Source: Oscillospiraceae bacterium | GTDB lineage: Bacteria > Bacillota > Clostridia > Oscillospirales > Oscillospiraceae | Assembly (NCBI GenBank): GCA_022846075.1 | Contig: AP025582.1 | Coordinates: 310,001-374,000 of the forward strand | Direction of reading: 5' to 3' | Length of the DNA stretch: 64,000 nt | Shown: positions 1 through 64,000 of the stretch, piece after piece | Numbering within the stretch: the first letter of the stretch is position 1 | Layout: each line of letters starts with the position of its first letter | Notes under the pieces: model-generated | Told to the model about the DNA's origin: nothing | What the model saw: only the letters and a program-made list of their open reading frames with translations | Database searches by the model: none | Program-made: the position numbers and the translations under genes

Positions 1-303
1 GGGGCGGACGCCAACGGGCGAGTCATCTCCCGCTCCGTGGCCCGGGGCACCTCCCGGCAGGTGTTCCAGCCCTGCGTGACGGGGAAGGCCAAGTGCTTCG
101 GCCACGTCCAGTGCGACTCCATCATCATGGACGACGCCAAGATCAAATCCATCCCCGCCCTGGACGCCCAGAGCGTGGACGCCCAGCTCATCCACGAGGC
201 GGCCATCGGCCGCATCGCCGGGGACCAGATTTTAAAGCTCATGACCCTGGGCCTCACCGAGCAGGAGGCCGAGGAGAAGATTTTGGAAGGCTTCCTCAAC
301 TGA
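1..303 (+). CDS. SufB/SufD-family Fe-S cluster assembly protein (3' part only)
   Basis: The reading frame is open from base 1, so the gene starts to the left and only the last 100 codons are visible. The tail carries the family pattern FGHVQCDSIIMDD, then IPAL followed by HEAAIGRI, typical of SufB/SufD beta-helix scaffold proteins that work with the SufC ATPase in cytoplasmic Fe-S cluster assembly. It ends in a helical tail (LTEQEAEEKILEGFLN). Which paralogue (B or D) cannot be told from the fragment. It lies one base before mobA, suggesting co-transcription, though the functional link is not obvious. Confidence 0.85.
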   Translation, partial: GADANGRVISRSVARGTSRQVFQPCVTGKAKCFGHVQCDSIIMDDAKIKSIPALDAQSVDAQLIHEAAIGRIAGDQILKLMTLGLTEQEAEEKILEGFLN

Positions 304-304
304 G

Positions 305-883
305 ATGGGAAACGCCCTGATTTTGCTGGCGGGGGGCAAGAGCTCCCGCTTCGGCCGGGACAAGACCCAGTTGGAGCTGGCCGGGCGGCGGCTGGTCCCC
401 GCCATCGTGGACGCCTGCCGCCCCTTCTGCGGCGAGCTGTTCGTGGTGAGCAACGCCCAGGGGAAGTTCGGCCTCCCCGGCGTGACGGAGCTGAGGGACA
501 TCTACCCCGACACCGGCCCCCTGGGGGGCATCCACGCGGGGCTCACCGCCTCCCAAAGCGAAAAGAACCTGGTGGTGGCCTGCGACATGCCCTTCTTCTC
601 CCCCGAGCTTGCCCAGCGCCTGCTGGAGGAGAGCGGGGGACACCTGGCCTGCGTCCCCAGGGTGGGGGACAAGCTCCAGCCCCTCCTCGCCGTCTATGAC
701 CGGGCCCTGCTGCCCCGGGCGGAGGAGCTGCTCCGGGCGGGAAGACGCCCCGTCCGGGGCCTCTACGAGGACACGGACACTCTGTTCCTGGACTGCGGGG
801 ACTGGTGCCGCGGCGGCGAGGCCGCCCCCGGCTCCCCCTTCTATAACATCAACTACCCGGAGGATTTTACCCGGCTGTTGTAA
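305..883 (+). CDS. mobA: Molybdenum cofactor guanylyltransferase MobA
   Basis: 192 residues, normal for MobA. It transfers GMP from GTP to molybdopterin to give the guanine dinucleotide cofactor used by DMSO-reductase-family enzymes. The N-terminus shows the nucleotidyltransferase signature LAGGKSSRFGRDK (residues 8-20), and VACDMPF (about 91-97) is the metal-binding Asp region. DIYPDTGPLGGIHAGL is also typical. It follows the Suf gene by one base and is closed by a strong terminator. The rest of the molybdenum genes are 29 kb away, and the likely client enzyme is the molybdopterin oxidoreductase at 21240-23366. Confidence 0.93.
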   Translation: MGNALILLAGGKSSRFGRDKTQLELAGRRLVPAIVDACRPFCGELFVVSNAQGKFGLPGVTELRDIYPDTGPLGGIHAGLTASQSEKNLVVACDMPFFSPELAQRLLEESGGHLACVPRVGDKLQPLLAVYDRALLPRAEELLRAGRRPVRGLYEDTDTLFLDCGDWCRGGEAAPGSPFYNINYPEDFTRLL

Positions 884-898
884 ACGGGTGAATACTTG

Positions 899-953
899 AA
901 AAGCAAAGAGACAAGCCGTTTTCTTCGGAAAACGGCTTGTCTCTTTGCTTTTT
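899..953. terminator. Rho-independent terminator after mobA
   Basis: A perfect stem of about 23 bp (AAGCAAAGAGACAAGCCG... with its complement) closed by a TTCG tetraloop at 924-927, A-rich before and T-rich after. The symmetry could make it work in both directions. The rest of the 884-1257 gap is AT-rich, with only the promoter noted at 1118-1148. Confidence 0.92.
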
Positions 954-1117
954 GGAGCCGTGCTGACCTATGTCCAAAGAGCGTTAGTGCTAATTTCGAC
1001 AAAAAAAGGCATTAAGAATTGACGGAATATCCAAAAAAGACTTCTTGTGACTGGAAGGTTTGGTTAAAGATCGCTAAAATTATTTGCCGAATTTTGAAAG
1101 AAACTGTAAATCAGCCC

Positions 1118-1148
1118 TTTACCTTCGAGTAACTAGAACCTATATAAT
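1118..1148 (+). promoter_or_regulatory. Candidate MerR-type promoter (19-base spacer with dyad)
   Basis: A -35-like TTTACC (1118-1123) and a perfect -10 TATAAT (1143-1148) are 19 bases apart, which is too long for ordinary sigma-A use but typical of MerR-activated promoters. Inside the spacer, TTCGAGT-A-ACTAGAA (1124-1138) is a dyad with one mismatch. A MerR-family gene lies immediately downstream of the CoA-transferase this promoter would drive. Assignment is inference. Confidence 0.5.
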
Positions 1149-1257
1149 GGCCTTACCAAGGGGAGCGCGCCCTGACAGTATAGCCGTATGGTCCGCCCTT
1201 AAGCCCGGAAAGGATGGAACACGGTATGACGGTATGGAAGAGAGTGAGGAAAAGACA

Positions 1258-2442
1258 ATGGGAAAAAAACCCTTATCCGGTCTAAAGGTGATCGATCTGA
1301 CATCCGCCTTGAATGGCCCCTTTTGCACTATGACGCTTGCGGATTATGGGGCCGAAGTCATCAAAATTGAACCCGTGGGAGGGGAACAGTGCCGTACCTG
1401 GGGGCCGTTAGACCCCAAAAGCGGAGACAGCGGCTTTTTTGCCCAGATCAACCGAAATAAGAAGGGTACCACGCTGAATTTGAAGACAGAAAAGGGCTTG
1501 GAACTGTTTTACGACTTGGTCAAGGATGCGGACATCCTGGTGGAGAACTACAAGGGCGGCGTAACCAAGAAACTGAAGGTGGATTACGATACCGTCCGCA
1601 AGATCAATCCCCGCATTATCTACGGCTCCAGCTCGGGTTTTGGCCAGTACGGTCCCATCACCCACCGCCCGTGCTACGATATCGTGGCCCAAGCCATGGG
1701 TGGCATGCTGAATCTGACCGGCTATCAGGAGACCGACCCGGTCAAGGTAGGGCCCTCTGTGGCCGACCATGTGGCGGGCATCTATCTGACGGTGGGGATT
1801 CTGATGGCCCTGTATCACAGGGAGAAGACCGGAGAGGGTCAGCATGTGGATGTGTCCATGGTGGATACGATTTTCAGCCTGCTGGAAAACAATATTCCCT
1901 ACTATACTGTCGCCGGTATCATACCGGGCCGTATGGGGAACGTGGACTCCACCATCGCACCCTTTGATGTGTATCCCTGTAAAGATGGATTTGTGGCCCT
2001 GGGTGTGGGCAACGATCGCATGTGGGAGCGTTTTTGCGGCATTATCAGCCATGAAGAGCTGCTGGAAGATCCGCTCTATAAGACCAACGTTTCCCGCTTT
2101 GAGCACTACGAGCCCGATTTGAAAAATGTGATCACCGAATGGTGCCAGCAGTATACAAAAGCGGAAATCGAGGCCATTATGGACGCCGGGAGCATCCCCT
2201 GCGGGCCTGTGTTGAATATGAAAGAGGCCATTGAACATCCGCACATCAAAGCCCGTGAAATGATCGTTCACTGCCAGCATCCCACCATCGGAGACATGCA
2301 GATCCAGGGCTGCGTGATGAAAATGTCCTCTACACCCGGCTCGGTCGATACGCCGGCGCCGCTGCTGGGCCAGCACAACAGCGAAGTTTTTGCCCTCACC
2401 GACGCTGAGATCGCCCAGCTTCAGGCAGAAGGCGTCATGTAA
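1258..2442 (+). CDS. Family III (CaiB/BaiF) CoA-transferase
   Basis: 394 residues from ATG 1258, chosen because GAGGA (1246-1250) sits at the right distance and the protein then begins with the family start (PLSGLKVIDLTSALNGPFCTM). Longer in-frame starts lack family similarity. Family III enzymes move CoA between carboxylic acids through an aspartyl-CoA intermediate; the Asp expected for this lies in VDVSMVDTIFSLLE. It is a paralogue of the protein at 46501-47694. Neighbours (two ammonia-lyase-like hot-dog proteins and a TRAP carboxylate transporter) suggest it activates an imported acid or amino acid to its CoA ester. The substrate is not determined. Expression may come from the MerR-type promoter at 1118-1148. 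Confidence 0.88.
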   Translation: MGKKPLSGLKVIDLTSALNGPFCTMTLADYGAEVIKIEPVGGEQCRTWGPLDPKSGDSGFFAQINRNKKGTTLNLKTEKGLELFYDLVKDADILVENYKGGVTKKLKVDYDTVRKINPRIIYGSSSGFGQYGPITHRPCYDIVAQAMGGMLNLTGYQETDPVKVGPSVADHVAGIYLTVGILMALYHREKTGEGQHVDVSMVDTIFSLLENNIPYYTVAGIIPGRMGNVDSTIAPFDVYPCKDGFVALGVGNDRMWERFCGIISHEELLEDPLYKTNVSRFEHYEPDLKNVITEWCQQYTKAEIEAIMDAGSIPCGPVLNMKEAIEHPHIKAREMIVHCQHPTIGDMQIQGCVMKMSSTPGSVDTPAPLLGQHNSEVFALTDAEIAQLQAEGVM

Positions 2443-2445
2443 TGC

Positions 2446-3309
2446 TCATCGCTTTTGCACCGGCATGATGACCCGAATGACTTGGTTTTTCTGATCGAGA
2501 ATGTCGATGGGGGACACCAAAAACTCCTCCGATACGTCGCCGTTGACCTCATACCCGTTTTGGTCGATCCACCGCAGCAGGGCCAGATGGGTGTTGATCA
2601 TAGTATCATAGGAGCCGATGTGCATCGCCGTGGCCGCGAGGAATCCACCGAATTCCTGGATCGCTTTGCAGGAGGAATCGTTTTCCACTTGAATCCCAAT
2701 CCGAATGGTACAGTCGTGCATGATGAACTGCCCAAGCAGATTTGTGTAGTAGGTCGTGATCTCCGGGCCCAGCATGGTCAGGCCCTTGGCCCGGCACTTT
2801 GAATAGAGCTCGACACGGAAATTGACCGAAGTGTCACACACATTATAGTGGGGAATGAGCCGCTGTTCGCTGAACAGGTATATTTTTGGGATCTCCTCGA
2901 TGCGCATGTTCTTCAACAGGCCATTGTCTGCCCCGACGCTCTGGGTCTGTATTTGCAGGGACGCCTTCAGGTGCTTCAAAAATTCCCGGTTGTTGTCGAT
3001 AATCGTACGCCGCTGCGCGATCTCCTGCTCCAACTCTTCGATGCGCAGCTCGATTTGGTCGCACAGGACCTCCAAGCTGTTTTCCCGCAGTACCGCCCGA
3101 AGCATCTTCTGTCCGCAGCCCATCATTCGCAGCCGCTGCACAGCCAGCAGCGTGATAACCTGGTTCTTGCTGTATTGACGGTAGTTGTTTTGGGGGTCAC
3201 GGATCTCTGGAATGACGAGTTTCAAAGAATCGTAGTATCTGAGCGTCTTTGTCGAAATTCCGGTAATCACAGCTGTTTCACCGATTGAGTAGCGGTCTCG
3301 TTCTTCCAT
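2446..3309 (-). CDS. MerR-family regulator with GyrI-like effector domain
   Basis: 287 residues. The N-terminus is a MerR winged helix (YSIGETAVITGISTKTLRYYDSLKLVIPE, about 7-35), followed by a long dimerisation helix (IELRIEELEQEIAQRR, about 85-110) and a C-terminal ligand-binding half (about 130-287) of the BmrR/GyrI type. Such regulators untwist promoters with 19-base spacers when an effector binds. It is convergent with the CoA-transferase and divergent from the hot-dog genes, so it lies inside the catabolic block and probably senses its substrate or a CoA-pathway intermediate. The candidate target promoter at 1118-1148 fits the family. The effector is unknown. Confidence 0.88.
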   Translation of the reverse strand: MEERDRYSIGETAVITGISTKTLRYYDSLKLVIPEIRDPQNNYRQYSKNQVITLLAVQRLRMMGCGQKMLRAVLRENSLEVLCDQIELRIEELEQEIAQRRTIIDNNREFLKHLKASLQIQTQSVGADNGLLKNMRIEEIPKIYLFSEQRLIPHYNVCDTSVNFRVELYSKCRAKGLTMLGPEITTYYTNLLGQFIMHDCTIRIGIQVENDSSCKAIQEFGGFLAATAMHIGSYDTMINTHLALLRWIDQNGYEVNGDVSEEFLVSPIDILDQKNQVIRVIMPVQKR

Positions 3310-3531
3310 GATTTCTACACTTCCTTATGATGATTTTATGATGTGCGCATATGACGGCGGTCAGACCGGCGGGCATCGTCTGTCCTGGCCATACGACATT
3401 TTTCGATCCAATGCTTTCATTTTATCATGCGTTTTTATATGGGTAAAGGCACATTTGCTGTCAGGCGGCGAGGTGGCCGCCACAGGGTATGAAGTCCTAA
3501 TAGCAATATTTAAAATATGGAGGGAATCGTT

Positions 3532-3981
3532 ATGAGAACTGTATCTATCCTGGATCTGAACCTGAGCACCGCGGATGCCGCCACGCCGGACGGGATCGTG
3601 AACATCGGACGATTTTTTGATATCGGTGGTGACGCCGAGACCGAGGCCGTTATCCTCAACGACGGCGATGAGTCGCTGTCTCTGAACTACAACAACATCG
3701 AACTGCTGGAGCCCATGTATGTGGGGGATATGATGCAGTTCCGCTCCTTCATTACCCACGTGGGGAAAACCTCGCGGGATTTTGTCATTGAGGGCTACAA
3801 GTTGGCTACGCCGGCCTTCCGCGCGGGAGTCAAGGATGCCAAGCCTGGTGATATGGTGTGGTTTGACGAGCCGGTCCTGGTGGCGAAGGAGACCTGCCGT
3901 GCCGTGGTCAAACAGGAGGCCCAGCGGGGCCGCCAACCTGACGGCATCGTCGCGGATCCCTGGTTTGAAATCGAGTATTAA
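3532..3981 (+). CDS. Hot-dog protein resembling 3-aminobutyryl-/beta-alanyl-CoA ammonia-lyase, subunit A
   Basis: 149 residues from ATG 3532, preceded by GGAGGG (3519-3524); the ATG at 3517 overlaps that site. As I recall the beta-alanyl-CoA and 3-aminobutyryl-CoA ammonia-lyase sequences (single-domain hot-dog enzymes of about 145 residues), this protein matches their second half: GGDAETEAVILNDGDESL, then ELLEPMYVGDMMQF and VGKTSRDFVIEGYKLAT. It lacks their N-terminal DAHYxGNLVNGAR segment, having DAATPDGIVNIGR instead. The next gene shows the opposite pattern, so the two may form one hetero-oligomeric enzyme that eliminates ammonia from a 3-aminoacyl-CoA. Exact substrate and activity are inference. 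Confidence 0.65.
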   Translation: MRTVSILDLNLSTADAATPDGIVNIGRFFDIGGDAETEAVILNDGDESLSLNYNNIELLEPMYVGDMMQFRSFITHVGKTSRDFVIEGYKLATPAFRAGVKDAKPGDMVWFDEPVLVAKETCRAVVKQEAQRGRQPDGIVADPWFEIEY

Positions 3982-4017
3982 TGCTTTGAACCAATCAAAA
4001 TAGAAGGAGCGATCGTG

Positions 4018-4395
4018 ATGAGTGAAATGTGTATGCGCCTGAGAATGTCCGAGCGGGATGCCTATTACAGTGGCCGGGTGGTCAATGGCGCGCGGAACGT
4101 AACTTTGATGGGGGACTGTGCTACCAGGCTGATGGCCAAGGATTACGGCAACATCGGCCGCTGTGTGGCGATTCCCAAGTGCCGGCTGTATGCCCCCTGC
4201 TTCCCTGGCGATTACATGGAGTATCACGCCCGCGTCACTGGAGAAGAGGGCAACCGCGTCACCATGGAGGTGCGCTGCTTCAAGGTCGCCTATGTCCCCA
4301 AGGACCCTCCCTGTGAAAGTTCGGCCAACATTATGGAGACGCCGGAGCTCTGTCTGGCCGCTATCATGGTCTATGAGCTGCCGGATAAGAAATAA
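4018..4395 (+). CDS. Hot-dog protein resembling 3-aminobutyryl-/beta-alanyl-CoA ammonia-lyase, subunit B
   Basis: 125 residues from ATG 4018, with AAGGAG at 4004-4009; GTG 4015 is possible. The N-terminus MRLRMSERDAYYSGRVVNGAR closely follows the ammonia-lyase signature (RMRMSxxDAHYxGNLVNGAR), and CRLYAPCFPGDYMEYHARV follows the central strand. The acidic NDGDE segment of the family, kept in the preceding gene, is replaced here by KDYGNIG. Complementary losses in adjacent genes 36 bases apart suggest a heteromeric enzyme with composite active sites. The alternative is two thioesterase/dehydratase-type hot-dog proteins of other function. Confidence 0.65.
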   Translation: MSEMCMRLRMSERDAYYSGRVVNGARNVTLMGDCATRLMAKDYGNIGRCVAIPKCRLYAPCFPGDYMEYHARVTGEEGNRVTMEVRCFKVAYVPKDPPCESSANIMETPELCLAAIMVYELPDKK

Positions 4396-4427
4396 TTACC
4401 AATTTTATATTGTGAGACAATGTGCTA

Positions 4428-4492
4428 TTTTGAAATAAGACGCCCTTTCGTTTCCGGATGCTTATCCCCGTGGGGAACGCTTTATTTCAAAA
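4428..4492. repeat. Long inverted repeat upstream of TRAP operon
   Basis: TTTTGAAATAAGACG (4428-4442) and CGCTTTATTTCAAAA (4478-4492) are near-complementary arms of 15 bases. The middle contains a small TCCCC-GT-GGGGA hairpin. There is no clear T-tract, so it may act as an attenuator, processing site or operator between the hot-dog genes and dctP. Confidence 0.55.
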
Positions 4493-4520
4493 ACAATTAT
4501 AAAAAAGAAGGAGAACGGTT

Positions 4521-5597
4521 ATGCAAAAGAGGAAATTGTCCGCACTCATATTGACCTTCGCACTGGCACTCTCTCTGGCCGCCTGCGGCGGTCAGGCCGA
4601 TCCCACACCTCCGGCCCAGTCCGCTTCAATTAATTCCGGCGGTGACGACGTCAGCGCCTTTACTCCCGTGACGTGGAAGTTCGGCAATCAGCACAATGCG
4701 CAGCAGATCGCCACTGTGATCGACAAGGAGCTGGTGGAGGAGATCGAGGCCGCCACCGAAGGGCGCGTGAAGATTGAACTGTATACCGACTCCGCTCTGG
4801 GTGACTATACCAGCGTGTTTGATGAGCTTATGCTCAACACTGTTCAAATGGCCCATATCACCGGTGTAGATACCTATGACGGCCGGCTGAACGCCGCTAT
4901 GATCCCCTATCTGATGACGGACTGGGACCAGTGCAACCGGGCCTACCGCGCCGACGGGTACATTTTTTCTCAGGTTTCTGAGGTTCTGGACGGCCTGGGG
5001 ATTCGGCTGATGGGCTTCTGCCCGGAGGATTTTGTGGGCATTGGTACGCAGAAGCCCGCCACTGCCGCCAATGTGCCGGGGGTGGAAAAGGACATCCTGT
5101 GCCGGGTTCCCATGCTGGATGTGTTTGCCCTGTCCACCAAGGATCTGGGTTTCCGCTGTTCCTCCATCGCCTATTCCGACTCCTACGCCGCCCTTCAAAC
5201 CGGTGTGGTAGAGGGCATGGACGGAAACGGCGCCCTGGCCACCTGTACCGCCTTTGGCGATGTGACGAAATACTTCTATGACTATAAGCATCTGTGTGAG
5301 TCCACTATGATCCTCATCAGCGCTCAGGCCTGGGATCAGCTTTTACCCCAGGACCAGGAGGCGATCACGAAAATCATCTATGCCAAGTGCGAAGAGATCC
5401 CTGCCCGGGCGGAGGCTCTCGAGAATGAATATATGGAGAAGATGAAGACCGACTATAACATCGAAATCGTACGCTTCACCGACGAGGAACTGAACGCTTT
5501 TGCGGAAAGCTGCCGCGAAAACGTATGGCCCCAGCTGGCGAAAAGCTATCCGGAAGGCTTCCTCGATAATATCCTTGCCGATATTCAGGGCGGCTGA
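4521..5597 (+). CDS. dctP: TRAP transporter substrate-binding lipoprotein DctP
   Basis: 358 residues with a lipoprotein signal peptide (MQKRKLSALILTFALAL, lipobox LAAC at about 18-21), so it is anchored outside the membrane. The mature part has DctP features: WKFGNQHNAQQ at the start, FDELMLNTVQMAHI, and the DSYAALQTGVVEGMDG stretch near residue 220-235 that leads to the ligand-binding region. DctP binds an organic acid and delivers it to the DctQM permease encoded next. The usual conserved Arg that binds a carboxylate is not obvious to me, so the ligand is left open; the context suggests the acid or amino acid used by the adjacent CoA-transferase. RBS is AAGGAG upstream of 4521. Confidence 0.88.
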   Translation: MQKRKLSALILTFALALSLAACGGQADPTPPAQSASINSGGDDVSAFTPVTWKFGNQHNAQQIATVIDKELVEEIEAATEGRVKIELYTDSALGDYTSVFDELMLNTVQMAHITGVDTYDGRLNAAMIPYLMTDWDQCNRAYRADGYIFSQVSEVLDGLGIRLMGFCPEDFVGIGTQKPATAANVPGVEKDILCRVPMLDVFALSTKDLGFRCSSIAYSDSYAALQTGVVEGMDGNGALATCTAFGDVTKYFYDYKHLCESTMILISAQAWDQLLPQDQEAITKIIYAKCEEIPARAEALENEYMEKMKTDYNIEIVRFTDEELNAFAESCRENVWPQLAKSYPEGFLDNILADIQGG

Positions 5598-5611
5598 AAT
5601 ATCCCTTCCTG

Positions 5612-5647
5612 GTTGGGCCGTGCTGTGCTGGTGCGGCACGGCCCAAC
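5612..5647 (+). terminator. Intra-operon hairpin between dctP and dctQ
   Basis: GTTGGGCCGTGC (5612-5623) and GCACGGCCCAAC (5636-5647) form a perfect 12-bp stem with no T-tract. In binding-protein operons such hairpins often stabilise the upstream message, giving more binding protein than permease. Confidence 0.6.
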
Positions 5648-5689
5648 TCCGTATCATTGGAGAATTTATTGCGATTCAAGGGAGGGAAT

Positions 5690-6211
5690 ATGAAAATTTT
5701 CAAAAAAATCGACTCTTTCTTTGAGACCATCGAAGAGTATATCCTGCTCATTACCGGCACTGTTGTCACACTGATGATTTTGGCCAGCGCAGTGTTCCGC
5801 TTCATCAAGTTTGACTGGTTTGGCTCGGAGGAACTGACCTTGATCGTGGGTGTTTGGCTTTACTTTGTAGGCAGTATTTGTGCCGCCCGCAACAACACCC
5901 ATATCAGCGGCGATATGCTGAACATGTTTATCTCAAATAAACAGGTGGTTTTCTTATTCAACGTGATACGGGACGCCGTTTCTATCGCCATGGCTGCGGT
6001 GTTCACCGTTTGGACCTTTCAGTTCCTCACGTGGCAGATCTCATTGGGGGCCAGCACTGCGGTCTATAAACTGCCTAACTTTATCTCCCTGATTCCCATT
6101 CCCCTGTTTTTTGCTTTCTGGGTGGTTTATCTGATTCGGAATTTGGTCATTTTGATACAAAGCCGGCCCGGTCAAACCGCACAGGTCGAAGAAGGAGGCG
6201 CACAGGCATGA
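5690..6211 (+). CDS. dctQ: TRAP transporter small permease DctQ
   Basis: 173 residues from ATG 5690, chosen because GGAGGG (5681-5686) lies just before it. Four hydrophobic helices are visible (about 17-37, 47-65, 88-108, 130-152), as usual for DctQ. The pattern FGSEELTLIVGVWLYFVGS is characteristic of the family. It pairs with DctM to form the Na+-driven permease. The stop overlaps the dctM start by 4 bases (ATGA), indicating translational coupling. Confidence 0.88.
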   Translation: MKIFKKIDSFFETIEEYILLITGTVVTLMILASAVFRFIKFDWFGSEELTLIVGVWLYFVGSICAARNNTHISGDMLNMFISNKQVVFLFNVIRDAVSIAMAAVFTVWTFQFLTWQISLGASTAVYKLPNFISLIPIPLFFAFWVVYLIRNLVILIQSRPGQTAQVEEGGAQA

Positions 6212-7545
6212 ACGTTGGGATTGCGCTTTTGCTTTTAATCATCTGTCTCGTCATTGGTATCCCTGTGGGTCTGTGCTTTTTGGTCTCCGCCACGTTCCTG
6301 TGCGCGGTCAACGGCACCAATCCGGTGATGCTCATCTCCTATGGATTCAAGTCCATCAATACCATCATGCTTCTGACCATCCCGCTGTTTGTCCTGGCCG
6401 GTTCCCTCATCAATAACGGCGGTCTGGGTGAAAAGCTGGTGGGTACCGTGGAAAAAACGCCTCTGGGAAAGATCAGAGGCGGACTGGGCATCGTTGCCGC
6501 CGTCAGTAGCGCGGTTTTTGGCGCCGTGTCCGGCTCCTCCTCCGCCACCGTCTCTTGTATCGGCTCCATCATGGCGCCGAAGATGAAGGAGAGCGGCTAT
6601 CCGGACGGACTGGTGGGCGCCCTGCTGGCTTCTACCGGCGTGCTTGGGCTGCTGATCCCGCCCTCCATGCTGATGATCCTCTTCGCCTGGGCAGCCAACG
6701 TCTCCGTATTGGGATGTTTCCTGGCCACCGTAGTTCCCGGCCTGCTGCTCACCGCTTTGCTGGGCGCGGTCAACTGTATGCTTTACCGTGGCTATGAAAA
6801 GAAGGGGCTGCTCCGGGCGAAGTCCTTTACCGACACCGTTCTCGAAAACGCCAAGGCAAAAGAGGCGGCCAAGGCGGAGCGGCGGGCCAAACACGGGGAG
6901 AGTGCGCTCCCGGCTCTTCTGATGCCGGTCATTATCCTGGGCAGTATTTACACCGGCCTTCTCACCGCTACCGAGGCCGCCGCTCTTTCTGTTTTTTACT
7001 CCATCCCCATCGGCGCGATCTATTATAAGAAGATCACGTGGAAGACCTATAAGATCGCCCTGGTGCAGGCCGGCGAGACAGCCGGCACCATCATGACCAT
7101 GCTGCTGGCCGTGCAGATCCTGAGCCGTTTGTACATGACCGAAAATCTGCCTACGCTGATTTTGGGAGTTCTAACCGCAGTTTCTTCCAATAAATATGTC
7201 ATCCTGTTGATGATCAATGTGTTTATGGTCATTATGGGAATGCTGATGGATGACTGTTCCTGCACCATTCTCCTTACGCCTATCCTCCTCCCCATCATGG
7301 CCAGCCTGGGGATTCATCCTCTCCACTACGCGGCCATCTTGGGCGTCAATATCGGCATGGGAAACATTACGCCCCCTACGGCGCCGCTGCTGTATCTGTC
7401 TGGCCGTATTACGGGAGCGCAGGTCAAGGAGATGCTGAAGCCCACCCTGATCTTTATCTGTCTGGCTTGGGCTCCGGTACTGCTCGTCACTACGTTTTGG
7501 CCTGCCTTCTCTACCTTCCTGCCCAGCCTGTTCGGCTATCTGTGA
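6208..7545 (+). CDS. dctM: TRAP transporter large permease DctM
   Basis: 445 residues, about 11-12 membrane helices. Family marks include PLFVLAGSLINNGGLGEKLV, the FGAVSGSSSATVSCIGSIM segment, GLLIPPSMLMILFAW and the C-terminal NIGMGNITPPTAPLLYLS. DctM is the transport core of the TRAP system fed by DctP. It starts inside the dctQ stop codon and is followed by a terminator, so dctPQM form one unit. A charged loop at about 205-230 (KAKEAAKAERRAKHG) is somewhat long. Confidence 0.92.
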   Translation: MNVGIALLLLIICLVIGIPVGLCFLVSATFLCAVNGTNPVMLISYGFKSINTIMLLTIPLFVLAGSLINNGGLGEKLVGTVEKTPLGKIRGGLGIVAAVSSAVFGAVSGSSSATVSCIGSIMAPKMKESGYPDGLVGALLASTGVLGLLIPPSMLMILFAWAANVSVLGCFLATVVPGLLLTALLGAVNCMLYRGYEKKGLLRAKSFTDTVLENAKAKEAAKAERRAKHGESALPALLMPVIILGSIYTGLLTATEAAALSVFYSIPIGAIYYKKITWKTYKIALVQAGETAGTIMTMLLAVQILSRLYMTENLPTLILGVLTAVSSNKYVILLMINVFMVIMGMLMDDCSCTILLTPILLPIMASLGIHPLHYAAILGVNIGMGNITPPTAPLLYLSGRITGAQVKEMLKPTLIFICLAWAPVLLVTTFWPAFSTFLPSLFGYL

Positions 7546-7591
7546 TTGCCCGTAGGATAAGAAGAATAAGAATAGATACCTTTCTCCCCCG

Positions 7592-7631
7592 TAAAAGCAG
7601 GCTTGGTGTTTTGGCACTTGGCCTGCTTTTA
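7592..7631 (+). terminator. Terminator after dctM
   Basis: TAAAAGCAGGC (7592-7602) pairs with GCCTGCTTTTA (7621-7631) over an 18-base loop. The stem itself supplies the A and T tracts. Confidence 0.75.
7612..7627 (+). promoter_or_regulatory. Possible sigma-54 promoter for the EamA gene
   Basis: TGGCACTTGGCCTGCT has TGGCAC at -24 and CTGC at -12 with the correct 12-base offset between GG and GC. It lies in the loop and right arm of the dctM terminator, 64 bases before the next gene. Overlap with the hairpin makes chance a real possibility. Confidence 0.35.
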
Positions 7632-7690
7632 TGGCCTTTGCCCCTATTCGCACGCATCTCAAACTCGCAAAGGAGGCCGTCAGGAATCCT

Positions 7691-8566
7691 ATGAACACCA
7701 AACAGACCGCTGCGGCAAATCTGGCGCTTCTCCTCGCGGCCACCCTTTGGGGCGGAGGCTTTGTCGCGTCTAAGGTCGCACTGTCCGGGTGGACGCCGTT
7801 CGCTGTCCTTGCCCTGCGTTTTGGCCTTGCCGCGCTTTTGACAGGCGTGCTGTTTCGTAAACGGCTTGGCGGAACGACGAGGGATACCGCCCGGAGGGGC
7901 ATCATTTTGGGCGCTTTGATTTTGCTGGCGTTCAGCCTTCAGCTGACGGGCTTGCGGCACACCACCAGCGCGAAGGCATCCTTCCTGTGCACCAGCTACG
8001 TGGTCCTCGTTCCCTTTCTCAGCTGGGGTATCCTCCGGCACCGGCCCGGCGTCCGGGCGGTGGCTGCCGGGATTCTGGCCTTTCTTGGCATCGGGATTAT
8101 CAGCCTGAACGAGGCCTTTGTCATCACCCCGGGGGATGCCCTGTGTCTGCTTTACAATCTGCCCTATGGGCTGGCCCTGGTGCTGATCGGGCAGTTCTCC
8201 ACCCCGGAGACCGATTCGATCCAAATGACATTTTTTCAGTTTTTGACCATCGCGGTCCTCGCCCTTGCCCTGTGTGTCCTGACAGGCGCGGACTTTCGTT
8301 GCCGCGACCTCTCTGCCGTCCCCGGCGTGCTCTATCTTTCCATCGCCTGCACCCTGGTGGCCATGCTTCTACAAAATACTGCCCAGAGGCACACGAGCTC
8401 CGTCGTCGCGGCGTTGTTGATAAGCTTGGAATCCGTGTTCGGCTTTTCTTTTTCCCTGCTCTATTTTCAAGAGCCGGTCACCCCACGGATGTTCGCTGGC
8501 AGCGCTTTGTGCTTCGGCGCGATCCTGATCTGCAACTGGAGGCCGAAAGAAGCCCGGCAGTCCTGA
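7691..8566 (+). CDS. EamA/DMT-family transporter
   Basis: 291 residues with ten predicted membrane helices in two repeated halves. WGGGFVASKVAL (about 18-29), ALRFGLAALLTG, LRHTTSAKASFLCTSYVVLVPF and the second-half match (VVAALLISLESVFGFSFSLLYFQEPVTPR) are classic EamA features. Such proteins export amino acids or other small metabolites. Start ATG 7691 follows AGGAGG (7672-7677) at a rather long 13 bases. Being next to a catabolic transporter block it could release an end product, but the substrate is unknown. Confidence 0.85.
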   Translation: MNTKQTAAANLALLLAATLWGGGFVASKVALSGWTPFAVLALRFGLAALLTGVLFRKRLGGTTRDTARRGIILGALILLAFSLQLTGLRHTTSAKASFLCTSYVVLVPFLSWGILRHRPGVRAVAAGILAFLGIGIISLNEAFVITPGDALCLLYNLPYGLALVLIGQFSTPETDSIQMTFFQFLTIAVLALALCVLTGADFRCRDLSAVPGVLYLSIACTLVAMLLQNTAQRHTSSVVAALLISLESVFGFSFSLLYFQEPVTPRMFAGSALCFGAILICNWRPKEARQS

Positions 8567-8581
8567 AGACCGTCGGGCTTC
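8549..8581. terminator. Terminator overlapping the EamA stop codon
   Basis: GAAGCCCG (8549-8556) pairs with CGGGCTTC (8574-8581), followed by CCGGTGCCTTTTTA. It separates the plus-strand EamA gene from the convergent CoA-transferase. Confidence 0.6.
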
Positions 8582-8603
8582 CCGGTGCCTTTTTACATGG
8601 AGC

Positions 8604-9944
8604 TTAACGCCGGTTGGAGGGCCGCCAGATATTCATCTGTTCCGCACTCTGGATGAGTTCATCCCGAAAATCGGGATGGGCAATGGAGATGATGGCCTCG
8701 CTGCGCTGCCAGGTGGACATGCCCTTCAAATTCACTATGCCATATTCAGTCACTAGGTACTGTACGCAGGAGCGGGGATCGGTGACCACAGAGCCGTTTG
8801 TCAGAGAGGGCACGACACGGCTCCTGACAGCACCGTCCTTGCCAGTGACGGTGGAGGCCAGGCAAATAAAGCTCTTTCCGCCTTTGGATAAGTAGGCGCC
8901 CATGACAAAATCCAACTGCCCTCCAGTGCCGGAGATATGTTTGGTCCCGGCGGACTCGGCGTTGACCTGCCCGGTAAGGTCCAGGTCAATGGCGTTGTTG
9001 ATAGAGACAAAGTTGTCCAGCTGGGCCAGGACACGCACATCGTTGGTATAGTCCACTGGGGCTGCCATCACAGCCGGATTGCGGTCGATGTAGTCGTACA
9101 GCTTCTGTGTTCCTGCGGCAAAGGCGTAGACCTGCCGTCCCCTGTCCAGGGCTTTTTTCTGCCCGGTGATTTTGCCCGCCAGAGCCATATCCACAAAGCC
9201 GTCCACGTACATCTCAGTATGTACGCCCAGATCCTTCAAATCAGATTGGGCGATCATGGAGCCTACGGCGTTGGGCATCCCGCCGATGCCGAGCTGGAGG
9301 CAGGCACCGTTTGGAATCTGGGGTACGATCAGTTCGGCCACCGCCTTGTCTACTGGGGAGGGTTCCCCGCCGCCGCCCAGCTGGGCCACAGGGGGATTAT
9401 CTCCCTCCACCACCATATCCACATCCCTGATGTTGATTTCGGAGCCGGTGAGCCCATAGACCCAGGGCAGGTTTTGATTGACCTCCACGATGATGGTTTT
9501 GGCCCGGGTCAGCATATCCGACAGATGGGAGGCGGCCAGAGCATAGCTGAAGTTGCCGTGGCTGTCCATGGGGGTGACCTGAAGCATGGCCACGTCAACC
9601 TCAACGTTTTCCCGGTAGAACCGGGGAAGCTCAGAGTAGCGCATGGGGTTGAAAAAGCCCATGCCGCTGGTTATGATCTTCCGGTCCACGCCGCTGCAAT
9701 GCCATGCGTTCCAGGTGAAGTGTTCCCCCGCGTCCTCTGCCTTGGCGATCTCGGGCATCCACATGGTCACGCCGCCCCGGATATTCACGTCATACAGCTC
9801 GTCCTTCCGGGCGGCCAGCGCCTTGTCCAGCGCCACCGGATGATTGGTACACCAGCCGTAGTCCACCCAGTCCCCGGACTTGACCACGTTTACCGCCTGT
9901 TCGGCAGTGGTGAGTTTTTCTTGGTACATGGTTTGAACGTTCAT
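8604..9944 (-). CDS. Acetyl-CoA hydrolase/transferase-family CoA-transferase (butyrate or 4-hydroxybutyrate type)
   Basis: 446 residues from ATG 9944, which has AAAGGAG at the right distance; the longer frame to 9995 does not. It belongs to the Cat1/AbfT group: [13 protein letters not shown] (217-229), DLGVHTEM with the expected catalytic Glu at about 244, and GTGGQLDF (339-346), a pattern I associate with butyryl-CoA:acetate and 4-hydroxybutyrate CoA-transferases. It exchanges CoA between acetate and a short acid. Last gene of an etfB-etfA-dehydrogenase-hydratase-transferase operon, it could either activate the substrate with acetyl-CoA or release the product acid. Direction is not decidable from sequence. 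Confidence 0.85.
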
Positions 9945-10044
9945 AGCAGTTTCTCCTTTCCTGATTGGGGAGTCGTCCTCCCTTTTGAAATCCATACTGT
10001 GTGGCTATGAAATCAGTTTGACAGAGAAACGCCTGATTGTCAAT

Positions 10045-10929
10045 TTATTTCCACTCAAATGTGCCCCGATCCAGAACAGGCCTGCCTGTCTCCTGGTTGA
10101 GAAAACGGAAATAGGCCTGCCCTGCTTCCATCCGCCACAGCTGGAGTTTGACCGGGGTGCCGGGGTAGAGCACCGATGTCATCTGGGCCGCCATATGCGT
10201 CATGCGCTCCGGCTGTCCGGGAATGAGCGCACCAATGGCCATGCGGCAGACAAAGCCAAAGGAACAAAGCCCCTGCATGAAGGCGCTCTCAAAACCCATT
10301 TTCCGGGCGTAGTCAGGATCCACATGGACCAGGTTCGTGTCACCAGTGAGCCGGTAGAGGAGGTTCTGCACCGGACTGATATAGTCCTTCTCCTCGTAGT
10401 CCGGAGCCCGGTCGGGGATAATCACGCTGCTTTTGGGCATGGGGGGGCCGCCGAAACCGCCGGCCTCGTGAAAGAAGGTGGTGGAACGGTTGATGCAGAC
10501 CAGATTCCCCGCCTCATCCCGCACGTCCACCTGCGTTTTCACCACGGCCCCCTTACCCTCGCCCCGGTCATAGACATCGGTGACCCGGTCCTGGTACTGG
10601 AGGGTCCCTTTGATGGGGTCAATGGGCCGGTACATCACCAGCTCGTGGTCCATGTTGAGGAAGGAGATGGTGGGCTTGATGATCTCGTTTGCCAGCATGG
10701 ATGCCGGCATGGGCATCCACTGATAGGGCCGTACGTTCACGGTGCCCCAATAGGGAATGGTGCCGTAGCTGGGCAGGGCCTTGAGCTCCTTTTCATAGGT
10801 ATAGGTCAAGTCCTCCCGCTTGGCGCCCACTGCCAACGCATAGAGGACGATATCCCGCCAGTTGTATTCCAGGTAGCGCGGCTCCATCCGCTGTCCCACC
10901 AGCGCTTTGACCAGATCCACCCGCTCCAT
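10045..10929 (-). CDS. MaoC-family (R)-specific enoyl-CoA hydratase, two hot-dog halves
   Basis: 294 residues from ATG 10929 (AGGAGG in front). The C-terminal half has the hydratase-2 motif TGDTNLVHVDPDYA (195-208) with the catalytic Asp197 and His202, then GFESAFMQGLCSFGF. The N-terminal half (about 1-150) is a degenerate hot-dog, giving the double-hot-dog layout of hydratase 2 and MFE-2 domains. It would interconvert an (R)-3-hydroxyacyl-CoA and a trans-2-enoyl-CoA. With a CoA-transferase after it and a dehydrogenase plus Etf before it, a route from a (R)-3-hydroxy acid to a saturated acyl-CoA is plausible. The acyl chain is unknown. Confidence 0.82.
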   Translation of the reverse strand: MERVDLVKALVGQRMEPRYLEYNWRDIVLYALAVGAKREDLTYTYEKELKALPSYGTIPYWGTVNVRPYQWMPMPASMLANEIIKPTISFLNMDHELVMYRPIDPIKGTLQYQDRVTDVYDRGEGKGAVVKTQVDVRDEAGNLVCINRSTTFFHEAGGFGGPPMPKSSVIIPDRAPDYEEKDYISPVQNLLYRLTGDTNLVHVDPDYARKMGFESAFMQGLCSFGFVCRMAIGALIPGQPERMTHMAAQMTSVLYPGTPVKLQLWRMEAGQAYFRFLNQETGRPVLDRGTFEWK

Positions 10930-10960
10930 GGCTGTTCCTCCTTTTTGTTCGGATACGACG

Positions 10961-10993
10961 GAGAGCACCACAGACCAGCTCCGTGGTGCTCTC
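10961..10993 (-). other. Intra-operon hairpin
   Basis: GAGAGCACCAC (10961-10971) and GTGGTGCTCTC (10983-10993) form an 11-bp perfect stem between the dehydrogenase stop and hydratase start. There is no T-tract; it may set relative expression or message stability. Confidence 0.55.
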
Positions 10994-11015
10994 GCTCCGC
11001 AGGTCCGACCGAACC

Positions 11016-12158
11016 TTATTTTTTGAGCTCCTCCCGGGCGATAATGTTTTTCTGAATTTCCGAGGTGCCCTCATAAATGGGAATGATTCGGGCATCCCGG
11101 TACATCCGCTCCAAGGGGTAGTCCCGCATGTAGCCGTAGCCGCTGTGGATCTGGAGGGCCTTGTTGGTGACCTCCACGGCCATCTCGGAGGCATAGTATT
11201 TGGCAATGGCCGCAATCTCGGTGGCGTTCTCGCCCCGATCCATAGTCTGGGCCGCCTCATAGATAAGGGCCCGGGCGGCGGCAATCTTGGTGGCCATGTC
11301 GGCGACATACCACTGTAAGCCCTGCTGCTTTTCCAGGGGCTTGCCGAACTGGACACGGACCTTCAGATAGTCCTTGGACAGGCGCAGGGCCTCCTCGGCG
11401 ATGCCCAGGGCTTGGGAGGCCATGCCCACCCGGCCGCCGTCCAGCGCCTCCATAAAGATTTTAAAACCCTTGCCCTCGGCGCCCAGCAGGTTGGCCTTGG
11501 GCACCCGACAGTCTTCAAAAATCAGCTCGGACACATCGGCGGCCCGGATGCCAAGCTTTTCCTCCCGCTTGCCCACGATAAAACCGGGAGTGCCGCGGTC
11601 CACGATAATGGTGGACATGCCCTTATATCCCTTGGAGGGGTCGGTGAGGGCCAGAATGGTGACGAAATCGCCTTCGTTGGGGCCCATATTGCTGATAAAG
11701 CACTTGGAGCCGTTGATGACATACGTATCCCCATCCAGCACGGCGGTAGTCTGGACATTGGCCGCGTCGGAGCCGGCGTTGGGCTCTGTGAGGGCAAACC
11801 CGGCGATCCAGCCCTTGACGGAGCCGGTAAGATACTTTTCCTTCTGCTCGGGGGTGCCGTATTTGATGATACTGGTGATGGCCATGGTATGGACCGACAT
11901 TACCTCGGCAGTGCTGGCGCACTGCTTGGCAAGCTCAGTGACCATCAGGGATTTTTCCATCATGCCGAAGCCAGCACCGCCGTATTCCGTGGGCACGCCG
12001 ATGCCCATAAAGCCCAATTTGCCCAGCTTTTCCAAAATAGCGGGGTCCATCGCCTCGTTTTTATCCATTTCGGCCGCAACGGGAGAGAGCTCGTTATCCG
12101 CAAATTCCTTCGCCAAGGCCTGGATCATTTTCTGTGCTTTCGTCAGCTGAAAAGCCAT
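11016..12158 (-). CDS. Acyl-CoA dehydrogenase
   Basis: 380 residues, the usual length. FAD and substrate motifs are clear: GFALTEPNAGSDAANVQTTA (about 127-146), GSKCFISNM, and the C-terminal IPIYEGTSEIQKNIIA with the expected catalytic Glu in YEGTSE. The enzyme oxidises or reduces the alpha-beta bond of a short acyl-CoA and exchanges electrons with the Etf encoded just upstream (etfA ends 31 bases before it). It is the second of three acyl-CoA dehydrogenases in the window and part of the operon controlled by the sigma-54 promoter at 14262-14277. Chain length is not predictable; butyryl- or branched-chain type is likely. Confidence 0.92.
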   Translation of the reverse strand: MAFQLTKAQKMIQALAKEFADNELSPVAAEMDKNEAMDPAILEKLGKLGFMGIGVPTEYGGAGFGMMEKSLMVTELAKQCASTAEVMSVHTMAITSIIKYGTPEQKEKYLTGSVKGWIAGFALTEPNAGSDAANVQTTAVLDGDTYVINGSKCFISNMGPNEGDFVTILALTDPSKGYKGMSTIIVDRGTPGFIVGKREEKLGIRAADVSELIFEDCRVPKANLLGAEGKGFKIFMEALDGGRVGMASQALGIAEEALRLSKDYLKVRVQFGKPLEKQQGLQWYVADMATKIAAARALIYEAAQTMDRGENATEIAAIAKYYASEMAVEVTNKALQIHSGYGYMRDYPLERMYRDARIIPIYEGTSEIQKNIIAREELKK

Positions 12159-12189
12159 GTTTTCTACCTCCTGCTTTTTGTGTAAGGAC

Positions 12190-13296
12190 TCAGGCCTGGA
12201 CCTTGGCGGCCTTGAAGGAGTCGATCATCGCGGGCACCACCTTGAACAGATCGCCGCAGATGCCGTAGTCGGCGGCCTGAAAAATGGGGGCGGCGGCATT
12301 CTTGTTCACGGCGATGATATGTTCGGAATCCTGCATCCCGGCCAAGTGCTGAATCGCGCCGGAAATACCGAGGGCGATGTAGATGCGGGGATGGACCGTC
12401 TTGCCTGTCTGGCCCACCTGGTGGTCGGCGGGCATCCAACCGCTGTCCACCACGGAGCGGGAAGCACCCACGACGCCGCCCAGGACCTGGGCTAGCTCCT
12501 CCGCCAGCCGGATCCCTCCCTGGACGTCGCTTGATATGCCGCGGCCCACGGAAACCACCACTTCAGCGCCGGTGAGGTCCACCAGCTTCCGGGTCTCCTT
12601 GACAATCTCACGGACCCTGGTTTGGAGGTCGGCCTCGGACAGAGTAAAGCCTGGGCGGATAATCTCCACGGCCTTGGCTCTGTCGGCGTCAAAGGGAGCC
12701 TTTTTCATCACACCGGGCCGGACGGTAGCCATCGCGGGCCGGAATCTGGGACAGATAATGGTGGCCATCAGATGGCCGCCGAAAGCGGGACGGGTCATCT
12801 TCAGATCCCGGTTTGCCGTATCCCAGGTGGAGCCGTCCACATCCAGCGTGGAGTTCTCCCGCAGGAAGTCCATATACTTGGGCACGTCTACATCCAAGTG
12901 GGTGCAGTCGGCGCACAGGCCGGTGCGGAGCCGGGCGGCGCAGCGGGGAGCCAGGTCGCGGCCGAGATTGGACGCGCCGAAGAGCATGACTTCAGGCTTG
13001 AACACCTCAATACAGTCAACGATGACCTTGGTGTAAGCGTCGGTGGTGTAGTCCTTCAAAGCGGGGGACTGGCAGAGGTAAACCTTGTCGGCCCCATAGC
13101 CGCCCAGCTCGCCGGCCAGGCCCTCTACGCTGTCGCCCAGCAACAGGCCGCACAGGTCCACCCCCAGCTCGTCGGCCAGCTTTCGTCCCTCGGAGATCAG
13201 CTCGAAGGTAGTGGGCATCATTTTGCCCTGGCGCTGCTCACAGAAGACCCAGACGCCCTTAAAGGCGGCGATATCCGTACTATTGTAATTTCCCAT
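12190..13296 (-). CDS. etfA: Electron transfer flavoprotein alpha subunit (set 1)
   Basis: 368 residues, about 30-40 more than minimal EtfA because of an N-terminal extension (YNSTDIAAFKGVWVFCEQRQGKM), also present in set 3. The C-terminal FAD domain shows [54 protein letters not shown] and the terminal NKNAAAPIFQAADYGICGDLF. With EtfB it carries electrons to or from the acyl-CoA dehydrogenase in the same operon. In clostridia such complexes can bifurcate electrons to ferredoxin; the sequence fits but does not prove it. 17 bases separate it from etfB. Confidence 0.94.
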   Translation of the reverse strand: MGNYNSTDIAAFKGVWVFCEQRQGKMMPTTFELISEGRKLADELGVDLCGLLLGDSVEGLAGELGGYGADKVYLCQSPALKDYTTDAYTKVIVDCIEVFKPEVMLFGASNLGRDLAPRCAARLRTGLCADCTHLDVDVPKYMDFLRENSTLDVDGSTWDTANRDLKMTRPAFGGHLMATIICPRFRPAMATVRPGVMKKAPFDADRAKAVEIIRPGFTLSEADLQTRVREIVKETRKLVDLTGAEVVVSVGRGISSDVQGGIRLAEELAQVLGGVVGASRSVVDSGWMPADHQVGQTGKTVHPRIYIALGISGAIQHLAGMQDSEHIIAVNKNAAAPIFQAADYGICGDLFKVVPAMIDSFKAAKVQA

Positions 13297-13313
13297 GGTT
13301 TTTTTCCTCCCGT

Positions 13314-14114
13314 TCAGATGACGTGCTTGGCGGACAAGATAGCGGCCAGCTTATCGGTGGTATCCCTTCCGGCCCCCTCCAGCATCATGCCGGAGCCCTT
13401 TTGAGGCGGGGTAAAGGACTTAAAAATGTTGGTAGGGGAGCCCTTCAGGCCAATGGTGTCCAGCTCGATCAGCGGCTCGTCCTTGAGGGCCTCGAAATCC
13501 ATGACGGTGAGCGGCTTGTCAAAACAGTCCCGGATGCCACGCATGGACATGTATCTGGGCTCGTTCAGCTCTTTGATACAGGTCAGCAGGCATGGCGTTT
13601 TGGACTCTACCACCATATAGCCGTCCTCCAACATTCGCTTGCAGACCACGCCGCCATCCTCCTTGGCAATATCCGCCACGTAGGAGATCTGGGGCAGCCC
13701 CAGCTTTTCGGCGATCTGAGGGCCGACCTGGGCGGTATCGCCGTCAATGGCCTGCCGGCCACAGAGAATAATGTCGTCCTGCTCCACCCCGATTTTGTGG
13801 ATGGCGGCGGCCAGGATTTGAGAGGTGGCGAAGGTATCGGAGCCGCCAAACTCCCGGGCGGAGACCAGCACAGCCTCGTCGGCGCCCATGGCCATCAGTT
13901 CCCGGAGCATCCCCTCTGCGGGAGGGGGGCCCATGGTAATGACCAAAACTTTGCAGCCGGTAAGATCTTTCAGCCGCAGAGCGGCTTCTACGGCGTTTTT
14001 GTCGTCTGGGTTGGTAATGGTCTGCATAGAGGCCCGGTTCAGGGTGCCGTCGGGATTGACCGCCACCTTACCGGAGGTGTCGGGAACCTGCTTAACACAA
14101 ACAATGGCTTTCAT
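13314..14114 (-). CDS. etfB: Electron transfer flavoprotein beta subunit (set 1)
   Basis: 266 residues. MKAIVCVKQVPDTSGKVAV opens the protein, GMLRELMAMGADEAVLVSAREFGGSDTFAT (about 70-99) and GRQAIDGDTAQVGP (about 116-129) form the nucleotide/FAD region, and GLKGSPTNIFKSFTPP (near 225-240) is the linker contacting EtfA. All these are as in clostridial, potentially bifurcating Etf. It is the first gene of the five-gene operon; a 5' leader of about 135 bases separates it from the candidate sigma-54 promoter. AAAAAAGGAGTG precedes the start. Confidence 0.94.
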   Translation of the reverse strand: MKAIVCVKQVPDTSGKVAVNPDGTLNRASMQTITNPDDKNAVEAALRLKDLTGCKVLVITMGPPPAEGMLRELMAMGADEAVLVSAREFGGSDTFATSQILAAAIHKIGVEQDDIILCGRQAIDGDTAQVGPQIAEKLGLPQISYVADIAKEDGGVVCKRMLEDGYMVVESKTPCLLTCIKELNEPRYMSMRGIRDCFDKPLTVMDFEALKDEPLIELDTIGLKGSPTNIFKSFTPPQKGSGMMLEGAGRDTTDKLAAILSAKHVI

Positions 14115-14261
14115 ACTCTGCTTTGCACTCCTTTTTTGAGATCCGGGTCAGGACCCTGGCGGTGCGGCCCCGGGGAGCTCCGTCAAATGTCCCTGCCGTG
14201 ACGCTTGATTTGTTGCTCAAAATATTTTTTCTGCCGCATGGTTGTCTCACCCCTTTTAACA

Positions 14262-14277
14262 TACAAGCCGCGTGCCA
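14262..14277 (-). promoter_or_regulatory. Candidate sigma-54 promoter P1 (etfB operon)
   Basis: On the minus strand TGGCACGCGGCTTGTA: perfect TGGCACG at -24, and TTGT instead of TTGC at -12, with correct spacing. The first 14 bases equal those of the perfect promoter at 46423. The -12 deviation lowers confidence. An AAGCGG-G-CCGCTT palindrome (14286-14298) lies just upstream. The rest of the 14115-14561 gap holds the etfB leader, the inverted repeat at 14398 and the promoter at 14484. Confidence 0.6.
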
Positions 14278-14397
14278 ATTTCGTGAAGCGGGCCGCTTTC
14301 GTGAAAAATTTATCATACATGCCTTGGGAGGCCAGGGCCCCGGCGGTTTGATGCTTGGATTCTCAGGGCCTTTATGCGGGAAAAAGGGAGGCTGGCT

Positions 14398-14442
14398 GAA
14401 CCAATTTTGAAAGAATGCGGTGCCTGATTTCAAAAATGGTTC
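14398..14442. promoter_or_regulatory. Inverted-repeat candidate enhancer site
   Basis: GAACCAATTTTGAAA (14398-14412) and TTTCAAAAATGGTTC (14428-14442) are inverted copies with one mismatch in 15, their centres 30 bases apart. The pair lies about 120-165 bases upstream of P1, the usual position for a sigma-54 activator site, and between P1 and the activator gene at 14562. Confidence 0.55.
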
Positions 14443-14483
14443 ACTTGTATCAAATTTCAATAAAATAAGTTATATTTTTGCTG

Positions 14484-14512
14484 TTGAAACCGTGAAATAA
14501 ATATGCTATTTT
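14484..14512 (+). promoter_or_regulatory. Sigma-A promoter of the tandem activator gene
   Basis: TTGAAA (14484-14489) and TATTTT (14507-14512) are separated by exactly 17 bases, in an AT-rich stretch 50 bases before the GTG start. Confidence 0.65.
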
Positions 14513-14561
14513 AAAAACAGGGAACTTTTTAAAAGGTTTATTAGGCGAGAGGAGTGATTCT

Positions 14562-17240
14562 GTGGTCAACCGCGAAGCGTTTCTTCACATGCCCATGGAG
14601 ATGTTGTCCATTATTTTGGAACAGCTTCCAAATCCCGTATTTGCCGTGCAGGACGACCACAGTGTCCTCTATGCCAATTTGGCCGCCCGCTCGGTGCTGG
14701 GCCTCCGGCGGGGAGAGATCCTGACAGAGCGGGATGGGCTGCTTTTGCACCCAAGCTGGCAGGATGCCACCTGCCTGGCCCGGGATGCGGGCATTCAGGA
14801 CATCTTCCGTATCCGGCTGGGGGATGCCGCCTATCTGTGCTTCCAAAAATATGTTCCCGACGAAGGGGACAAGTCCATTTTTTCCATTGTTAGCGTGCAG
14901 GAGGAGTCCCAGGGCTATGACCTCTATTTCGACTGCAAAAAGGAGGGGACCGCCGGCGGTGAGGGGGAGGACGAGCGCTTCCTCTCCCGGTCCGTTCAGA
15001 TGGAGCCCGTTTTGAAGATGTGCGCGCGGTGCGCCCCCAGTGATCTGCCCATCCTCTTTTTGGGGGAGTCGGGTTCGGGCAAGACCATGCTGGCGGAGTA
15101 TGTCCACCGGCACAGCCGGCGGAGGTCCGGCCCCTTCCTGGTTCTCAACTGTGCGGCCATTGCCAGGGATCTGTTGGAATCGGAGCTCTTTGGATACGCC
15201 CCCTATGCCTTTACCAACGCTTCGTCTAAGGGGAAAAAGGGCCTTTTTGAGCTGGCTGACGGCGGCACGCTCCTGCTGGATGAAATCGGCGACATGCCTA
15301 TGGAACTGCAGGCCAAGATTTTGACTGCGGTAGAGACTCAGAGCATTCTCCCCATCGGCGGCCGGGAGTACAGGTCGGTCAATGTGCGGGTCCTGGCCGC
15401 CACGAATAAGGACCTGGCGCAGCTGGTGCGGCAGGGAGCGTTCCGGCAGGACCTGCTGTGGCGGCTCAACACGGTAGAGGTGCGCCTGCCCCCGCTGCGG
15501 GAGCGGCCCGACGACATCCTCTATATCGCCGACCATTTCCGAAGTGTTTACAACGACCTCAACGGTACCGACCTGCGCTTTACGCCGGAGCTGATGCTGT
15601 TCCTCCAAAGCTACGACTGGCCGGGTAATGTGCGGCAGCTCAAGAACACAGTGGAAAAAATGCTCTTCCTGTCGCGGGATACCCAGATCCCTCTCTCGGC
15701 CGCCCGGGGCCTGTTCGGCTCCCGGCCGGAGCGGACCGGGGCCGCCACCTATGCCGAGCGGATCGAGGAGCGGGAGCGCCGGTTCATCCAAAGCCAGTAC
15801 CGGCGATATCCCTCCACCCGGAAATTGGCGGCTGCGCTCAAGGTCAGTCAGACCACCGCCACCCGGCTTATCCGCAAATATGTCAGCCAGGAGGATGACA
15901 CCGCGGGGGCCTTTGCCGCTGTGGCAAGCCATACCCGGCAGGAAAACGCCCAGGGCCGGCTGACCCAGCAGCAGCTCTACACCATCTTGGACAGCATCCC
16001 AAACCGGGTGTGCGTAGTGGACCAGGACCTGGTCTGCATTGCCGAAAAATACCGGGACTCTGCCTCGGCCGCTTTTGCCGCATCCCCCACAACCGCCATG
16101 TACCGCTCGGGTTATAAACTGGCCAGTGTCAAGCAGCGGCCCATCGTGCTGGAGTACGTCACCACCACCGGGAAGCAGCGCCAGAGTATCATTGCGCCCA
16201 TCCGGGACGAAGAGGGGAACAGTGTTCTCTACGCCAGCATCACCCAGATCCATTTCAGCCAGGAGACCATACGTCGCCGCCGGGAGGTCTGCCGCAGGAA
16301 AAGCCGGCTCCATGTGGGTGGCAGGGATTTTCTGTTCTTTGGCGCCTCGCCGGAGATGCGCCTTTTCCTCCAGGACGCCGTACGCTCCGGGTGGCAGGAC
16401 CTCTCAGTGCTCATCCAGGGTGAATCCGGGACCGGCAAGAGCGTTTTTGCCCGGTATATCCACGAGCTGGGTAGCCGCCGGGGAGGGCCGTTTGTCTGTG
16501 TCAACTGCGCCAGCATCCCGGAAAATCTGGTTGAGTCAGAGCTGTTTGGTTACGAAAAGGGGGCCTTTACCGGGGCAAGTCCCCAGGGAAAGGAGGGCCT
16601 TTTTCAGCTGGCCGACCGGGGGACCCTGTTTCTGGACGAGATCGGGGACCTGCCCCTGCCCGCTCAGGCCAAGCTGTTGGATGTCATCGAGAACAAGCGC
16701 TTTATCCCCATTGGGGGCAGCAAGGTGATCTTCTCTGACGTGCGGGTGATTTGTGCAACCAACCAGGATCTCAAGGAGCTGATCCGCCTGAAAAAGTTCC
16801 GTGAGGACCTCTATTGGCGGATTAATGTCATCGAGCTCACGGTTCCGCCTCTGCGTGCCCGGGGAGACGACATTGAACGCTACGCCGAATTTTTCCTCAA
16901 GCAGTGCAACATCCGCTGCGGGACGGAAAAACGATTCGCTCCGGAGGTCATCAGCCTGTTCCTCCTCTACAGCTGGCCCGGGAACCTGCGCCAGCTGGCC
17001 AACCTCATCGAACGCAGTCACATCATGTCGGACGGTGAAGTGATCCGGCCCGAGGACCTGCCGGAGGAGTTCCAAATCACGCAGGACCCCGCCTCTCTGC
17101 TCCAGTACAGCGTGCTCCAGCGCAAATGGGATCGTGAGATATTTTCCGATGCGCTCCAGCGCTACGGCTCCGCTCAGGAGGCCGCCGCCGCCCTGGCGGT
17201 CAGCAGCGCCACTGTTTCCCGGAAGCGGGCCAAGATTTGA
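14562..17240 (+). CDS. Tandem sigma-54-dependent activator: PAS-AAA-HTH-PAS-AAA-HTH in one chain
   Basis: 892 residues from GTG 14562 (GAGAGGAG before it), about twice the usual activator length. First module: PAS-like region (about 12-120), AAA+ with Walker A GESGSGKT (168-175), Walker B LLLDE (237-241), WPGNVRQL, and an HTH (about 418-440). Second module: PAS-like (about 473-570), Walker A GESGTGKS (620-627), GAFTGA (667-672), Walker B LFLDE (689-693), WPGNLRQL, HTH (about 872-890). In module one the sigma-54-contacting GAFTGA loop is changed to YAFTNA (215-220) while ATP motifs are kept. Module two should therefore drive open-complex formation, with module one perhaps regulatory or structural. 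Divergent from the etfB operon, it likely controls P1-P3. Confidence 0.93.
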   Translation: MVNREAFLHMPMEMLSIILEQLPNPVFAVQDDHSVLYANLAARSVLGLRRGEILTERDGLLLHPSWQDATCLARDAGIQDIFRIRLGDAAYLCFQKYVPDEGDKSIFSIVSVQEESQGYDLYFDCKKEGTAGGEGEDERFLSRSVQMEPVLKMCARCAPSDLPILFLGESGSGKTMLAEYVHRHSRRRSGPFLVLNCAAIARDLLESELFGYAPYAFTNASSKGKKGLFELADGGTLLLDEIGDMPMELQAKILTAVETQSILPIGGREYRSVNVRVLAATNKDLAQLVRQGAFRQDLLWRLNTVEVRLPPLRERPDDILYIADHFRSVYNDLNGTDLRFTPELMLFLQSYDWPGNVRQLKNTVEKMLFLSRDTQIPLSAARGLFGSRPERTGAATYAERIEERERRFIQSQYRRYPSTRKLAAALKVSQTTATRLIRKYVSQEDDTAGAFAAVASHTRQENAQGRLTQQQLYTILDSIPNRVCVVDQDLVCIAEKYRDSASAAFAASPTTAMYRSGYKLASVKQRPIVLEYVTTTGKQRQSIIAPIRDEEGNSVLYASITQIHFSQETIRRRREVCRRKSRLHVGGRDFLFFGASPEMRLFLQDAVRSGWQDLSVLIQGESGTGKSVFARYIHELGSRRGGPFVCVNCASIPENLVESELFGYEKGAFTGASPQGKEGLFQLADRGTLFLDEIGDLPLPAQAKLLDVIENKRFIPIGGSKVIFSDVRVICATNQDLKELIRLKKFREDLYWRINVIELTVPPLRARGDDIERYAEFFLKQCNIRCGTEKRFAPEVISLFLLYSWPGNLRQLANLIERSHIMSDGEVIRPEDLPEEFQITQDPASLLQYSVLQRKWDREIFSDALQRYGSAQEAAAALAVSSATVSRKRAKI

Positions 17241-17325
17241 GAAAAGGACTTTTGCGGTTGGGGTAAACGGACGTAGAAAACCCTTCCTTTTCATCCCGTT
17301 AGAACAGTCTAAAACAAGCCGGTTA

Positions 17326-17358
17326 GGGGCCGCCGCATATGCGGCGGCCCCTGTTTTG
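17326..17358 (+). terminator. Terminator of the tandem activator gene
   Basis: A 26-base perfect palindrome (GGGGCCGCCGCAT and its complement, 17326-17351) followed by TGTTTTGTAAAA. Confidence 0.85.
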
Positions 17359-17383
17359 TAAAATCCGTCTCGGGGAAAGAAGT

Positions 17384-17399
17384 TGGCATTTATTTTGCT
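17384..17399 (+). promoter_or_regulatory. Sigma-54 promoter P2 (second etfBA)
   Basis: TGGCATTTATTTTGCT: TGGCA at -24 and TTTGC at -12 with GG and GC 12 bases apart. The expected start of transcription is near 17410, about 35 bases before the gene. Confidence 0.75.
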
Positions 17400-17444
17400 T
17401 GTTATTTATAAGAAGGGCGTTTGTTTATTTTGGAGGTGATCTCT

Positions 17445-18206
17445 TTGCGAGTGCTTGTCTGCGTTCAGCAAGTGCCTGATTGGAGAGAAGAAATATCTTT
17501 CACCGCCCCAGAGGGCGTTCCCCAAGGGCTGGACCCCTGTTCAGGGTATGCGCTGGAAGTGGCGGCCCGCATCCGGGATATCCGGCCGCAGACACATATC
17601 ACTGTCCTTGCGCTGGAGGGGGAACTCGCACTGCGGGAGAGCCTGGCCGTGGCGGCGGATCAAGCGTTCCTGATTGCTGCTCCTCCGTCTGATCCTCGGG
17701 AGCCCTTGTTCAAGGGCGTCATCCTCGCCCACGCCGTTCAGGCTATAGAAGATCGGGAAGGGACCTTTGACCTTATCCTCTGCGGTCAGCAGTCATCGGA
17801 TGGGGCCAGCGGTCAGACCGGTCCGTTCCTCGCCCAAACCCTGGGTAGAGCCTTGGTATCCAAAGTCCTCTCTGTCTCTCTGGAGGAGGATGGCTTTCTC
17901 CTTGACCGGGAGACGGATGGCGGTGTTCAGACAGTTGAGGCGGATACCCCATGTGTGGCGCTGTGTACAAAGCCCGGCTGGGAGCTCCGCCATCCCACGA
18001 TCCTGCGAAAGATGGCCTCGCGCGACGCGGACATCCCGGAGTTCTCAACCGACGGACTGGCCGGGCCCGCTCCGGCGGGATCGATTCGGGTCCTCCAACG
18101 CCTTCCGGCCCGGCGGAAGGCGGGGACCGTTTGGATCCGGGAGGTTTCCGGTGGCCAGGCGGCCCGAAAGCTCTTGACTCTGCTGGAAGAATGGCAGATA
18201 CGATAA
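17445..18206 (+). CDS. Divergent electron transfer flavoprotein beta subunit (set 2)
   Basis: 253 residues from TTG 17445, chosen because GGAGG (17432-17436) is 8 bases upstream and the protein then opens with RVLVCVQQVPDW, the EtfB start. It keeps the fold marks (FDLILCGQQSSDG, GQTGPFLAQTLG) but has lost several residues seen in sets 1 and 3: GDTAQVGP is reduced to GASGQTGP, the GMLRELLAMGADEAVLV loop is rewritten, and the GLKGSPTN linker is absent. It could be a non-bifurcating or specialised Etf. Followed 12 bases later by its EtfA partner and driven by P2. Confidence 0.85.
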   Translation: MRVLVCVQQVPDWREEISFTAPEGVPQGLDPCSGYALEVAARIRDIRPQTHITVLALEGELALRESLAVAADQAFLIAAPPSDPREPLFKGVILAHAVQAIEDREGTFDLILCGQQSSDGASGQTGPFLAQTLGRALVSKVLSVSLEEDGFLLDRETDGGVQTVEADTPCVALCTKPGWELRHPTILRKMASRDADIPEFSTDGLAGPAPAGSIRVLQRLPARRKAGTVWIREVSGGQAARKLLTLLEEWQIR

Positions 18207-18218
18207 GGAGCGTTTATT

Positions 18219-19208
18219 ATGGAACACAAAGGGGACCTTTGGGTGTGGATTGAGACCGGCGCAGGCAGACAGGAAAGCCTTGCGCTTCTTGGCGGCGGAA
18301 AATCACTGGCACGCGCTTGGGGTGGGCGGCTCACCGCCGTGGTGATAGGCCCCCGGGCGGAGCGCACCATCACCCTGGCAGGGGCATCCGGGGCCGACAG
18401 GATCCTCGCTGTGACGGACGGGGCCCGGGATGAGGGGGACGCCCGCTATTATGCTTTCGCGCTTCAAGCCCTGGCACAGCGCCATCGGCCTATGGTCATT
18501 CTCCTCACGGCTACGCAGCTGGGTCGGGATGTGGCCCCCCGCCTCGCCGCGGGGCTGGAGGTGGGACTGTCCACCGAGTGCGTGGCCCTAAATTGGGACA
18601 GGTCCGCCGGCCGTGTTATCTTTACCAGGCCCGTCTTGGGGGGCAGAGAGCTGGTTTCACAGCTGTGGGACGGCCCCGGCCCACAGCTGGCCACCGTTCG
18701 CCCCGGCGTCTTTCACCGTTCGGAGCCTGTGCTTCAATCGCCGCCTCCGCTGGAATGGGAGTCGATTCCTTTTGCCCCCGATCCGGTCCGTGTCCGCGGC
18801 CTGGTTCGTGGGATGGAGCGGGATGGGGTGGATCTGGAGGGGGCGGATATCATCGTCGCCGGAGGCCGTGGAGTGGGAGGGCCGGAGGGCTTTGAGCTGA
18901 TCCGGTCCGTGGCCGGAACCCTGGGCGGGGTGGTGGGGGCCTCCCGTGCCGCCGTGGATTTGGGCTGGATTTCTTACGCGCATCAGGTGGGGCAGACGGG
19001 GAAAACCGTGGCCCCCCGGCTGTATCTCGCCTGCGGCATCTCCGGGGCAGTACAGCATATGGCGGGCATGAGCGGCTCCGACGTAATCGTGGCCATCAAC
19101 CGTGATTCAGACGCTCCAATCTTTCGGGCGGCGGACTACGCGGTGGTGGGGGACCTGTTTCAGGTGCTTCCGCCGCTGGCGGCGGAGCTGGACGCGCGCA
19201 GGGGATAA
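18219..19208 (+). CDS. Divergent electron transfer flavoprotein alpha subunit (set 2)
   Basis: 329 residues, shorter at the N-terminus than EtfA of sets 1 and 3. The FAD domain is well kept: [56 protein letters not shown], and the end [23 protein letters not shown]. The N-terminal half is diverged but keeps [17 protein letters not shown]. It forms a dimer with the EtfB of 17445-18206. The nearest dehydrogenase is the convergent gene at 19321-20463, which has its own sigma-54 promoter and is the likely partner. Confidence 0.88.
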
Positions 19209-19240
19209 AGAGGCTTTCTGCTCCAAGCCTGGCATGCCGA

Positions 19241-19291
19241 GCGCCCCCACTCGTCCGGCATAAACACCGGACGGGTGGGGGCGCGTTTTAT
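19241..19291. terminator. Terminator between etfA-2 and the convergent dehydrogenase
   Basis: GCGCCCCCAC plus CGTCCGG (19241-19258) pairs with CCGGACG plus GTGGGGGCGC, one mismatch, then GTTTTATT. Its position between two convergent stops suggests shared use. Confidence 0.85.
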
Positions 19292-19320
19292 TGAAGAAGG
19301 TTTGGAAGTGTGGATGGGCG

Positions 19321-20463
19321 TTATCGGAACAGCCGCCCGGAGAGGATCAGCTTTTGGATCTCGTTGCTTCCCTCATAGATCTGGGTGATTTTGGCGTCAC
19401 GCATCATGCGCTCCACGTGGTATTCCTTCATAAATCCGTTGCCGCCGAGCATCTGCACCGCCTCGGTGGTGACATGCATGGCGGCGTCGGTGCACACCAG
19501 CTTAGCTTTGGCGGCGGACTCGGTATAGGGGCGGCCCTCCTGCTTGTCGAGGGCGGCCTTATAGAGCATATATTTCGCCTGCTCAATCTCCACCGCCAGC
19601 TCCGCCATCCGAAAGGCCAAATGCTGCTGCTTGTAAAGGGGCTTTCCGAACTGCTCCCGCTCCATCAAATAGTTCCGGGCAATCTCAAAGGCACCCTCGG
19701 CAATGCCCAAGCCCTGAGCAGCCACGCCGATCCGGCCTCCGTCCAGAGACTTCATGGCCAGGGCGAAGCCCTTGCCGGGCTCAGCCACCAAGTTTTCCGT
19801 GGGGATACGGCAGTTGTTGAAATACAGCTCACACACCAGGGCGCTGCGGATGCCCATGGTGTCGTGGCGTTTGCCCTGCTCAAAGCCGGGCACCCCCTTG
19901 GGGACCATGAAACAGGCCATTCCTTTGGTGCCCAGGGCGGGGTCTGTAAGGGTGAACACCACAAAGTAATCGGACAGGGGACCGTTGGTAATAAAGCATT
20001 TGGAGCCGTTGATGACCCACTCGTCTCCATCCCGCACAGCCACCGTTTTACAGCCGGCGGCGTCCGAACCGGCGCTGGGCTCAGTGAGGGCAAAGGAGCC
20101 AAGTGCCTTACCGGAGGCCACCGGACGGATCAGCTCAGCCTTTCTTTCGGTGGGCAGATCGGAATTCATGATGACACCGCAAAATAGGGAGGTGCAGACG
20201 GAATAGGTAATTCCCATAGAGGCATCCAGCTTGGAGATCTCCTCCAAAGAGAGGACGTAGGACAGGTAGTCGCCGCCCTGGCCGCCCATTTCTACAGGGT
20301 ATGGAAGGCCGATAAGACCCATACGGCCCATCTCATCAAAATGGGCACGGGAAAATTCAGCGGCCGCGTCCCGTTCCAGAATGTCCTTGGCTAAAGTGCG
20401 CTCAGTGAAGTCGCGGGCAATTTTTTGGGCGTCCAGCTGGTTGGCGGTCAATTCGAAATTCAT
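19321..20463 (-). CDS. Acyl-CoA dehydrogenase (butyryl-CoA dehydrogenase-like)
   Basis: 380 residues. FALTEPSAGSDAAG (about 122-135), GSKCFITNG, MGIRSALVCELYF, REQFGKPLYKQQ, QMLGGNGF and the C-terminal QIYEGSNEIQKLILSGRLFR with the catalytic-Glu region are all present. Short-chain acyl-CoA dehydrogenase that needs an Etf; no Etf gene is in its own transcript, so set 2 opposite is the natural partner. It has its own sigma-54 promoter P3 about 65 bases upstream, implying co-control with the etf operons. Substrate chain is not defined. Confidence 0.92.
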   Translation of the reverse strand: MNFELTANQLDAQKIARDFTERTLAKDILERDAAAEFSRAHFDEMGRMGLIGLPYPVEMGGQGGDYLSYVLSLEEISKLDASMGITYSVCTSLFCGVIMNSDLPTERKAELIRPVASGKALGSFALTEPSAGSDAAGCKTVAVRDGDEWVINGSKCFITNGPLSDYFVVFTLTDPALGTKGMACFMVPKGVPGFEQGKRHDTMGIRSALVCELYFNNCRIPTENLVAEPGKGFALAMKSLDGGRIGVAAQGLGIAEGAFEIARNYLMEREQFGKPLYKQQHLAFRMAELAVEIEQAKYMLYKAALDKQEGRPYTESAAKAKLVCTDAAMHVTTEAVQMLGGNGFMKEYHVERMMRDAKITQIYEGSNEIQKLILSGRLFR

Positions 20464-20525
20464 ACAATTATTCCTTCCTTTCGTGTCAGGTTTGTGTGGA
20501 GGGTTCTCTGCCTAATTGTATATTG

Positions 20526-20541
20526 AGCAAACTTTATGCCA
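20526..20541 (-). promoter_or_regulatory. Sigma-54 promoter P3 (acyl-CoA dehydrogenase)
   Basis: On the minus strand TGGCATAAAGTTTGCT: TGGCA at -24, TTTGC at -12, correct spacing. Expected transcription start is near 20515. Between P3 and 20660 I see no gene. Confidence 0.75.
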
Positions 20542-20659
20542 ACTTTTATCTTTTGAAATTGCGGCGGTTTTTGCATGTGTTCCGTGTTTTCTGAACCGTT
20601 TCGGGCGAATTGGCCCTGAGTCTCTTGCATTCCTGGTTCGGCGATGAATGGGGATGTGC

Positions 20660-20706
20660 CTATTAAAAATGGGATGAGAGGAAACCTTAAGGTTTCCTCT
20701 CATCCC
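20660..20706 (-). terminator. Terminator of the molybdopterin-enzyme operon
   Basis: A 36-base perfect palindrome (GGGATGAGAGGAAACC and its complement, 20671-20706) followed on the minus strand by ATTTTTAATA. It sits 31 bases after the ferredoxin stop. Confidence 0.9.
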
Positions 20707-20736
20707 AAGGGGTCAAAATCTGGATGGGCGGCCGAT

Positions 20737-21243
20737 TCAAATCTGCTCTTTGGCCAGCCGGGCGCAGACCTCCCGCAGGGAGTGGTCCGGGGGGATCTCC
20801 CCGTCCCTGGCCAGGGATAGGGCCCCCGTGGGGCACACACGGACGCAGGCGGGCTCCTCTCCCGCCCGCAGCCGCTCCACGCAGCCGTCGCACTTACGCA
20901 TCTTCCCGTCGGCTCCAAAGGCGGGGGCGCCGAAGGGGCAGGCCATGGCGCAGGAGTGGCAGCCGATGCAGTCGGTGTTGTCGAAGAGGGTCAGGCCGGT
21001 GGCCTCGTCCTTGTAGAGGCAGCCCACCGGGCAGGCCAGCACGCAGGGGGCGTTGTCACAGTGCATGCAGGCCACGGAGTAGTAGCTGGCGCAGGCGCCT
21101 ATCCGCTCCGGCTCCTGGCGGAACACCGTGCGGAAGGGTCGCTCCCCGGCGGGGATGTCCACGTCGTTCTGGTCCATGCAGGCAATGGCGCAGGCCCCGC
21201 AGGCGCAGCAGCGGTCGATGTCCAGTTCAAAATAGCGGCTCAC
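20737..21243 (-). CDS. Four-cluster ferredoxin subunit of a molybdopterin oxidoreductase (DmsB/NrfC type)
   Basis: 168 residues from GTG 21243, which overlaps the stop of the molybdopterin subunit (GTGA); the long open frame to 21651 is unrelated sequence. Four [4Fe-4S] Cys groups are visible: CCACGACAIAC, CMHCDNAPCVLAC, CIGCHSCAMAC and CDGC paired with CVRVC. This is the electron-transfer subunit that wires the molybdopterin catalytic subunit to another carrier. No membrane anchor gene follows, so the complex is probably cytoplasmic and linked to the FAD oxidoreductase of the same operon. Confidence 0.92.
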   Translation of the reverse strand: MSRYFELDIDRCCACGACAIACMDQNDVDIPAGERPFRTVFRQEPERIGACASYYSVACMHCDNAPCVLACPVGCLYKDEATGLTLFDNTDCIGCHSCAMACPFGAPAFGADGKMRKCDGCVERLRAGEEPACVRVCPTGALSLARDGEIPPDHSLREVCARLAKEQI

Positions 21244-23366
21244 GCTTCCACCACCTTTTCCATCTGACAGTAGGCGCTCCGGTAGGCCGGGAAGCCGGAG
21301 TAGGGGTCCAGGGCGTCGGGGTCCAGCAGGGCGTTCATGTCCGACTCCCGGTAGCCGTGGTAGGTGTAGACCTCCCCGGCGCGGACGGTGGCGGTGGGCA
21401 GGACCTTGAGGACCGTGCTCCCCCAGGGGGTGGAGATACGGATCCGGTCCCCCTCCTCCACGCCCAGCTTTTCCGCGTCCTCCAGGCTGATCTCCGCCCC
21501 CGGCTCGGGCCGCAGGCTCCGGGCCCAGGGCACGTCGTGGAGCCGGGAGTGGAGGGCATTGGGGATGCGCACCCCGGCGGAGAGGGTGTAGGGGTACTCC
21601 GCCCCGCCGGACTTGGGGGGCGTGTAGGTGGGCAGGGGGTCCAGCCCCCATTCCGGGTGGGCGGCGATGACCTCGGAATAGAGCTCAAACTTCCCCGAGG
21701 GGGTGGGGAGGCCCTTGTCCAGCCATTTCCCGGCCTCCGGCGGGGCGAAATCCGGCAGCCTCACGGGGGCGGGGCTCTGCCGCAGGGCGTCGATGGATAC
21801 GGGCAGGTCCTGGAGGATGTAAGCCGAACAGGCGTCATAGCCCGCCTTCAAAAGGTCGTCGTCCAGATCCATTTTTTGGGCCAGGAGGGTGAGGATGTCT
21901 GCGTCGGACTTGGCCTTCCCCAGGGGCTCCACCACGGGGCTCGTGTACCACAGGTAGCCGCCGGGATAACACTTGAGCTCCCCCCGCTCCATGGAGGTGC
22001 AGGCGGGCAGGACGAGGTCGGCGTACTTGGCGGTGTCGGTGAGGAAGAGGTCCACGTCCACGAAAAAGTCCAGCGCTTTGAGGGCTTCGACGAGCTTGCC
22101 GTCACCGGGAAACATCCGCAGGTTCATCCCCAGGGAAAAAACGGCCTTCATGGGCCGGGGCTTCCCGGTGAGGATGCGGCGACTCAGGTCCATGGCCTGG
22201 CCCTCCCGGCGGCACTCGTACCACAGGGGGAACCGCTCGGCCCCCACGGCGGCGGGGGCGCCGGCGGGGAAGCGGCCGTTCATGAATTCCTCTTCCCGGG
22301 TCTCAAAGCCGCAGGGCATCTCCATGTAGGTGTGGGGGGCGGGGAGCTGGCCGCCGGGGCGGTCGTAATTGCCGGTGATGGCCAGCAGGGCCATGATGGC
22401 CCGGTAGCTCTGCATCCCGTTGGCGTGGTGGCCGATGGGGGCGCTGCTCTCACTGACGCACATACGCTCCGCCCGGGCCATCATCTTGGCGGCCAGGGCG
22501 GCCTGCTCGTAGGGGACGCCGGTGAGGGCCTCCACGTTGGAGGAATTAAACCCTGCGGCGTAGGCGGCGTAGGCCTCGAAGCCGTGGACATAACGGGCGA
22601 CATACTCCCGGTCGATCCAGCCGTTTTGGATGAGCTCGTTAGCGATGGTCAGGGCCAGGGCCCCGTCGGTGCCGGGGCGGGGGTGGAGCACCAGGTCGGC
22701 CAACCGCTGGGCGGGGGTGGTGCGGGGGTCGATGATGATGACCTTCATCCCCCGCTTCCGGTTCTCCTCCACGGCGGCAGGCTGGAGATAGCGGGAGTAG
22801 TACCCGCTGAAGCCCCAGCCCACGAAGAGGTCGCAGCGGGGCAGGTCCATCCCGGCGGGCAGGCCGGTGGCCACCTGCCAGGCCATCAGCCCGGAGGTAA
22901 AGCAGGCGCTGGACTCGGTGCAGTAGTTCTGGCTGCCGAAGACGTGGGCGAACCGGCGGAACATGGGCCGGTACCACTTGGAGTAGCCGGAGAAGAAGGT
23001 GACGGCGTCCGCCCCGTGGGCCGCCCGGATGTCCAGCAGGCGGCGGGAAATTTCCTCCAGGGCCTCGTCCCAGGAGATGGGCTCAAATTTTCCCTCACCC
23101 CGCTCCCCCACCCGGCGCAGGGGGGTGAGGATGCGGTCGGGCCGGTAGAGGTATTGGCGGTTGCACAGGCCCTTGGTGCAGAGTTTGCCGCGGTTCACAG
23201 GGTGGTTTTTATTCCCCTCCACCTTCAGGACCTTGCCGTCCTTCACGTACACGTCCAGGCCGCAGTGCATCTGGGGGGTGCAGATGTCGCACAGGGTGTG
23301 GCGCACCTCGATGCCGGTCTCGGCCCCGGGGATCTTGCCGTGGAGCAGCGCTTCCTGTCGTGTCAT
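21240..23366 (-). CDS. Molybdopterin (DMSO reductase family) oxidoreductase, catalytic subunit
   Basis: 708 residues from ATG 23366, where it overlaps the FAD protein stop; the open frame beyond this is the shadow of that gene. The N-terminus holds an Fe-S site (CDICTPQMHC, about 26-35, with CTKG about 28 residues later), then NRQYLYRPDRILTPLRR, a WDEAL motif and YCTESSACFTSG, whose Cys is a candidate metal ligand. GWGFSGYYSRY, IIIDPRTTPAQRLADLVLHPRPGTDGAL and the C-terminal domain with GDRIRISTPWGS complete the family layout. No Tat signal is seen, so a cytoplasmic enzyme. Family members act on sulfur oxyanions, formate or small organics; the substrate is unknown. Confidence 0.92.
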   Translation of the reverse strand: MTRQEALLHGKIPGAETGIEVRHTLCDICTPQMHCGLDVYVKDGKVLKVEGNKNHPVNRGKLCTKGLCNRQYLYRPDRILTPLRRVGERGEGKFEPISWDEALEEISRRLLDIRAAHGADAVTFFSGYSKWYRPMFRRFAHVFGSQNYCTESSACFTSGLMAWQVATGLPAGMDLPRCDLFVGWGFSGYYSRYLQPAAVEENRKRGMKVIIIDPRTTPAQRLADLVLHPRPGTDGALALTIANELIQNGWIDREYVARYVHGFEAYAAYAAGFNSSNVEALTGVPYEQAALAAKMMARAERMCVSESSAPIGHHANGMQSYRAIMALLAITGNYDRPGGQLPAPHTYMEMPCGFETREEEFMNGRFPAGAPAAVGAERFPLWYECRREGQAMDLSRRILTGKPRPMKAVFSLGMNLRMFPGDGKLVEALKALDFFVDVDLFLTDTAKYADLVLPACTSMERGELKCYPGGYLWYTSPVVEPLGKAKSDADILTLLAQKMDLDDDLLKAGYDACSAYILQDLPVSIDALRQSPAPVRLPDFAPPEAGKWLDKGLPTPSGKFELYSEVIAAHPEWGLDPLPTYTPPKSGGAEYPYTLSAGVRIPNALHSRLHDVPWARSLRPEPGAEISLEDAEKLGVEEGDRIRISTPWGSTVLKVLPTATVRAGEVYTYHGYRESDMNALLDPDALDPYSGFPAYRSAYCQMEKVVEA

Positions 23367-24628
23367 GTCCGTCCCTCCAGTTGCCGGATGAAGCTGGGGG
23401 TGAGGCCCTCCTTGAGAAGGACGCCCCGCTGGACGTCCTCCAGGGCGTGGCCCTTCCCCTTGAGCATCCGGTAGAAGTAGTTTTTCACCGCGCCGGAGAC
23501 GCGGTAGCTGTCCAGGATGTTGACCCCTGCCAGCTCGTCCCCGTCCATGACGGCGTGGATGTAGAGCCCCTTGTCCGGGGCGCCCAGGATACAGTCCCGG
23601 CCCCCGCGGCGGTTGTCCCCCATGCCCACGAAGTCCATGTTCATGAAGTGGGTGATGTTGTGGAGGATGTTGCCGTCGAACCGCTCCTCCCCGCCGGCCA
23701 TGTTGGCCCCGGCGGTGACCCCCTGGTGACCGGCGTTGGCCCACAGGCCGATGATGAGGTTCTGTCCCGACTGGAGGTCGGTGCCCTCGCAGCAGTCCCC
23801 GGCGGCGTAGACGCCGGGACAGGAGGTCTCCATGCGGGAATTGACGGTGATGCCCCGGCCCAGGGAAATCTCCGCCGGGTCCACCAGGGCGGTGTTGGCC
23901 CGGGTGCCGATGCAGAGGACCACGATGTCGGCGGGGGTCTCGCTGCCGTCGGTCATGTGGCAGAGAAGGCCCGTCCCCGTCTCCCTGGCCCCGTCCATGG
24001 CGCAGCCGAAGCGCAGCTCCACGCCCTGGGCGGTGAGGCGGCCCTCGATGGCCTTGGCCACCTCGGGGTAGGTGGACAGGGGGAAGATGCGCCCGGCCAT
24101 GTCGGCCAGCAGCACCTCCAGCCCGGCGGCCCGGCACAGCTCCACCACCTTGATGCCCACCATGGAGGCCCCCACCACCAGCACCCGTTTCAGGTCCCCC
24201 TGGGACAGGCGGGCGCGCAGGGCCTGGGCGTCGTCCATGGTGCGCATGAGGAAGGTGCGGTCTTTGGGGAGCCCCTCGATGGGCGGGGCGAAGGCCCTGG
24301 CCCCGGTGGAAAGCAGGATGGAGTCGAAGGTCTCGCTCTCCCCGCCCTCCAGCAGAAGTCGGCGGTTTTTCCCGTCCACCCGGGAAACCCGGCAGTTGGG
24401 CCGCAGGTCCAGCCGCAGCCGCGCGCCGATCTCCGGCAGGCTCCCGAAGGGGAAGGCGGCGTCAAAGGGGATGCGCCCGGCGGCGTAGTAGGTGGTGAGC
24501 ATGGGGTTGTAGGGGGCCAGGGAGTGGTCGGAAAAGACGGAAATCTCCGCCTGGGGGTCCCGGCGGCGCAGCTCCTCGGCGGCGTGGTAGCCAGCGCAGC
24601 CGAAGCCCACGATGGCGCACCGCCTCAT
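23363..24628 (-). CDS. FAD-dependent NAD(P)H oxidoreductase (pyridine nucleotide-disulfide class)
   Basis: 421 residues from ATG 24628, overlapping the upstream aminotransferase stop by 4 bases. Features: N-terminal FAD site VGFGCAGYHAAEEL (8-21), central NAD(P)H site VVGASMVGIKVVEL, and GVYAAGDCCEG with the Asp that contacts FAD. No redox CxxxxC is present, so it belongs with nitrite reductase/NADH-oxidase-like FAD proteins rather than disulfide reductases. In this operon it most likely shuttles electrons between NAD(P)H and the ferredoxin of the molybdopterin enzyme. Confidence 0.85.
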   Translation of the reverse strand: MRRCAIVGFGCAGYHAAEELRRRDPQAEISVFSDHSLAPYNPMLTTYYAAGRIPFDAAFPFGSLPEIGARLRLDLRPNCRVSRVDGKNRRLLLEGGESETFDSILLSTGARAFAPPIEGLPKDRTFLMRTMDDAQALRARLSQGDLKRVLVVGASMVGIKVVELCRAAGLEVLLADMAGRIFPLSTYPEVAKAIEGRLTAQGVELRFGCAMDGARETGTGLLCHMTDGSETPADIVVLCIGTRANTALVDPAEISLGRGITVNSRMETSCPGVYAAGDCCEGTDLQSGQNLIIGLWANAGHQGVTAGANMAGGEERFDGNILHNITHFMNMDFVGMGDNRRGGRDCILGAPDKGLYIHAVMDGDELAGVNILDSYRVSGAVKNYFYRMLKGKGHALEDVQRGVLLKEGLTPSFIRQLEGRT

Positions 24629-25809
24629 GCCAGACCCTCCACGGCTTTGGCGATCCGGCGGCAGGCCTCGGCCAGGGTGGCTCGGGGGGTGGCGAAGTTG
24701 AGGCGGACGAAGCCGGCGCCCTCGGGGCCGAAGGTGTGGCCCAGGTTGACCCCCACCTTGGCCTTGTGGATGAAAAGCTCCTCCAGAGCGCTGTCGGAGA
24801 GGTTCAAGCCCCGGCAGTCCAGCCAGACCATGTAGGTGGCCTCGGGGACCAGGGGGACAATGCCGGGGACATGGTCCCGGAAAAAGTCCAGCAGATATTG
24901 GCAGTTGCCCCACAGGTAATCCCGGAGCTGGGAGAGCCACTCCCCGGCGCCGTTGTAGGCGCTCTCGGTGGCCAGGATGCCGAAGAGGTTGGCGCTCATC
25001 AGGTGTTGGTTCTGGAGGGCGCGCTGGTACCGGGAGCGCTTGCCGGGGCAGGGGATGATGATGTCGGAGGTCTGGAGCCCTGCCAGGTTATAGCTCTTGG
25101 AGGCGGAGGTGCACAGCACCAGGTCGTTTTCAAAGCCCAGCTCATGGCACACCTGCCCCATGGAGACGAAGGGGTGCCCCGGCCAGCAGAAGCCGGCGTG
25201 GATCTCGTCGGCGATGAGGATGAGGTGGTGGTCGTGGCACAGCCGGGCCACCCGCTCCAGCTCCTCCCGGGTGAACACCCGGCCGCAGGGGTTGTGGGGG
25301 GTGCAGAAAATGAGCAGGGTGACGGCGGGATCGGCGGCCCTGGCCTCCAGGTCGGCCCAGTCCAGCTCGTAGCGGCCGTTTTCCAGCTTCAGAGAGGAGC
25401 GGACCACCTTCCGGCCGTTGTCCTCGATGAGGTGGGCGAAGGGGTGGTACATGGGGGAGGGCAGCAGGACCCCGTCCCCCGGCTGGGTGAGGCTCTGGAG
25501 GGCGTAGGCGACCCCATTGACCACGCCGGGGGCCCGGCAGAGCCACTCGTGGGAAATCTCCCACCCGGCGTCCTGGGCCATGTGGGCCGCCACGGCGTCC
25601 GCGTAGCTCTTCCCGGCAATGGGATAGCCGTAGACGCCCTGCTCCACCGCCCTGGCCAAAGTCTCCCGGACGCAGGGCGGGGCGGGGAAGTCCATGTCAG
25701 CGGTGGTCAGGGGGATGAGGTCGGGCTCCCCGAATTTCTCCTCCACGGTGTCCCACCGCAGAGAGTGGGTGCCCTTCCGGGAGGGGACACGGTCAAAATC
25801 AAATGCCAT
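24625..25809 (-). CDS. PLP-dependent C-S lyase/aminotransferase (MalY/PatB family)
   Basis: 394 residues. It starts FDFDRVPSRKGTHSLRWD, the MalY/PatB hallmark, and has LIFCTPHNPCGRVFTREEL, ADEIHAGFCWPGHPF and TSASKSYNLAGLQTS, where the Lys in SASKSYN is the expected PLP anchor. Family members cleave cystathionine or other cysteine S-conjugates to pyruvate, ammonia and a thiol. It is the first of four genes that overlap by 4 bases each, so its reaction is probably tied to the FAD/molybdopterin complex, for instance by supplying a sulfur compound. That link is inference. Confidence 0.88.
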   Translation of the reverse strand: MAFDFDRVPSRKGTHSLRWDTVEEKFGEPDLIPLTTADMDFPAPPCVRETLARAVEQGVYGYPIAGKSYADAVAAHMAQDAGWEISHEWLCRAPGVVNGVAYALQSLTQPGDGVLLPSPMYHPFAHLIEDNGRKVVRSSLKLENGRYELDWADLEARAADPAVTLLIFCTPHNPCGRVFTREELERVARLCHDHHLILIADEIHAGFCWPGHPFVSMGQVCHELGFENDLVLCTSASKSYNLAGLQTSDIIIPCPGKRSRYQRALQNQHLMSANLFGILATESAYNGAGEWLSQLRDYLWGNCQYLLDFFRDHVPGIVPLVPEATYMVWLDCRGLNLSDSALEELFIHKAKVGVNLGHTFGPEGAGFVRLNFATPRATLAEACRRIAKAVEGLA

Positions 25810-25835
25810 AACGAAACCCTTCTTTCCGAAAGTGA

Positions 25836-25863
25836 CTGGGGCCCCTCCGAGGAGGGACCCCAG
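25836..25863 (-). terminator. Hairpin between nhaC and the C-S lyase gene
   Basis: CTGGGG-CCCTCC pairs with GGAGGG-CCCCAG around a GA-rich loop. The minus strand continues TCACTTTCGGAAAG rather than a strong U-tract, so it may terminate only partly. Confidence 0.55.
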
Positions 25864-25876
25864 CTTGGATGAGCGG

Positions 25877-27226
25877 TTACTTGCCCGCGGCCGCGCGCTT
25901 TTTGCCAGGCTGGATGTTGAAGATGATACTGATGGCCACCGAGAGGATGATGAGGATGGGGTAGATGGCGAAGCCCACGATGCTGATGGGGTCGCCCACG
26001 CCGGTGAGCTGGGTGACGGTGAGGATCAAACCCTCCCAGAACACGAAGCCGTTGGCCGAGGTGGCGAAGATGTCCAGCAGGCTGGCGGTGCGCCGGGGGT
26101 CGATGTCGTACTGGTCGCCGATGTCCTTGGCCAGGGGGGCGGAGACCACGATGGCGCTGGTGCTGCGGAGCAGGACGCTCATGCAGAAGGACAATACGCA
26201 AATGCTGGCCTGGGCGCCCTTGGCGCTCTTGAGGTTGCCGGTGAGCTTCTGGATGAGCCAGTCCACGCCGCCGTTCTCGGCGATGATGCCCATGAGGCCC
26301 TTGACCAGCAGGGAGGTGAGGATGACGGTGGTCATGCCGGACATGCCGGAGCCGATGGCCCCCATAAAGGAGCGGAAGGTCAGCTCGCCCATGGCGAAGC
26401 CGATGACGCCGGAGAGAACGATGCCGGAGAGGAGCACGGTCATGATGTTGAGCCCGCACAGCGCGGCGATGAGGACAAAGATGTAGGGCAGGATCTTGAT
26501 GATGTTGTAGGCGCCCACCTCAATGGCCCCGCCGCTGCCAGACATGCCCAGGGCGGCATAAATGACGAGGGCCAGGATGGCGGCGGGGAGGACCATGAGG
26601 AAGTTCATCTTGAACTTGTCCTTCATCTCACAGCCCAGGCCCCGGGTGGCGGCGATGGTGGTGTCGGACACCATGGAGAGGTTGTCGCCGAACATGGCGC
26701 CCGCCACGCAGGCGGCCAGGGCGATGTTCACGTTGAGCCCCGCCTGCTCCACCAGGCCCACGGCGATGGGGGCCATGGCGGTGACCGAGCCCACGGAGGT
26801 GCCGATGGAGACGGCGATGAAGCCGGTGATGAGCATGATGCCCATATAGATCATGTTCTTGGGCAGGAAGGACAGGCACAGGTTCACCACGGAGTCCACG
26901 CCGCCCATGGCCTTGCTGACGGAGGTAAAGGAGCCGGCCAGCAGGAAGATGACCACCATCATCTGGACGGTGGGGTCCCCCATGGACTTGGAGAAGGTCT
27001 GGACCCGGCCCTCCACGCTGCCGCCCTTCCCCCAGAAGAAGGAGAAGACCACGGCCACCAGGGTGACGGCCAGGATGGGCAGGCCGTTGCCCGCCTGGGG
27101 CGCGCCGGTGACGGTGTTGAAGAGGATGTTCCCCAGCACCAGGCCGATGAGGACCAGGAAGGGGACGAAGGCCGCCCCTCCCATGTTTTGAATTTTTTTA
27201 TCCGCTGTTTTGACGTTGTCAGACAT
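25877..27226 (-). CDS. NhaC-family Na+/H+ antiporter
   Basis: 449 residues, about 11-12 membrane helices. Family features include ISVGTSVGSVTAMAPIAVGL-like sequence (here IGTSVGSVTAMAPIAVGL), AAAMFGDNLS-like GAMFGDNLSMVSDTTIAAT, and the C-terminal FVFWEGLILTV region. It would exchange Na+ for H+ or a related organic cation pair. Between a DUF554 gene and the C-S lyase operon on the same strand, it may belong to a larger unit controlled at 28128-28158. Some family members carry organic anions, so the substrate is not certain. Confidence 0.82.
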   Translation of the reverse strand: MSDNVKTADKKIQNMGGAAFVPFLVLIGLVLGNILFNTVTGAPQAGNGLPILAVTLVAVVFSFFWGKGGSVEGRVQTFSKSMGDPTVQMMVVIFLLAGSFTSVSKAMGGVDSVVNLCLSFLPKNMIYMGIMLITGFIAVSIGTSVGSVTAMAPIAVGLVEQAGLNVNIALAACVAGAMFGDNLSMVSDTTIAATRGLGCEMKDKFKMNFLMVLPAAILALVIYAALGMSGSGGAIEVGAYNIIKILPYIFVLIAALCGLNIMTVLLSGIVLSGVIGFAMGELTFRSFMGAIGSGMSGMTTVILTSLLVKGLMGIIAENGGVDWLIQKLTGNLKSAKGAQASICVLSFCMSVLLRSTSAIVVSAPLAKDIGDQYDIDPRRTASLLDIFATSANGFVFWEGLILTVTQLTGVGDPISIVGFAIYPILIILSVAISIIFNIQPGKKRAAAGK

Positions 27227-27351
27227 ACTCGTTTGCCACCTTTCTCAATTTCTCTCTCACGAAATGACTTGGGGACACGGGGCGTTTGATGGGGCTGTTT
27301 TCCCTCCTTTTGAAGAAGCAGGATCAAACCGTTGACGCGTCGGTTCGGCCG

Positions 27352-28050
27352 TTAAAACAAAACATTCCACAACGTGGAGATGGGAATGACGCACACCAGG
27401 GCGGGGAGCATATCCATCAGCGGGAAGGAGCAGATGCCGGTGATCTTGAGGCCCGTGGCCAGCATCAGCACTCCGCCGCAGGCGGTGAAGTCCTCCAGCG
27501 CCGCCGCCGGGGATACCCGCGTCAGCAGCGGCCCGCACAGGTAGAGGGCGCAGAGGATGAGGCACTGGGGCAGGCCGATGGCGCTCACCGCCAGGCCCAG
27601 GGAGGAGGCGAAGATGGCGGCGGTGAAGAAGTCCAGGATGGACTTGGCCAGCAGGACGCTGCCGTCCCCCGTGGCCCCGTATTGGATGGCCCCGAAGATG
27701 CCGGTGCCGCTGGCGCAGAAGAGGACCAGCACGCTGATGAGCCGGTCGGCGTCGGCGCTGGAGAAGGCCCCGCCTCCGGAGAGCCTGCCCCCCAGGGGGG
27801 CCGCCAGGGCGGTGACCCGGCGCTCCAGGAGCAGGAGGGTGCCGGCCAGGGAGCCCAGAACCACGGACAGCACCAGGGCGGGCAAGGTCTGGGTATGGGT
27901 CAGGCTGATGACGCCGATGGCGATGGAGCAAAGGCCGAAGATGCGGTTGAGGGTGGCCTTGAGGGCCTCGTCCAGCCGCCGGCCCAGCAGTGCCCCCAAG
28001 ATGCCGCCCAGGCAGACGGCGCCGCTGTCGATCAAGACGCAGATGGGCAT
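27352..28050 (-). CDS. DUF554 membrane protein
   Basis: 232 residues, with about seven hydrophobic segments. It matches the DUF554 (YdfK-like) family: an N-terminal IDSGAVCLGGILGALLGRRL, the GLCSIAIGVISL segment, ILDFFTAAIFASSLGLAV, and ALVCVIPISTLW at the end. Function unknown, probably transport. AGGAGG precedes the ATG. Its promoter carries a MerR-type 19-base spacer with a perfect dyad, and a MerR gene lies just upstream, so it is probably induced by that regulator's effector. The imperfect inverted repeat 28091-28130 lies in its leader. Confidence 0.82.
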   Translation of the reverse strand: MPICVLIDSGAVCLGGILGALLGRRLDEALKATLNRIFGLCSIAIGVISLTHTQTLPALVLSVVLGSLAGTLLLLERRVTALAAPLGGRLSGGGAFSSADADRLISVLVLFCASGTGIFGAIQYGATGDGSVLLAKSILDFFTAAIFASSLGLAVSAIGLPQCLILCALYLCGPLLTRVSPAAALEDFTACGGVLMLATGLKITGICSFPLMDMLPALVCVIPISTLWNVLF

Positions 28051-28127
28051 TCGCTTTGCCTCCTTGTGATGGAATCGTGGTCATACGGAAAATGACGGCC
28101 AAAGAGGCTGCGTCCTCCTTGACCGTC

Positions 28128-28158
28128 ATTATAGGATGTATAGCGGTTATACACGCAA
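28128..28158 (-). promoter_or_regulatory. MerR-type promoter of the DUF554 gene
   Basis: On the minus strand TTGCGT (28153-28158) and TATAAT (28128-28133) are 19 bases apart. The spacer holds the perfect dyad GTATA-ACCGC-TATAC (28138-28152). This is the standard MerR-activated layout, and the MerR gene 28194-29015 is the immediate neighbour. Confidence 0.75.
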
Positions 28159-28193
28159 GTGGGCAAAATGGATAAAATGTCGAAAAAGACCGT

Positions 28194-29015
28194 TTAGGCC
28201 AGCAAGATTTGAAGCTGGCAGAAGTCGGACTTCAGATGGACGTAGTCATAAAAGGTGGCGTCCAGCAGGCAGATGTCGATGATGTCCCCCCGGAGCTTGT
28301 AGCCCCGCTTCTCCGCCACGGAGAGCATGTGGTAGGCGGGCTCCGGCTCGTAGGGCATCCCGGTCTTGTACATGCACAGGTAATCCCCCTCGGGGAACTC
28401 CAAAAACTCCTCCGCCTCGGGGGCGGTCTCGGGCACGATGAGGAAGGAGCCCGCCCCGGCCAGGGGGGCATCGGTGTAGAGGCTGTCCCTGCGCAGGAGG
28501 GAGCCCATGCTGCCGGACAGGATAAGCCCCCGGCCGGTGAGCCGCTTTCGGACGTCCATGGTGGCCATGTGGAGGGCGGAGCGGTCCAGCGGTCCCTTTT
28601 CCCAGGCCTGGAAGGCCCCCCGCCGCCGGGGCAGGTGCTCCAGGGTGAAGGTATCCTCCCGCTCCAGATCCTTTCCCTTTCGGTAGAGGATAAGCCGGTT
28701 TTCGATGGCCTTTTGGATGTCCCGCTGGCGGCGGATTTCCTCGTCGATCTCCCGCCACCGCCGCTCCAGCAGCTCGGCGGCGCTCTCCGGCGCCCGGCGG
28801 GAGAGCTGCTGGCGGATGGTTTCCAGGGGCACGCCGATGGACTTGAGGGTGCAGATCTCCCGCAAAATGGGGATCTGGGCGGAGGAGTAGACGCGGTTTC
28901 CGTTCTCGTCCAGACGTTGGGGAGAAAAGAGGCCGATCTTGTGGTAATAGATCAACGTCTGCCGGGACAGGCCGTGGAGGGAAGCCATCTGGCTGATGGA
29001 CAGCTCGATGGACAT
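28194..29015 (-). CDS. MerR-family regulator with GyrI-like domain
   Basis: 273 residues from ATG 29015 (AAGGAG in front); upstream codons are not family-like. The DNA-binding part reads ISQMASLHGLSRQTLIYYHKIGLFSPQRLDENGNRVYSSAQ (about 6-47), followed by a helix rich in charged residues (ERRWREIDEEIRRQRD) and a C-terminal effector domain (about 125-273). It should bind the dyad in the 19-base spacer upstream of the DUF554 gene, 50 bases beyond its own stop. Ligand unknown; being beside DUF554, NhaC and a C-S lyase, a small exported metabolite or ionic stress is possible. Confidence 0.87.
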   Translation of the reverse strand: MSIELSISQMASLHGLSRQTLIYYHKIGLFSPQRLDENGNRVYSSAQIPILREICTLKSIGVPLETIRQQLSRRAPESAAELLERRWREIDEEIRRQRDIQKAIENRLILYRKGKDLEREDTFTLEHLPRRRGAFQAWEKGPLDRSALHMATMDVRKRLTGRGLILSGSMGSLLRRDSLYTDAPLAGAGSFLIVPETAPEAEEFLEFPEGDYLCMYKTGMPYEPEPAYHMLSVAEKRGYKLRGDIIDICLLDATFYDYVHLKSDFCQLQILLA

Positions 29016-29072
29016 AGAGAACACTCCTTCAATAGAGGGGGCAGATACCCCGTTGATGGGGATGACAAAAAT

Positions 29073-29101
29073 ATCATAACATGTTTTGCTCCGGCGCGCA
29101 A
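29073..29101 (-). promoter_or_regulatory. Promoter of the MerR gene
   Basis: TTGCGC (29096-29101) and TATGAT (29073-29078) on the minus strand, 17 bases apart. Confidence 0.55.
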
Positions 29102-29132
29102 AGGTCATCTCTTCCATTTGCGTTCTTTGGGC

Positions 29133-29162
29133 TTGACAAAGGGGGATGGAAGGTGTTATGTT
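29133..29162 (+). promoter_or_regulatory. Promoter of the Moco biosynthesis operon
   Basis: TTGACA (29133-29138), 18 bases, then TATGTT (29157-29162). A GC-rich hairpin (about 29171-29191) follows at the expected 5' end of the RNA, ahead of the riboswitch. Confidence 0.65.
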
Positions 29163-29206
29163 GGAAAAAAGCATCCGGCCGGGCCGGGTGCCCTTTTAAA
29201 AATTGA

Positions 29207-29290
29207 ATTCTCCGAGCCTGCCCGCCTACGGCAAACGCTATGGTGGCCGGGCCAGGGTCCCGCTGGAAACGGCCGGGCCTTCCATGCTTG
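29207..29290 (+). ncRNA. Moco-type riboswitch, copy 1 (with terminator)
   Basis: A structured leader in front of mobB-moeA-moaC-moaA. It shares ordered blocks with the leader of modA at 33988-34068: CGAGCC, then AACGC.ATGG or ACGCCATGGG, a CCGGGCCA/CGGGCCA block, GTCCCGCTGGAAACGG against GTACGCCGGGAAACGG, GCCTTCC, and TTGAAAAGGAG. As I recall it, this pattern and the gene context fit the Moco RNA motif. A rho-independent terminator follows 45 bases later, so control is probably by transcription termination when cofactor is plentiful. Confidence 0.8.
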
Positions 29291-29334
29291 AAAAGGAGAG
29301 GAGCCAAGGGCCGCGGGGGACCGTGGCTCTCCGT

Positions 29335-29370
29335 CCTCGCCTTTCGAACAGAAAGGCGGGGATTTTTTAT
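29335..29370 (+). terminator. Riboswitch-linked terminator before mobB
   Basis: CCTCGCCTTTC (29335-29345) pairs with GAAAGGCGGGG (29351-29361), followed by ATTTTTTAT. It is upstream of the operon it would shut off. Confidence 0.88.
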
Positions 29371-29391
29371 GAAGGCAGGGAGGCGTAAGCG

Positions 29392-29898
29392 ATGCCGAGT
29401 ATCCCGGTGTGGTCCCTGGTGGCCCAGTCCAATACGGGCAAGACCACCTATCTGGAAAAACTGATCCCAGCCCTGGGCCGTCTGGGCCTGACGGTGGGGG
29501 TGGTGAAGCATGACGCCCACGACTTTGAGATCGACTACGAGGGCAAGGACTCCTGGCGGCTGAGCCGGGCGGGGGCGGAGGTCACCGCCGTGGTCTCCTC
29601 CACCCAGGCCGCCTTCGTGGAGCGGCGGCCCCTCACCCCGGAAGAGGCGGTGGGACGGGTCCGGGGTGTGGACCTCATCCTGACGGAGGGCTTCAAGCAC
29701 GGGCCATGGCCCAAGCTGGCCTTCTGCCGGGTGGGGCGGGAGCCGGTGGTGCCGCTGGAGGAGTGCGCGGCCCTCATTACCGACGCGCCGCCGGAGGACT
29801 GCCCGGTGCCCCTGTTCCCGACGGAGGACCCGGAGCCCCTGGCCCTGTGGCTGGCGGGGCAGCTGGAACGGCGGAATGTGAAGGAGGAAGATCAATGA
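29392..29898 (+). CDS. mobB: Molybdopterin-guanine dinucleotide biosynthesis protein MobB
   Basis: 168 residues. P-loop variant SNTGKTTYLEKLIPAL (13-28), GVVKHDAHDFEID (about 36-48), DSWRLSRAGAEV and LILTEGFKHGPWPKL are standard MobB features. It is a GTP-binding accessory to MobA in making the guanine dinucleotide form of the cofactor. First gene of an overlapping Moco operon, preceded by a riboswitch and terminator. mobA itself is separated at 305-883. Confidence 0.92.
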   Translation: MPSIPVWSLVAQSNTGKTTYLEKLIPALGRLGLTVGVVKHDAHDFEIDYEGKDSWRLSRAGAEVTAVVSSTQAAFVERRPLTPEEAVGRVRGVDLILTEGFKHGPWPKLAFCRVGREPVVPLEECAALITDAPPEDCPVPLFPTEDPEPLALWLAGQLERRNVKEEDQ

Positions 29899-30923
29899 AA
29901 CTGATCCGTACCGAAGACGCGGTGGGCCACGTGCTCTGCCACGATATGACCCGTATCGTCAAGGGGGTCTCCAAGGGCCCCGCCTTCCGCAAAGGCCATG
30001 TTGTGGCCCCCGAGGACATCCCCGTCCTGTTGTCCATGGGTAAGGAAAACCTCTATGTCTGGGAGAAGGAGCCGGGGATGCTCCACGAAAACGAGGCGGC
30101 GGAGATTTTGTACCAAATCTGCGCCGGCGGGGCGGAAAACCTGGTCCCCTCCGAGGTGAAGGAGGGGAAGATCGAGGTCTCCGCCGGGGAGGACGGCCTG
30201 CTCCTCATCGACACGGAGCGGCTCCAAAAGCTCAATTCCCTGGGGGAGCTGATGATCGCCACCCGCCACGGCCATCAGGCGGTCCGGAAGGGGGACAAGC
30301 TGGCGGGCACCCGCGTCATCCCTCTGGTCATCCGGGCGGAGAAGATGGAGGCGGCCCGGGCCGCCGCAGGGGACAAACCCCTGCTGGAGCTGCGGCCCTT
30401 CCGGCCCAGAAAGGTGGCCATCGTCACCACCGGCAGCGAGGTGCGGAAGGGCCTCATCACCGACACCTTTACCCCCGTGCTGGAGGAAAAGGTGGGGGAG
30501 TACGGCTGTCAGGTCATGGGACACATCTGCCCCGGGGACGACCCGGCGGCCATCACCGCCGCCATTTTGGACTATAAGGCCCAGGGGGCGGAGCTCATCC
30601 TCTGCTCCGGCGGCATGAGCGTGGACCCCGACGACAAGACCCCGCTGGCCATCAAGAACACCGGGGCCCGGGTGGTGAGCTACGGCGCCCCCGTCCTCCC
30701 CGGTGCCATGCTGATGGTAGCCTATCTGGACGGCGTGCCCGTGGCCGGCCTGCCCGGCTGCGTCATGTACGCCAAGCGCACCGTGTTCGACCTGGTGCTT
30801 CCCCTTTTCCTGGCCGGTGTGCCGGTGAGGTTGGAGGACCTGGCCGCCATGGGCCACGGGGGGCTGTGCCTGAACTGCGAAGTCTGCACCTACCCGAACT
30901 GCGGCTTTGGAAAGGGGTGGTGA
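29895..30923 (+). CDS. Molybdopterin-binding MoeA-like protein with Cys-rich tail
   Basis: 342 residues from ATG 29895, overlapping mobB by 4 bases. It has an N-terminal region ([30 protein letters not shown]) and a MoCF_biosynth domain (about 170-310; [27 protein letters not shown]), but not the full MoeA length. This is a known short molybdopterin-binding family in anaerobes whose role is not well defined. The end [18 protein letters not shown] carries four Cys that could bind metal. A separate full-length MoeA is at 36747-37919. Confidence 0.83.
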
Positions 30924-30925
30924 GC

Positions 30926-31420
30926 GTGCCGCTCAATCATTTTGACGCCGCCGGCAACGCCGTCATGGTGGACGTCTCCCAAAAGACGGACACCGTCCGC
31001 CAGGCCACGGCGGCGGGCCGCATCCTGGTGAGCCCGGAGTGCTTCCGGGCCATTCAGGGGGGCACCGCCAAGAAGGGGGACGTGCTGGGGGTGGCTCGGG
31101 TGGCCGGGATCATGGCCACCAAGCACACCTCCGACCTGATCCCCCTGTGCCACCCCCTGCCCATCACCAAGGTGTCGGTGGACTTTACCCTGCTGGAGGA
31201 TATCCACGCTGTGGAGGCGGAGTGCACCGTCTCCTGCACCGGGAAGACCGGGGTGGAGATGGAGGCCCTCACCGGCTGCACCGTGGCCCTCCTCACCATC
31301 TACGACATGTGCAAGGCCATGGACCGGGGCATGACCCTCACCGGGGTCTACCTCCGGGAGAAGGACGGGGGCAAGAGCGGCCGTATTTTCAACGCCGCCC
31401 CCCGGGAGGACGGGACATGA
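30926..31420 (+). CDS. moaC: Cyclic pyranopterin monophosphate synthase MoaC
   Basis: 164 residues from GTG 30926, the choice that puts GGGG (30914-30917) at 8 bases and yields [23 protein letters not shown] 30920 is too close to its site. Hallmarks: [16 protein letters not shown] (about 67-82), [32 protein letters not shown], and KSGRI at the C-terminus. It finishes the first step of Moco synthesis started by MoaA, whose gene overlaps its stop by 4 bases. Confidence 0.95.
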
Positions 31421-32382
31421 CCGACGCCTTTGGACGGAAGATCGACTATCTGCGGCTGTCCATCACCGACCGCTGCAACCTCCGCTGCCGCTACTGCATG
31501 CCGGAGGAGGTGCCCTTCGTGCCCCACGAAAATATCCTCCGCTATGAGGAGATGGTCCGGGTGTGCGCCGCCGCCGCCCGGCTGGGGGTGGACACCATCA
31601 AGGTCACCGGGGGGGAGCCCTTGGCCCGAAAGGGCTGCGCCGGGCTGGTCCGGGCGCTGAAGGAGGTCCCCGGCATCCGGCAGGTGACCCTGACCACCAA
31701 CGGTGTCCTGCTGGCCGGTCAGCTCCCGGAGCTGCTGGCGGCGGGGCTGGACGCGGTGAACATCAGCATCGACACCCTGGACCGGGAGGGCTACCGGGCG
31801 GTCACCGGCCGGGATGACCTGCCCCGGGCCCTGGCGGGGCTGGAGGCGGCCCTGGCGGCCGGGGTGCGGACCAAGATCAACGTGGTCCCCCTGGCCGGGA
31901 CCGGCCGGGAAGGCCTGCTGGCCCTGGCCGCTCTGGCCCAGGACCGGCCGCTGGACGTGCGCTTCATCGAGCTGATGCCGGTGGGCCATGGGGCCGATCT
32001 CGCCCCCTTCGGCCAGGCGGAGCTGCTGGCCGCCCTGAGGGAGCGCTGGCCCGGCCTGGCCCCTGTGGAAGAGCGCCGGGGCAACGGCCCCGCCCGGTAT
32101 TGGAGGGCTCCCGGCATGAAGGGGGCCCTAGGCTTCATCAGCGCCGTCAGCCATGAGTTCTGTGGGGGCTGCAACCGCTTCCGCCTGACCAGTGAGGGCT
32201 TTTTGAAGCTGTGCCTGTGCTACGGCGGAGGGGTGGACCTGCGGCCCCTCCTGCGGGGGGGCGCCTCCGACGGGGAGCTGGAGGAGACCATCCGGCAGGC
32301 GGTCTGGAACAAGCCGGCCCACCACTCCTTCGGCCGGGGGCCGACGGAGGAGGGGCGGCTGATGTCCCAGATCGGCGGGTAA
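31417..32382 (+). CDS. moaA: GTP 3',8-cyclase MoaA (radical SAM)
   Basis: 321 residues. The radical-SAM cluster motif CNLRCRYC is at about 22-29, [10 protein letters not shown] is the SAM-binding GGE region, and the C-terminal cluster that binds GTP has its three Cys in [20 protein letters not shown]. MoaA rearranges GTP to the 3',8-cyclo intermediate for MoaC. It lacks the extreme C-terminal GG pair in perfect form but ends in QIGG, consistent with the family GG tail. Last gene of the mobB operon. Confidence 0.95.
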
Positions 32383-32551
32383 TTTCACTTCTGGGTAGAG
32401 AGACCCGGCCTGCGCTAAAAGCTTGCCACCGGTGCATTTGTTTCACGCTGCGGGCCTCGCTTTGTTTGGATTTGTCCTTTAGAATTGCCAACAAGGGAGA
32501 AAAAACCACGGCCCCTTATTTTGCAAGAGTTCCAGGGTTTGTCAGGCCCTA
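32383..32551. other. Gap after moaA, left part
   Basis: The whole 32383-32915 gap has no supported gene. In this part I see only GC-rich sequence without a clear terminator; the remainder is the repeat at 32552-32793 plus a 120-base leader of the MOSC-MogA gene. Confidence 0.5.
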
Positions 32552-32793
32552 GGCTTCCCCTGGGGGAAGCTGTCGAGCGAAGCGAGACTGATGAGGGGAA
32601 CTTACCGTTTGGCAGGGCCACCCCCCTGTGGGACCGAGGGCGGGTCGCTGAGGACAGCGGCCCCTGTGCCCCCCCTTCCAACCACCCCGCAAAGCCCGGC
32701 ATTCCCCCACCCCGTAGGGGCCGATGTCCTCACCGGCCTGCCCCCCTCTCAGCCCCCTTCGGGGGCAGCTCCCCCGCAGGGGGGGCCCTTGGC
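32552..32793. repeat. Dispersed hairpin-rich repeat, copy 1
   Basis: It begins with a 53-base block (32552-32604) shared, with one or so mismatches, with 37969-38021: a CTTCCCC-TGGGGGAAG hairpin, then a GTCGAGCG-AAGCGAGAC hairpin and TGATGAGGGGAAC. The right end (about 32755-32793) has CCCCCTTCGGGGG and CTCCCCC..GGGGG hairpins ending in CCTTGGC. This looks like a miniature, non-coding repeat of the kind scattered in Oscillospiraceae genomes. Confidence 0.7.
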
Positions 32794-32915
32794 AAAACAA
32801 GCAGGGTTTTCCGCCTGTGCGGCGCAGAGCGAAACACACGCCGTCCAGGCGTACCCCTGTTCTCCCCAAGAGAAGCGCACAGCTGCCCCAGTCCGCGAAC
32901 AAAGGAGACGATCTT

Positions 32916-33866
32916 ATGTCAACTATTAAAGCCATCTGCCTCAGCGAGAAAAAGGGCACCCAAAAGCACCCCGTCCCCGCCGCCCGGCTGGTGGAGGACT
33001 GGGGCCTGGAGGGGGACGCCCACGCCGGCCACTGGCACCGGCAGGTTTCCCTGCTGTCCTTCGAGAAAATCGAAGCCTTCCGGGCCAAGGGGGCCGACGT
33101 GGCCTTCGGCGCCTTCGGGGAAAACCTGGTGGTGGAGGGCTATGACTTCCGCAATCTCCCTGTGGGTACTCGCTTCCAGTGCGGCGACGCCCTGCTGGAG
33201 ATGACCCAGATCGGTAAGGAGTGCCACACCCACTGCGCCATCTACCAGGTGATGGGGGAGTGCATCATGCCCCATGAGGGGGTCTTTGCCAAGGTGCTGA
33301 GGGGCGGGGATATCCGCGTGGGGGACGAGCTTGTCATGCTCCCCCCGGACCCCGCCGTCCGCCGGGCGGCGGTGGTGACCCTCTCCGACAAGGGCGCCAA
33401 GGGGGAGCGGGCGGACGAGAGCGGCCCGGTGCTGGCAAAGCTCCTCACCGAGGCGGGCTATGAAGTAGTGGAAGAGCTGCTCATCCCCGACGAGCAGAGC
33501 CGCATTCAGATGGAGCTCATCCGTCTCTCCGACGGCCGCCAGTGCCATCTGGTGCTCACCACCGGCGGCACCGGCTTCTCCCCCCGGGACGTGACCCCCG
33601 AGGCCACCCTGGCGGTGGCTACCCGGAACGCCCCCGGTATCGCCGAGGCCATCCGGGCCTACTCCATGACCATCACCCCCCGGGCCATGCTCAGCCGCGG
33701 GGCCTCGGTCATCCGAAACGGCACCCTCATCGTCAACCTCCCCGGCAGTCCCAAGGCCGCCCGGGAGGGGGCGGAGTACATCCTGCCCGCCCTGGGCCAT
33801 GGCCTGGACATCCTGCGGGGGACGGCCGGGGAGTGCGCCCTTACTTTTTCTCGAGAGAAAAAGTAA
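32916..33866 (+). CDS. MOSC domain - MogA/MoaB fusion
   Basis: 316 residues from ATG 32916 (AAAGGAG in front). Residues 1-145 are a MOSC domain (LVEDWGLEGDAHAGHWHRQVSLLS, FGAFGENLVVEG, IGKECHTHCAIYQ, with Cys and His for metal or sulfur handling). Residues about 150-316 are a MogA/MoaB molybdopterin adenylyltransferase domain (AAVVTLSDKGAKGERADESGPVL, LVLTTGGTGFSPRDVTPEAT, PGSPKAAREGAEYILPAL). MOSC domains sulfurate or modify Moco; MogA adenylates molybdopterin. The fusion brings two late steps together. Upstream gene order keeps it with the Mo cluster but it has its own leader. Confidence 0.92.
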   Translation: MSTIKAICLSEKKGTQKHPVPAARLVEDWGLEGDAHAGHWHRQVSLLSFEKIEAFRAKGADVAFGAFGENLVVEGYDFRNLPVGTRFQCGDALLEMTQIGKECHTHCAIYQVMGECIMPHEGVFAKVLRGGDIRVGDELVMLPPDPAVRRAAVVTLSDKGAKGERADESGPVLAKLLTEAGYEVVEELLIPDEQSRIQMELIRLSDGRQCHLVLTTGGTGFSPRDVTPEATLAVATRNAPGIAEAIRAYSMTITPRAMLSRGASVIRNGTLIVNLPGSPKAAREGAEYILPALGHGLDILRGTAGECALTFSREKK

Positions 33867-33867
33867 G
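33840..33867. terminator. 28-base perfect palindrome over the MOSC-MogA stop
   Basis: CTTACTTTTTCTCG and its exact complement, encoding the last residues LTFSREKK and the stop codon. It can fold as a hairpin in either direction; the T-run is inside the stem, so termination is uncertain. Confidence 0.5.
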
Positions 33868-33987
33868 CAAAAAGAGCTTCCATAGACCGCCTCTTGGGAG
33901 GAGGCGGGAAATTGGGAAACACTTTCAGAAGCCGTTTTTCGGGCGGAACGGAACCCCTGTCAACGCCCGTTTCAATAGGTCCCAAAA

Positions 33988-34068
33988 TCTTCGAGCCCGT
34001 CTCGCCTAAAGCGGACGCCATGGGAGCGGGCCAAAGGGTACGCCGGGAAACGGGCGTGCCTTCCGTTT
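33988..34068 (+). ncRNA. Moco-type riboswitch, copy 2 (upstream of modA)
   Basis: Homologous in block order to copy 1 at 29207-29290 (CGAGCC, ACGCCATGGG, GCGGGCCA, GCCGGGAAACGG, GCCTTCC). Here the ribosome binding site (AAAAGGAGAG, 34070-34079) directly follows the aptamer and there is no separate terminator, so control is more likely at translation initiation of modA. Confidence 0.78.
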
Positions 34069-34085
34069 GAAAAGGAGAGAAACCC

Positions 34086-34922
34086 ATGAAAAAGCTTGTG
34101 ACCTACGCTCTGTCCCTATCCCTTGCCCTGTCCCTGACCGCCTGCGGGGGAGGTGCCGCCCCGTCCCAGGCCCCGGAGACCACCGCTCCCGCCGCTGAGA
34201 GCGCCCCGGCGGAGACCCCCGCCGCCGAGGCCGTGGAGCTTCACGTCTATGCCGCCGCCTCCCTCACCGAGTCTATGAACCAGATCGCCGAGAACTACAA
34301 GGCCGTGGCCCCCAACGTGACCATTACGTATACCTTCGACTCCTCCGGCACCCTCAAGACCCAGATCGAGGAGGGGGGTGACTGCGACCTCTTCCTCTCC
34401 GCCGCCCAGAAGCAGATGAACGGCCTTGCCGAGGGCGGGTACGTCGACGAGAACAGCCGGGTGGATCTGCTGGAGAACAAGGTCACCCTGGCCGTGCCCC
34501 AGGGCAACCCCGCGGGGGTGGCGTCCTTTGAGGACGTGAACACCGATAAGGTGAAGATGATCGCCCTGGGCAACTCTGACGTGCCCGTGGGCCAGTATTC
34601 CCAGGAGCTCTTCACCGCCATGGGCGTCTGGGACGCCATCCAGGACAAGATCACCTTCGGCTCCAACGTGAAGGAGGTCACCACCTGGGTGGGGGAGAGC
34701 ACCGTGGACTGCGGCGTGGTCTACGCCACCGACGCCTTCTCCGCCGGGCTGGAGGTGGTGGCCGAGGCCGACCCGGCCCTGCTCACGAATCAGGTCATCT
34801 ACCCCGCCGCCGTGCTGGCCGCCTCCGCCCATAAGGACGAGGCCCAGGCGTTTTTGGACTATTTAAAGACCAATGAGAGCGTGGCCGTGTTTGAGAGCGT
34901 TGGCTTCGCCATGGCGAAATAA
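34086..34922 (+). CDS. modA: Molybdate-binding lipoprotein ModA
   Basis: 278 residues. Signal peptide with lipobox LTAC (about 18-21), then an Ala/Pro/Glu-rich linker (about 22-50). The mature domain begins ELHVYAAASLTESMNQIAENY, and continues with ITYTFDSSGTLKTQIEEGG and CDLFLSAAQKQMN, all classic ModA. YSQELFTAMGVWD and STVDCGVVYATDAFSAGLEVV complete the fold. It captures molybdate (or tungstate) for ModBC. The riboswitch before it links uptake to cofactor supply. Confidence 0.94.
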   Translation: MKKLVTYALSLSLALSLTACGGGAAPSQAPETTAPAAESAPAETPAAEAVELHVYAAASLTESMNQIAENYKAVAPNVTITYTFDSSGTLKTQIEEGGDCDLFLSAAQKQMNGLAEGGYVDENSRVDLLENKVTLAVPQGNPAGVASFEDVNTDKVKMIALGNSDVPVGQYSQELFTAMGVWDAIQDKITFGSNVKEVTTWVGESTVDCGVVYATDAFSAGLEVVAEADPALLTNQVIYPAAVLAASAHKDEAQAFLDYLKTNESVAVFESVGFAMAK

Positions 34923-35017
34923 GGGCGGGCGGCTGATAGCCGCCCCTGCATGGGGTTTTACAAAAAAACGGGGCGGAGCGTGTCCGCCGGAATACCATAG
35001 AAAGGCAGGTGGGAAGG

Positions 35018-35707
35018 ATGGACTGGTTCCCGCTGCTCAACTCCCTGCGCATCGCGGCCATCTCCACCGTCTGCGTCTTTTTCCTGGGCATCCTGGCGGC
35101 CTATTACGTGGCCAGGCTGCCCAAGGTGGCCAAGGGGCTGCTGGACTGCCTGCTCACCCTGCCCCTGGTGCTCCCCCCCACGGTGGTGGGCTTTTTCCTG
35201 CTGAAGCTGCTGGGGCCCAAGACCGTTTTGGGGGCGTGGCTGCTGGACACCTTCGCCCTCCGGGTCACCATGACCTGGCCCGCCGCCATCTTCGCCGTCA
35301 TCATCGTCACCTTCCCCCTGATGTACCGCACCGCCCGGGGGGCCTTCGAGGCCTTCGACCCCAACCTCCTGGCGGCGGGGCGCACCCTGGGCCGGTCCAA
35401 CTCCTGGGTTTTTTGGCGGGTGCTGATGCCGGGGTGCAGGGAGGGGCTCATGGCGGGCACCGTGCTGGCCTTTGCAAGGGGCCTGGGAGAGTACGGGGCC
35501 ACCTCTATGGTCTCCGGCTACACCCCCGGCAAGACGGCCACCATCGCCACCACCGTCTACCAGCTCTGGCGGGAGGGGAACGATGTTCTGGCCTACCGCT
35601 GGGTGGCGGTGAATGTGGGCATCTCCCTGGCCGTCCTCCTGGCGGTGAACCTGCTGGAGCGCCGGGAGAAGCGGGACAAGTGGCCCGCCGGGGCGCCGGA
35701 GGTGTGA
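35018..35707 (+). CDS. modB: Molybdate ABC transporter permease ModB
   Basis: 229 residues from ATG 35018 (AGGTGGG 5 bases before); a GTG at 35009 is less likely. Five to six membrane helices, with the ABC-permease EAA loop seen at AAGRTLGRSNSWVFWRVLMPGCREGLMAG (about 122-150). LPLVLPPTVVGFFLL and the GLGEYGATSMVSGYTPGKTATIATTVY segment are ModB hallmarks. It forms the channel between ModA and the ATPase ModC, whose gene starts one base after its stop. Confidence 0.94.
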   Translation: MDWFPLLNSLRIAAISTVCVFFLGILAAYYVARLPKVAKGLLDCLLTLPLVLPPTVVGFFLLKLLGPKTVLGAWLLDTFALRVTMTWPAAIFAVIIVTFPLMYRTARGAFEAFDPNLLAAGRTLGRSNSWVFWRVLMPGCREGLMAGTVLAFARGLGEYGATSMVSGYTPGKTATIATTVYQLWREGNDVLAYRWVAVNVGISLAVLLAVNLLERREKRDKWPAGAPEV

Positions 35708-35708
35708 G

Positions 35709-36737
35709 ATGAGCTTAGAAGTACAGATCGAGAAGCGTTTTACCAAGTTCCACCTGAAGGTGGCCTTCACCACCGGCGAGGGCCTTACCGGCCTGCTGGG
35801 GGCCTCCGGCTGCGGCAAGAGCATGACCCTCAAATGCGTGGCCGGCCTGGTGACGCCAGACGCGGGGCGCATCGTCCTGGACGGCCGGGTGCTGTTTGAC
35901 GTGGAGAAAAAGATCGACCTGCCCCCCCAGGAGCGGCGGGTGGGGTATCTCTTTCAAAATTATGCCCTCTTTCCCAACATGACGGTGGCCCAGAACATCG
36001 AGGCCGGGGCCAGGGACCGCCACCGCCGCCGGGAGACGGCGGCGGACCTCATGGCCCGCTTCCAGATCGGGGAGCTGGCGGGCAAATACCCCCGCCAGCT
36101 CTCCGGGGGCCAGCAGCAGCGGGCGGCCCTGGCCCGGCTCTTCGCCAGCGACCCGGAGTGCCTGCTGCTGGACGAGCCCTTTTCCGCCCTGGACGGCTAT
36201 TTGCGCTGGGAGATGGAGCTGGAGCTGACGGATTTCCTCCGGGAGTTCCCCGGCCCGGCGGTACTGGTGACCCACGACCGGGGGGAGGTCTATCGTATGT
36301 GCCGACAGGCCTGCGTGCTGGACCACGGCAGGTCGGAGCCCGAGCGGGAGGTCAAGGCCCTCTTTCAGGCCCCCGACACCCTGTCCGCCTGCCTCCTCTC
36401 CGGGTGCAAGAACGTCTCCCGGGCCCGGAGGGCCGGGGAGGGGCGGGTGGAGGCCCTGGACTGGGGCGTGACCCTGGACGTGGCCGGGCCGGTGCCCCCG
36501 GAGCTGGCCCATGTGGGCATCCGGGCCCACTTCATTACCCCCGGCCCAGGCCCCAACTCCATCCCCTGCCGGGTGGAGCGGGTAGTGGAGGACGTGTTCT
36601 CCACTGTTGTTATGTTAACTGCTCCCGGCCCGGAGCGGCTTCGGATGGAGCTGTCCAAGGAGGACTGGGAGGCCCTGGGAGAACCGGACCGGCTGACGGT
36701 GTCGGTGAAGCCGGAAGATATCATGCTGTTGAAATGA
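35709..36737 (+). CDS. modC: Molybdate ABC transporter ATPase ModC
   Basis: 342 residues. Walker A GASGCGKS (about 34-41), Q-loop FQNYALFPNMTV, signature LSGGQQQR (about 132-139), Walker B CLLLDEPFSALD and switch VTHDRGEVYRMC are all present. The C-terminal part (about 270-342) is a TOBE/MOP-like domain (GPNSIPCRVERVVEDVFSTVVMLT) that binds molybdate for feedback. Energises molybdate import with ModA and ModB. Confidence 0.94.
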   Translation: MSLEVQIEKRFTKFHLKVAFTTGEGLTGLLGASGCGKSMTLKCVAGLVTPDAGRIVLDGRVLFDVEKKIDLPPQERRVGYLFQNYALFPNMTVAQNIEAGARDRHRRRETAADLMARFQIGELAGKYPRQLSGGQQQRAALARLFASDPECLLLDEPFSALDGYLRWEMELELTDFLREFPGPAVLVTHDRGEVYRMCRQACVLDHGRSEPEREVKALFQAPDTLSACLLSGCKNVSRARRAGEGRVEALDWGVTLDVAGPVPPELAHVGIRAHFITPGPGPNSIPCRVERVVEDVFSTVVMLTAPGPERLRMELSKEDWEALGEPDRLTVSVKPEDIMLLK

Positions 36738-36746
36738 GGTGCGGGA

Positions 36747-37919
36747 ATGGAGCGGATTTCTGTGGAGCGGGGCGCGGCCCTGCTGTTGGAGCGGGTAAAG
36801 CCCCTGGCGAGGTGGGAGAAGATCTCCCCGGCCCAGGCGCCGGGGAGGGTGCTGTGGGAAAGCGTCACAGCCAAGCTGGACACGCCCCCTTTTGACCGCT
36901 CCCCGCTGGACGGCTATGCCCTGCGCTCCGTGGACGCGGAGGGGGCGGGGCCTGAAAAGCCCGCCCGGCTTACCCTGGGGGAGGCCGTGGGGCCGGGGAC
37001 GGCCGTCCCCGTGTCCACCGGGTCGCCCATTCCCGCCGGGGCGGACTGCGTGGTCAAGGTGGAGGACACCCGCCGGGATGGGGACGCTGTCCTGGTGTGC
37101 GTCGCCCCGGCCCATTGGGAGAACTATGTGTTCCGCGGGGAGGACATGCCCGTGGGCCGCACCATTTTTCCCGTGGGGACCCGGATGGACTGGACCCACG
37201 TGGCCGCCCTGGCCGCCCAGGGAGTGACGGCGCTGGCGGCGGCGGCCCGGCCCAAGGTGGGGGTCCTGCCCACCGGAGGGGAGCTGGTCCCCGCCGGGGC
37301 CCCCCTGCCCTCGTCGGGTATCTATGACGCCAACGGCCCCATGCTGTGCGCCCGGCTCCAGGCCCTCGGGATGGAACCGGTGGCCTTCCCCCCCGTGGGG
37401 GACGACGCGGAGCTGCTGGCCGGGCGGGTCCGGGCGGCGCTGGCCAAATGCGACTTCCTCCTCACCACCGGCGGGGTGTCGGTGGGGGCGGAGGACGCCA
37501 TGCCCCGGGCGGCGGAACTGCTGGGGGCTGAGGTGCTGTTCCACGGACTGGCTGTCCGCCCCGGCTCCCCCGCCATGGCATTTCTGGCGGAGGGCAAGCC
37601 GGTGCTGGCCCTGTCGGGGAACCCCTTCGCCTCCCTGGTCGTCTTTGAGGCGGTGGGCCGCCCCGCCCTGGAAAAGCTGGCGGGGATGGAGGGGGCTCTG
37701 CCCGGGAGGATGACCCTTCCCCTGGCCGAGGGCCTGCCCGCCTCCCAGGTCCGGCGGTTCATCCGGGCGGTCAGGACCCCGGAAGGAAGGGTCTGCCCCG
37801 CGGCGGGGGGACATTCCTCCGGCATGGTCTGGTCCCTGGCGGGCTGCGACTGTCTCATCGACCGTTCCCCCGGCCCCGCGCTGGAGCCGGGGAGCCCTGT
37901 GCCCCTTTTGATTTTGTGA
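36747..37919 (+). CDS. moeA: Molybdopterin molybdenumtransferase MoeA
   Basis: 390 residues, near the usual 400. Family motifs: FDRSPLDGYALRSVD (about 50-64), VSTGSPIPAGADCVVKVED, RGEDMPVG, then the MoCF_biosynth domain with VGVLPTGGELVPAG, GIYDANGPML, LLTTGGVSVGAEDAMP, RPGSPAMAFL and LSGNPFASLVVFE. MoeA inserts molybdate into adenylated molybdopterin made by the MogA domain. It ends the modABC transcript, 9 bases after modC, so uptake and insertion are co-expressed. Confidence 0.94.
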   Translation: MERISVERGAALLLERVKPLARWEKISPAQAPGRVLWESVTAKLDTPPFDRSPLDGYALRSVDAEGAGPEKPARLTLGEAVGPGTAVPVSTGSPIPAGADCVVKVEDTRRDGDAVLVCVAPAHWENYVFRGEDMPVGRTIFPVGTRMDWTHVAALAAQGVTALAAAARPKVGVLPTGGELVPAGAPLPSSGIYDANGPMLCARLQALGMEPVAFPPVGDDAELLAGRVRAALAKCDFLLTTGGVSVGAEDAMPRAAELLGAEVLFHGLAVRPGSPAMAFLAEGKPVLALSGNPFASLVVFEAVGRPALEKLAGMEGALPGRMTLPLAEGLPASQVRRFIRAVRTPEGRVCPAAGGHSSGMVWSLAGCDCLIDRSPGPALEPGSPVPLLIL

Positions 37920-37968
37920 GCGGGCCTGCGTGAATAGCAGGGCATTTTGCATGGTTGAGAGGAATTTG

Positions 37969-38107
37969 GGCTTCCCCTGGGGGAAGCTGTCGAGCGGAGC
38001 GAGACTGATGAGGGGAACTTATCGGTGCAGCAGAGCCTTTTCCCATGTCCGCAGTTCCCCTCATCCGTCAGCCCTTCGGGCTGCCACCTTCCCCCAAGGG
38101 GAAGGCA
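37969..38107. repeat. Dispersed hairpin-rich repeat, copy 2
   Basis: Left block 37969-38021 matches 32552-32604. The right half (about 38054-38107) is a related inverted end: GTTCCCCTCATCCGTC, a CAGCCC-TTCG-GGGCTG-type hairpin and CCTTCCCC-AAGGGGAAGG. Left and right ends mirror each other (GATGAGGGGAAC against GTTCCCCTCATC), giving a miniature inverted-repeat element of about 140 bases without coding capacity. Confidence 0.75.
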
Positions 38108-38144
38108 TAGGGTGCGGGGATGTTCGCCCATCTCCGTTTTTTAT

Positions 38145-38187
38145 AAAAAGGACCGGGCCGTGGAGAGTTCCACGGCCCGGTCCTTTT
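38145..38187. terminator. Bidirectional terminator between moeA and the butyrate operon
   Basis: AAAAAGGACCGGGCCGTGGA pairs with TCCACGGCCCGGTCCTTTTT around a short GAGAGT-type loop. A and T tracts on both sides serve both converging transcripts. Confidence 0.93.
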
Positions 38188-38201
38188 TCTTCTTGCCTGT
38201 C

Positions 38202-39308
38202 TTACTTGGAAGCCTTGAGGGCCTTGACGGCCTCGGTGAGCATGGGGGCCACCTTGTACAGGTCGCCCACGATGCCGTAGCTGGCCACCTCGAAGATGGG
38301 GGCGTCGGCGTTCTTGTTCACCGCGATGATGCACTCGGAGTCCTGCATGCCGGCCTTGTGCTGGATGGCGCCGGAGATACCCAGGGCCACGTAGATGCGG
38401 GGGTGGACGGTCTTGCCGGTCTGGCCCACCTGGTGGGAGGCGTCGATCCAGCCGGCGTCCACGCAGGCGCGGGAGGAGCCGACCACGCCGCCCAGGGCGT
38501 TGGCCAGGTCCTGGGCCAGGGCGATGCCCTTCTCGGGGTCCTTGCTGATGCCGCGGCCCACGGAGACCACCACGTCGGCGCCGATCAGGTCCACCAGCTT
38601 CTTGGCGGCCTTCTTGATCTCCAGGATCTCCACGTGGATGTCGTCCTTGGAGAGGGTGACGGGCACCTTCTCCACCACGGTCTTGGCGGCGCCGGCCTCA
38701 TCGAAGGGCTGGGTGGCCATGACGCCGGGGCGGACGGTGGACATCTGGGGACGGAACCGGGGGCAGATGATGGTGGCCATCAGGTGGCCGCCGAAGGCGG
38801 GACGGGTCATCTTGAGGTTGGTGTTCTCCTCAAAGGCGGTGTTGTCCACGTCGATGGTGGAGGTGGTCTTGAGGAACTCCTTGTACTTGGCCACGTCCAC
38901 ATCCAGGTGGGTGCAGTCGGCGGTCAGACCGGTGTGCAGCCGGGCCGCGCAGCGGGGGCCCAGGTCACGGCCGATGTTGGTGGCGCCGATGAGGACGATC
39001 TCCGGCTTGTTGGCCTCCACCAGGTCGCAGATGACCTTGGTGTAGCCGTCGGTGGTGTAGTCCTTCAGCAGCTCATGGTCGCAGTAGTAGACCTTGTCGG
39101 CGCCGTAGCCGCCCAGGGCCTTGATGTACTCTTCCTTCACGTTGGAGCCCAGCACCACGCCGCACAGCTCCACGCCCAGGTCGTTGGCCAGCTTCCGGCC
39201 CTCGCTCAGCAGCTGATAGCTGATGGACATGATCACGCCCTCGCGCTGCTCGCAGAATACCCACACGCCCTTGAAGGCGGCGGTGTCTTTACTATTGAAT
39301 TCAGCCAT
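38202..39308 (-). CDS. etfA: Electron transfer flavoprotein alpha subunit (set 3, butyrate operon)
   Basis: 368 residues from ATG 39308. Same layout as set 1, including the N-terminal extension FNSKDTAAFKGVWVFCEQREG. FAD-domain marks: [77 protein letters not shown]. It pairs with the EtfB encoded 20 bases upstream and serves the butyryl-CoA dehydrogenase of this operon, where clostridial Bcd-Etf complexes couple crotonyl-CoA reduction to ferredoxin reduction. Final gene of the operon. Confidence 0.95.
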   Translation of the reverse strand: MAEFNSKDTAAFKGVWVFCEQREGVIMSISYQLLSEGRKLANDLGVELCGVVLGSNVKEEYIKALGGYGADKVYYCDHELLKDYTTDGYTKVICDLVEANKPEIVLIGATNIGRDLGPRCAARLHTGLTADCTHLDVDVAKYKEFLKTTSTIDVDNTAFEENTNLKMTRPAFGGHLMATIICPRFRPQMSTVRPGVMATQPFDEAGAAKTVVEKVPVTLSKDDIHVEILEIKKAAKKLVDLIGADVVVSVGRGISKDPEKGIALAQDLANALGGVVGSSRACVDAGWIDASHQVGQTGKTVHPRIYVALGISGAIQHKAGMQDSECIIAVNKNADAPIFEVASYGIVGDLYKVAPMLTEAVKALKASK

Positions 39309-39328
39309 TGTTTCCATCTCCTCTCAAG

Positions 39329-40129
39329 TTAGATAATGTGCTTGCCGTCCAGGATGCCGATCAGCTGGTCCACGGTGGCCTTGTCGGCCCCCTCCAGCAT
39401 CATGCCGGCGCCCTTGACCGGGGGGGAGAAGGACTTGTAGACGTTGGTGGGGGAGCCCTTCAGGCCGATGGTGTCGGGGTCGATCAGGGGCTCGTCCTTC
39501 AGGGTCTCGTAGTCATAGATGGCCAGCGGCTTGGAGTAGCACTCGAAGATGCCGGACACGGACATGTAGCGGGGGTTGTTCAGCTCCTTGACGCAGGTGA
39601 TGAGGCAGGGGGTCTGCATCTTGAGCATCATGTAGCCGTCCTCCAGCAGGCGCTTGACTACCACGCCGTTGCCCTCGGCCTTGATCTCGGCGGCGTAGGA
39701 CACCTGGGGCAGGCCCAGCTTCTCGGCGATCTGGGGGCCCACCTGGGCGGTGTCGCCGTCGATGGCCTGGCGGCCGCAGAAGATGATGTCGTCCTTGTCC
39801 ACGCCGATCTTGTGGATGGCCGCGGCCAAAATCTGAGAGGTGGCGTAAGTATCGGAACCGCCGAACTCACGGGCGGAGACCAGAACGGCCTCGTCACAGC
39901 CCATGGCCAGCAGCTCCCGGAGCATCCCCTCCGCGGGAGGGGGGCCCATGGAGACCACGACTACCTTGCAGCCGGTGGCGTCCTTCAGCTCCAGCGCCGC
40001 CTCCACGGCGGCCAGGTCGTCATGGTTGGTGATGGTGGCCATGGCGGCACGGTCCATCGTCCCGTCCTCTTTCACCGCCACCACGCCGGACGTATCCGGC
40101 ACCTGCTTTACACATACAATGCACTTCAT
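39329..40129 (-). CDS. etfB: Electron transfer flavoprotein beta subunit (set 3, butyrate operon)
   Basis: 266 residues from ATG 40129; a TTG at 40138 is possible. Starts MKCIVCVKQVPDTSGVVAV and has GMLRELLAMGCDEAVLVSAREFGGSDTYAT, FCGRQAIDGDTAQVGP and GLKGSPTNVYKSFSPP, close to set 1 along its full length. It carries the NADH/FAD site expected in a bifurcating Bcd-Etf complex. 15 bases separate it from bcd. Confidence 0.95.
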   Translation of the reverse strand: MKCIVCVKQVPDTSGVVAVKEDGTMDRAAMATITNHDDLAAVEAALELKDATGCKVVVVSMGPPPAEGMLRELLAMGCDEAVLVSAREFGGSDTYATSQILAAAIHKIGVDKDDIIFCGRQAIDGDTAQVGPQIAEKLGLPQVSYAAEIKAEGNGVVVKRLLEDGYMMLKMQTPCLITCVKELNNPRYMSVSGIFECYSKPLAIYDYETLKDEPLIDPDTIGLKGSPTNVYKSFSPPVKGAGMMLEGADKATVDQLIGILDGKHII

Positions 40130-40144
40130 AATCAGCAACTCTCC

Positions 40145-41290
40145 TTATCTCATCATTGCGCCGCCGACGATCATCTTCATGGCCTCGGAGGTGCCCTCGT
40201 AGATTTCGGTGATTTTGGCGTCCCGCAGCATCTTTTCCACGGGGTACTCCCGGGAATAGCCATAGCCGCCGAAGAGCTGCACGGCGTCCCGGGCCACCTC
40301 GTTGCATACGCCGGAGGCGAAGAGCTTGCACATGGCGGCCAGGGGCGCGTAATTTTCGTGGTTGTCCTTGGCCGCGGCGGCGCGCCACACCATCAGCCGG
40401 GCGGCGTCCACCTTGGTCTGCATTTCCGCCAGCTTGAACTGGGTGTTCTGGAATTTGGCGATGGCCTTGCCGAACTGCTTGCGCTCCTTGACATAGGCCA
40501 GGGCCTCGTCGATGGCGCCCTGGGCGATGCCCACGGACTGGGCGCCGATGCCGATCCGGCCGCCGGCCAAGGCCCCCATGGCGATCTTGTAGCCCAGGCC
40601 CTCTTTGCCGATGAGCCGGTCGGCGGGGACCTTCACGTCTATCATGGCTACCTCACAGTTGGAGGCGGCCCGGATGCCCATGCGGGGGATGTCCTTGCTG
40701 ACGGTCAGCCCCGGCGTGTCCCGGTCCACGATAAAGGCGGACAGTCCCTTGGTGCCGCCCAGGGCGGGGTTGGTCAGGGCGAAAATGATGAAGGTGTCCG
40801 CAAAGCCGGAGTTGGTGGTGAACACCTTCTGGCCGTTGAGGATATAGAAATCGCCGTCCTTCACGGCGGTGGAGAGGACGCCGCCGGCGTCGGTGCCTGC
40901 GCTGGGCTCGGTGAGGCCGAAGCAGCCCACCTTGGTACCGTCCACCAGGGGGCGCAGGAAGGCTTGCTTCTGCTCCTCGCTGGCGTGCTCGGAGATGCAG
41001 GAGCAGCACAGGGAGGTGTGGACGGAGATGGTGATGCCCACGCTGGCGTCCACACGGGAGATCTCCTCCATGCACAGCGCGTAGGTCAGCACGTCGGCCC
41101 CGGCCCCGCCGTAGTCCCGGGAGTAGGGGATGCCCATCATGCCGTACCGCTTCAGCTTTTCCACAAGGGCCATGTCCAACGCCTCGGCCTCGTCCATATC
41201 CCGGACCAGGGGCTTGATCTCGTTTTCCGCAAACTCCCGGAACATCTTTTTGGCCAGCTCCTGTTCCTGGGTCAGTTTAAATCCTACCAT
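40145..41290 (-). CDS. bcd: Butyryl-CoA dehydrogenase
   Basis: 381 residues from ATG 41290 (AGGAGG upstream). Family marks: CFGLTEPSAGTDAGG (about 123-137), GQKVFTTNSGFADTFIIFAL, MGIRAASNCEVAM, RKQFGKAIAKFQNTQF, LFGGYGYSREYPVEKMLRDAKITEIYEGTSE with the catalytic-Glu region. Reduces crotonyl-CoA to butyryl-CoA using the Etf encoded after it. Operon order thl-hbd-crt-bcd-etfBA gives strong context. The C-terminus AMKMIVGGAMMR is typical for clostridial Bcd. Confidence 0.95.
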   Translation of the reverse strand: MVGFKLTQEQELAKKMFREFAENEIKPLVRDMDEAEALDMALVEKLKRYGMMGIPYSRDYGGAGADVLTYALCMEEISRVDASVGITISVHTSLCCSCISEHASEEQKQAFLRPLVDGTKVGCFGLTEPSAGTDAGGVLSTAVKDGDFYILNGQKVFTTNSGFADTFIIFALTNPALGGTKGLSAFIVDRDTPGLTVSKDIPRMGIRAASNCEVAMIDVKVPADRLIGKEGLGYKIAMGALAGGRIGIGAQSVGIAQGAIDEALAYVKERKQFGKAIAKFQNTQFKLAEMQTKVDAARLMVWRAAAAKDNHENYAPLAAMCKLFASGVCNEVARDAVQLFGGYGYSREYPVEKMLRDAKITEIYEGTSEAMKMIVGGAMMR

Positions 41291-41341
41291 AAGTGATGAT
41301 TCCTCCTGTCCTGACAAAATGAAATTGGAATGTTTGGATGC

Positions 41342-41395
41342 AGAGCCCCCTGAGCGGCGCCGTCTGGGGGGAGACGGCGCCGTCCGGAGGGCTCT
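41342..41395 (-). other. Two-part hairpin between crt and bcd
   Basis: AGAGCCC (41342-41348) pairs with GGGCTCT (41389-41395), and inside it CGGCGCCGTCT (41355-41365) pairs with AGACGGCGCCG (41372-41382). There is no T-tract; probably a message-stability or processing element that favours the bcd-etfBA half. Confidence 0.6.
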
Positions 41396-41413
41396 AAGTT
41401 TTCGTATTACGGT

Positions 41414-42193
41414 TTATTTTCCGGTAAAGGCGGCCTCCCGCTTTTCCAGGAAGGCGGTCATGCCCTCCACCCGGTCGCCGGCCTGGAAGCTGGTGGTGTA
41501 GGCCTCGGCCTCGTAGGCGATGCCGGAGCGCATATCGGTGTCCTCGGCGGTGTTGATCGCGCACTTCGCCATGCGGACGGCCACGGGGGCTTTGGAGAGG
41601 ATGAGGTTGGCCACCCGCTGGGCCTCCGTCATCAGCTCTTCGGGGGCGACTACCTTCTGCACCAGGCCGATGCGGAGGGCCTCCTGGGCGGAGATGTGTT
41701 CGGCGGTCATGATGAGGTATTTGGCCATCCCCTTGCCCACCAGACGGGGCAGGCGCTGGGTGCCGCCGAAGCCGGGGATGATGCCCAGATTCACCTCCGG
41801 CTGGCCGAACTTGGCCTTTTCAGAGGCAATGCGGATGTCGCAGGCCATGGCCAGCTCGCAGCCGCCGCCCAGGGCGAAGCCGTTCACGGCGGCGATGACG
41901 GGCTGCCGGATGTTCTCCACGTAGTCCATCAACCGCTGTCCGAACATGGTGAAGTCCCGGCCGTCCAGGACCGCCAGATCCCGCATGGTGCCGATGTCGG
42001 CCCCGGCCACAAAGGAACGGCCGCTGCCCGTGAGGATCACGCAGTCTACGGTGGGGTCGCCGTTGATGGCCTGGAAGCAGTCCATCAGCTCGGCGATGAC
42101 CGTCTCGTTAAGGGCGTTGAGGGCCTCGGGCCGGTTGATGGTTACGTAGGCCAGGCGGCCCTCCGCCCGGTACTCCACATACTGGTATGTCAT
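41414..42193 (-). CDS. crt: Crotonase (3-hydroxybutyryl-CoA dehydratase)
   Basis: 259 residues from ATG 42193. Enoyl-CoA hydratase hallmarks: ALNALNETV, FVAGADIGTMRDL (oxyanion region), VNGFALGGGCELAMACDIRIAS with the first catalytic Glu, and FGQPEVNLGIIPGFGGTQRLPRLVG with the second. Dehydrates (S)-3-hydroxybutyryl-CoA to crotonyl-CoA. It is 14 bases after hbd and is part of the butyryl-CoA operon. Confidence 0.95.
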   Translation of the reverse strand: MTYQYVEYRAEGRLAYVTINRPEALNALNETVIAELMDCFQAINGDPTVDCVILTGSGRSFVAGADIGTMRDLAVLDGRDFTMFGQRLMDYVENIRQPVIAAVNGFALGGGCELAMACDIRIASEKAKFGQPEVNLGIIPGFGGTQRLPRLVGKGMAKYLIMTAEHISAQEALRIGLVQKVVAPEELMTEAQRVANLILSKAPVAVRMAKCAINTAEDTDMRSGIAYEAEAYTTSFQAGDRVEGMTAFLEKREAAFTGK

Positions 42194-42207
42194 TTTCCGT
42201 CCACCTC

Positions 42208-43059
42208 TCAATACTTATAAAAGCCTTCGCCGGTCTTTTTGCCCAGCTTGCCCGCCCGAACCATTTTCCGCAGCAGGGGGGCGGGGCGGTACTTGCTGTC
42301 GCCGTACTCCCGGTACAGCACCTCCATGACGGCCAGGATCACGTCCAGGCCGATGAGGTCGGTGAGGGCCAGGGGGCCCATGGGGTGGTTGCAGCCGTAT
42401 TTCATGGCGTTGTCGATGTCCTCCACGGTGCCCACGCCCTCCTCCAGCATGAAGATGGCCTCGTTGAGCATGGGGTCCAGGGCCCGGTTGACGATGAAAC
42501 CGGCTTTGTCCAGGGCGAGGACGGAGATTTTCCCCATTTTTTCCACCACCGCCATGATGGCGTCAATGGTGTCCTGGCTGGTGGAGTAGCCCTTGATGAC
42601 CTCCACCAGCTTCATCACGGGGGCGGGGTTGAAGAAATGCATGCCGATGACCTTGTCGGCCCGCCCGGTGGCGGAGGCGATCTCGGTCAGGGAGATGGAG
42701 GAGGTGTTGGAGGCCAGGATGGTGTCCGGTCCGGCGGCCTTGTCCAGGGCGGCGAAGAGCTCCTTTTTCAGCTCCGCCTTTTCAATGGCGGCCTCCACCA
42801 CCAGCTCGGCCTGGGCGGCCTGCTCCAGCGTATCCGCCACCGTGATGGCGGCCACGGCGGCGTCGCAGGCCGCCAGGGTCATCCGGCCTTTGTCCACCTG
42901 TTTTTCCAGTCCTGCCTGGATGCGGGAGAGGGCTTTGGCGGCCACGCCGGGAAAGGCGTCGTAGAGCAGGACGGAATAACCGGAGACGGCTGCCACCTGG
43001 GCGATGCCGGAACCCATCTGACCGGCGCCGATGACGCCGATGGTCTTGATTTCTTTCAT
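42208..43059 (-). CDS. hbd: 3-hydroxybutyryl-CoA dehydrogenase
   Basis: 283 residues from ATG 43059 (GAGGAGAG in front). The NAD(P) site is IGVIGAGQMGSGIAQVAA (7-24); VVEAAIEKAELKKELF, ILASNTSSISLTEIA, GMHFFNPAPVMKLVEVI (catalytic His) and GFIVNRALDPMLNEAI follow, ending with GLKTGEGFYKY-like KKTGEGFYKY. It reduces acetoacetyl-CoA to (S)-3-hydroxybutyryl-CoA. The neighbouring genes thl and crt catalyse the steps before and after. Confidence 0.96.
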   Translation of the reverse strand: MKEIKTIGVIGAGQMGSGIAQVAAVSGYSVLLYDAFPGVAAKALSRIQAGLEKQVDKGRMTLAACDAAVAAITVADTLEQAAQAELVVEAAIEKAELKKELFAALDKAAGPDTILASNTSSISLTEIASATGRADKVIGMHFFNPAPVMKLVEVIKGYSTSQDTIDAIMAVVEKMGKISVLALDKAGFIVNRALDPMLNEAIFMLEEGVGTVEDIDNAMKYGCNHPMGPLALTDLIGLDVILAVMEVLYREYGDSKYRPAPLLRKMVRAGKLGKKTGEGFYKY

Positions 43060-43073
43060 ATCAGCTCTCCTCC

Positions 43074-44276
<1,203 letters not shown>

Positions 44277-44383
44277 ATTATGCGTCCTCCTGTGTTTTGA
44301 ATTTTGGGCGGCGGCAAAATGGCCGTCTGCCGGGTTCGGGATAAGCGAATTTGCTGCTGTACAAAACCGCTGCCAATATAACA

Positions 44384-44399
44384 AGCAAGAATTGTGCCA
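44384..44399 (-). promoter_or_regulatory. Sigma-54 promoter P4 (thl-hbd-crt-bcd-etfBA)
   Basis: On the minus strand TGGCACAATTCTTGCT: perfect TGGCAC at -24 and TTGC at -12, correct spacing. It lies between the nifU-like stop codon and thl, so the butyrate operon has its own start point. Confidence 0.85.
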
Positions 44400-44402
44400 A
44401 TT

Positions 44403-44717
44403 TTAACGGGGCACGTGTTTTTGGGAGAGGATCTCCTTTGCCATCGAAATGAGGTCGTCGTCCAGATCCGTATCCGCCACCACGTCCCTTAGCTCCGGGA
44501 ACCGGGCGGTGAGGGGTGCCTTGACGATCTCCTCCGCCGTCAGCCAGGCGGAGGGACAGCCCCGGCAGCCGCCGGTGAGCTTGAAGCGCAGAACGCCGCC
44601 GGAAAATTCCGTAATGGTCAAATCTCCGCCGTGGGCCCGCAGGGCGGGGCGCACCTGCTCGTCGATGAGCTGCATCATGCCCGCCGGCAGCCGGGGCGGG
44701 CGGCTTTTTTCTCCCAT
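44403..44717 (-). CDS. NifU C-terminal-domain Fe-S scaffold protein
   Basis: 104 residues from ATG 44717, which follows AAGGAGG; the longer frame to 44738 has no site. It is a single NifU/NfuA-type domain: IDEQVRPALRAHGGDLTITEF and GGCRGCPSA with the CxxC that holds a transferable [4Fe-4S] cluster. The C-terminal tail (about 75-104) is acidic. Directly upstream of the butyrate operon and with its own sigma-54 promoter (P5), it probably supplies clusters to Fe-S enzymes of this region, for example 4-hydroxybutyryl-CoA dehydratase across the divergent gap. Confidence 0.88.
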   Translation of the reverse strand: MGEKSRPPRLPAGMMQLIDEQVRPALRAHGGDLTITEFSGGVLRFKLTGGCRGCPSAWLTAEEIVKAPLTARFPELRDVVADTDLDDDLISMAKEILSQKHVPR

Positions 44718-44758
44718 TTTCAGGACCTCCTTTTTCAAATCAATTCAGCTTTTATAAT

Positions 44759-44774
44759 TGCAGATACTATGCCA
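44759..44774 (-). promoter_or_regulatory. Sigma-54 promoter P5 (nifU-like gene)
   Basis: On the minus strand TGGCATAGTATCTGCA: TGGCA at -24, CTGC at -12, GG and GC 12 bases apart. It is 42 bases before the start codon and divergent from the activator gene promoter at 44816. Confidence 0.7.
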
Positions 44775-44815
44775 ACTTTTTTGCCGCGCCCCAATTTTTG
44801 AAAAAAGGCGGGGCC

Positions 44816-44844
44816 TTTACACCCGAAAATAGACGTGCTATGAT
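44816..44844 (+). promoter_or_regulatory. Sigma-A promoter of the single-module activator
   Basis: TTTACA (44816-44821), exactly 17 bases, then TATGAT (44839-44844). Confidence 0.8.
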
Positions 44845-44919
44845 AAACGAAACTTCTTATTGAGCTGAATTTTGTATGAAATCACCAAACCTGCGGTCAA
44901 AGGAGGTCTTTCACCCGCC

Positions 44920-46311
<1,392 letters not shown>

Positions 46312-46315
46312 CGGT

Positions 46316-46384
46316 TGATTTAAATTTAAATCATTTATTCAAAAATAAATCAAAAAGTCCGCCTTATGATTCAAAAACAAATCA
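46316..46384 (+). promoter_or_regulatory. Three-site candidate enhancer upstream of P6
   Basis: Sites of form TGATT-N8-AATCA occur at 46316-46333 (fully palindromic TGATTTAAATTTAAATCA) and 46367-46384, with a weaker TTATT-N8-AATCA at 46335-46352. They start right after the activator stop codon, 40-107 bases upstream of the -24 element. This spacing and the dyads fit binding of the neighbouring activator. Confidence 0.6.
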
Positions 46385-46400
46385 TAAGGCGGACTTTTTG
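46351..46400 (+). terminator. Terminator of the activator gene
   Basis: Perfect 21-base arms (46351-46371 and 46380-46400) around an 8-base loop, A-tract before and T-tract at the end (GGACTTTTTG). It overlaps the third enhancer-like dyad. Confidence 0.8.
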
Positions 46401-46422
46401 TCTGATATCCCGATTTTAAACT

Positions 46423-46438
46423 TGGCACGCGGCTTGCA
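46423..46438 (+). promoter_or_regulatory. Sigma-54 promoter P6 (CoA-transferase and abfD)
   Basis: TGGCACGCGGCTTGCA matches the -24/-12 consensus at every conserved position (TGGCACG-N4-TTGCA). Expected transcription start is about 46450, 50 bases before the gene. Confidence 0.92.
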
Positions 46439-46500
46439 CTTGTGAATAGTGCTGTACAAAACACGAGGTTAAATTCCAAATTGGCAAAGGAGTTGATCAG

Positions 46501-47694
46501 ATGGGAGCGCCAGAAGCACTTCAAGGGCTCAAGGTGCTGGATTTTACCAGAGTCTATTCTGGTCCATACTGCACCATGCTGCTGGCGGATCTGGGTGCTG
46601 AGGTGATCAAGATTGAGGCCGTGGGAAAAGGGGACGACACCCGGGCCTTTCACCCCATCAAGAACGGCCAGAGCGGCTACTTTTCTTATTTGAACCGCAA
46701 CAAAAAGAGCATTACCTTGAACCTGAAGTCGGAAGCGGGCAAGAAAATCGTCATGGAGCTGGCCCGGTGGGCGGACGTGGTGGTGGAAAACTTTTCCGCT
46801 GGCACCATAAAAAAATTGGGACTAGGCTATAAAGAGCTGGCCGAGGTCAATCCAGGCCTGATCTACGCCTCTATCTCAGGCTTCGGCCAGAGCGGCCCAT
46901 ACAGCAAAAAGGCGGCCTACGACGCCATCGCCCAGGCGATGGGAGGCATTACCTACCTGACCGGTTATCCCGACGGGGAGCCGGTGAAGGTGGGCCCGGC
47001 CATCTCGGACGCCGCCACCGGCGTCCACACCGCGGTGGCCATCCTCGCCGCCCTGCACTACCGGGAACGGTCGGGGAAGGGCCAGTACATCGACATGGCC
47101 ATGATGGATACCGTATTTTCCATGCTGGAAAACTCCGTGCCTATTTTGACGATGACCGGTCAAAACCCCAGCCGGATCGGCAATTCCAACCCGGGCTCCG
47201 CGCCCTATAACATGTATCACACGGCGGACGGCGGCGTATTCATCTCCACCGCCAATGACTCCCTGTTTACCAGGCTCACCACCGTGATGGGACAGCCCGA
47301 GCTGATCCAGGACCCCAGGTTCAGCAGCAATCCCCTGCGCAAGCAAAACGAGAAGGAGATAGACGCCATTGTGGAGCGGTGGACCCTCCAGCACAGCTCC
47401 AAGGAAGTGGAGGTCATGCTGGATGAGGTCGGAGTCCCGGTGGCCTCCGCCAAATCGGTGGCGGAGTTGGTGGAGGACCCCCAGCTTTTGATGCGGGACA
47501 TGGTCGTGGAGCAGGAGGTCCCCGGCGTGGGCACGGTCAAGTTCCCCGGCGATCCTCTCAAGCTCCAGGATACGCCCCCCGTCATGGCCCGCCGGGCCCC
47601 GGAGCTGGGGGAGCACACCGAGGAGGTCCTGCGGAGCATCCTGCACCTGGGCGAGGAAGAGATCCGGCGGTTGAAAGAGAACCAGATCGTTTAA
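46501..47694 (+). CDS. Family III (CaiB/BaiF) CoA-transferase, 4-hydroxybutyrate cluster
   Basis: 397 residues. LKVLDFTRVYSGPYCTMLLADLGAEVIKIE at the start, NRNKKSITLNLKSEAGKKI, GFGQSGPYSKKAAYDAIAQAMGG and IDMAMMDTVFSMLENS (containing the expected CoA-carrying Asp) are all family features. It is clearly related to the protein at 1258-2442. Being the first gene after P6 and immediately before 4-hydroxybutyryl-CoA dehydratase, it most likely makes 4-hydroxybutyryl-CoA, using another acyl-CoA as donor. The usual enzyme for this in clostridia is of the AbfT type, so this would be a substitution. Confidence 0.9.
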   Translation: MGAPEALQGLKVLDFTRVYSGPYCTMLLADLGAEVIKIEAVGKGDDTRAFHPIKNGQSGYFSYLNRNKKSITLNLKSEAGKKIVMELARWADVVVENFSAGTIKKLGLGYKELAEVNPGLIYASISGFGQSGPYSKKAAYDAIAQAMGGITYLTGYPDGEPVKVGPAISDAATGVHTAVAILAALHYRERSGKGQYIDMAMMDTVFSMLENSVPILTMTGQNPSRIGNSNPGSAPYNMYHTADGGVFISTANDSLFTRLTTVMGQPELIQDPRFSSNPLRKQNEKEIDAIVERWTLQHSSKEVEVMLDEVGVPVASAKSVAELVEDPQLLMRDMVVEQEVPGVGTVKFPGDPLKLQDTPPVMARRAPELGEHTEEVLRSILHLGEEEIRRLKENQIV

Positions 47695-47728
47695 ATATTC
47701 GTGATTTATTTTTAGGAGGAATATCACC

Positions 47729-49171
47729 ATGATGAATGGACAGCAGTACAAGGACAGCCTGAGGAAACTCCATCCCATTGTATATTGCAACGGCAGAAAG
47801 ATCGAGAGCGTCGTGGACGATCCCATGACCGCCCCCCACGTGAACTCTGCCGCCCTGACCTATGAGCTGGCCTTCGACCCCGAGTACGAAGACCTGATGA
47901 CCGCCACGTCCCATTTTACCGGCAAGAAGATCAACCGCTTCACCCACGTGCACCAGAGCACCGAGGACCTGGTGAAAAAGGTCAAGATGATGCGCATGAT
48001 CGGGCAGAAGACTGGCACCTGTTTCCAGCGCTGCGTGGGCTTCGACGCCCTGAACGCCTCTTACATCACCACCTACAAGATCGACAAGAAGTACGGCACG
48101 GATTACCATGAGCGGCTGAAGAAGTATATGCAGTATGTCCAGGAGACCGACATCATGGTGGCCGGGTCCATGACCGACCCCAAGGGCGACCGCAGCAAGA
48201 AGCCCAGCCAGCAGGCCGACCCGGACCTCTTTGTCCACGTTGTGGAGCGGCGGGAGGACGGCATCGTGGTCCGGGGGGCTAAGGCCCACCAGACGGGGAT
48301 GGTCAATTCCCATGAGATGCTGATCCTGCCCACCACCAACCTGGGGCCCGAGGACAAGGACTATGCCGTGGCCGCCGCCATCCCCGTGGACGCGCCGGGG
48401 GTCATCCACATTTTTGGCCGCCAGACCAACGAAAACCGCCGGCTGGAAGGGGACATCGACTGCGGTAACGCCGAGTACGCCATCGTGGGCGGCGAGACCC
48501 TCACCGTCCTCAACGACGTGTTCGTGCCCTGGGACCGGGTGTTCATGTGCGGCGAGTACGATCTGGCCCAGGAGTTCGTGGAGACCTTCGCCTCCTACCA
48601 CCGGCAGAACTACGGCGGCTGTAAAGTGGGCGTGGCCGACGTCATCATCGGCGCCGCAGCCTCCATGGCTGAGTACAACGGCTGCCCCAAAGCCTCCCAC
48701 ATCAAGGACAAACTGGTGGAGATGGTCCACCTGGCCGAGTCCATGCACTGCTGCTCCATTGCCTGCTCCGCCATGGGGCACAAGACCGAGGCCGGCAGCT
48801 ATTACGTGGACACCCTGCTGGCCAACACTGTGAAGCTCAACTGCACCAAGACCATGTACGAGATTTCCCGCCTGGCCCACGACATCGCCGGCGGCTTTAT
48901 CGCCACCCTGCCCTATGAGGCCGACTACCGCTCCGATGTCTGCCACGGGTACATCGACAAGTATTTTGCCGGCGACGCCCGCTTCCCGACCGAGGACCGC
49001 ATCCGCATGGCCCGCCTTCTGGAGAACATGACCGGCGGCACCGCCCTGGCGGAGTCGATGCACGGCGCCGGTTCCCCCCAGGCCATGCGCGTCATGATCC
49101 AGCGCGAGACCAACTGGGAGCAGAAAAAGAATTTCGCCAAGAGACTGGCCAAGATCAAGATCGACGATTAA
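47729..49171 (+). CDS. abfD: 4-hydroxybutyryl-CoA dehydratase / vinylacetyl-CoA isomerase
   Basis: 480 residues from ATG 47729 (AGGAGG at 47714-47719). It converts 4-hydroxybutyryl-CoA to crotonyl-CoA by a ketyl-radical route with [4Fe-4S] and FAD. The cluster ligands known from the Clostridium aminobutyricum enzyme (Cys99, Cys103, His292, Cys299, from memory) map here to Cys98, Cys102, His291 and Cys298: KTGTCFQRCVGFDA and ASYHRQNYGGCKVG, the same spacing shifted by one. GDRSKKPSQQADPDLFVHVV and HQTGMVNSHEMLILPT are other typical stretches. It feeds crotonyl-CoA into the butyrate enzymes at 38202-44276. Confidence 0.96.
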   Translation: MMNGQQYKDSLRKLHPIVYCNGRKIESVVDDPMTAPHVNSAALTYELAFDPEYEDLMTATSHFTGKKINRFTHVHQSTEDLVKKVKMMRMIGQKTGTCFQRCVGFDALNASYITTYKIDKKYGTDYHERLKKYMQYVQETDIMVAGSMTDPKGDRSKKPSQQADPDLFVHVVERREDGIVVRGAKAHQTGMVNSHEMLILPTTNLGPEDKDYAVAAAIPVDAPGVIHIFGRQTNENRRLEGDIDCGNAEYAIVGGETLTVLNDVFVPWDRVFMCGEYDLAQEFVETFASYHRQNYGGCKVGVADVIIGAAASMAEYNGCPKASHIKDKLVEMVHLAESMHCCSIACSAMGHKTEAGSYYVDTLLANTVKLNCTKTMYEISRLAHDIAGGFIATLPYEADYRSDVCHGYIDKYFAGDARFPTEDRIRMARLLENMTGGTALAESMHGAGSPQAMRVMIQRETNWEQKKNFAKRLAKIKIDD

Positions 49172-49205
49172 TACTGCTGTCCCATTCGGCAGTTGTCCCT
49201 TTTGG

Positions 49206-49248
49206 GTCCCGCCCTCCCCTCTCCCACACCACCTGAGGAGGGCGGGAC
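49206..49248 (+). terminator. Hairpin after abfD
   Basis: GTCCCGCCCTCC (49206-49217) and GGAGGGCGGGAC (49237-49248) pair perfectly over 12 bases. The tail is AACCCCTTCGTTT rather than a U-run, so it is more likely an attenuator or stabiliser than a full stop. Confidence 0.55.
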
Positions 49249-49271
49249 AACCCCTTCGTTTGGAGCTGTTT

Positions 49272-49538
49272 ATGCTGATTGGATTGAAGTACTGCGGCGG
49301 CTGTAACCCCAACTATGAACGCCGCCGCCTGGTGGAACGGGCGCGGAAGGAATATCCGGACGTCTCCTTTGAGCCATATGATGTGGCCAAGGTATATGAC
49401 GTTGTGCTCGTTATCTGCGGCTGCCTGGAAGAGTGCTTTACATTCACGTGCGAAAACAGTGTCCATGGAACGCTCTGTGTCCGATCCCCCGAAGAGTACC
49501 AGCGTATCCAGGAATTCATCAGCAGCATGAGCCCGTGA
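49272..49538 (+). CDS. Small CGGC-motif cysteine protein
   Basis: 88 residues from ATG 49272 (GGAG 6 bases before); TTG 49260 is possible. It opens LIGLKYCGGCNPNYERRR and contains further Cys in VICGCLEECFTF and TCENSVHGTLC, eight Cys-rich positions in total over a thioredoxin-sized chain. Short proteins starting KYCGGCNPxYxR recur in anaerobes, but I know of no defined function; Fe-S or thiol chemistry is possible. It lies between abfD and the symporter genes, so it may assist the oxygen-sensitive dehydratase. Confidence 0.7.
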   Translation: MLIGLKYCGGCNPNYERRRLVERARKEYPDVSFEPYDVAKVYDVVLVICGCLEECFTFTCENSVHGTLCVRSPEEYQRIQEFISSMSP

Positions 49539-49622
49539 TCACATCGGAAGCCCCCAACCTCTCACCAAGCGATCCCCCCTGAGGCAGAACCACCGAGCTA
49601 AGAGAAAAAGGAGGTACGAAGC

Positions 49623-49865
49623 GTGAATACCAAGCTGTTTATATGTTTAAATGTCCTGTATTTCATTTTTGACTATGCCTGTATCCCTCTCATTAACCCC
49701 GACGGCGTCGTATTCGGGTTTATTCCCTTCCAGATGTTCCTGTATGCCATCATGGGTGTTGTCTCCGCCGTGTTGTGGGGTACGTATTTTACCCAGTTCT
49801 TCAAGAAGCAGGAGCGCTATGATGAGGACGGCAATATTGTGGTGAAAGGAGGAAAGACGAAATGA
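49623..49865 (+). CDS. Small membrane subunit paired with a sodium/solute symporter
   Basis: 80 residues with two membrane helices (about 4-24 and 35-58) and a charged C-terminal tail. Short two-helix proteins of the YhdT/DUF3311 sort commonly precede SSS symporters; the overlap ATGA with the symporter start shows coupled translation. It most likely aids assembly or function of that carrier. Exact family not confirmed. Confidence 0.75.
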   Translation: MNTKLFICLNVLYFIFDYACIPLINPDGVVFGFIPFQMFLYAIMGVVSAVLWGTYFTQFFKKQERYDEDGNIVVKGGKTK

Positions 49866-51415
49866 ACAGCAACATTCTGATCATTGTCGGGCTGGTCGTC
49901 TACATTGTGATCCTCCTGTGGGACGGTATCCGCCGCCTGTTCAAAAACAACGATGCCGAGACCTATTACACCGCCAACCGCGGCGTCGGGAACCTGGCCC
50001 TGCTGGCCACCGTCGCCATGTCGATTTTCAGTGGACTGTCCTACTACGGATATCCCTCTTCCATCTATAAGTTCGGCGTGGGCTACCTCTCCGGCAACGG
50101 CGGCTATATCACTGCCCTGATGTTTTGTACGATTGGCTATCGGCTGTGGATCCAAGGCAAGGAATACGGCTTCAAATCCCCCGCCGAATATCTGCGCAAC
50201 CGCTACTACTCCGAGGGCTACGGCTTCTTTGTGGCGGCGCTGCTGTTCTTGTTCATCATCCCCTATATTGCGACCCAGGTCATCTCCATCGGCACCGGCC
50301 TGGAGGTTTCCACTGCCGGTATGATCAGCTACGGCGTGGCCGTGGGTGTGGCCTGCGTGGTCATCGCGGCCCATACGCTGTTCGGCGGAATGAGCTCTGT
50401 GGCCTGGATGGATACGTTCCATTTCTTCCTGGGCTACGGCGCCTTGGCGCTGGTCATCATCTTTGTGACGACCAGTAACTTTGAGGGCGGCCTTATCAAG
50501 GGCCTGCAGCAGGCCTATGAGATCACCAAGGCCGGCGCGCACTCCGCCGTTCTCTCCAATCCCGGACCTACCGGCACCTATACTGTGGTCGGGAATATCA
50601 ACAACGCTCTGGCCGGCGCCATTGCCAACCTCTTCTGGCCGCATATCTTCGTGCGCTGCTTTATGGCCAAGAACAAGAAGAATTTCCAGGTCATGGCCTG
50701 CGCGCTGCCCATTTTCTATGCCCTGTGCTTCTTCATGCTGGCCGTGGTCGGTGCCGTCCTGGCTCCCGCGCTGCTGGGACCCGACGTTGTCAACACCGAT
50801 ACCGTCATGCCCCTGCTGTCCACCCAGTTTGCCCCCAAGTTTGTGACCTTTATCTCCATCCTGTGCCTGTGCGCCTTTGCGATCTCTACCACGGACTCCT
50901 TCCTGCTGGTCGGCGGCCAGCTGGCGGCTGAAGACATCTTTGTCCACTGGAAGTACCTCAAGGGCGAGAAGGTCGAAGACAAGAAGTCCGTCCGTTTGGG
51001 CCAGGTCGCGATCCTGTTCCTGATGTTCGCGATGCTCTTCATTGTATTTACGAAGCCTGCAAGCATTACGGACAATGCTTATAAGCTGTCGTCTCCCTTC
51101 TTCGGTATGATCATGCCTGCCACTATCCTGGGCCTGTATTGGCCCCGGGCGTCCAAGGAAGGAGCCTGGGCCGGTACCGTGTCGGGCCTGCTGGTCGTGG
51201 TTGTTTTCACCTTCTTTGTCAAGCCTCCGCTGGGCATTTCCGCGTTCCTGTGGGGCCTGATCGTCAACTTCATTGTTATGATTGGGGTCAGCCTCAGCAC
51301 CAAGGTGCCCGAGGAGATCGTCGAAAAATATATCTCCAACGTCAGCAATATCATTACTACCGGCAACAGCTGCTATGATATCGTGGACAGCACTGTGGCC
51401 AAGGTCATCAAATAA
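49862..51415 (+). CDS. Sodium:solute symporter (SSS family)
   Basis: 517 residues with about 13 membrane helices. SSS marks: YYTANRGVGNLALLATVAMSIFSGLSYYG near the start, KSPAEYLRNRYYSEGYGF, and FAISTTDSFLLVGGQLAAEDIF (about 340-361), the Na+-site region around the family signature. In this cluster the likely cargo is 4-hydroxybutyrate or a similar short acid for the CoA-transferase at 46501, but family members range widely. About 200 bases upstream lie the CGGC and small-subunit genes. Confidence 0.88.
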   Translation: MNSNILIIVGLVVYIVILLWDGIRRLFKNNDAETYYTANRGVGNLALLATVAMSIFSGLSYYGYPSSIYKFGVGYLSGNGGYITALMFCTIGYRLWIQGKEYGFKSPAEYLRNRYYSEGYGFFVAALLFLFIIPYIATQVISIGTGLEVSTAGMISYGVAVGVACVVIAAHTLFGGMSSVAWMDTFHFFLGYGALALVIIFVTTSNFEGGLIKGLQQAYEITKAGAHSAVLSNPGPTGTYTVVGNINNALAGAIANLFWPHIFVRCFMAKNKKNFQVMACALPIFYALCFFMLAVVGAVLAPALLGPDVVNTDTVMPLLSTQFAPKFVTFISILCLCAFAISTTDSFLLVGGQLAAEDIFVHWKYLKGEKVEDKKSVRLGQVAILFLMFAMLFIVFTKPASITDNAYKLSSPFFGMIMPATILGLYWPRASKEGAWAGTVSGLLVVVVFTFFVKPPLGISAFLWGLIVNFIVMIGVSLSTKVPEEIVEKYISNVSNIITTGNSCYDIVDSTVAKVIK

Positions 51416-51457
51416 AAAGGAACGGCGTGACAATCTAGAAAGGAGCTCAGCAGTTTT

Positions 51458-52105
51458 ATGGAGGACACATGTCTGTTGGACATCTTTGGGATCCAAATCA
51501 AATACCACCCTGGCTGGCGGATCATTCCGGATAGTTCTTATAGCCTGAACTACGACAGCGGGCTGTTTCGATTCGAAGAAAATGTGGTGGAGAAGCGCTC
51601 ACGTGTCTCCCTTGGACTGCGCTGGGAATGTTCGCAAACAGATAATGAGACCTTTCTGAATGAATTCAGCCAAAATATTGAGGCAGAGTACCACAAGGCG
51701 CTCAAAGGCAAAAGCCGCCAGTTTGAACTGCTGCGGGACGAGATCATTGAAAACGGCCAGGGGGTCCGGATGTGTGTGATTGAGACGCAGTATAAGGCGA
51801 CACAAGCCCTTGTGAACAACCCCAAAAAAATGCAGCGTCTCCGGGTCTGCAATGTGGCGTTCTACTGTGAGATGACCCACCGCATGGTCATCTGCAGCCT
51901 GGTCACCACTCCGCAGTATATGGAAGAAAACCGGGAGTTGTTGGAATCGCTGCTCTTCTCTCTTCAGACCAGAGCGGTCTACTCCCCCGAGATCGAAGCC
52001 CAGCGCATGGAAAAGCGCACTCAACTCCGGGCAGAGGCAAAGAAGAAAAATCAGTCTCCGCTCGTGGCTCTGAACGGCCTGTTCAAGCGCAAAGCCGTTG
52101 GCTAA
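51458..52105 (+). CDS. Protein of unknown function
   Basis: 215 residues, not recognised. No signal peptide or membrane helix. The first half contains IKYHPGWRIIPDSSYSLNYDSGLFRFEENVV, which resembles a small beta-rich domain, followed by a helical stretch (NEFSQNIEAEYHKALKGKSRQFELLRDEII) and a second beta portion (RVCNVAFYCEMTHRMVICSLVT). The C-terminal 40 residues are strongly basic (RMEKRTQLRAEAKKKNQSP). A good AAGGAG site precedes ATG 51458, 43 bases after the symporter, and a terminator follows, so it ends the cluster's transcript. Confidence 0.7.
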   Translation: MEDTCLLDIFGIQIKYHPGWRIIPDSSYSLNYDSGLFRFEENVVEKRSRVSLGLRWECSQTDNETFLNEFSQNIEAEYHKALKGKSRQFELLRDEIIENGQGVRMCVIETQYKATQALVNNPKKMQRLRVCNVAFYCEMTHRMVICSLVTTPQYMEENRELLESLLFSLQTRAVYSPEIEAQRMEKRTQLRAEAKKKNQSPLVALNGLFKRKAVG

Positions 52106-52136
52106 AGAGGCCCGGTCCGCAGGAGAGGCCCCATAC

Positions 52137-52180
52137 AATACAAGTGGGTACCGGCATCACAGCCGGGTACCCACTTGTAT
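52137..52180 (+). terminator. Terminator after the symporter cluster
   Basis: ATACAAGTGGGTACC-GGC pairs with GCC-GGGTACCCACTTGTAT around ATCACA, followed by TAATTAAAAAAG. Confidence 0.85.
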
Positions 52181-52203
52181 TAATTAAAAAAGGAGATAGT
52201 GAC

Positions 52204-52740
52204 ATGATAGAAACCATGCTGAACCGCCGCAGTGTGCGCCGCTTTTCCGACAGGCCGGTGGAGGAGGAAAAACTTCAGCTGCTCCTCCGCGCCGCCATGC
52301 AGGCTCCCTCCGCGAAAAACGCACAGCCGTGGGAGTTCCTGGTGGTAAAGGATAAGGAGGTCCTGGAGGCGCTGGCCAAGGCTCAACCCTATGCCTTGGC
52401 AATCAAAAATGCTCCGCTGGGCATTGTGACCCTCTGCAACAAGGCGCGCTATACCGATGACCTGGACGTCTTTTGGCAGGAGGACCTCTCCGCCGTGACC
52501 CAGACCATCCTTTTGGCGGCCGCCGAACTGGGGCTGGGAACTACCTGGCTGGCGCTGGCTCCGCTGGAGGAACGCATCGAGTATGTCCAGAAGTTGTTTT
52601 CCCTGCCGGAAGCGGTTATCCCCTTTGCACTGCTCCCTGTGGGGTACCCCATGCAGCAGCGTGACGCGGTTTCCCGGTTTGACGCAAGCCGGGTCCATGG
52701 CGTCCGCGGGTTTGAGGTGGAGGGGGCGTTCCAGCGCTGA
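52204..52740 (+). CDS. Nitroreductase-family FMN protein
   Basis: 178 residues from ATG 52204 (AAGGAG before it). IETMLNRRSVRRFSDRPVEEEKLQLLLRAAMQAPSAKNAQPWEFLVV is the standard FMN-binding start; AAELGLGTTWLALAP and the C-terminal PFALLPVGYPMQ also fit. It would use NAD(P)H to reduce a nitro, quinone or other electrophilic compound. The physiological substrate is unknown and the gene stands alone after a terminator. Confidence 0.9.
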   Translation: MIETMLNRRSVRRFSDRPVEEEKLQLLLRAAMQAPSAKNAQPWEFLVVKDKEVLEALAKAQPYALAIKNAPLGIVTLCNKARYTDDLDVFWQEDLSAVTQTILLAAAELGLGTTWLALAPLEERIEYVQKLFSLPEAVIPFALLPVGYPMQQRDAVSRFDASRVHGVRGFEVEGAFQR

Positions 52741-52775
52741 CGCACGGTGGACGCCCCCAATCAGCGTACTGTATT

Positions 52776-53039
52776 TTATAGTGTGATGGATACAAACGTG
52801 CCGTCCGAGGCCTCCACGTGGACCACCTTCAGCCTCTTGTTTTCCCGCAGGACATCCAGGCACTCTCCCAGGATCATGCCGATGGTCTCCTTGGTGATGG
52901 GGCTGGCGTAAGGCTCCGGAGTGCCGCTCCGGACCTCCTCAAAGACCCGGTCCGGGACCCACCGCAGGGCGAATCCGGCCATGGAGGCTGGCAGGGGCAT
53001 GGAAAAGCGGAAGTCCGCCGTCCGGACCTTTACTTTCAT
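52776..53039 (-). CDS. Small protein of the DUF2089/SHOCT operon
   Basis: 87 residues, KVKVRTADFRFSMPLPASMAGFALRWVPDRVFEEV, ending VVHVEASDGTFVSITL. The final motif mirrors the end of the preceding gene product (VNVESADGTTVRVFVDP), so the two share a small domain, probably by duplication. No known function. It begins 12 bases after that gene. Confidence 0.65.
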   Translation of the reverse strand: MKVKVRTADFRFSMPLPASMAGFALRWVPDRVFEEVRSGTPEPYASPITKETIGMILGECLDVLRENKRLKVVHVEASDGTFVSITL

Positions 53040-53051
53040 CCCGTCCGCGCC

Positions 53052-53438
53052 TTAGGGATCCACAAAGACGCGCACCGTGGTGCCGTCGGCGCTCTCCACG
53101 TTGACGAAATCCCCCTCGATCTCCTCGTCCAGGCACTCGGAGATGGCGTCCATCATACTGGAGAGGTCCACGCCCTCCAGCTCTTTCTCGGGGATGGGGA
53201 GCTTGCCCGTGGCTTTCAGGATCTTTTTGATGGCGCCCACGGGAAACTGGACTTTGACCTTGTCCCCGTCGACGCTGTCCACAATGACGCGGAACATCTT
53301 TTTGTCGTAGCTGGTCCGGGCCGGAACGGCCTGCTGCCCGGGCAGGTCCGGGTTCATGGCGGCCATGAGCTCGGCCCCCTGCTCGGCCGTAATGGTCCCC
53401 TCCTCCACCATTTTGAGGATCCTCAATTTCTCGTCCAT
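53052..53438 (-). CDS. SHOCT-like/YvlB-type small protein
   Basis: 128 residues. The N-terminus EKLRILKMVEEGTITAEQGAELMAAM is a SHOCT-like helical hairpin, repeated in related form at the C-terminus of the next upstream protein (EEILRALENGEITAEQAIAQL). The rest (about 48-128) is a beta-rich domain with VIVDSVDGDKVKVQFPVGAIKKIL. Such proteins accompany DUF2089 regulators; their role is unsettled but often linked to envelope stress. Confidence 0.75.
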   Translation of the reverse strand: MDEKLRILKMVEEGTITAEQGAELMAAMNPDLPGQQAVPARTSYDKKMFRVIVDSVDGDKVKVQFPVGAIKKILKATGKLPIPEKELEGVDLSSMMDAISECLDEEIEGDFVNVESADGTTVRVFVDP

Positions 53439-53463
53439 GATCGATCACCTTTCATCTCATATA

Positions 53464-53823
53464 TTATTTCAGCTGCGCAATGGCCTGCTCGGCCGTGATC
53501 TCCCCGTTTTCCAGAGCCCTGAGGATCTCCTCCTTTTTGGCCGACTGCTGGTCCGGCCCCGTTTCATACCCCAGCTTTTTGATGACCGCGTCCAGCTTGG
53601 AACGGACGGTGGGATAGGAGATCCCCAGTTCCTTCTCCACTTCCTTGATGTTTCCCCGGCAGCGGATGAATGTCTCCGTAAAATAAAGCTCCTCATCGGA
53701 AAGATAGTCAAATTTGCTCAGGCTGAAGTTGTTTTCGATCACGGTGTCGCAGGCATCGCACTTCAGCCTTGCCACAGTCAGTTCCCGGCTGCACACCGGG
53801 CAGCGGCTGATGACCTTTTTCAT
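53464..53823 (-). CDS. DUF2089 protein (zinc-ribbon HTH)
   Basis: 119 residues. Cys pairs CPVCSRELTVARLKCDAC (about 8-25) form a zinc ribbon; LSDEELYFTETFIRCRGNIKEVEKELGISYPTVRSKLDAVIKKLGY (about 41-86) is the DUF2089 helix-turn-helix; the end is a SHOCT-like hairpin. It is probably a transcription regulator of this three-gene operon. The strong promoter at 53850-53878 and the AT-rich repeats upstream (53856-53938) are likely its own control region. Confidence 0.88.
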   Translation of the reverse strand: MKKVISRCPVCSRELTVARLKCDACDTVIENNFSLSKFDYLSDEELYFTETFIRCRGNIKEVEKELGISYPTVRSKLDAVIKKLGYETGPDQQSAKKEEILRALENGEITAEQAIAQLK

Positions 53824-53849
53824 CTCGTCACGTCCTTTCTGCTAAGGAC

Positions 53850-53878
53850 AATATAATACTATATATTAAAGATGTCAA
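53850..53878 (-). promoter_or_regulatory. Sigma-A promoter of the DUF2089 operon
   Basis: On the minus strand TTGACA (53873-53878), 17 bases, TATATT (53850-53855). The surrounding 100 bases are unusually AT-rich and full of ATTA/TAAT steps. Confidence 0.75.
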
Positions 53879-53934
53879 TATATAAATTGATATTATTAAT
53901 ATTAGTATTAAAAATTTTGATTTCCAGATAAAAT

Positions 53935-53983
53935 AAAAAAGGACCGGCACAGCCATTCTCGACTGTGCCGGTCCTTTTTCTTG
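53935..53983 (-). terminator. Terminator of the disulfide-reductase operon
   Basis: AAAAAGGACCGGCACAG pairs with CTGTGCCGGTCCTTTTT around a 10-base loop; the minus strand ends in TTTTTTATTTTATC. Confidence 0.92.
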
Positions 53984-53988
53984 CAATA

Positions 53989-55365
53989 TTACCCCTGAAC
54001 GGCCCCGAAGAGGTCGTTGAGGGCTTCGGTCATGGTGGGGTGGGTGTAGATGCCGTCCCGCAGAACGGTATAGGGCACCTTGGCGTCCATGGCCAGCTTG
54101 ATGAGGTTGATGGTCTCGTAGGACTCCTCGCAGAAGAGGTGGGCGCCCAGGATGAGGCCGGTGTCAGCATCGATGACCGCCTTCAAAAGCCCAGTGGGCT
54201 TCTGGAGCACGTTGGCCTTGGGGATGGCGGCGGCGGCCAGCCTGGCGATTTTCACGCTGTAACCCTTGTCCCGGGCCTCCTGCTCGGTGAGGCCCACCCG
54301 GGAGAAGGGAGGGTCCAGGAACACGCTGTACGGCACCTGCCCCCGGTTGGCGGTGGTACGGCTGCCGTCGCCCAGGACGGCGGATTTGACGATGCGGAAG
54401 TCGTCCAGGGAGATGTAGGTGAACTGGAGGCCCCCCGCCACGTCGCCCATAGCCCAGATGTTGGGGGCGGTGGTCCGCAGGTGTTCGTCGGTCTTGACGG
54501 CCCCCCGGTCGGTGAGCTCCACCCCGGCGGCTCCCAGGTTGAGCCCCGCCACGTTGGGCCGGCGTCCGGTGGCCACCAGCAGGGCCTCCGCCTCCAGCAC
54601 CCGACGCCCATCGGCGTTTTCAATGGTGATTTCGGCGTGATCCCCTACATCCTCCACCCCCAGGGTCTTGGTGGAGCGCAGCACCTCCACGCCCCGGGCG
54701 GCCAGGCTCTCCAGCACGGCCCCCGCCACCTCCTGGTCCTCCCGGGGGAGAAAGACGGCCCCGTCCTGGAGCACGGTGACCTGGCTTCCGAAGTTGGCGT
54801 ACATGGAGGCGAACTCCATGCCGATGTACCCGCCCCCGATAATGACCAGCCGCCGGGGCAGGTCCCTGCGGTCCAAAAGGCTCTCGCTCAGATAGACGTA
54901 CCGGCTCTCCTTGAGGCCGGGGATGGGGGGCACGAAGGGCCGGGCGCCGGTGTTGATAAAGACCTGCCCGGCCTCGATCTCCTCCCGGCTGCCGTCGGCC
55001 ATGGCCACGGCCACGTGGCGGGCGTCCAGGAAGGAGCCGTCGCCGGTCAAAACGGTGACGTTGGGGTGGTCGGCCAGCTTGTGGTAGTTCTTTCCCCGGA
55101 GGGCCCCGGTGAGCCGGTCCTTCTCAAAAATGGCGGCGGCGTACCGCTCCGCCTTCTCGGCGAAGGAGCCGCCCATGGCGGCGGAGAGGGCGGCGGAGTG
55201 GACCAGGGACTTGGTGGGGATACAGGCCACGTTGATACAGGTGCCTCCGTACATCTTGTCGGAACGCTCCACCATAATGACGCTCCTGCCGGCTTCCGCC
55301 AGCGCTCCGGCCAGGGTCTTGCCCCCTTTGCCGAAACCAATGACGACTGCGTCCGCTTTTTTCAT
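53989..55365 (-). CDS. FAD-dependent dithiol-disulfide oxidoreductase (Lpd/mercuric reductase-like)
   Basis: 458 residues from ATG 55365 (AAAGGAACC before it). FAD site VIGFGKGGKTLAGAL (8-22), redox-active GGTCINVACIPTKSL with CxxxxC (about 40-54), NAD(P)H site VIIGGGYIGMEFASMYA, and PNIWAMGDVAGG. The C-terminal dimer domain has the HPTMTEALN motif with the catalytic His. Class-I reductase of the kind that reduces lipoamide, glutathione-like thiols, polysulfide or mercury; no lipoyl or mer genes are near. Its partners here (Rrf2 regulator, rhodanese) suggest a sulfur or thiol stress role. Confidence 0.9.
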   Translation of the reverse strand: MKKADAVVIGFGKGGKTLAGALAEAGRSVIMVERSDKMYGGTCINVACIPTKSLVHSAALSAAMGGSFAEKAERYAAAIFEKDRLTGALRGKNYHKLADHPNVTVLTGDGSFLDARHVAVAMADGSREEIEAGQVFINTGARPFVPPIPGLKESRYVYLSESLLDRRDLPRRLVIIGGGYIGMEFASMYANFGSQVTVLQDGAVFLPREDQEVAGAVLESLAARGVEVLRSTKTLGVEDVGDHAEITIENADGRRVLEAEALLVATGRRPNVAGLNLGAAGVELTDRGAVKTDEHLRTTAPNIWAMGDVAGGLQFTYISLDDFRIVKSAVLGDGSRTTANRGQVPYSVFLDPPFSRVGLTEQEARDKGYSVKIARLAAAAIPKANVLQKPTGLLKAVIDADTGLILGAHLFCEESYETINLIKLAMDAKVPYTVLRDGIYTHPTMTEALNDLFGAVQG

Positions 55366-55823
55366 ACTGGGTTCCTTTCTGCGGCCTCTTGGGCCGGCTT
55401 GTCCGGTGCGGGGCGGAAGATCCGCTCTTCCAGGTCCCGGATGGTGATCTGTCCCAACGTGTTTTTGCACTGCTGATCCAACCGCCCATAGATCTCGTCC
55501 ATCAGTCCCGCCATGCCGGAGGCCACCAGGCAGGTCATATTGGGGTCCCCGCTCTTCCAGGCGGTGGAGACGAAGCAGGCGTCCATGGCGAGGCTCACCT
55601 CCTTGAGGGTGATGCCCCCGGCGGGTCTCGCGATGGCGTAGCCCCCGTGGGGGCGGCCCTCCCTGGTGGAGACCAGCCCGGCCTTCCCAAGGGCGGCCAG
55701 GACCTTCCGCACCCGGGCGGGATTGGTGCAGATGTTCTCCGCCAGGGCCTCGCTGGAGAGGGTCTGGGCCTTGTGGCTCAAATACACCAGGGCGTGGACG
55801 GCGATGTTGAAATCACTGTTCAT
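55362..55823 (-). CDS. Rrf2-family regulator
   Basis: 153 residues. Winged helix (about 1-75: VHALVYLSHKAQTLSSEALAENICTNPARVRKVLAALGKAGLVSTREGRPHGGYAIARP). Cys at about 32, 83, 98 and 119 could sense redox, sulfide or bind Fe-S, as in other Rrf2 proteins. It overlaps by 4 bases both the rhodanese gene before it and the reductase after it, so all three are one translationally coupled operon. The likely operator is the dyad at 56296-56322 over the operon promoter, implying autoregulation. Confidence 0.9.
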   Translation of the reverse strand: MNSDFNIAVHALVYLSHKAQTLSSEALAENICTNPARVRKVLAALGKAGLVSTREGRPHGGYAIARPAGGITLKEVSLAMDACFVSTAWKSGDPNMTCLVASGMAGLMDEIYGRLDQQCKNTLGQITIRDLEERIFRPAPDKPAQEAAERNPV

Positions 55824-56251
55824 CCCGCATCACTCCCCGTCACGGTGTCGTAGGTCCAGTCCACGATACCTCCCATGTCGTAGACATTTTCATAGCCCAG
55901 CTCTATCAGCTTGTCGGAGGCCTGCTTGCTTCTGACCCCCGTGCGGCAGTAGACGAGCAGTGTGGCGTCCAGCTGGGGGAGGGCCTCGGGCCGCTGGGCG
56001 CCGATATCCTCGTTGAGGATCAGGATGGCGCCGGGGATGTGGCCGGCCTCGTATTCGTCACGCCGCCGCACGTCCACGATGGTGACATCCCCGTCCTCCA
56101 TCATCTCCTTGGCCTCCTCGGCGGTGATTTTGTGGTAGGCGGTCTCCTCGGGGCTCTCTTCGGCGGAGGGGGCGGGCTGCGTCCCGCCCGCCGCGCAGGC
56201 GGACAGCAGCAGGACCAGGCCCAGGGCGAGCAGGGGAGCGTTTCGTTTCAT
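55820..56251 (-). CDS. Rhodanese-like lipoprotein
   Basis: 143 residues from ATG 56251 (AAGGAG before it). Signal peptide MKRNAPLLALGLVLLLSAC with lipobox LSAC, a short Pro/Glu linker, then a rhodanese domain (about 45-140): VDVRRRDEYEAGHIPGAI and active-site loop VYCRTGVRSKQA with the sulfur-accepting Cys. An extracytoplasmic persulfide or thiosulfate handler at the cell surface. It is the first gene of the Rrf2-controlled operon. Confidence 0.92.
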   Translation of the reverse strand: MKRNAPLLALGLVLLLSACAAGGTQPAPSAEESPEETAYHKITAEEAKEMMEDGDVTIVDVRRRDEYEAGHIPGAILILNEDIGAQRPEALPQLDATLLVYCRTGVRSKQASDKLIELGYENVYDMGGIVDWTYDTVTGSDAG

Positions 56252-56295
56252 GGTGGGGCTCCTTTTCGGCCGGATCAAAGATCAAACCACTTTCT

Positions 56296-56332
56296 ATACT
56301 GTAACTATAATATTTACAGTATAATTTGTCAA
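56296..56332 (-). promoter_or_regulatory. Promoter and dyad operator of the rhodanese-Rrf2 operon
   Basis: On the minus strand TTGACA (56327-56332), 17 bases, TATAGT (56304-56309). Over the -10 and spacer lies the perfect inverted repeat ATACTGTAA-N9-TTACAGTAT (56296-56322), the size and symmetry of Rrf2 operators. Confidence 0.8.
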
Positions 56333-56459
56333 GGGATTTTGCAAAAAAGGCCAAATCTTTATGAAAGATCCAGAGGCGGTTTATAAAGGCGGCAGACTAT
56401 TTCGAAAAAGTGCCCCCCAACACGGCCTGGGTCCAGGCAGGGATTTTCCGCCGCGGCGC

Positions 56460-56505
56460 GGCAAAAAGAGGCCGTCCGTCCGGGAATTCCGGACGGACGG
56501 CCTCT
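56460..56505 (-). terminator. Terminator of the EIIC-EAL gene
   Basis: AAGAGGCCGTCCGTCCGG pairs with CCGGACGGACGGCCTCTT around GAATT; the minus strand continues TTTTGCCGCG. Confidence 0.85.
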
Positions 56506-56537
56506 TGATCCTGCGAGGGTTTTGGAACTGTGCTCTG

Positions 56538-58628
56538 TCAGACGGGGAGGGAGGCCGGGAGCTCCTTCCCGCAGGCGAGGAGCTCCTCCCGGGGGACGGC
56601 CGGGCTGTACAGGTACCCTTGGAAAACGGTGCAGCCCAGGGCCAGCAGGGCGTCCCGCACCTCTCCGGTCTCCACGCATTCCGCAATGACCTGGAAGTCC
56701 AAGCCCTGTCCCAGGGCGACGATGGAGCCGATGATCTCCCGGGAGCGGCTGTTCTCCAGCACTTGGCACACCAGGCTTCCGTCCAGCTTCACATAGTGGA
56801 AGTGGTTATTGCGCAGATAGTTCAGGGAGGTCTTTCCCATGCTGAAATCGTCGATGGCCAGCGTGATGCCGCAGGAGCCGAAGCGCTCGATATTGGCGGT
56901 GATGTGGGGCAGGTTGACCAGGGAGGTCTCTTCCGTCACCTCCAGAACCAGGCTGCGGCACACGTCGTTTTCCTCCGCCAGGCGGATGATCCGCTCCGTC
57001 AGCGCCGGGTCGTTGAGCTGCTCGGCCACAATGTTGGCCGATATGTGGATGTCCTGGCCCAGACCTTGGCGGAGAACCGGGATATCCCGGCAGACCGTGG
57101 TGAGGACGCGCCAGGTCAATTCCTGATAACAGCCGTCCTCCTGGGCCAGCTCGATGACCACGGGGGGATAGACCGCCGAGTCCCCGTACCGCCAGCGCAG
57201 CAGGGCCTCGGCCCCCGTCACCCGGCCCTGGGCGTCCACCTGGGGCTGGTAGTGGATGGGCAGGCTGCCGCGCTCCACATCGGTCCGCAGCTGGCCGGCA
57301 AGGGCCTTGGCGATCACGCCCAAGCTGTCGGTGCGCTCCAGGTAGCGGGGCTGTTCCCCGGTCTCCTGACAGCGGCGGAAGTCCTGGGTCAGCTCATCGA
57401 TCAAATAGAGCTCCCGGCTCTCCTTCAACCGCTCCGACAGCATGACGAAGGGGATGTAGATCAACGTCCCCAGGACCACGGACACCAGCTGCACCACGGT
57501 GCCGTGCCAGGAGCCGGTGGCCAGATACCCGCTGAAGAATACGGGGGTGGTCCAGTTCACCGCCTGCTGGGCGGCGGGCATCCAGCCGATCAGAACGGCC
57601 CCGTAGGACAGGAGCATGGAGAAGATGGGGGTCAGGATAAAGGGGATGGCCAGAATGGGGTTGAGTACGATGGGAAGGCCAAAAACCAGGATCTCGTTGA
57701 TGTTGAAAAGGGTCAGGGGAACGGCGGAATAGGCCAGCCTGCGGTCGTTTTTCTGGCGGGAGACCAGCAGCAGGGCCAGCAGCAGGCACATGGTGGCGCC
57801 GCTGCCCCCCAGAACGGCGAAGTTGTCCAGAAAGGATTTGGTGATGATGCCGCCGGCGGTCCCCTCCGCGGTAAAAACGGTCTGCGCCACCGGGTCCAGA
57901 GCGTTGCCGCCGTGGATGCCGAAGGCCCAGAGAAGGTCCAAAAGGAGCAGGAACATCACCCCGTTGCCCGGCTCGCCGTTCAGGCCGCCGAAGGCGCGGA
58001 ACAGGAGCCCGCTGATGAGATCGTTGAGGTTTCCCACGTGGAACAGCTTTTGAAGGAGCAGGTTCCCCAGGGTGAACACCGTCACACAGACCACCACCGG
58101 GAGAATGGCGGACATGGAGCTGCGGAAGTGGATGTCGTTGCCCGCGGCATAGGAGCGGTAGCGGCGGTACATTCCCAGATCCAGAAGAAAAAAGAGGCGG
58201 GTGGCCAGGATGGAGCAGACCATGGCGGTAAAGACCCCGATGGTCCCGAAGCAGGACAGGGTCAAAGAGCCGCCCGCCCCGCCGAAGGAGGCGATGAAGC
58301 AGGCGCAGGCGGTGACCATGGCCGTCATCCGCAGGGTGAGGTTTTGACCGGCCAGGCTGTCGGAGTAAAAATAGCTGATGGCCAGGACCAGGTAGAGGGA
58401 CAAAAAATCTGTGGTGGCCCCCACGATGAAGCCCAGCAGGGATAAAAGAGCGCCGCCCGCGAAGGAGGCGAGGAATTCCTGATAGAGAGGGACGGGGAAA
58501 TTGCGCAGCAGCAAAGCGAAAGACCCGGTCAGCACCACGGGGATCACCAGCAGGAATCCCTTTTTAATGGCGCTGAGCACCAGGTTGTTTTCCATGGCGT
58601 AGATTATTTTTCGGATGCGGACGAACAA
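56538..58628 (-). CDS. PTS EIIC-like membrane domain fused to an EAL c-di-GMP phosphodiesterase
   Basis: 696 residues with TTG 58628 (GGGGGTGAGG before it); ATG 58595 is the alternative. Residues about 15-340 have about ten membrane helices and the EIIC fold (AFGIHGGNALDPVAQTVF, NINEILVFGLPIVLNP, TTPVFFSGYLATG). Residues about 430-690 are an EAL domain with all catalytic positions visible: EALLRW, SANIVAEQLND, LEVTEETS, LAIDDFSMGKTSL, YVKLDGS, AECVE and FQGYLYS. It probably degrades c-di-GMP in response to a sugar or sugar-PTS state sensed by the membrane part. No EIIA or EIIB domain is present. Stands alone. Confidence 0.85.
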   Translation of the reverse strand: MFVRIRKIIYAMENNLVLSAIKKGFLLVIPVVLTGSFALLLRNFPVPLYQEFLASFAGGALLSLLGFIVGATTDFLSLYLVLAISYFYSDSLAGQNLTLRMTAMVTACACFIASFGGAGGSLTLSCFGTIGVFTAMVCSILATRLFFLLDLGMYRRYRSYAAGNDIHFRSSMSAILPVVVCVTVFTLGNLLLQKLFHVGNLNDLISGLLFRAFGGLNGEPGNGVMFLLLLDLLWAFGIHGGNALDPVAQTVFTAEGTAGGIITKSFLDNFAVLGGSGATMCLLLALLLVSRQKNDRRLAYSAVPLTLFNINEILVFGLPIVLNPILAIPFILTPIFSMLLSYGAVLIGWMPAAQQAVNWTTPVFFSGYLATGSWHGTVVQLVSVVLGTLIYIPFVMLSERLKESRELYLIDELTQDFRRCQETGEQPRYLERTDSLGVIAKALAGQLRTDVERGSLPIHYQPQVDAQGRVTGAEALLRWRYGDSAVYPPVVIELAQEDGCYQELTWRVLTTVCRDIPVLRQGLGQDIHISANIVAEQLNDPALTERIIRLAEENDVCRSLVLEVTEETSLVNLPHITANIERFGSCGITLAIDDFSMGKTSLNYLRNNHFHYVKLDGSLVCQVLENSRSREIIGSIVALGQGLDFQVIAECVETGEVRDALLALGCTVFQGYLYSPAVPREELLACGKELPASLPV

Positions 58629-59076
58629 GACCTCACCCCCATGACGGCTACTATTGTAACATATTCTTTCGGTGGGGGGAAGAGTAGAGAGGGGTGTATA
58701 TGGGACCCAAAAGCGTATAAAATGAAAAAAAGAGCGGTATTTTGTGAAAATATGTAAAAACAGTGTGACTATTTTCCTTCGTAGACCGGTCTGAGCGGCT
58801 TGCGGAGACGAAGGGCTGCGGAACCTGTTGGGCAAAAGCTGCCCAGAATGATGGGCGGCGGCTTGATAGGCCATCATAAATACTGATTTTGACCCCTTTG
58901 AGATAGAATGTGCGATACATGGTTCCAATAAAAACAGCTCCGCTTTTGATAAAAAAACAGCTCTGCTTTTGAGCTGCCATTACTGGGCAAAATCGATATC
59001 CGGCCTTCGTTCCGCCCGCAGGCGGCATCCTCCTCGGGGCGGGGCCCAGCGAAGCGGGTCCGCCCCGAAAGCGAAG
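58629..59076. other. Intergenic region without a gene
   Basis: Besides the direct repeat at 58931-58972 I see a GC-rich inverted repeat around 59033-59068 (GGGGCGG and CCGCCCC arms) and AT-rich sequence near 58700-58760 that could hold the promoter of the EIIC-EAL gene. A c-di-GMP riboswitch was looked for and not recognised. Confidence 0.5.
58931..58972. repeat. Short tandem direct repeat with terminator-like hairpin
   Basis: AAAACAGCTCCGCTTTTGA (58931-58949) is repeated with one change at 58954-58972. On the minus strand the second copy forms CAGCTC-AAAAGCA-GAGCTG followed by seven T residues, a possible extra terminator for transcripts coming from the tRNA gene. Confidence 0.5.
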
Positions 59077-59140
59077 AAACACCCCGTCCGGCTAAGAATC
59101 CTCGCCGTCAGGCGAGGATTCGTGCCAAAAGGGGTGTTTC
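59077..59140 (-). terminator. Nested hairpin terminator after tRNA-Arg
   Basis: Outer arms GAAACACCCC and GGGGTGTTTC enclose a GAATCCTCGCC-TGAC-GGCGAGGATTC hairpin, six bases beyond the tRNA 3' end on the minus strand. Confidence 0.75.
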
Positions 59141-59145
59141 TGAGC

Positions 59146-59222
59146 TGGCACGCCTGAGGGGATTCGAACCTCCGACCTACCGCTTAGGAGGCGGTCGCTC
59201 TATCCTGCTGAGCTACAGGCGC
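59146..59222 (-). tRNA. tRNA-Arg (anticodon CCT)
   Basis: 77 bases on the minus strand including an encoded CCA. Acceptor GCGCCTG pairs with CAGGCGT, D-arm AGCTCAGCAGGATAGAGCG, anticodon stem ACCGC/GCGGT with loop CTCCTAA (anticodon CCT, reading AGG), T-arm GGAGG-TTCGAAT-CCCCT. Own promoter at 59236-59264. Confidence 0.96.
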
Positions 59223-59235
59223 GTATGACCTATCT

Positions 59236-59264
59236 ATTTTAGCCCACCGGGCGGGGCCTGTCAA
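59236..59264 (-). promoter_or_regulatory. Promoter of tRNA-Arg
   Basis: On the minus strand TTGACA (59259-59264), 17 bases, TAAAAT (59236-59241), 14 bases before the tRNA. Confidence 0.85.
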
Positions 59265-59449
59265 CCGCGGAGTTGGGGCAGGGAGAAGAGAAGCAGGCCC
59301 AGCAGACCGCCCAGCAGGAGGATGGTGCCCACCAGCCGGGCCCTCTTATCCTGCTTTCCACGGCGGGCGGCGGCGTCGATCTTGTCGGAAAAGAGGGCGA
59401 TGATGGCCCCCAAAAGAATCAATATCCAGAAAACGCCCACCTCAAACAC
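59261..59449 (-). CDS. Small two-helix membrane protein, unknown
   Basis: 62 residues: a helix at about 4-21 (VGVFWILILLGAIIALF), a basic loop (AAARRGKQDKRAR) and a second helix at about 39-57 (LVGTILLLGGLLGLLLFSL). The charge pattern puts the loop inside. No family recognised. Its stop codon overlaps the tRNA promoter. Reality of the gene is supported only by the membrane pattern and its fit between features. Confidence 0.5.
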   Translation of the reverse strand: MFEVGVFWILILLGAIIALFSDKIDAAARRGKQDKRARLVGTILLLGGLLGLLLFSLPQLRG

Positions 59450-59505
59450 GCCCTTTCTTACGTATCTTACTATAACAGACTATAAAAAGGCAAGCCCTTT
59501 CCCCA

Positions 59506-59534
59506 TTTACAACGCCGCCAAACCGCTATATAAT
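59506..59534 (+). promoter_or_regulatory. Promoter of the HAD phosphatase gene
   Basis: TTTACA (59506-59511), 17 bases, TATAAT (59529-59534). Confidence 0.85.
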
Positions 59535-59573
59535 ACGAAAGCGTGACCAAACCTGATAAAAAGGAGCGTCTTC

Positions 59574-60206
59574 ATGTTTGACGGCATCTTATTCGACTTA
59601 GACGGCACCCTCTGGGACGCCGTGCCCGAGATCACCCTGTGCTGGAACCAGGCCATCTCCGCCGCCGGGGTGGACCGGCCGCCCCTCACCGAGGAGGAGG
59701 TGCGCTCCTGCATGGGGATGCAGATCGCCGACATTGCCGCCCGCCGCCTGCCGGGTCTGAGCTTTGAACGGCAGATGGCGGTCATCGACGACTGCGTGGC
59801 GGTGGAGAACGTCTATCTGGCCCGGCACGGCGCCGCGGTGTATCCCGGGGCCGGGGAGACCCTGGCCGCCCTGTCGGAGCGGTGCCCTCTCTTCGTGGTG
59901 AGCAACTGCCAGGACGGCTATATCCAGGCCTTTTTCCAGGGCACCGGCCTGGGGGGATATTTCACCGATTTCGAGTGCGCCGGGCGCACGGGGCGGCCCA
60001 AGAGCGAAAACATCGCCCTGGTGGCCGCCCGCAACGGGCTGAAACGCCCGGTGTATGTGGGGGACACCGACCTGGACCGCCGGTCTGCCCAGGAGGCCGG
60101 AGTGCCCTTCGTCCACGCCGCCTACGGCTTTGGAAAGGTGGATGGGGTCCCCGCCGTCCACAGCTTCGCCCAGCTGCCGGGCGTGCTGGAGGAATTGAGC
60201 CGGTAA
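59574..60206 (+). CDS. HAD-superfamily phosphatase (phosphoglycolate phosphatase-like)
   Basis: 210 residues. Motif I FDGILFDLDGTLWDAVPEI (nucleophile Asp in DLDGT), motif II VVSN, motif III Lys in GRPKSENI and motif IV YVGDTDLDRRSAQEAGV are all present, with a helical cap about 15-80. Subfamily I, similar to Gph and pyrophosphatase PpaX-like enzymes; the exact phosphate ester is unknown. AAAAGGAG precedes the ATG, a good promoter lies at 59506 and a terminator follows, so it is a single-gene unit. Confidence 0.9.
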   Translation: MFDGILFDLDGTLWDAVPEITLCWNQAISAAGVDRPPLTEEEVRSCMGMQIADIAARRLPGLSFERQMAVIDDCVAVENVYLARHGAAVYPGAGETLAALSERCPLFVVSNCQDGYIQAFFQGTGLGGYFTDFECAGRTGRPKSENIALVAARNGLKRPVYVGDTDLDRRSAQEAGVPFVHAAYGFGKVDGVPAVHSFAQLPGVLEELSR

Positions 60207-60241
60207 AAGAACGGGAGCGGCATTGCCGCTCCCGTTCTTTT
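60205..60241. terminator. Bidirectional terminator between HAD and MerR genes
   Basis: AAAAGAACGGGAGCGG pairs perfectly with CCGCTCCCGTTCTTTT around CATTG. It overlaps both stop regions of the convergent genes. Confidence 0.92.
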
Positions 60242-61028
60242 ACTTCTTTTCGATGGGGAAGAGGACCCCGGTCTCATACTCCTCGGGATTGGAGACCATG
60301 TTCTCATCCTTGAGGTACCGCTCCAGAGCGGGGCCGCAGATCTGGTACTCGGGATGCTGGGCCATCCAGGCGCACAGAGCGTCGTAGGCGTACTTGATGT
60401 CCTCATAAGGGCCCCGGTGGATCACCGCGGCGCAGGTGCGGGCGGGCTTTTCCGTGACGCCTGGGGCGTCCCCGGAAACCACCATCTGGGCCTCCACGTC
60501 CATGCGCTCGTAGGAGAACTCCTGACAGTGGTAGAGCTGCTGGGTGGGGCCGGCCTGCCTGAGCCCCAGGGCCGCCGCCTCCCGGTGGAGCTCCTGGAAC
60601 AGCTCGTGGATCTGGGCCACGTTGATGGTGCGGCGGATGGAGAAAACCTTCTGAGCGGGGTCGTCCATAAGAATGACGTGATACTGTTCATACATGATGC
60701 TGCCCTCCATGTGGAGCATGTCCGCCTCCATCCGGCGCAGGGACTTGCGCAGCCGCTCCATTTCCCCGTAGACCTCTATTTCCCGGCGGTGGATGCGGCG
60801 GGAGAGGGCTTCCTCGGAAAGATCCAGCAGGTCTCTGACCTCCGAGAGGGGGAATCCGTAGTCCTTCAGCCGCTCGATCCGTACCAGATCCATAAGCTGG
60901 CTCTCGCTGTAATAGCGGTAGCCGTTCTCTCCCACCCGGTCGGGGCGCAGGAGGCCCATGGCGTCGTAGTAGCGCAGCATCCGGGCGGAGACATGGCTCA
61001 GCCGGGAAAATTCGCCGATGGTGAGCAT
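60240..61028 (-). CDS. MerR-family regulator with GyrI-like domain
   Basis: 262 residues from ATG 61028 (GGAGCG before it). MerR domain LTIGEFSRLSHVSARMLRYYDAMGLLRPDRVGENGYRYYSESQ (1-44), coiled linker (SEEALSRRIHRREIEVYGEMERLRKSLRRMEADM) and a GyrI-like ligand domain (about 115-262; NVAQIHELFQELHREA, ACAAVIHRGPYEDIKYAYDALCAWM). Likely a small-molecule or drug sensor. Its own promoter has a 19-base spacer and a dyad (61072-61102), so positive autoregulation is expected. No obvious target gene besides itself and divergent prfC. Confidence 0.9.
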   Translation of the reverse strand: MLTIGEFSRLSHVSARMLRYYDAMGLLRPDRVGENGYRYYSESQLMDLVRIERLKDYGFPLSEVRDLLDLSEEALSRRIHRREIEVYGEMERLRKSLRRMEADMLHMEGSIMYEQYHVILMDDPAQKVFSIRRTINVAQIHELFQELHREAAALGLRQAGPTQQLYHCQEFSYERMDVEAQMVVSGDAPGVTEKPARTCAAVIHRGPYEDIKYAYDALCAWMAQHPEYQICGPALERYLKDENMVSNPEEYETGVLFPIEKK

Positions 61029-61071
61029 AACAATCGCTCCTTCGTATTTGTGGGGGCCGGTCCCTGAAACT

Positions 61072-61102
61072 AACATAGACCTTGCCACTGTGTAAAAGTC
61101 AA
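61072..61102 (-). promoter_or_regulatory. MerR-type autoregulated promoter
   Basis: On the minus strand TTGACT (61097-61102), 19 bases, TATGTT (61072-61077). The spacer carries an imperfect dyad of form GACTTT-N11-AAGGTC, like the GAC...GTC operators of BmrR-class regulators. Confidence 0.6.
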
Positions 61103-61130
61103 GTGGTTTTTCAAAAATTTCCGCACGGAG

Positions 61131-61159
61131 TTTACAACCTGGGCGGAATACAGTATAAT
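61131..61159 (+). promoter_or_regulatory. Promoter of prfC
   Basis: TTTACA (61131-61136), exactly 17 bases, TATAAT (61154-61159), 91 bases before the gene. Confidence 0.88.
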
Positions 61160-61249
61160 ATCTAAGCATCATTTTTGAGAAAAAGGGGAATTCCAATGTA
61201 ACGAACTGCCGGTTTACGTGACGAAAATCAAGTTATGGAGGGATCACCC

Positions 61250-62857
<1,608 letters not shown>

Positions 62858-62865
62858 AACCTGCC

Positions 62866-62897
62866 AAGCGGCCTGTGTTGATACACAGGCCGCTTTT
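62866..62897 (+). terminator. Terminator of prfC
   Basis: AAGCGGCCTGTGT (62866-62878) pairs with ACACAGGCCGCTT (62883-62895), then TT. The rest of the 62858-63181 gap shows no gene; only a weak AAGCC/GGCTT hairpin near 63100. Confidence 0.85.
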
Positions 62898-63181
62898 CGC
62901 ATCCTTTCAAAGTTGAATCGAACTGTGAGAAGAAAGGGGGGGATTTGGTGTGGGTGGATATTTCTCCGGGTTCCTGTTTGGTGTTCCCCGCCGCCATGAT
63001 GTACTCTGACGATTTAATTATGTAAACTTCTGCGCCACTCCCGCCCAGGCCGGGGCGGCGGAGCCGGAGGACCTGGAGCCGCCGCTGTAACGGAGGAAGC
63101 CGCAAGCGCCAAAGGGGCTTGCGACTTTCCCCGTTCCGGGGTATGATAGAAAAAAAGCCCGTTACGAAGGAGGCCCCTTCC

Positions 63182-64000
63182 ATGAACCGAGTGTTCCGCC
63201 CCGCCGCCCTGCTCCTGGCCTTGGCCCTGCTCCTTCCCGCCCCCGCCTCCGCCGCAAACGACCACCAGGCCAGCGCATGGGCCCGCCAGGAGGTCAGCGA
63301 CGCGGTGATGGGGGGCCTGTCCCCCTTCCCGCCCTACCCGGAGCCCCTGGACTACCAAGGGGACGTGACCCGGCGGGAGTTCGCCGGGGTGGCGGTCCAC
63401 CTCTACGCCGCCCTCACCCTGCAATTTGCCCCCAACCTGCAAGCCGGGGCGGCGGCCTCCCCCTTCGCCGACGCGGCGGGGGACCGCTACGTGGACGCCG
63501 CCTGCGCCCTGGGGCTGATGAACGGCACCGGAGTGGGCTTCGAGCCGGAGCGCTCCATCACCCGGCAGGAGATCTGCGTCCTGCTGGACCGGGTGGTGGA
63601 CAAGGCGGGGGCCGCCCTGCCCCAGGCCGAGTCCGCCGCCGCCGACGCCCTGGCGGCGGGGAGCGAGGGGCCGGTGCCCGACTGGGCCGTAGATGGGGTG
63701 CGGAAGCTGGTGGCCTCCGGGCTGATGAAGGGGACCGGCGGCGGCTATGACCTCTTGGGGCACACCAGCCGGGAAATGGCCCTGGTCCTCTCCCTCAGGA
63801 CCCTGCGGGCCGTCCAGGCCCAGCCGCCCCTGCTGGGACGGCGCTCCGCCAACGGCTGGGCCTTCGCCGTGGAGGACGCGGCGGAGCTGATGAAGGTCCT
63901 GAAGGAGACCATGCCCAAGGCCCCGGACTGCCTGACCTTCTATACCCGCCAGCCGGTGACCCAGGCCCAGCTCTCCGCCCTGGGCCTGCCCGTGGACGGC
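63182..64000 (+). CDS. SLH-domain secreted protein (5' part, runs off the window)
   Basis: 273 codons visible without a stop. AAGGAGG precedes ATG 63182. Signal peptide NRVFRPAALLLALALLLPAPASA with a likely cleavage after ASA. S-layer-homology repeats follow: a segment with DVTRREFAGVAVHLYAAL, one with SPFADAAGDRYVDAACALGLMNGTGVGFEPERSITRQEICVLL (about 93-135), and one with VPDWAVDGVRKLVASGLMKGTGGGYDLLGHTSREMALVL. SLH domains attach surface proteins to the cell wall; what the remaining part does is outside the window. Confidence 0.9.
   Translation, partial: MNRVFRPAALLLALALLLPAPASAANDHQASAWARQEVSDAVMGGLSPFPPYPEPLDYQGDVTRREFAGVAVHLYAALTLQFAPNLQAGAAASPFADAAGDRYVDAACALGLMNGTGVGFEPERSITRQEICVLLDRVVDKAGAALPQAESAAADALAAGSEGPVPDWAVDGVRKLVASGLMKGTGGGYDLLGHTSREMALVLSLRTLRAVQAQPPLLGRRSANGWAFAVEDAAELMKVLKETMPKAPDCLTFYTRQPVTQAQLSALGLPVDG

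Follow-up and report, generated by a model that had tools for sequence, protein, structure and literature searches.

A double-module sigma-54 activator beside Etf/acyl-CoA-dehydrogenase operons in an Oscillospiraceae bacterium

Among the described sigma-54 activators (bEBPs), the PAS-type clostridial proteins of the PrdR class likewise combine PAS, AAA+ and HTH domains, work at sigma-54 promoters, and regulate acyl-CoA/Etf and amino-acid fermentation operons (PMC6615313). The survey of 490 EBPs in 57 species reported there gives them, in its available text, one central AAA+ domain, whereas the protein analyzed here has two complete modules. Two bEBP AAA+ domains have also been joined in one chain by engineering, and the resulting linked-dimer PspF was reported to be active with unlike neighbouring subunits (PMC4132715, citing Joly and Buck 2011). 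Such linked dimers, together with cryo-EM, have served to probe unlike behaviour among the six AAA+ subunits (PMC4132715 and PMC12054792, in their available text). Mechanistically, it is an open question how far these six subunits have to differ in behaviour. The gene described below lies in a 64,000-nucleotide stretch of an Oscillospiraceae genome, referred to as the window, and its features and neighbours are collected in Table 1.

Table 1. Features of the activator locus, in positions of the window
Feature	Position	Strand	Basis
Acyl-CoA dehydrogenase, AcrC-like	11016..12158	-	NF042972 543 bits, below cut-off 640; Pfam
Etf alpha, AcrA-type	12190..13296	-	NF042970 660 bits, cut-off 600
Etf beta, AcrB-type, first gene of divergent operon	13314..14114	-	NF042971 500 bits, cut-off 475
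Predicted sigma-54 promoter (-24/-12) of divergent etf/acyl-CoA-dehydrogenase operon	14262..14277	-	1 mismatch
Predicted enhancer (UAS)	14396..14444		long inverted repeat CTGAACC...GGTTCAC; each arm two half-sites (TTTCA-N6-GTTCA), 11 bp apart
Predicted sigma-70-like promoter of activator gene	14484..14512	+	TTGAAA-N17-TATTTT
Double-module sigma-54 activator gene	14562..17240	+	single open frame, GTG start, 892 aa
PAS1	14562..14966 (residues 1-135)	+	Pfam PAS/PAS_8 over cut-off; low-confidence structure model there
AAA+ domain 1 and lid	14982..15731 (residues ~141-390)	+	Pfam; model pLDDT mostly >90
Variant L1 loop YAFTNA, module 1	15204..15221 (residues 215-220)	+	
HTH1	15747..15881 (residues 396-440)	+	best HTH_50 stretch (Pfam); three confident model helices
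Linker and possible PAS2	15897..16331 (residues 446-590)	+	PAS-like topology, low-confidence model
AAA+ domain 2 and lid	16341..17087 (residues 594-842)	+	Pfam; structure model
Canonical L1 loop GAFTGA, module 2	16560..16577 (residues 667-672)	+	
HTH2	17094..17237 (residues 845-892)	+	Pfam HTH_50; model helices
Possible sigma-54 promoter P2, before second etf pair	17384..17399	+	2 mismatches
Second etfB-etfA pair	17421..19208 (17421-18206, 18219-19208)	+	Pfam ETF, ETF_alpha
Second acyl-CoA dehydrogenase	19321..20463	-	Pfam
Predicted sigma-54 promoter of second acyl-CoA dehydrogenase	20526..20541	-	1 mismatch; counterparts in L157, L158
Possible degenerate enhancer before 20526	20591..20641		3/14 outer-arm mismatches

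Domain layout, orthologs and origin

By Pfam the protein matches Sigma54_activat (PF00158), AAA_lid_14 and HTH_50 twice each, the Sigma54_activat score over its full length being 411 bits. This agrees with an earlier note, made from the sequence, that had read the single frame as holding two AAA+ and two HTH units; Walker A (GESGSGKT, residues 168-175) and Walker B (LLLDE, 237-241) of module 1 and both loops also proved to be as the note had read them. The best solved-structure match is NtrC1 (1ny5) for either AAA+ domain. The Walker A, Walker B, arginine-finger and sensor II signatures of a bEBP are thus all present in two copies, the last two at positions that we take over from PspF, while the GAFTGA loop is exact in module 2 and inexact (YAFTNA) in module 1. 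The C-terminal Fis-type HTH of the family is represented by two HTH_50 stretches, whose alignment score was beaten by none of 500 shuffles and whose recognition helices differ. Described bEBPs carry one AAA+ module per chain and this protein has two; the double module is a variant feature, and a single module is not essential to the bEBP mechanism. Against the PrdR equivalog the whole protein scores 582.5 bits over two stretches, below the NCBIfam cut-off of 795.

Of the two PAS domains that had been claimed, Pfam recognizes the first, but the second has no Pfam match at E<=10, whether in the protein of the window or in its ortholog from genome G266. An AlphaFold2 model of residues 441-892 gives this region a PAS-like order of strands and helices at a pLDDT of only ~35-65, and its sequence likeness to PAS1 is marginal, with 24 of 500 shuffles equally good. 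A second PAS domain may accordingly be named here as a weakly supported reading of the model.

Three further full-length orthologs (73-74% identity over residues 2-891) were found in three genomes of another genus. All three keep the architecture and the odd loop, so a chance frame is excluded. In one of them (G335) an in-frame TAG separates the modules; linkage is therefore perhaps dispensable there, unless the codon is a sequencing error. Walker A/B, the arginine-finger region and the WPGN-R sensor II are retained in both modules of all four proteins, as are YAFTNA in module 1 and GAFTGA in module 2. The dN/dS values for the two AAA+ domains range from 0.04 to 0.14 over the six pairs among the four orthologs.

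In a tree of 83 AAA rows, in which the non-ortholog rows are the 75 best-scoring others, the AAA domains of modules 1 and 2 form one group (SH-aLRT 89; the node is unstarred and the module 1 branch long). The favoured origin, judged from this tree, would be an old duplication. Descent from tandem EBP gene pairs is not supported for their canonical-type partners (L098, L100, L128), which group with neither module; the tree rows do not include the loop-variant partners, through which such descent may still be conceivable. A search for a plasmid origin gave no match at 1e-90.

Among 127 ORFs with an EBP AAA match from the first 124 loci, many of them short stretches, the frame in the window was the only one with two modules. 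A 1036-aa frame in another genome (G111:C6) holding both matches proved to be two ORFs with one stop between them. In a sample of 61 genomes from the phylum, no two PF00158 rows fell in one frame among the matches listed, the window's own pair not being among these. The genome-wide scoring took two to three candidates per genome, a scheme that detects close orthologs and not every double-module protein.

Neighbouring operons and predicted control sites

The synteny with etf operons that had been put forward as a check is indeed found: the activator is linked with etf/acyl-CoA-dehydrogenase operons, and its surroundings include acyl-CoA dehydrogenase, etf, thiolase and CoA-transferase genes. 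In L157 and L158, orthologs of the second acyl-CoA dehydrogenase (80-88% identical) lie close to the activator. The genome has an RpoN gene, and at the sequence level the expected setting of a bEBP, -24/-12 promoters with an upstream enhancer at its targets, is present. The window also holds a single-module EBP at 44872.

The predicted enhancer has a counterpart at all four loci, sited each time between the activator gene and the divergent sigma-54 promoter. In its own genome the exact pattern TGAACC-N26..40-GGTTCA occurs only at this site and in one hairpin. The clear sites are inverted repeats of 42-51 bp in which one arm or both hold two half-sites, and TTTCA-N6-GTTCA stands in one arm at six out of six. 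Their outer-arm spacing varies (35, 37, 37, 37, 28 and 28 bp), which leaves no constant geometry for the HTHs, and a strict helical-phase reading was dropped. The earlier suggestion that two HTHs serve two half-sites is in keeping with two HTH kinds per chain and an enhancer of more than two half-sites. That of one protein bridging two promoters finds no direct support in the clear sites, which are inverted repeats of this length. Such an enhancer offers a definite DNA on which the role of the second HTH per chain can be tested.

Within the genus of the relatives, the enhancer pattern was found in all three genomes that have the gene versus one (G217) of 17 without it, several of the latter being incomplete; the pattern was derived from the very sites found, and it mismatches the window's own site at the first letter. 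All five sites in the three gene-bearing genomes lie within ~6 kb of the gene, and the pattern written backwards occurs in none of the 20 genomes.

Counterparts of the divergent sigma-54 promoter, with one to two mismatches, are found 285-296 bp upstream at all four loci, and the three orthologs have TTGAAA-N17-TAYTCT in the place of the predicted sigma-70-like promoter. When up to two mismatches are allowed, the window holds 16 matches to the sigma-54 pattern, about as many as chance alone would give (16.3 expected); it is their conserved position that makes these promoters credible. No enhancer was seen beside P2 at the locus. The possible site before the second acyl-CoA dehydrogenase does not contain TTTCA-N6-GTTCA and is not significant alone, since about 51 such sites are expected per 64 kb. 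A clear enhancer occupies the corresponding place in L157 (714-755) and L158 (13816-13857), and the element thus recurs before this gene in two of the three loci where the gene was seen.

A proposed alternating ring and its alternatives

We put at about even odds the reading, drawn from sequence comparison, that the protein is a naturally linked dimer whose two unlike modules occupy alternate places in a ring, and that it activates Etf/acyl-CoA-dehydrogenase operons; the ring itself we infer. At least two chains would bind the enhancer through their unlike HTHs, PAS1 and perhaps the PAS2-like region would sense a metabolite, and three chains together would make up a six-domain AAA+ ring in which modules 1 and 2 alternate. 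The main power stroke on sigma-54 would come from the module 2 loops, and module 1 would contribute every other ATP site, arginine fingers, and a loop that is weaker or has escaped regulation. The target would be the Etf/acyl-CoA-dehydrogenase (enoyl-CoA-reducing) fermentation pathway. A more specific version falls somewhat short of even odds: a 3+3 asymmetric sigma-54 ring in which GAFTGA power-stroke domains would alternate with ATP-using, loop-specialized YAFTNA domains, a long enhancer being read by two chains at a time with their four HTHs, two of each kind. The division of labour between unlike modules that the earlier note had proposed gains from the conservation of both ATPase sites, the invariance of the odd loop and the linked-dimer precedent reported for PspF (PMC4132715).

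The alternative that survives best, though we think it unlikely, is that both modules remodel sigma-54. YAFTNA would then be a working variant, module 1 would be freed from PAS control, and the protein would be an ordinary activator, merely linked. The critical F and T are unchanged in the variant, and NorR G266N, which carries the G-to-N change at position 5 alone, is reported still to form open complexes while bypassing control by the regulatory domain (PMC2941729); a reading of YAFTNA as a bar to contact with sigma-54 is therefore not supported. Changes at position 1 also occur elsewhere, as NAFTGA in the tandem partner gene of L098 and as HAFTGA in L131. By analogy with NorR, YAFTNA may be fully functional, which would abolish the asymmetry between the modules. 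However, YAFTNA, with its double change that includes Tyr at position 1, stands in all four orthologs and in none of the 139 other loops parsed from a fetched set of 173 rows (31 unparsed); 138 of those loops begin with G. Between the two genera, moreover, it has stayed invariant despite divergence of up to 18% in AAA1 and 26-27% in the whole protein, as would befit a special role.

A little less probable again is an arrangement in separate assemblies, where six copies of module 2 form the working ring and module 1 makes a second ring or stays outside, serving as an extra tether for DNA binding and assembly. The linker and PAS2-like region, of ~150 residues, is long enough for either arrangement, and no sequence feature ties module 1 to a module 2 neighbour. 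Yet the complete conservation of arginine fingers and sensor in module 1 implies functional interfaces with some neighbour, and linked PspF dimers are reported to function as ring subunits (PMC4132715).

We regard it as improbable that module 1 is a TyrR-like regulatory module, which would repress or gate module 2 according to the PAS1 signal and act chiefly in DNA binding. HTH1 is of the HTH_50 type, and PMC3162934 places TyrR and other EBP homologs with a defective loop outside the sigma-54-dependent class; but the available text of that paper concerns loops put out of function by substitution or deletion, while module 1 keeps its ATPase signatures together with F and T. Separate tandem EBP genes do occur in relatives, but the idea of an assembly or annotation artefact fusing two genes, the danger that the earlier note had itself raised, deserves almost no credence, the source genome being one contig and the same join recurring in the three ortholog-bearing genomes.

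If the alternating ring is correct, the joining of genes has fixed in evolution the subunit specialization that was proposed for PspF rings. The protein holds two unlike subunits in a set order within one natural chain, and with its likely enhancers and promoters identified, the question of how such subunits behave becomes testable in a wild-type protein. The activator could show why parts of a motor ring need different jobs.

Comparison with known systems

No natural double-module activator was described in the literature searched, as the earlier note had supposed, and the wording "two AAA+ domains" in two papers refers to neighbouring subunits or to two compared proteins, not to a single chain. 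The activator is a variant of the bEBP family for which no prior description was found. HrpR/HrpS of Pseudomonas syringae also puts two unlike bEBP AAA+ subunits into one activator, a hetero-hexamer. As described in the available text of PMC7057263, however, these are two proteins that both have the characteristic motifs and no cis-regulatory domain, whereas here one gene encodes a single chain with PAS1 as N-terminal sensor and a variant loop. Hetero-oligomers have likewise been proposed for the paralogous VnfA proteins of Azotobacter, which unlike the present chain are encoded by separate genes and carry GAF domains (PMC9542535, in its available text).

Within the same bacterial family, tandem EBP gene pairs (G007, G002, G304) similarly bring two EBP modules side by side, with partner loops of NAFTGA (NAXTGA in G002) or GTFTGG. 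In contrast to the joined gene, these are separate, overlapping or adjacent genes in the opposite order, with the canonical type first. Linked-dimer PspF shares with the present protein the presence of two bEBP AAA+ domains per chain; as described in PMC4132715, it is man-made and built from the one PspF AAA+ domain, whereas the window protein is natural and conserved, with PAS, a difference between its loops and two HTHs.

Domain content and distribution of the double activator

The double activator, a sigma-54 activator (bEBP) of 892 residues, is encoded in the window by a single open frame with a GTG start. Pfam assigns two Sigma54_activat, two AAA_lid_14 and two HTH_50 stretches together with one N-terminal PAS, and the motifs lie at the positions claimed in the earlier note. 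That note's description of two full PAS-AAA-HTH modules (M1 and M2) holds for the duplicated AAA+, lid and HTH parts and for the N-terminal PAS. The second PAS is less secure: the region linking M1 to M2 (residues 446-590) gave no Pfam match at E≤10, and its strand and helix order resembles PAS in an AlphaFold2 model with pLDDT of only ~35-65 there. For each half, model confidence is high in the AAA+ and HTH parts, and NtrC1 (1ny5) is the best match among solved structures. The two HTHs of a chain are unlike each other. All tested bEBP features are present except for the module number and the M1 loop.

A mis-assembly joining two genes is excluded as the origin of this frame, since the window sits within one 3.23 Mb contig and full-length orthologs occur in three further genomes (G266, G342 and G335). 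These belong to another genus of the same family, in which 3 of 20 genomes carry the gene with 73-74% identity across residues 2-891; within the window's own genus it was found in the window's genome alone (1/16). Ortholog matches in the family, order and class draws, which share genomes and in which the best two candidates per genome were scored, numbered 2/400, 2/394 and 1/391, with the window's genome and G266 as the sole positives. Among the genomes searched it has a rare and patchy occurrence, in two genera. An in-frame TAG interrupts the G335 ortholog near residue 571, between the PAS2-like region and the second AAA+ domain (AAA2); it reflects either an error in the sequence or a natural separation of the modules.

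Conservation and origin of the two modules

AAA1 is no less conserved than AAA2: the window's protein shares 82-83% identity with the other three orthologs in AAA1 and 75-79% in AAA2, and dN/dS over six pairs is 0.07-0.12 and 0.04-0.14, respectively, with synonymous sites close to saturation. All four proteins retain, in each of the two domains, an intact Walker A, Walker B, arginine-finger segment and sensor II. As judged from these sequences, both modules are evidently maintained by selection.

The sigma-54-contacting L1 loop, the one marked difference between the domains, is YAFTNA in AAA1 and GAFTGA in AAA2, each invariant among the four. Out of 173 AAA rows of enhancer-binding proteins (EBPs) from the fetched loci, 142 loops were parsed; YAFTNA was confined to the three ortholog rows, with 0 occurrences among the 139 others, 138 of which have G at position 1. 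The critical residues of a GAFTGA-type loop, F and T, are retained in YAFTNA. Its position-5 change from G to N, taken alone, equals NorR G266N, which, according to PMC2941729, lowered ATPase activity and escaped the regulatory domain while open complexes were still formed. Because F and T are kept and G266N is active in NorR, it does not follow that AAA1 is unable to contact sigma-54. A specialised AAA1 loop is a fair inference, and remodelling of sigma-54 by both modules is a rival reading.

M1 and M2 share 48% identity across 235 residues and cluster together (SH-aLRT 89; long M1 branch) in an 83-row AAA tree built from 8 double-activator rows and the 75 best-scoring others. This grouping favours, not conclusively, a duplication and joining of the modules that predates the split between the two genera. 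Tandem EBP pairs were also found in relatives, in which a PAS-type AAA(GSFTGA or GAFTGA)-HTH gene precedes an AAA partner with a variant loop. In G007 and G002 the canonical-type gene overlaps a PAS-less second gene with the loop NAFTGA (G002 reads NAXTGA owing to an unread base); the partner in a similar pair of G304 has GTFTGG. The canonical-type partners, the members of these pairs that the 83-row tree covered, did not group with M1 or M2. Unlike neighbouring EBP modules, as these pairs show, arose more than once in the family.

Neighbouring operons and the enhancer candidate

The operon divergent from the activator encodes Etf subunits of the AcrB and AcrA types, whose scores exceed the curated cut-offs, as well as an acyl-CoA dehydrogenase that resembles AcrC and scores under the AcrC cut-off. 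A second etfB-etfA pair (Pfam) and a second acyl-CoA dehydrogenase lie 3' of the activator. Such neighbours recur with rearrangements at the ortholog loci, where genes for acyl-CoA dehydrogenase, Etf, thiolase or CoA-transferase surround the activator; in G266 different genes follow the activator, then the contig ends.

The window's genome encodes RpoN. A predicted sigma-54 promoter, 285-296 bp upstream of the activator and pointing away from it, has one or two mismatches at all four loci, and another precedes the second acyl-CoA dehydrogenase in each of the three loci found to contain this gene. Because sigma-54 pattern matches in the window are as frequent as chance, these calls are argued from conserved position. 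A sigma-70-like promoter directly 5' of the activator gene is kept at all four loci, so that its own expression need not depend on sigma-54.

A long inverted repeat, GTGAACC-spacer-GGTTCAC, lies between the activator gene and the divergent promoter at all four loci. In G335 and G342 a second clear copy precedes the acyl-CoA dehydrogenase; the corresponding window copy is degenerate and not significant alone. At least one arm of each of the six clear sites contains TTTCA-N6-GTTCA, a pair of like half-sites spaced by one helical turn. From 20 random first-order sequences, the expectation with one outer-arm mismatch allowed is 0.15 matches per 64 kb. The exact TGAACC-N26..40-GGTTCA occurs in the window's own genome at this site and at one perfect hairpin. 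The sharpest comparison covers 20 genomes from the genus of the relatives: the pattern is present in all three with the double activator (five sites, all within ~6 kb of the gene) versus 1 of 17 without it, some of these 17 being incomplete, and the backwards pattern gave zero matches. Since the pattern was derived from the very sites it finds, what counts in this comparison is that it is missing from the rest of these genomes and from 16 of the 17 others. The motif travels with the regulator and is thus very probably its enhancer.

Coordinates of features (window positions unless a contig, C, of a genome, G, or a fetched locus, L, is named; G000, the window's genome)
Feature	Position	Remark
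Double-activator gene	14562..17240 (+)	
Enhancer candidate	14396..14444	
Long ORF antisense to activator gene	14541-16313	probably a shadow of biased codons
Long ORF antisense to molybdopterin oxidoreductase (21240-24137)	20724-23474	no Pfam match; probably a biased-codon shadow
Second activator, single-module PAS-AAA-HTH	44872-46311	beside thiolase and CoA-transferase
Exact sigma-54 promoters flanking second activator	44384-44399 (-), 46423-46438 (+)	
Palindromes near second activator	46316-46333, 46351-46400	
Several CoA-transferase family III-like genes	L149 903-7578; L158 2669-7993	between activator and AcrB-type Etf gene; absent there in window
G335 ortholog	L157 6306-8996 (G335:C42)	
Perfect 50 bp hairpin	G000:C1:2209088-2209137	ends fit TGAACC...GGTTCA; probably terminator or repeat, not enhancer
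Lone pattern match in a genome without double activator	G217:C20:26320-26363	
Tandem EBP pairs, overlapping or adjacent	L152 8074-10579 (G007:C15); L153 5364-7824 (G002:C23); L151 2-2235 (G304:C278)	

Proposed arrangement and known activators

The sequences show two ATPase-complete modules, an invariant loop difference, unlike HTHs, and a conserved long enhancer candidate with predicted sigma-54 promoters at Etf/acyl-CoA-dehydrogenase operons. By analogy, the double activator is most likely a natural linked dimer: three chains would close one ring with M1 and M2 alternating, and most of the sigma-54 work would be done by the M2 loops. Man-made PspF linked dimers are active with unlike neighbours (PMC4132715), HrpR assembles with HrpS into an obligate hetero-hexamer (PMC7057263), and subunits within one PspF ring have different roles by cryo-EM (PMC12054792). 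Rivals to the linked dimer would place M1 outside the ring or have M2 gated by M1. The tandem EBP pairs resemble unlinked two-subunit activators, possibly of an HrpRS-like type.

Literature text searches, which covered few subscription papers, returned no description of double-module activators, and within that literature the double activator is undescribed. From described bEBPs it differs in the number of modules per chain and in the M1 loop. A survey of 490 EBPs in 57 Clostridiales (PMC6615313) gives a single central AAA+ domain per protein, whereas the double activator carries two modules in one chain.
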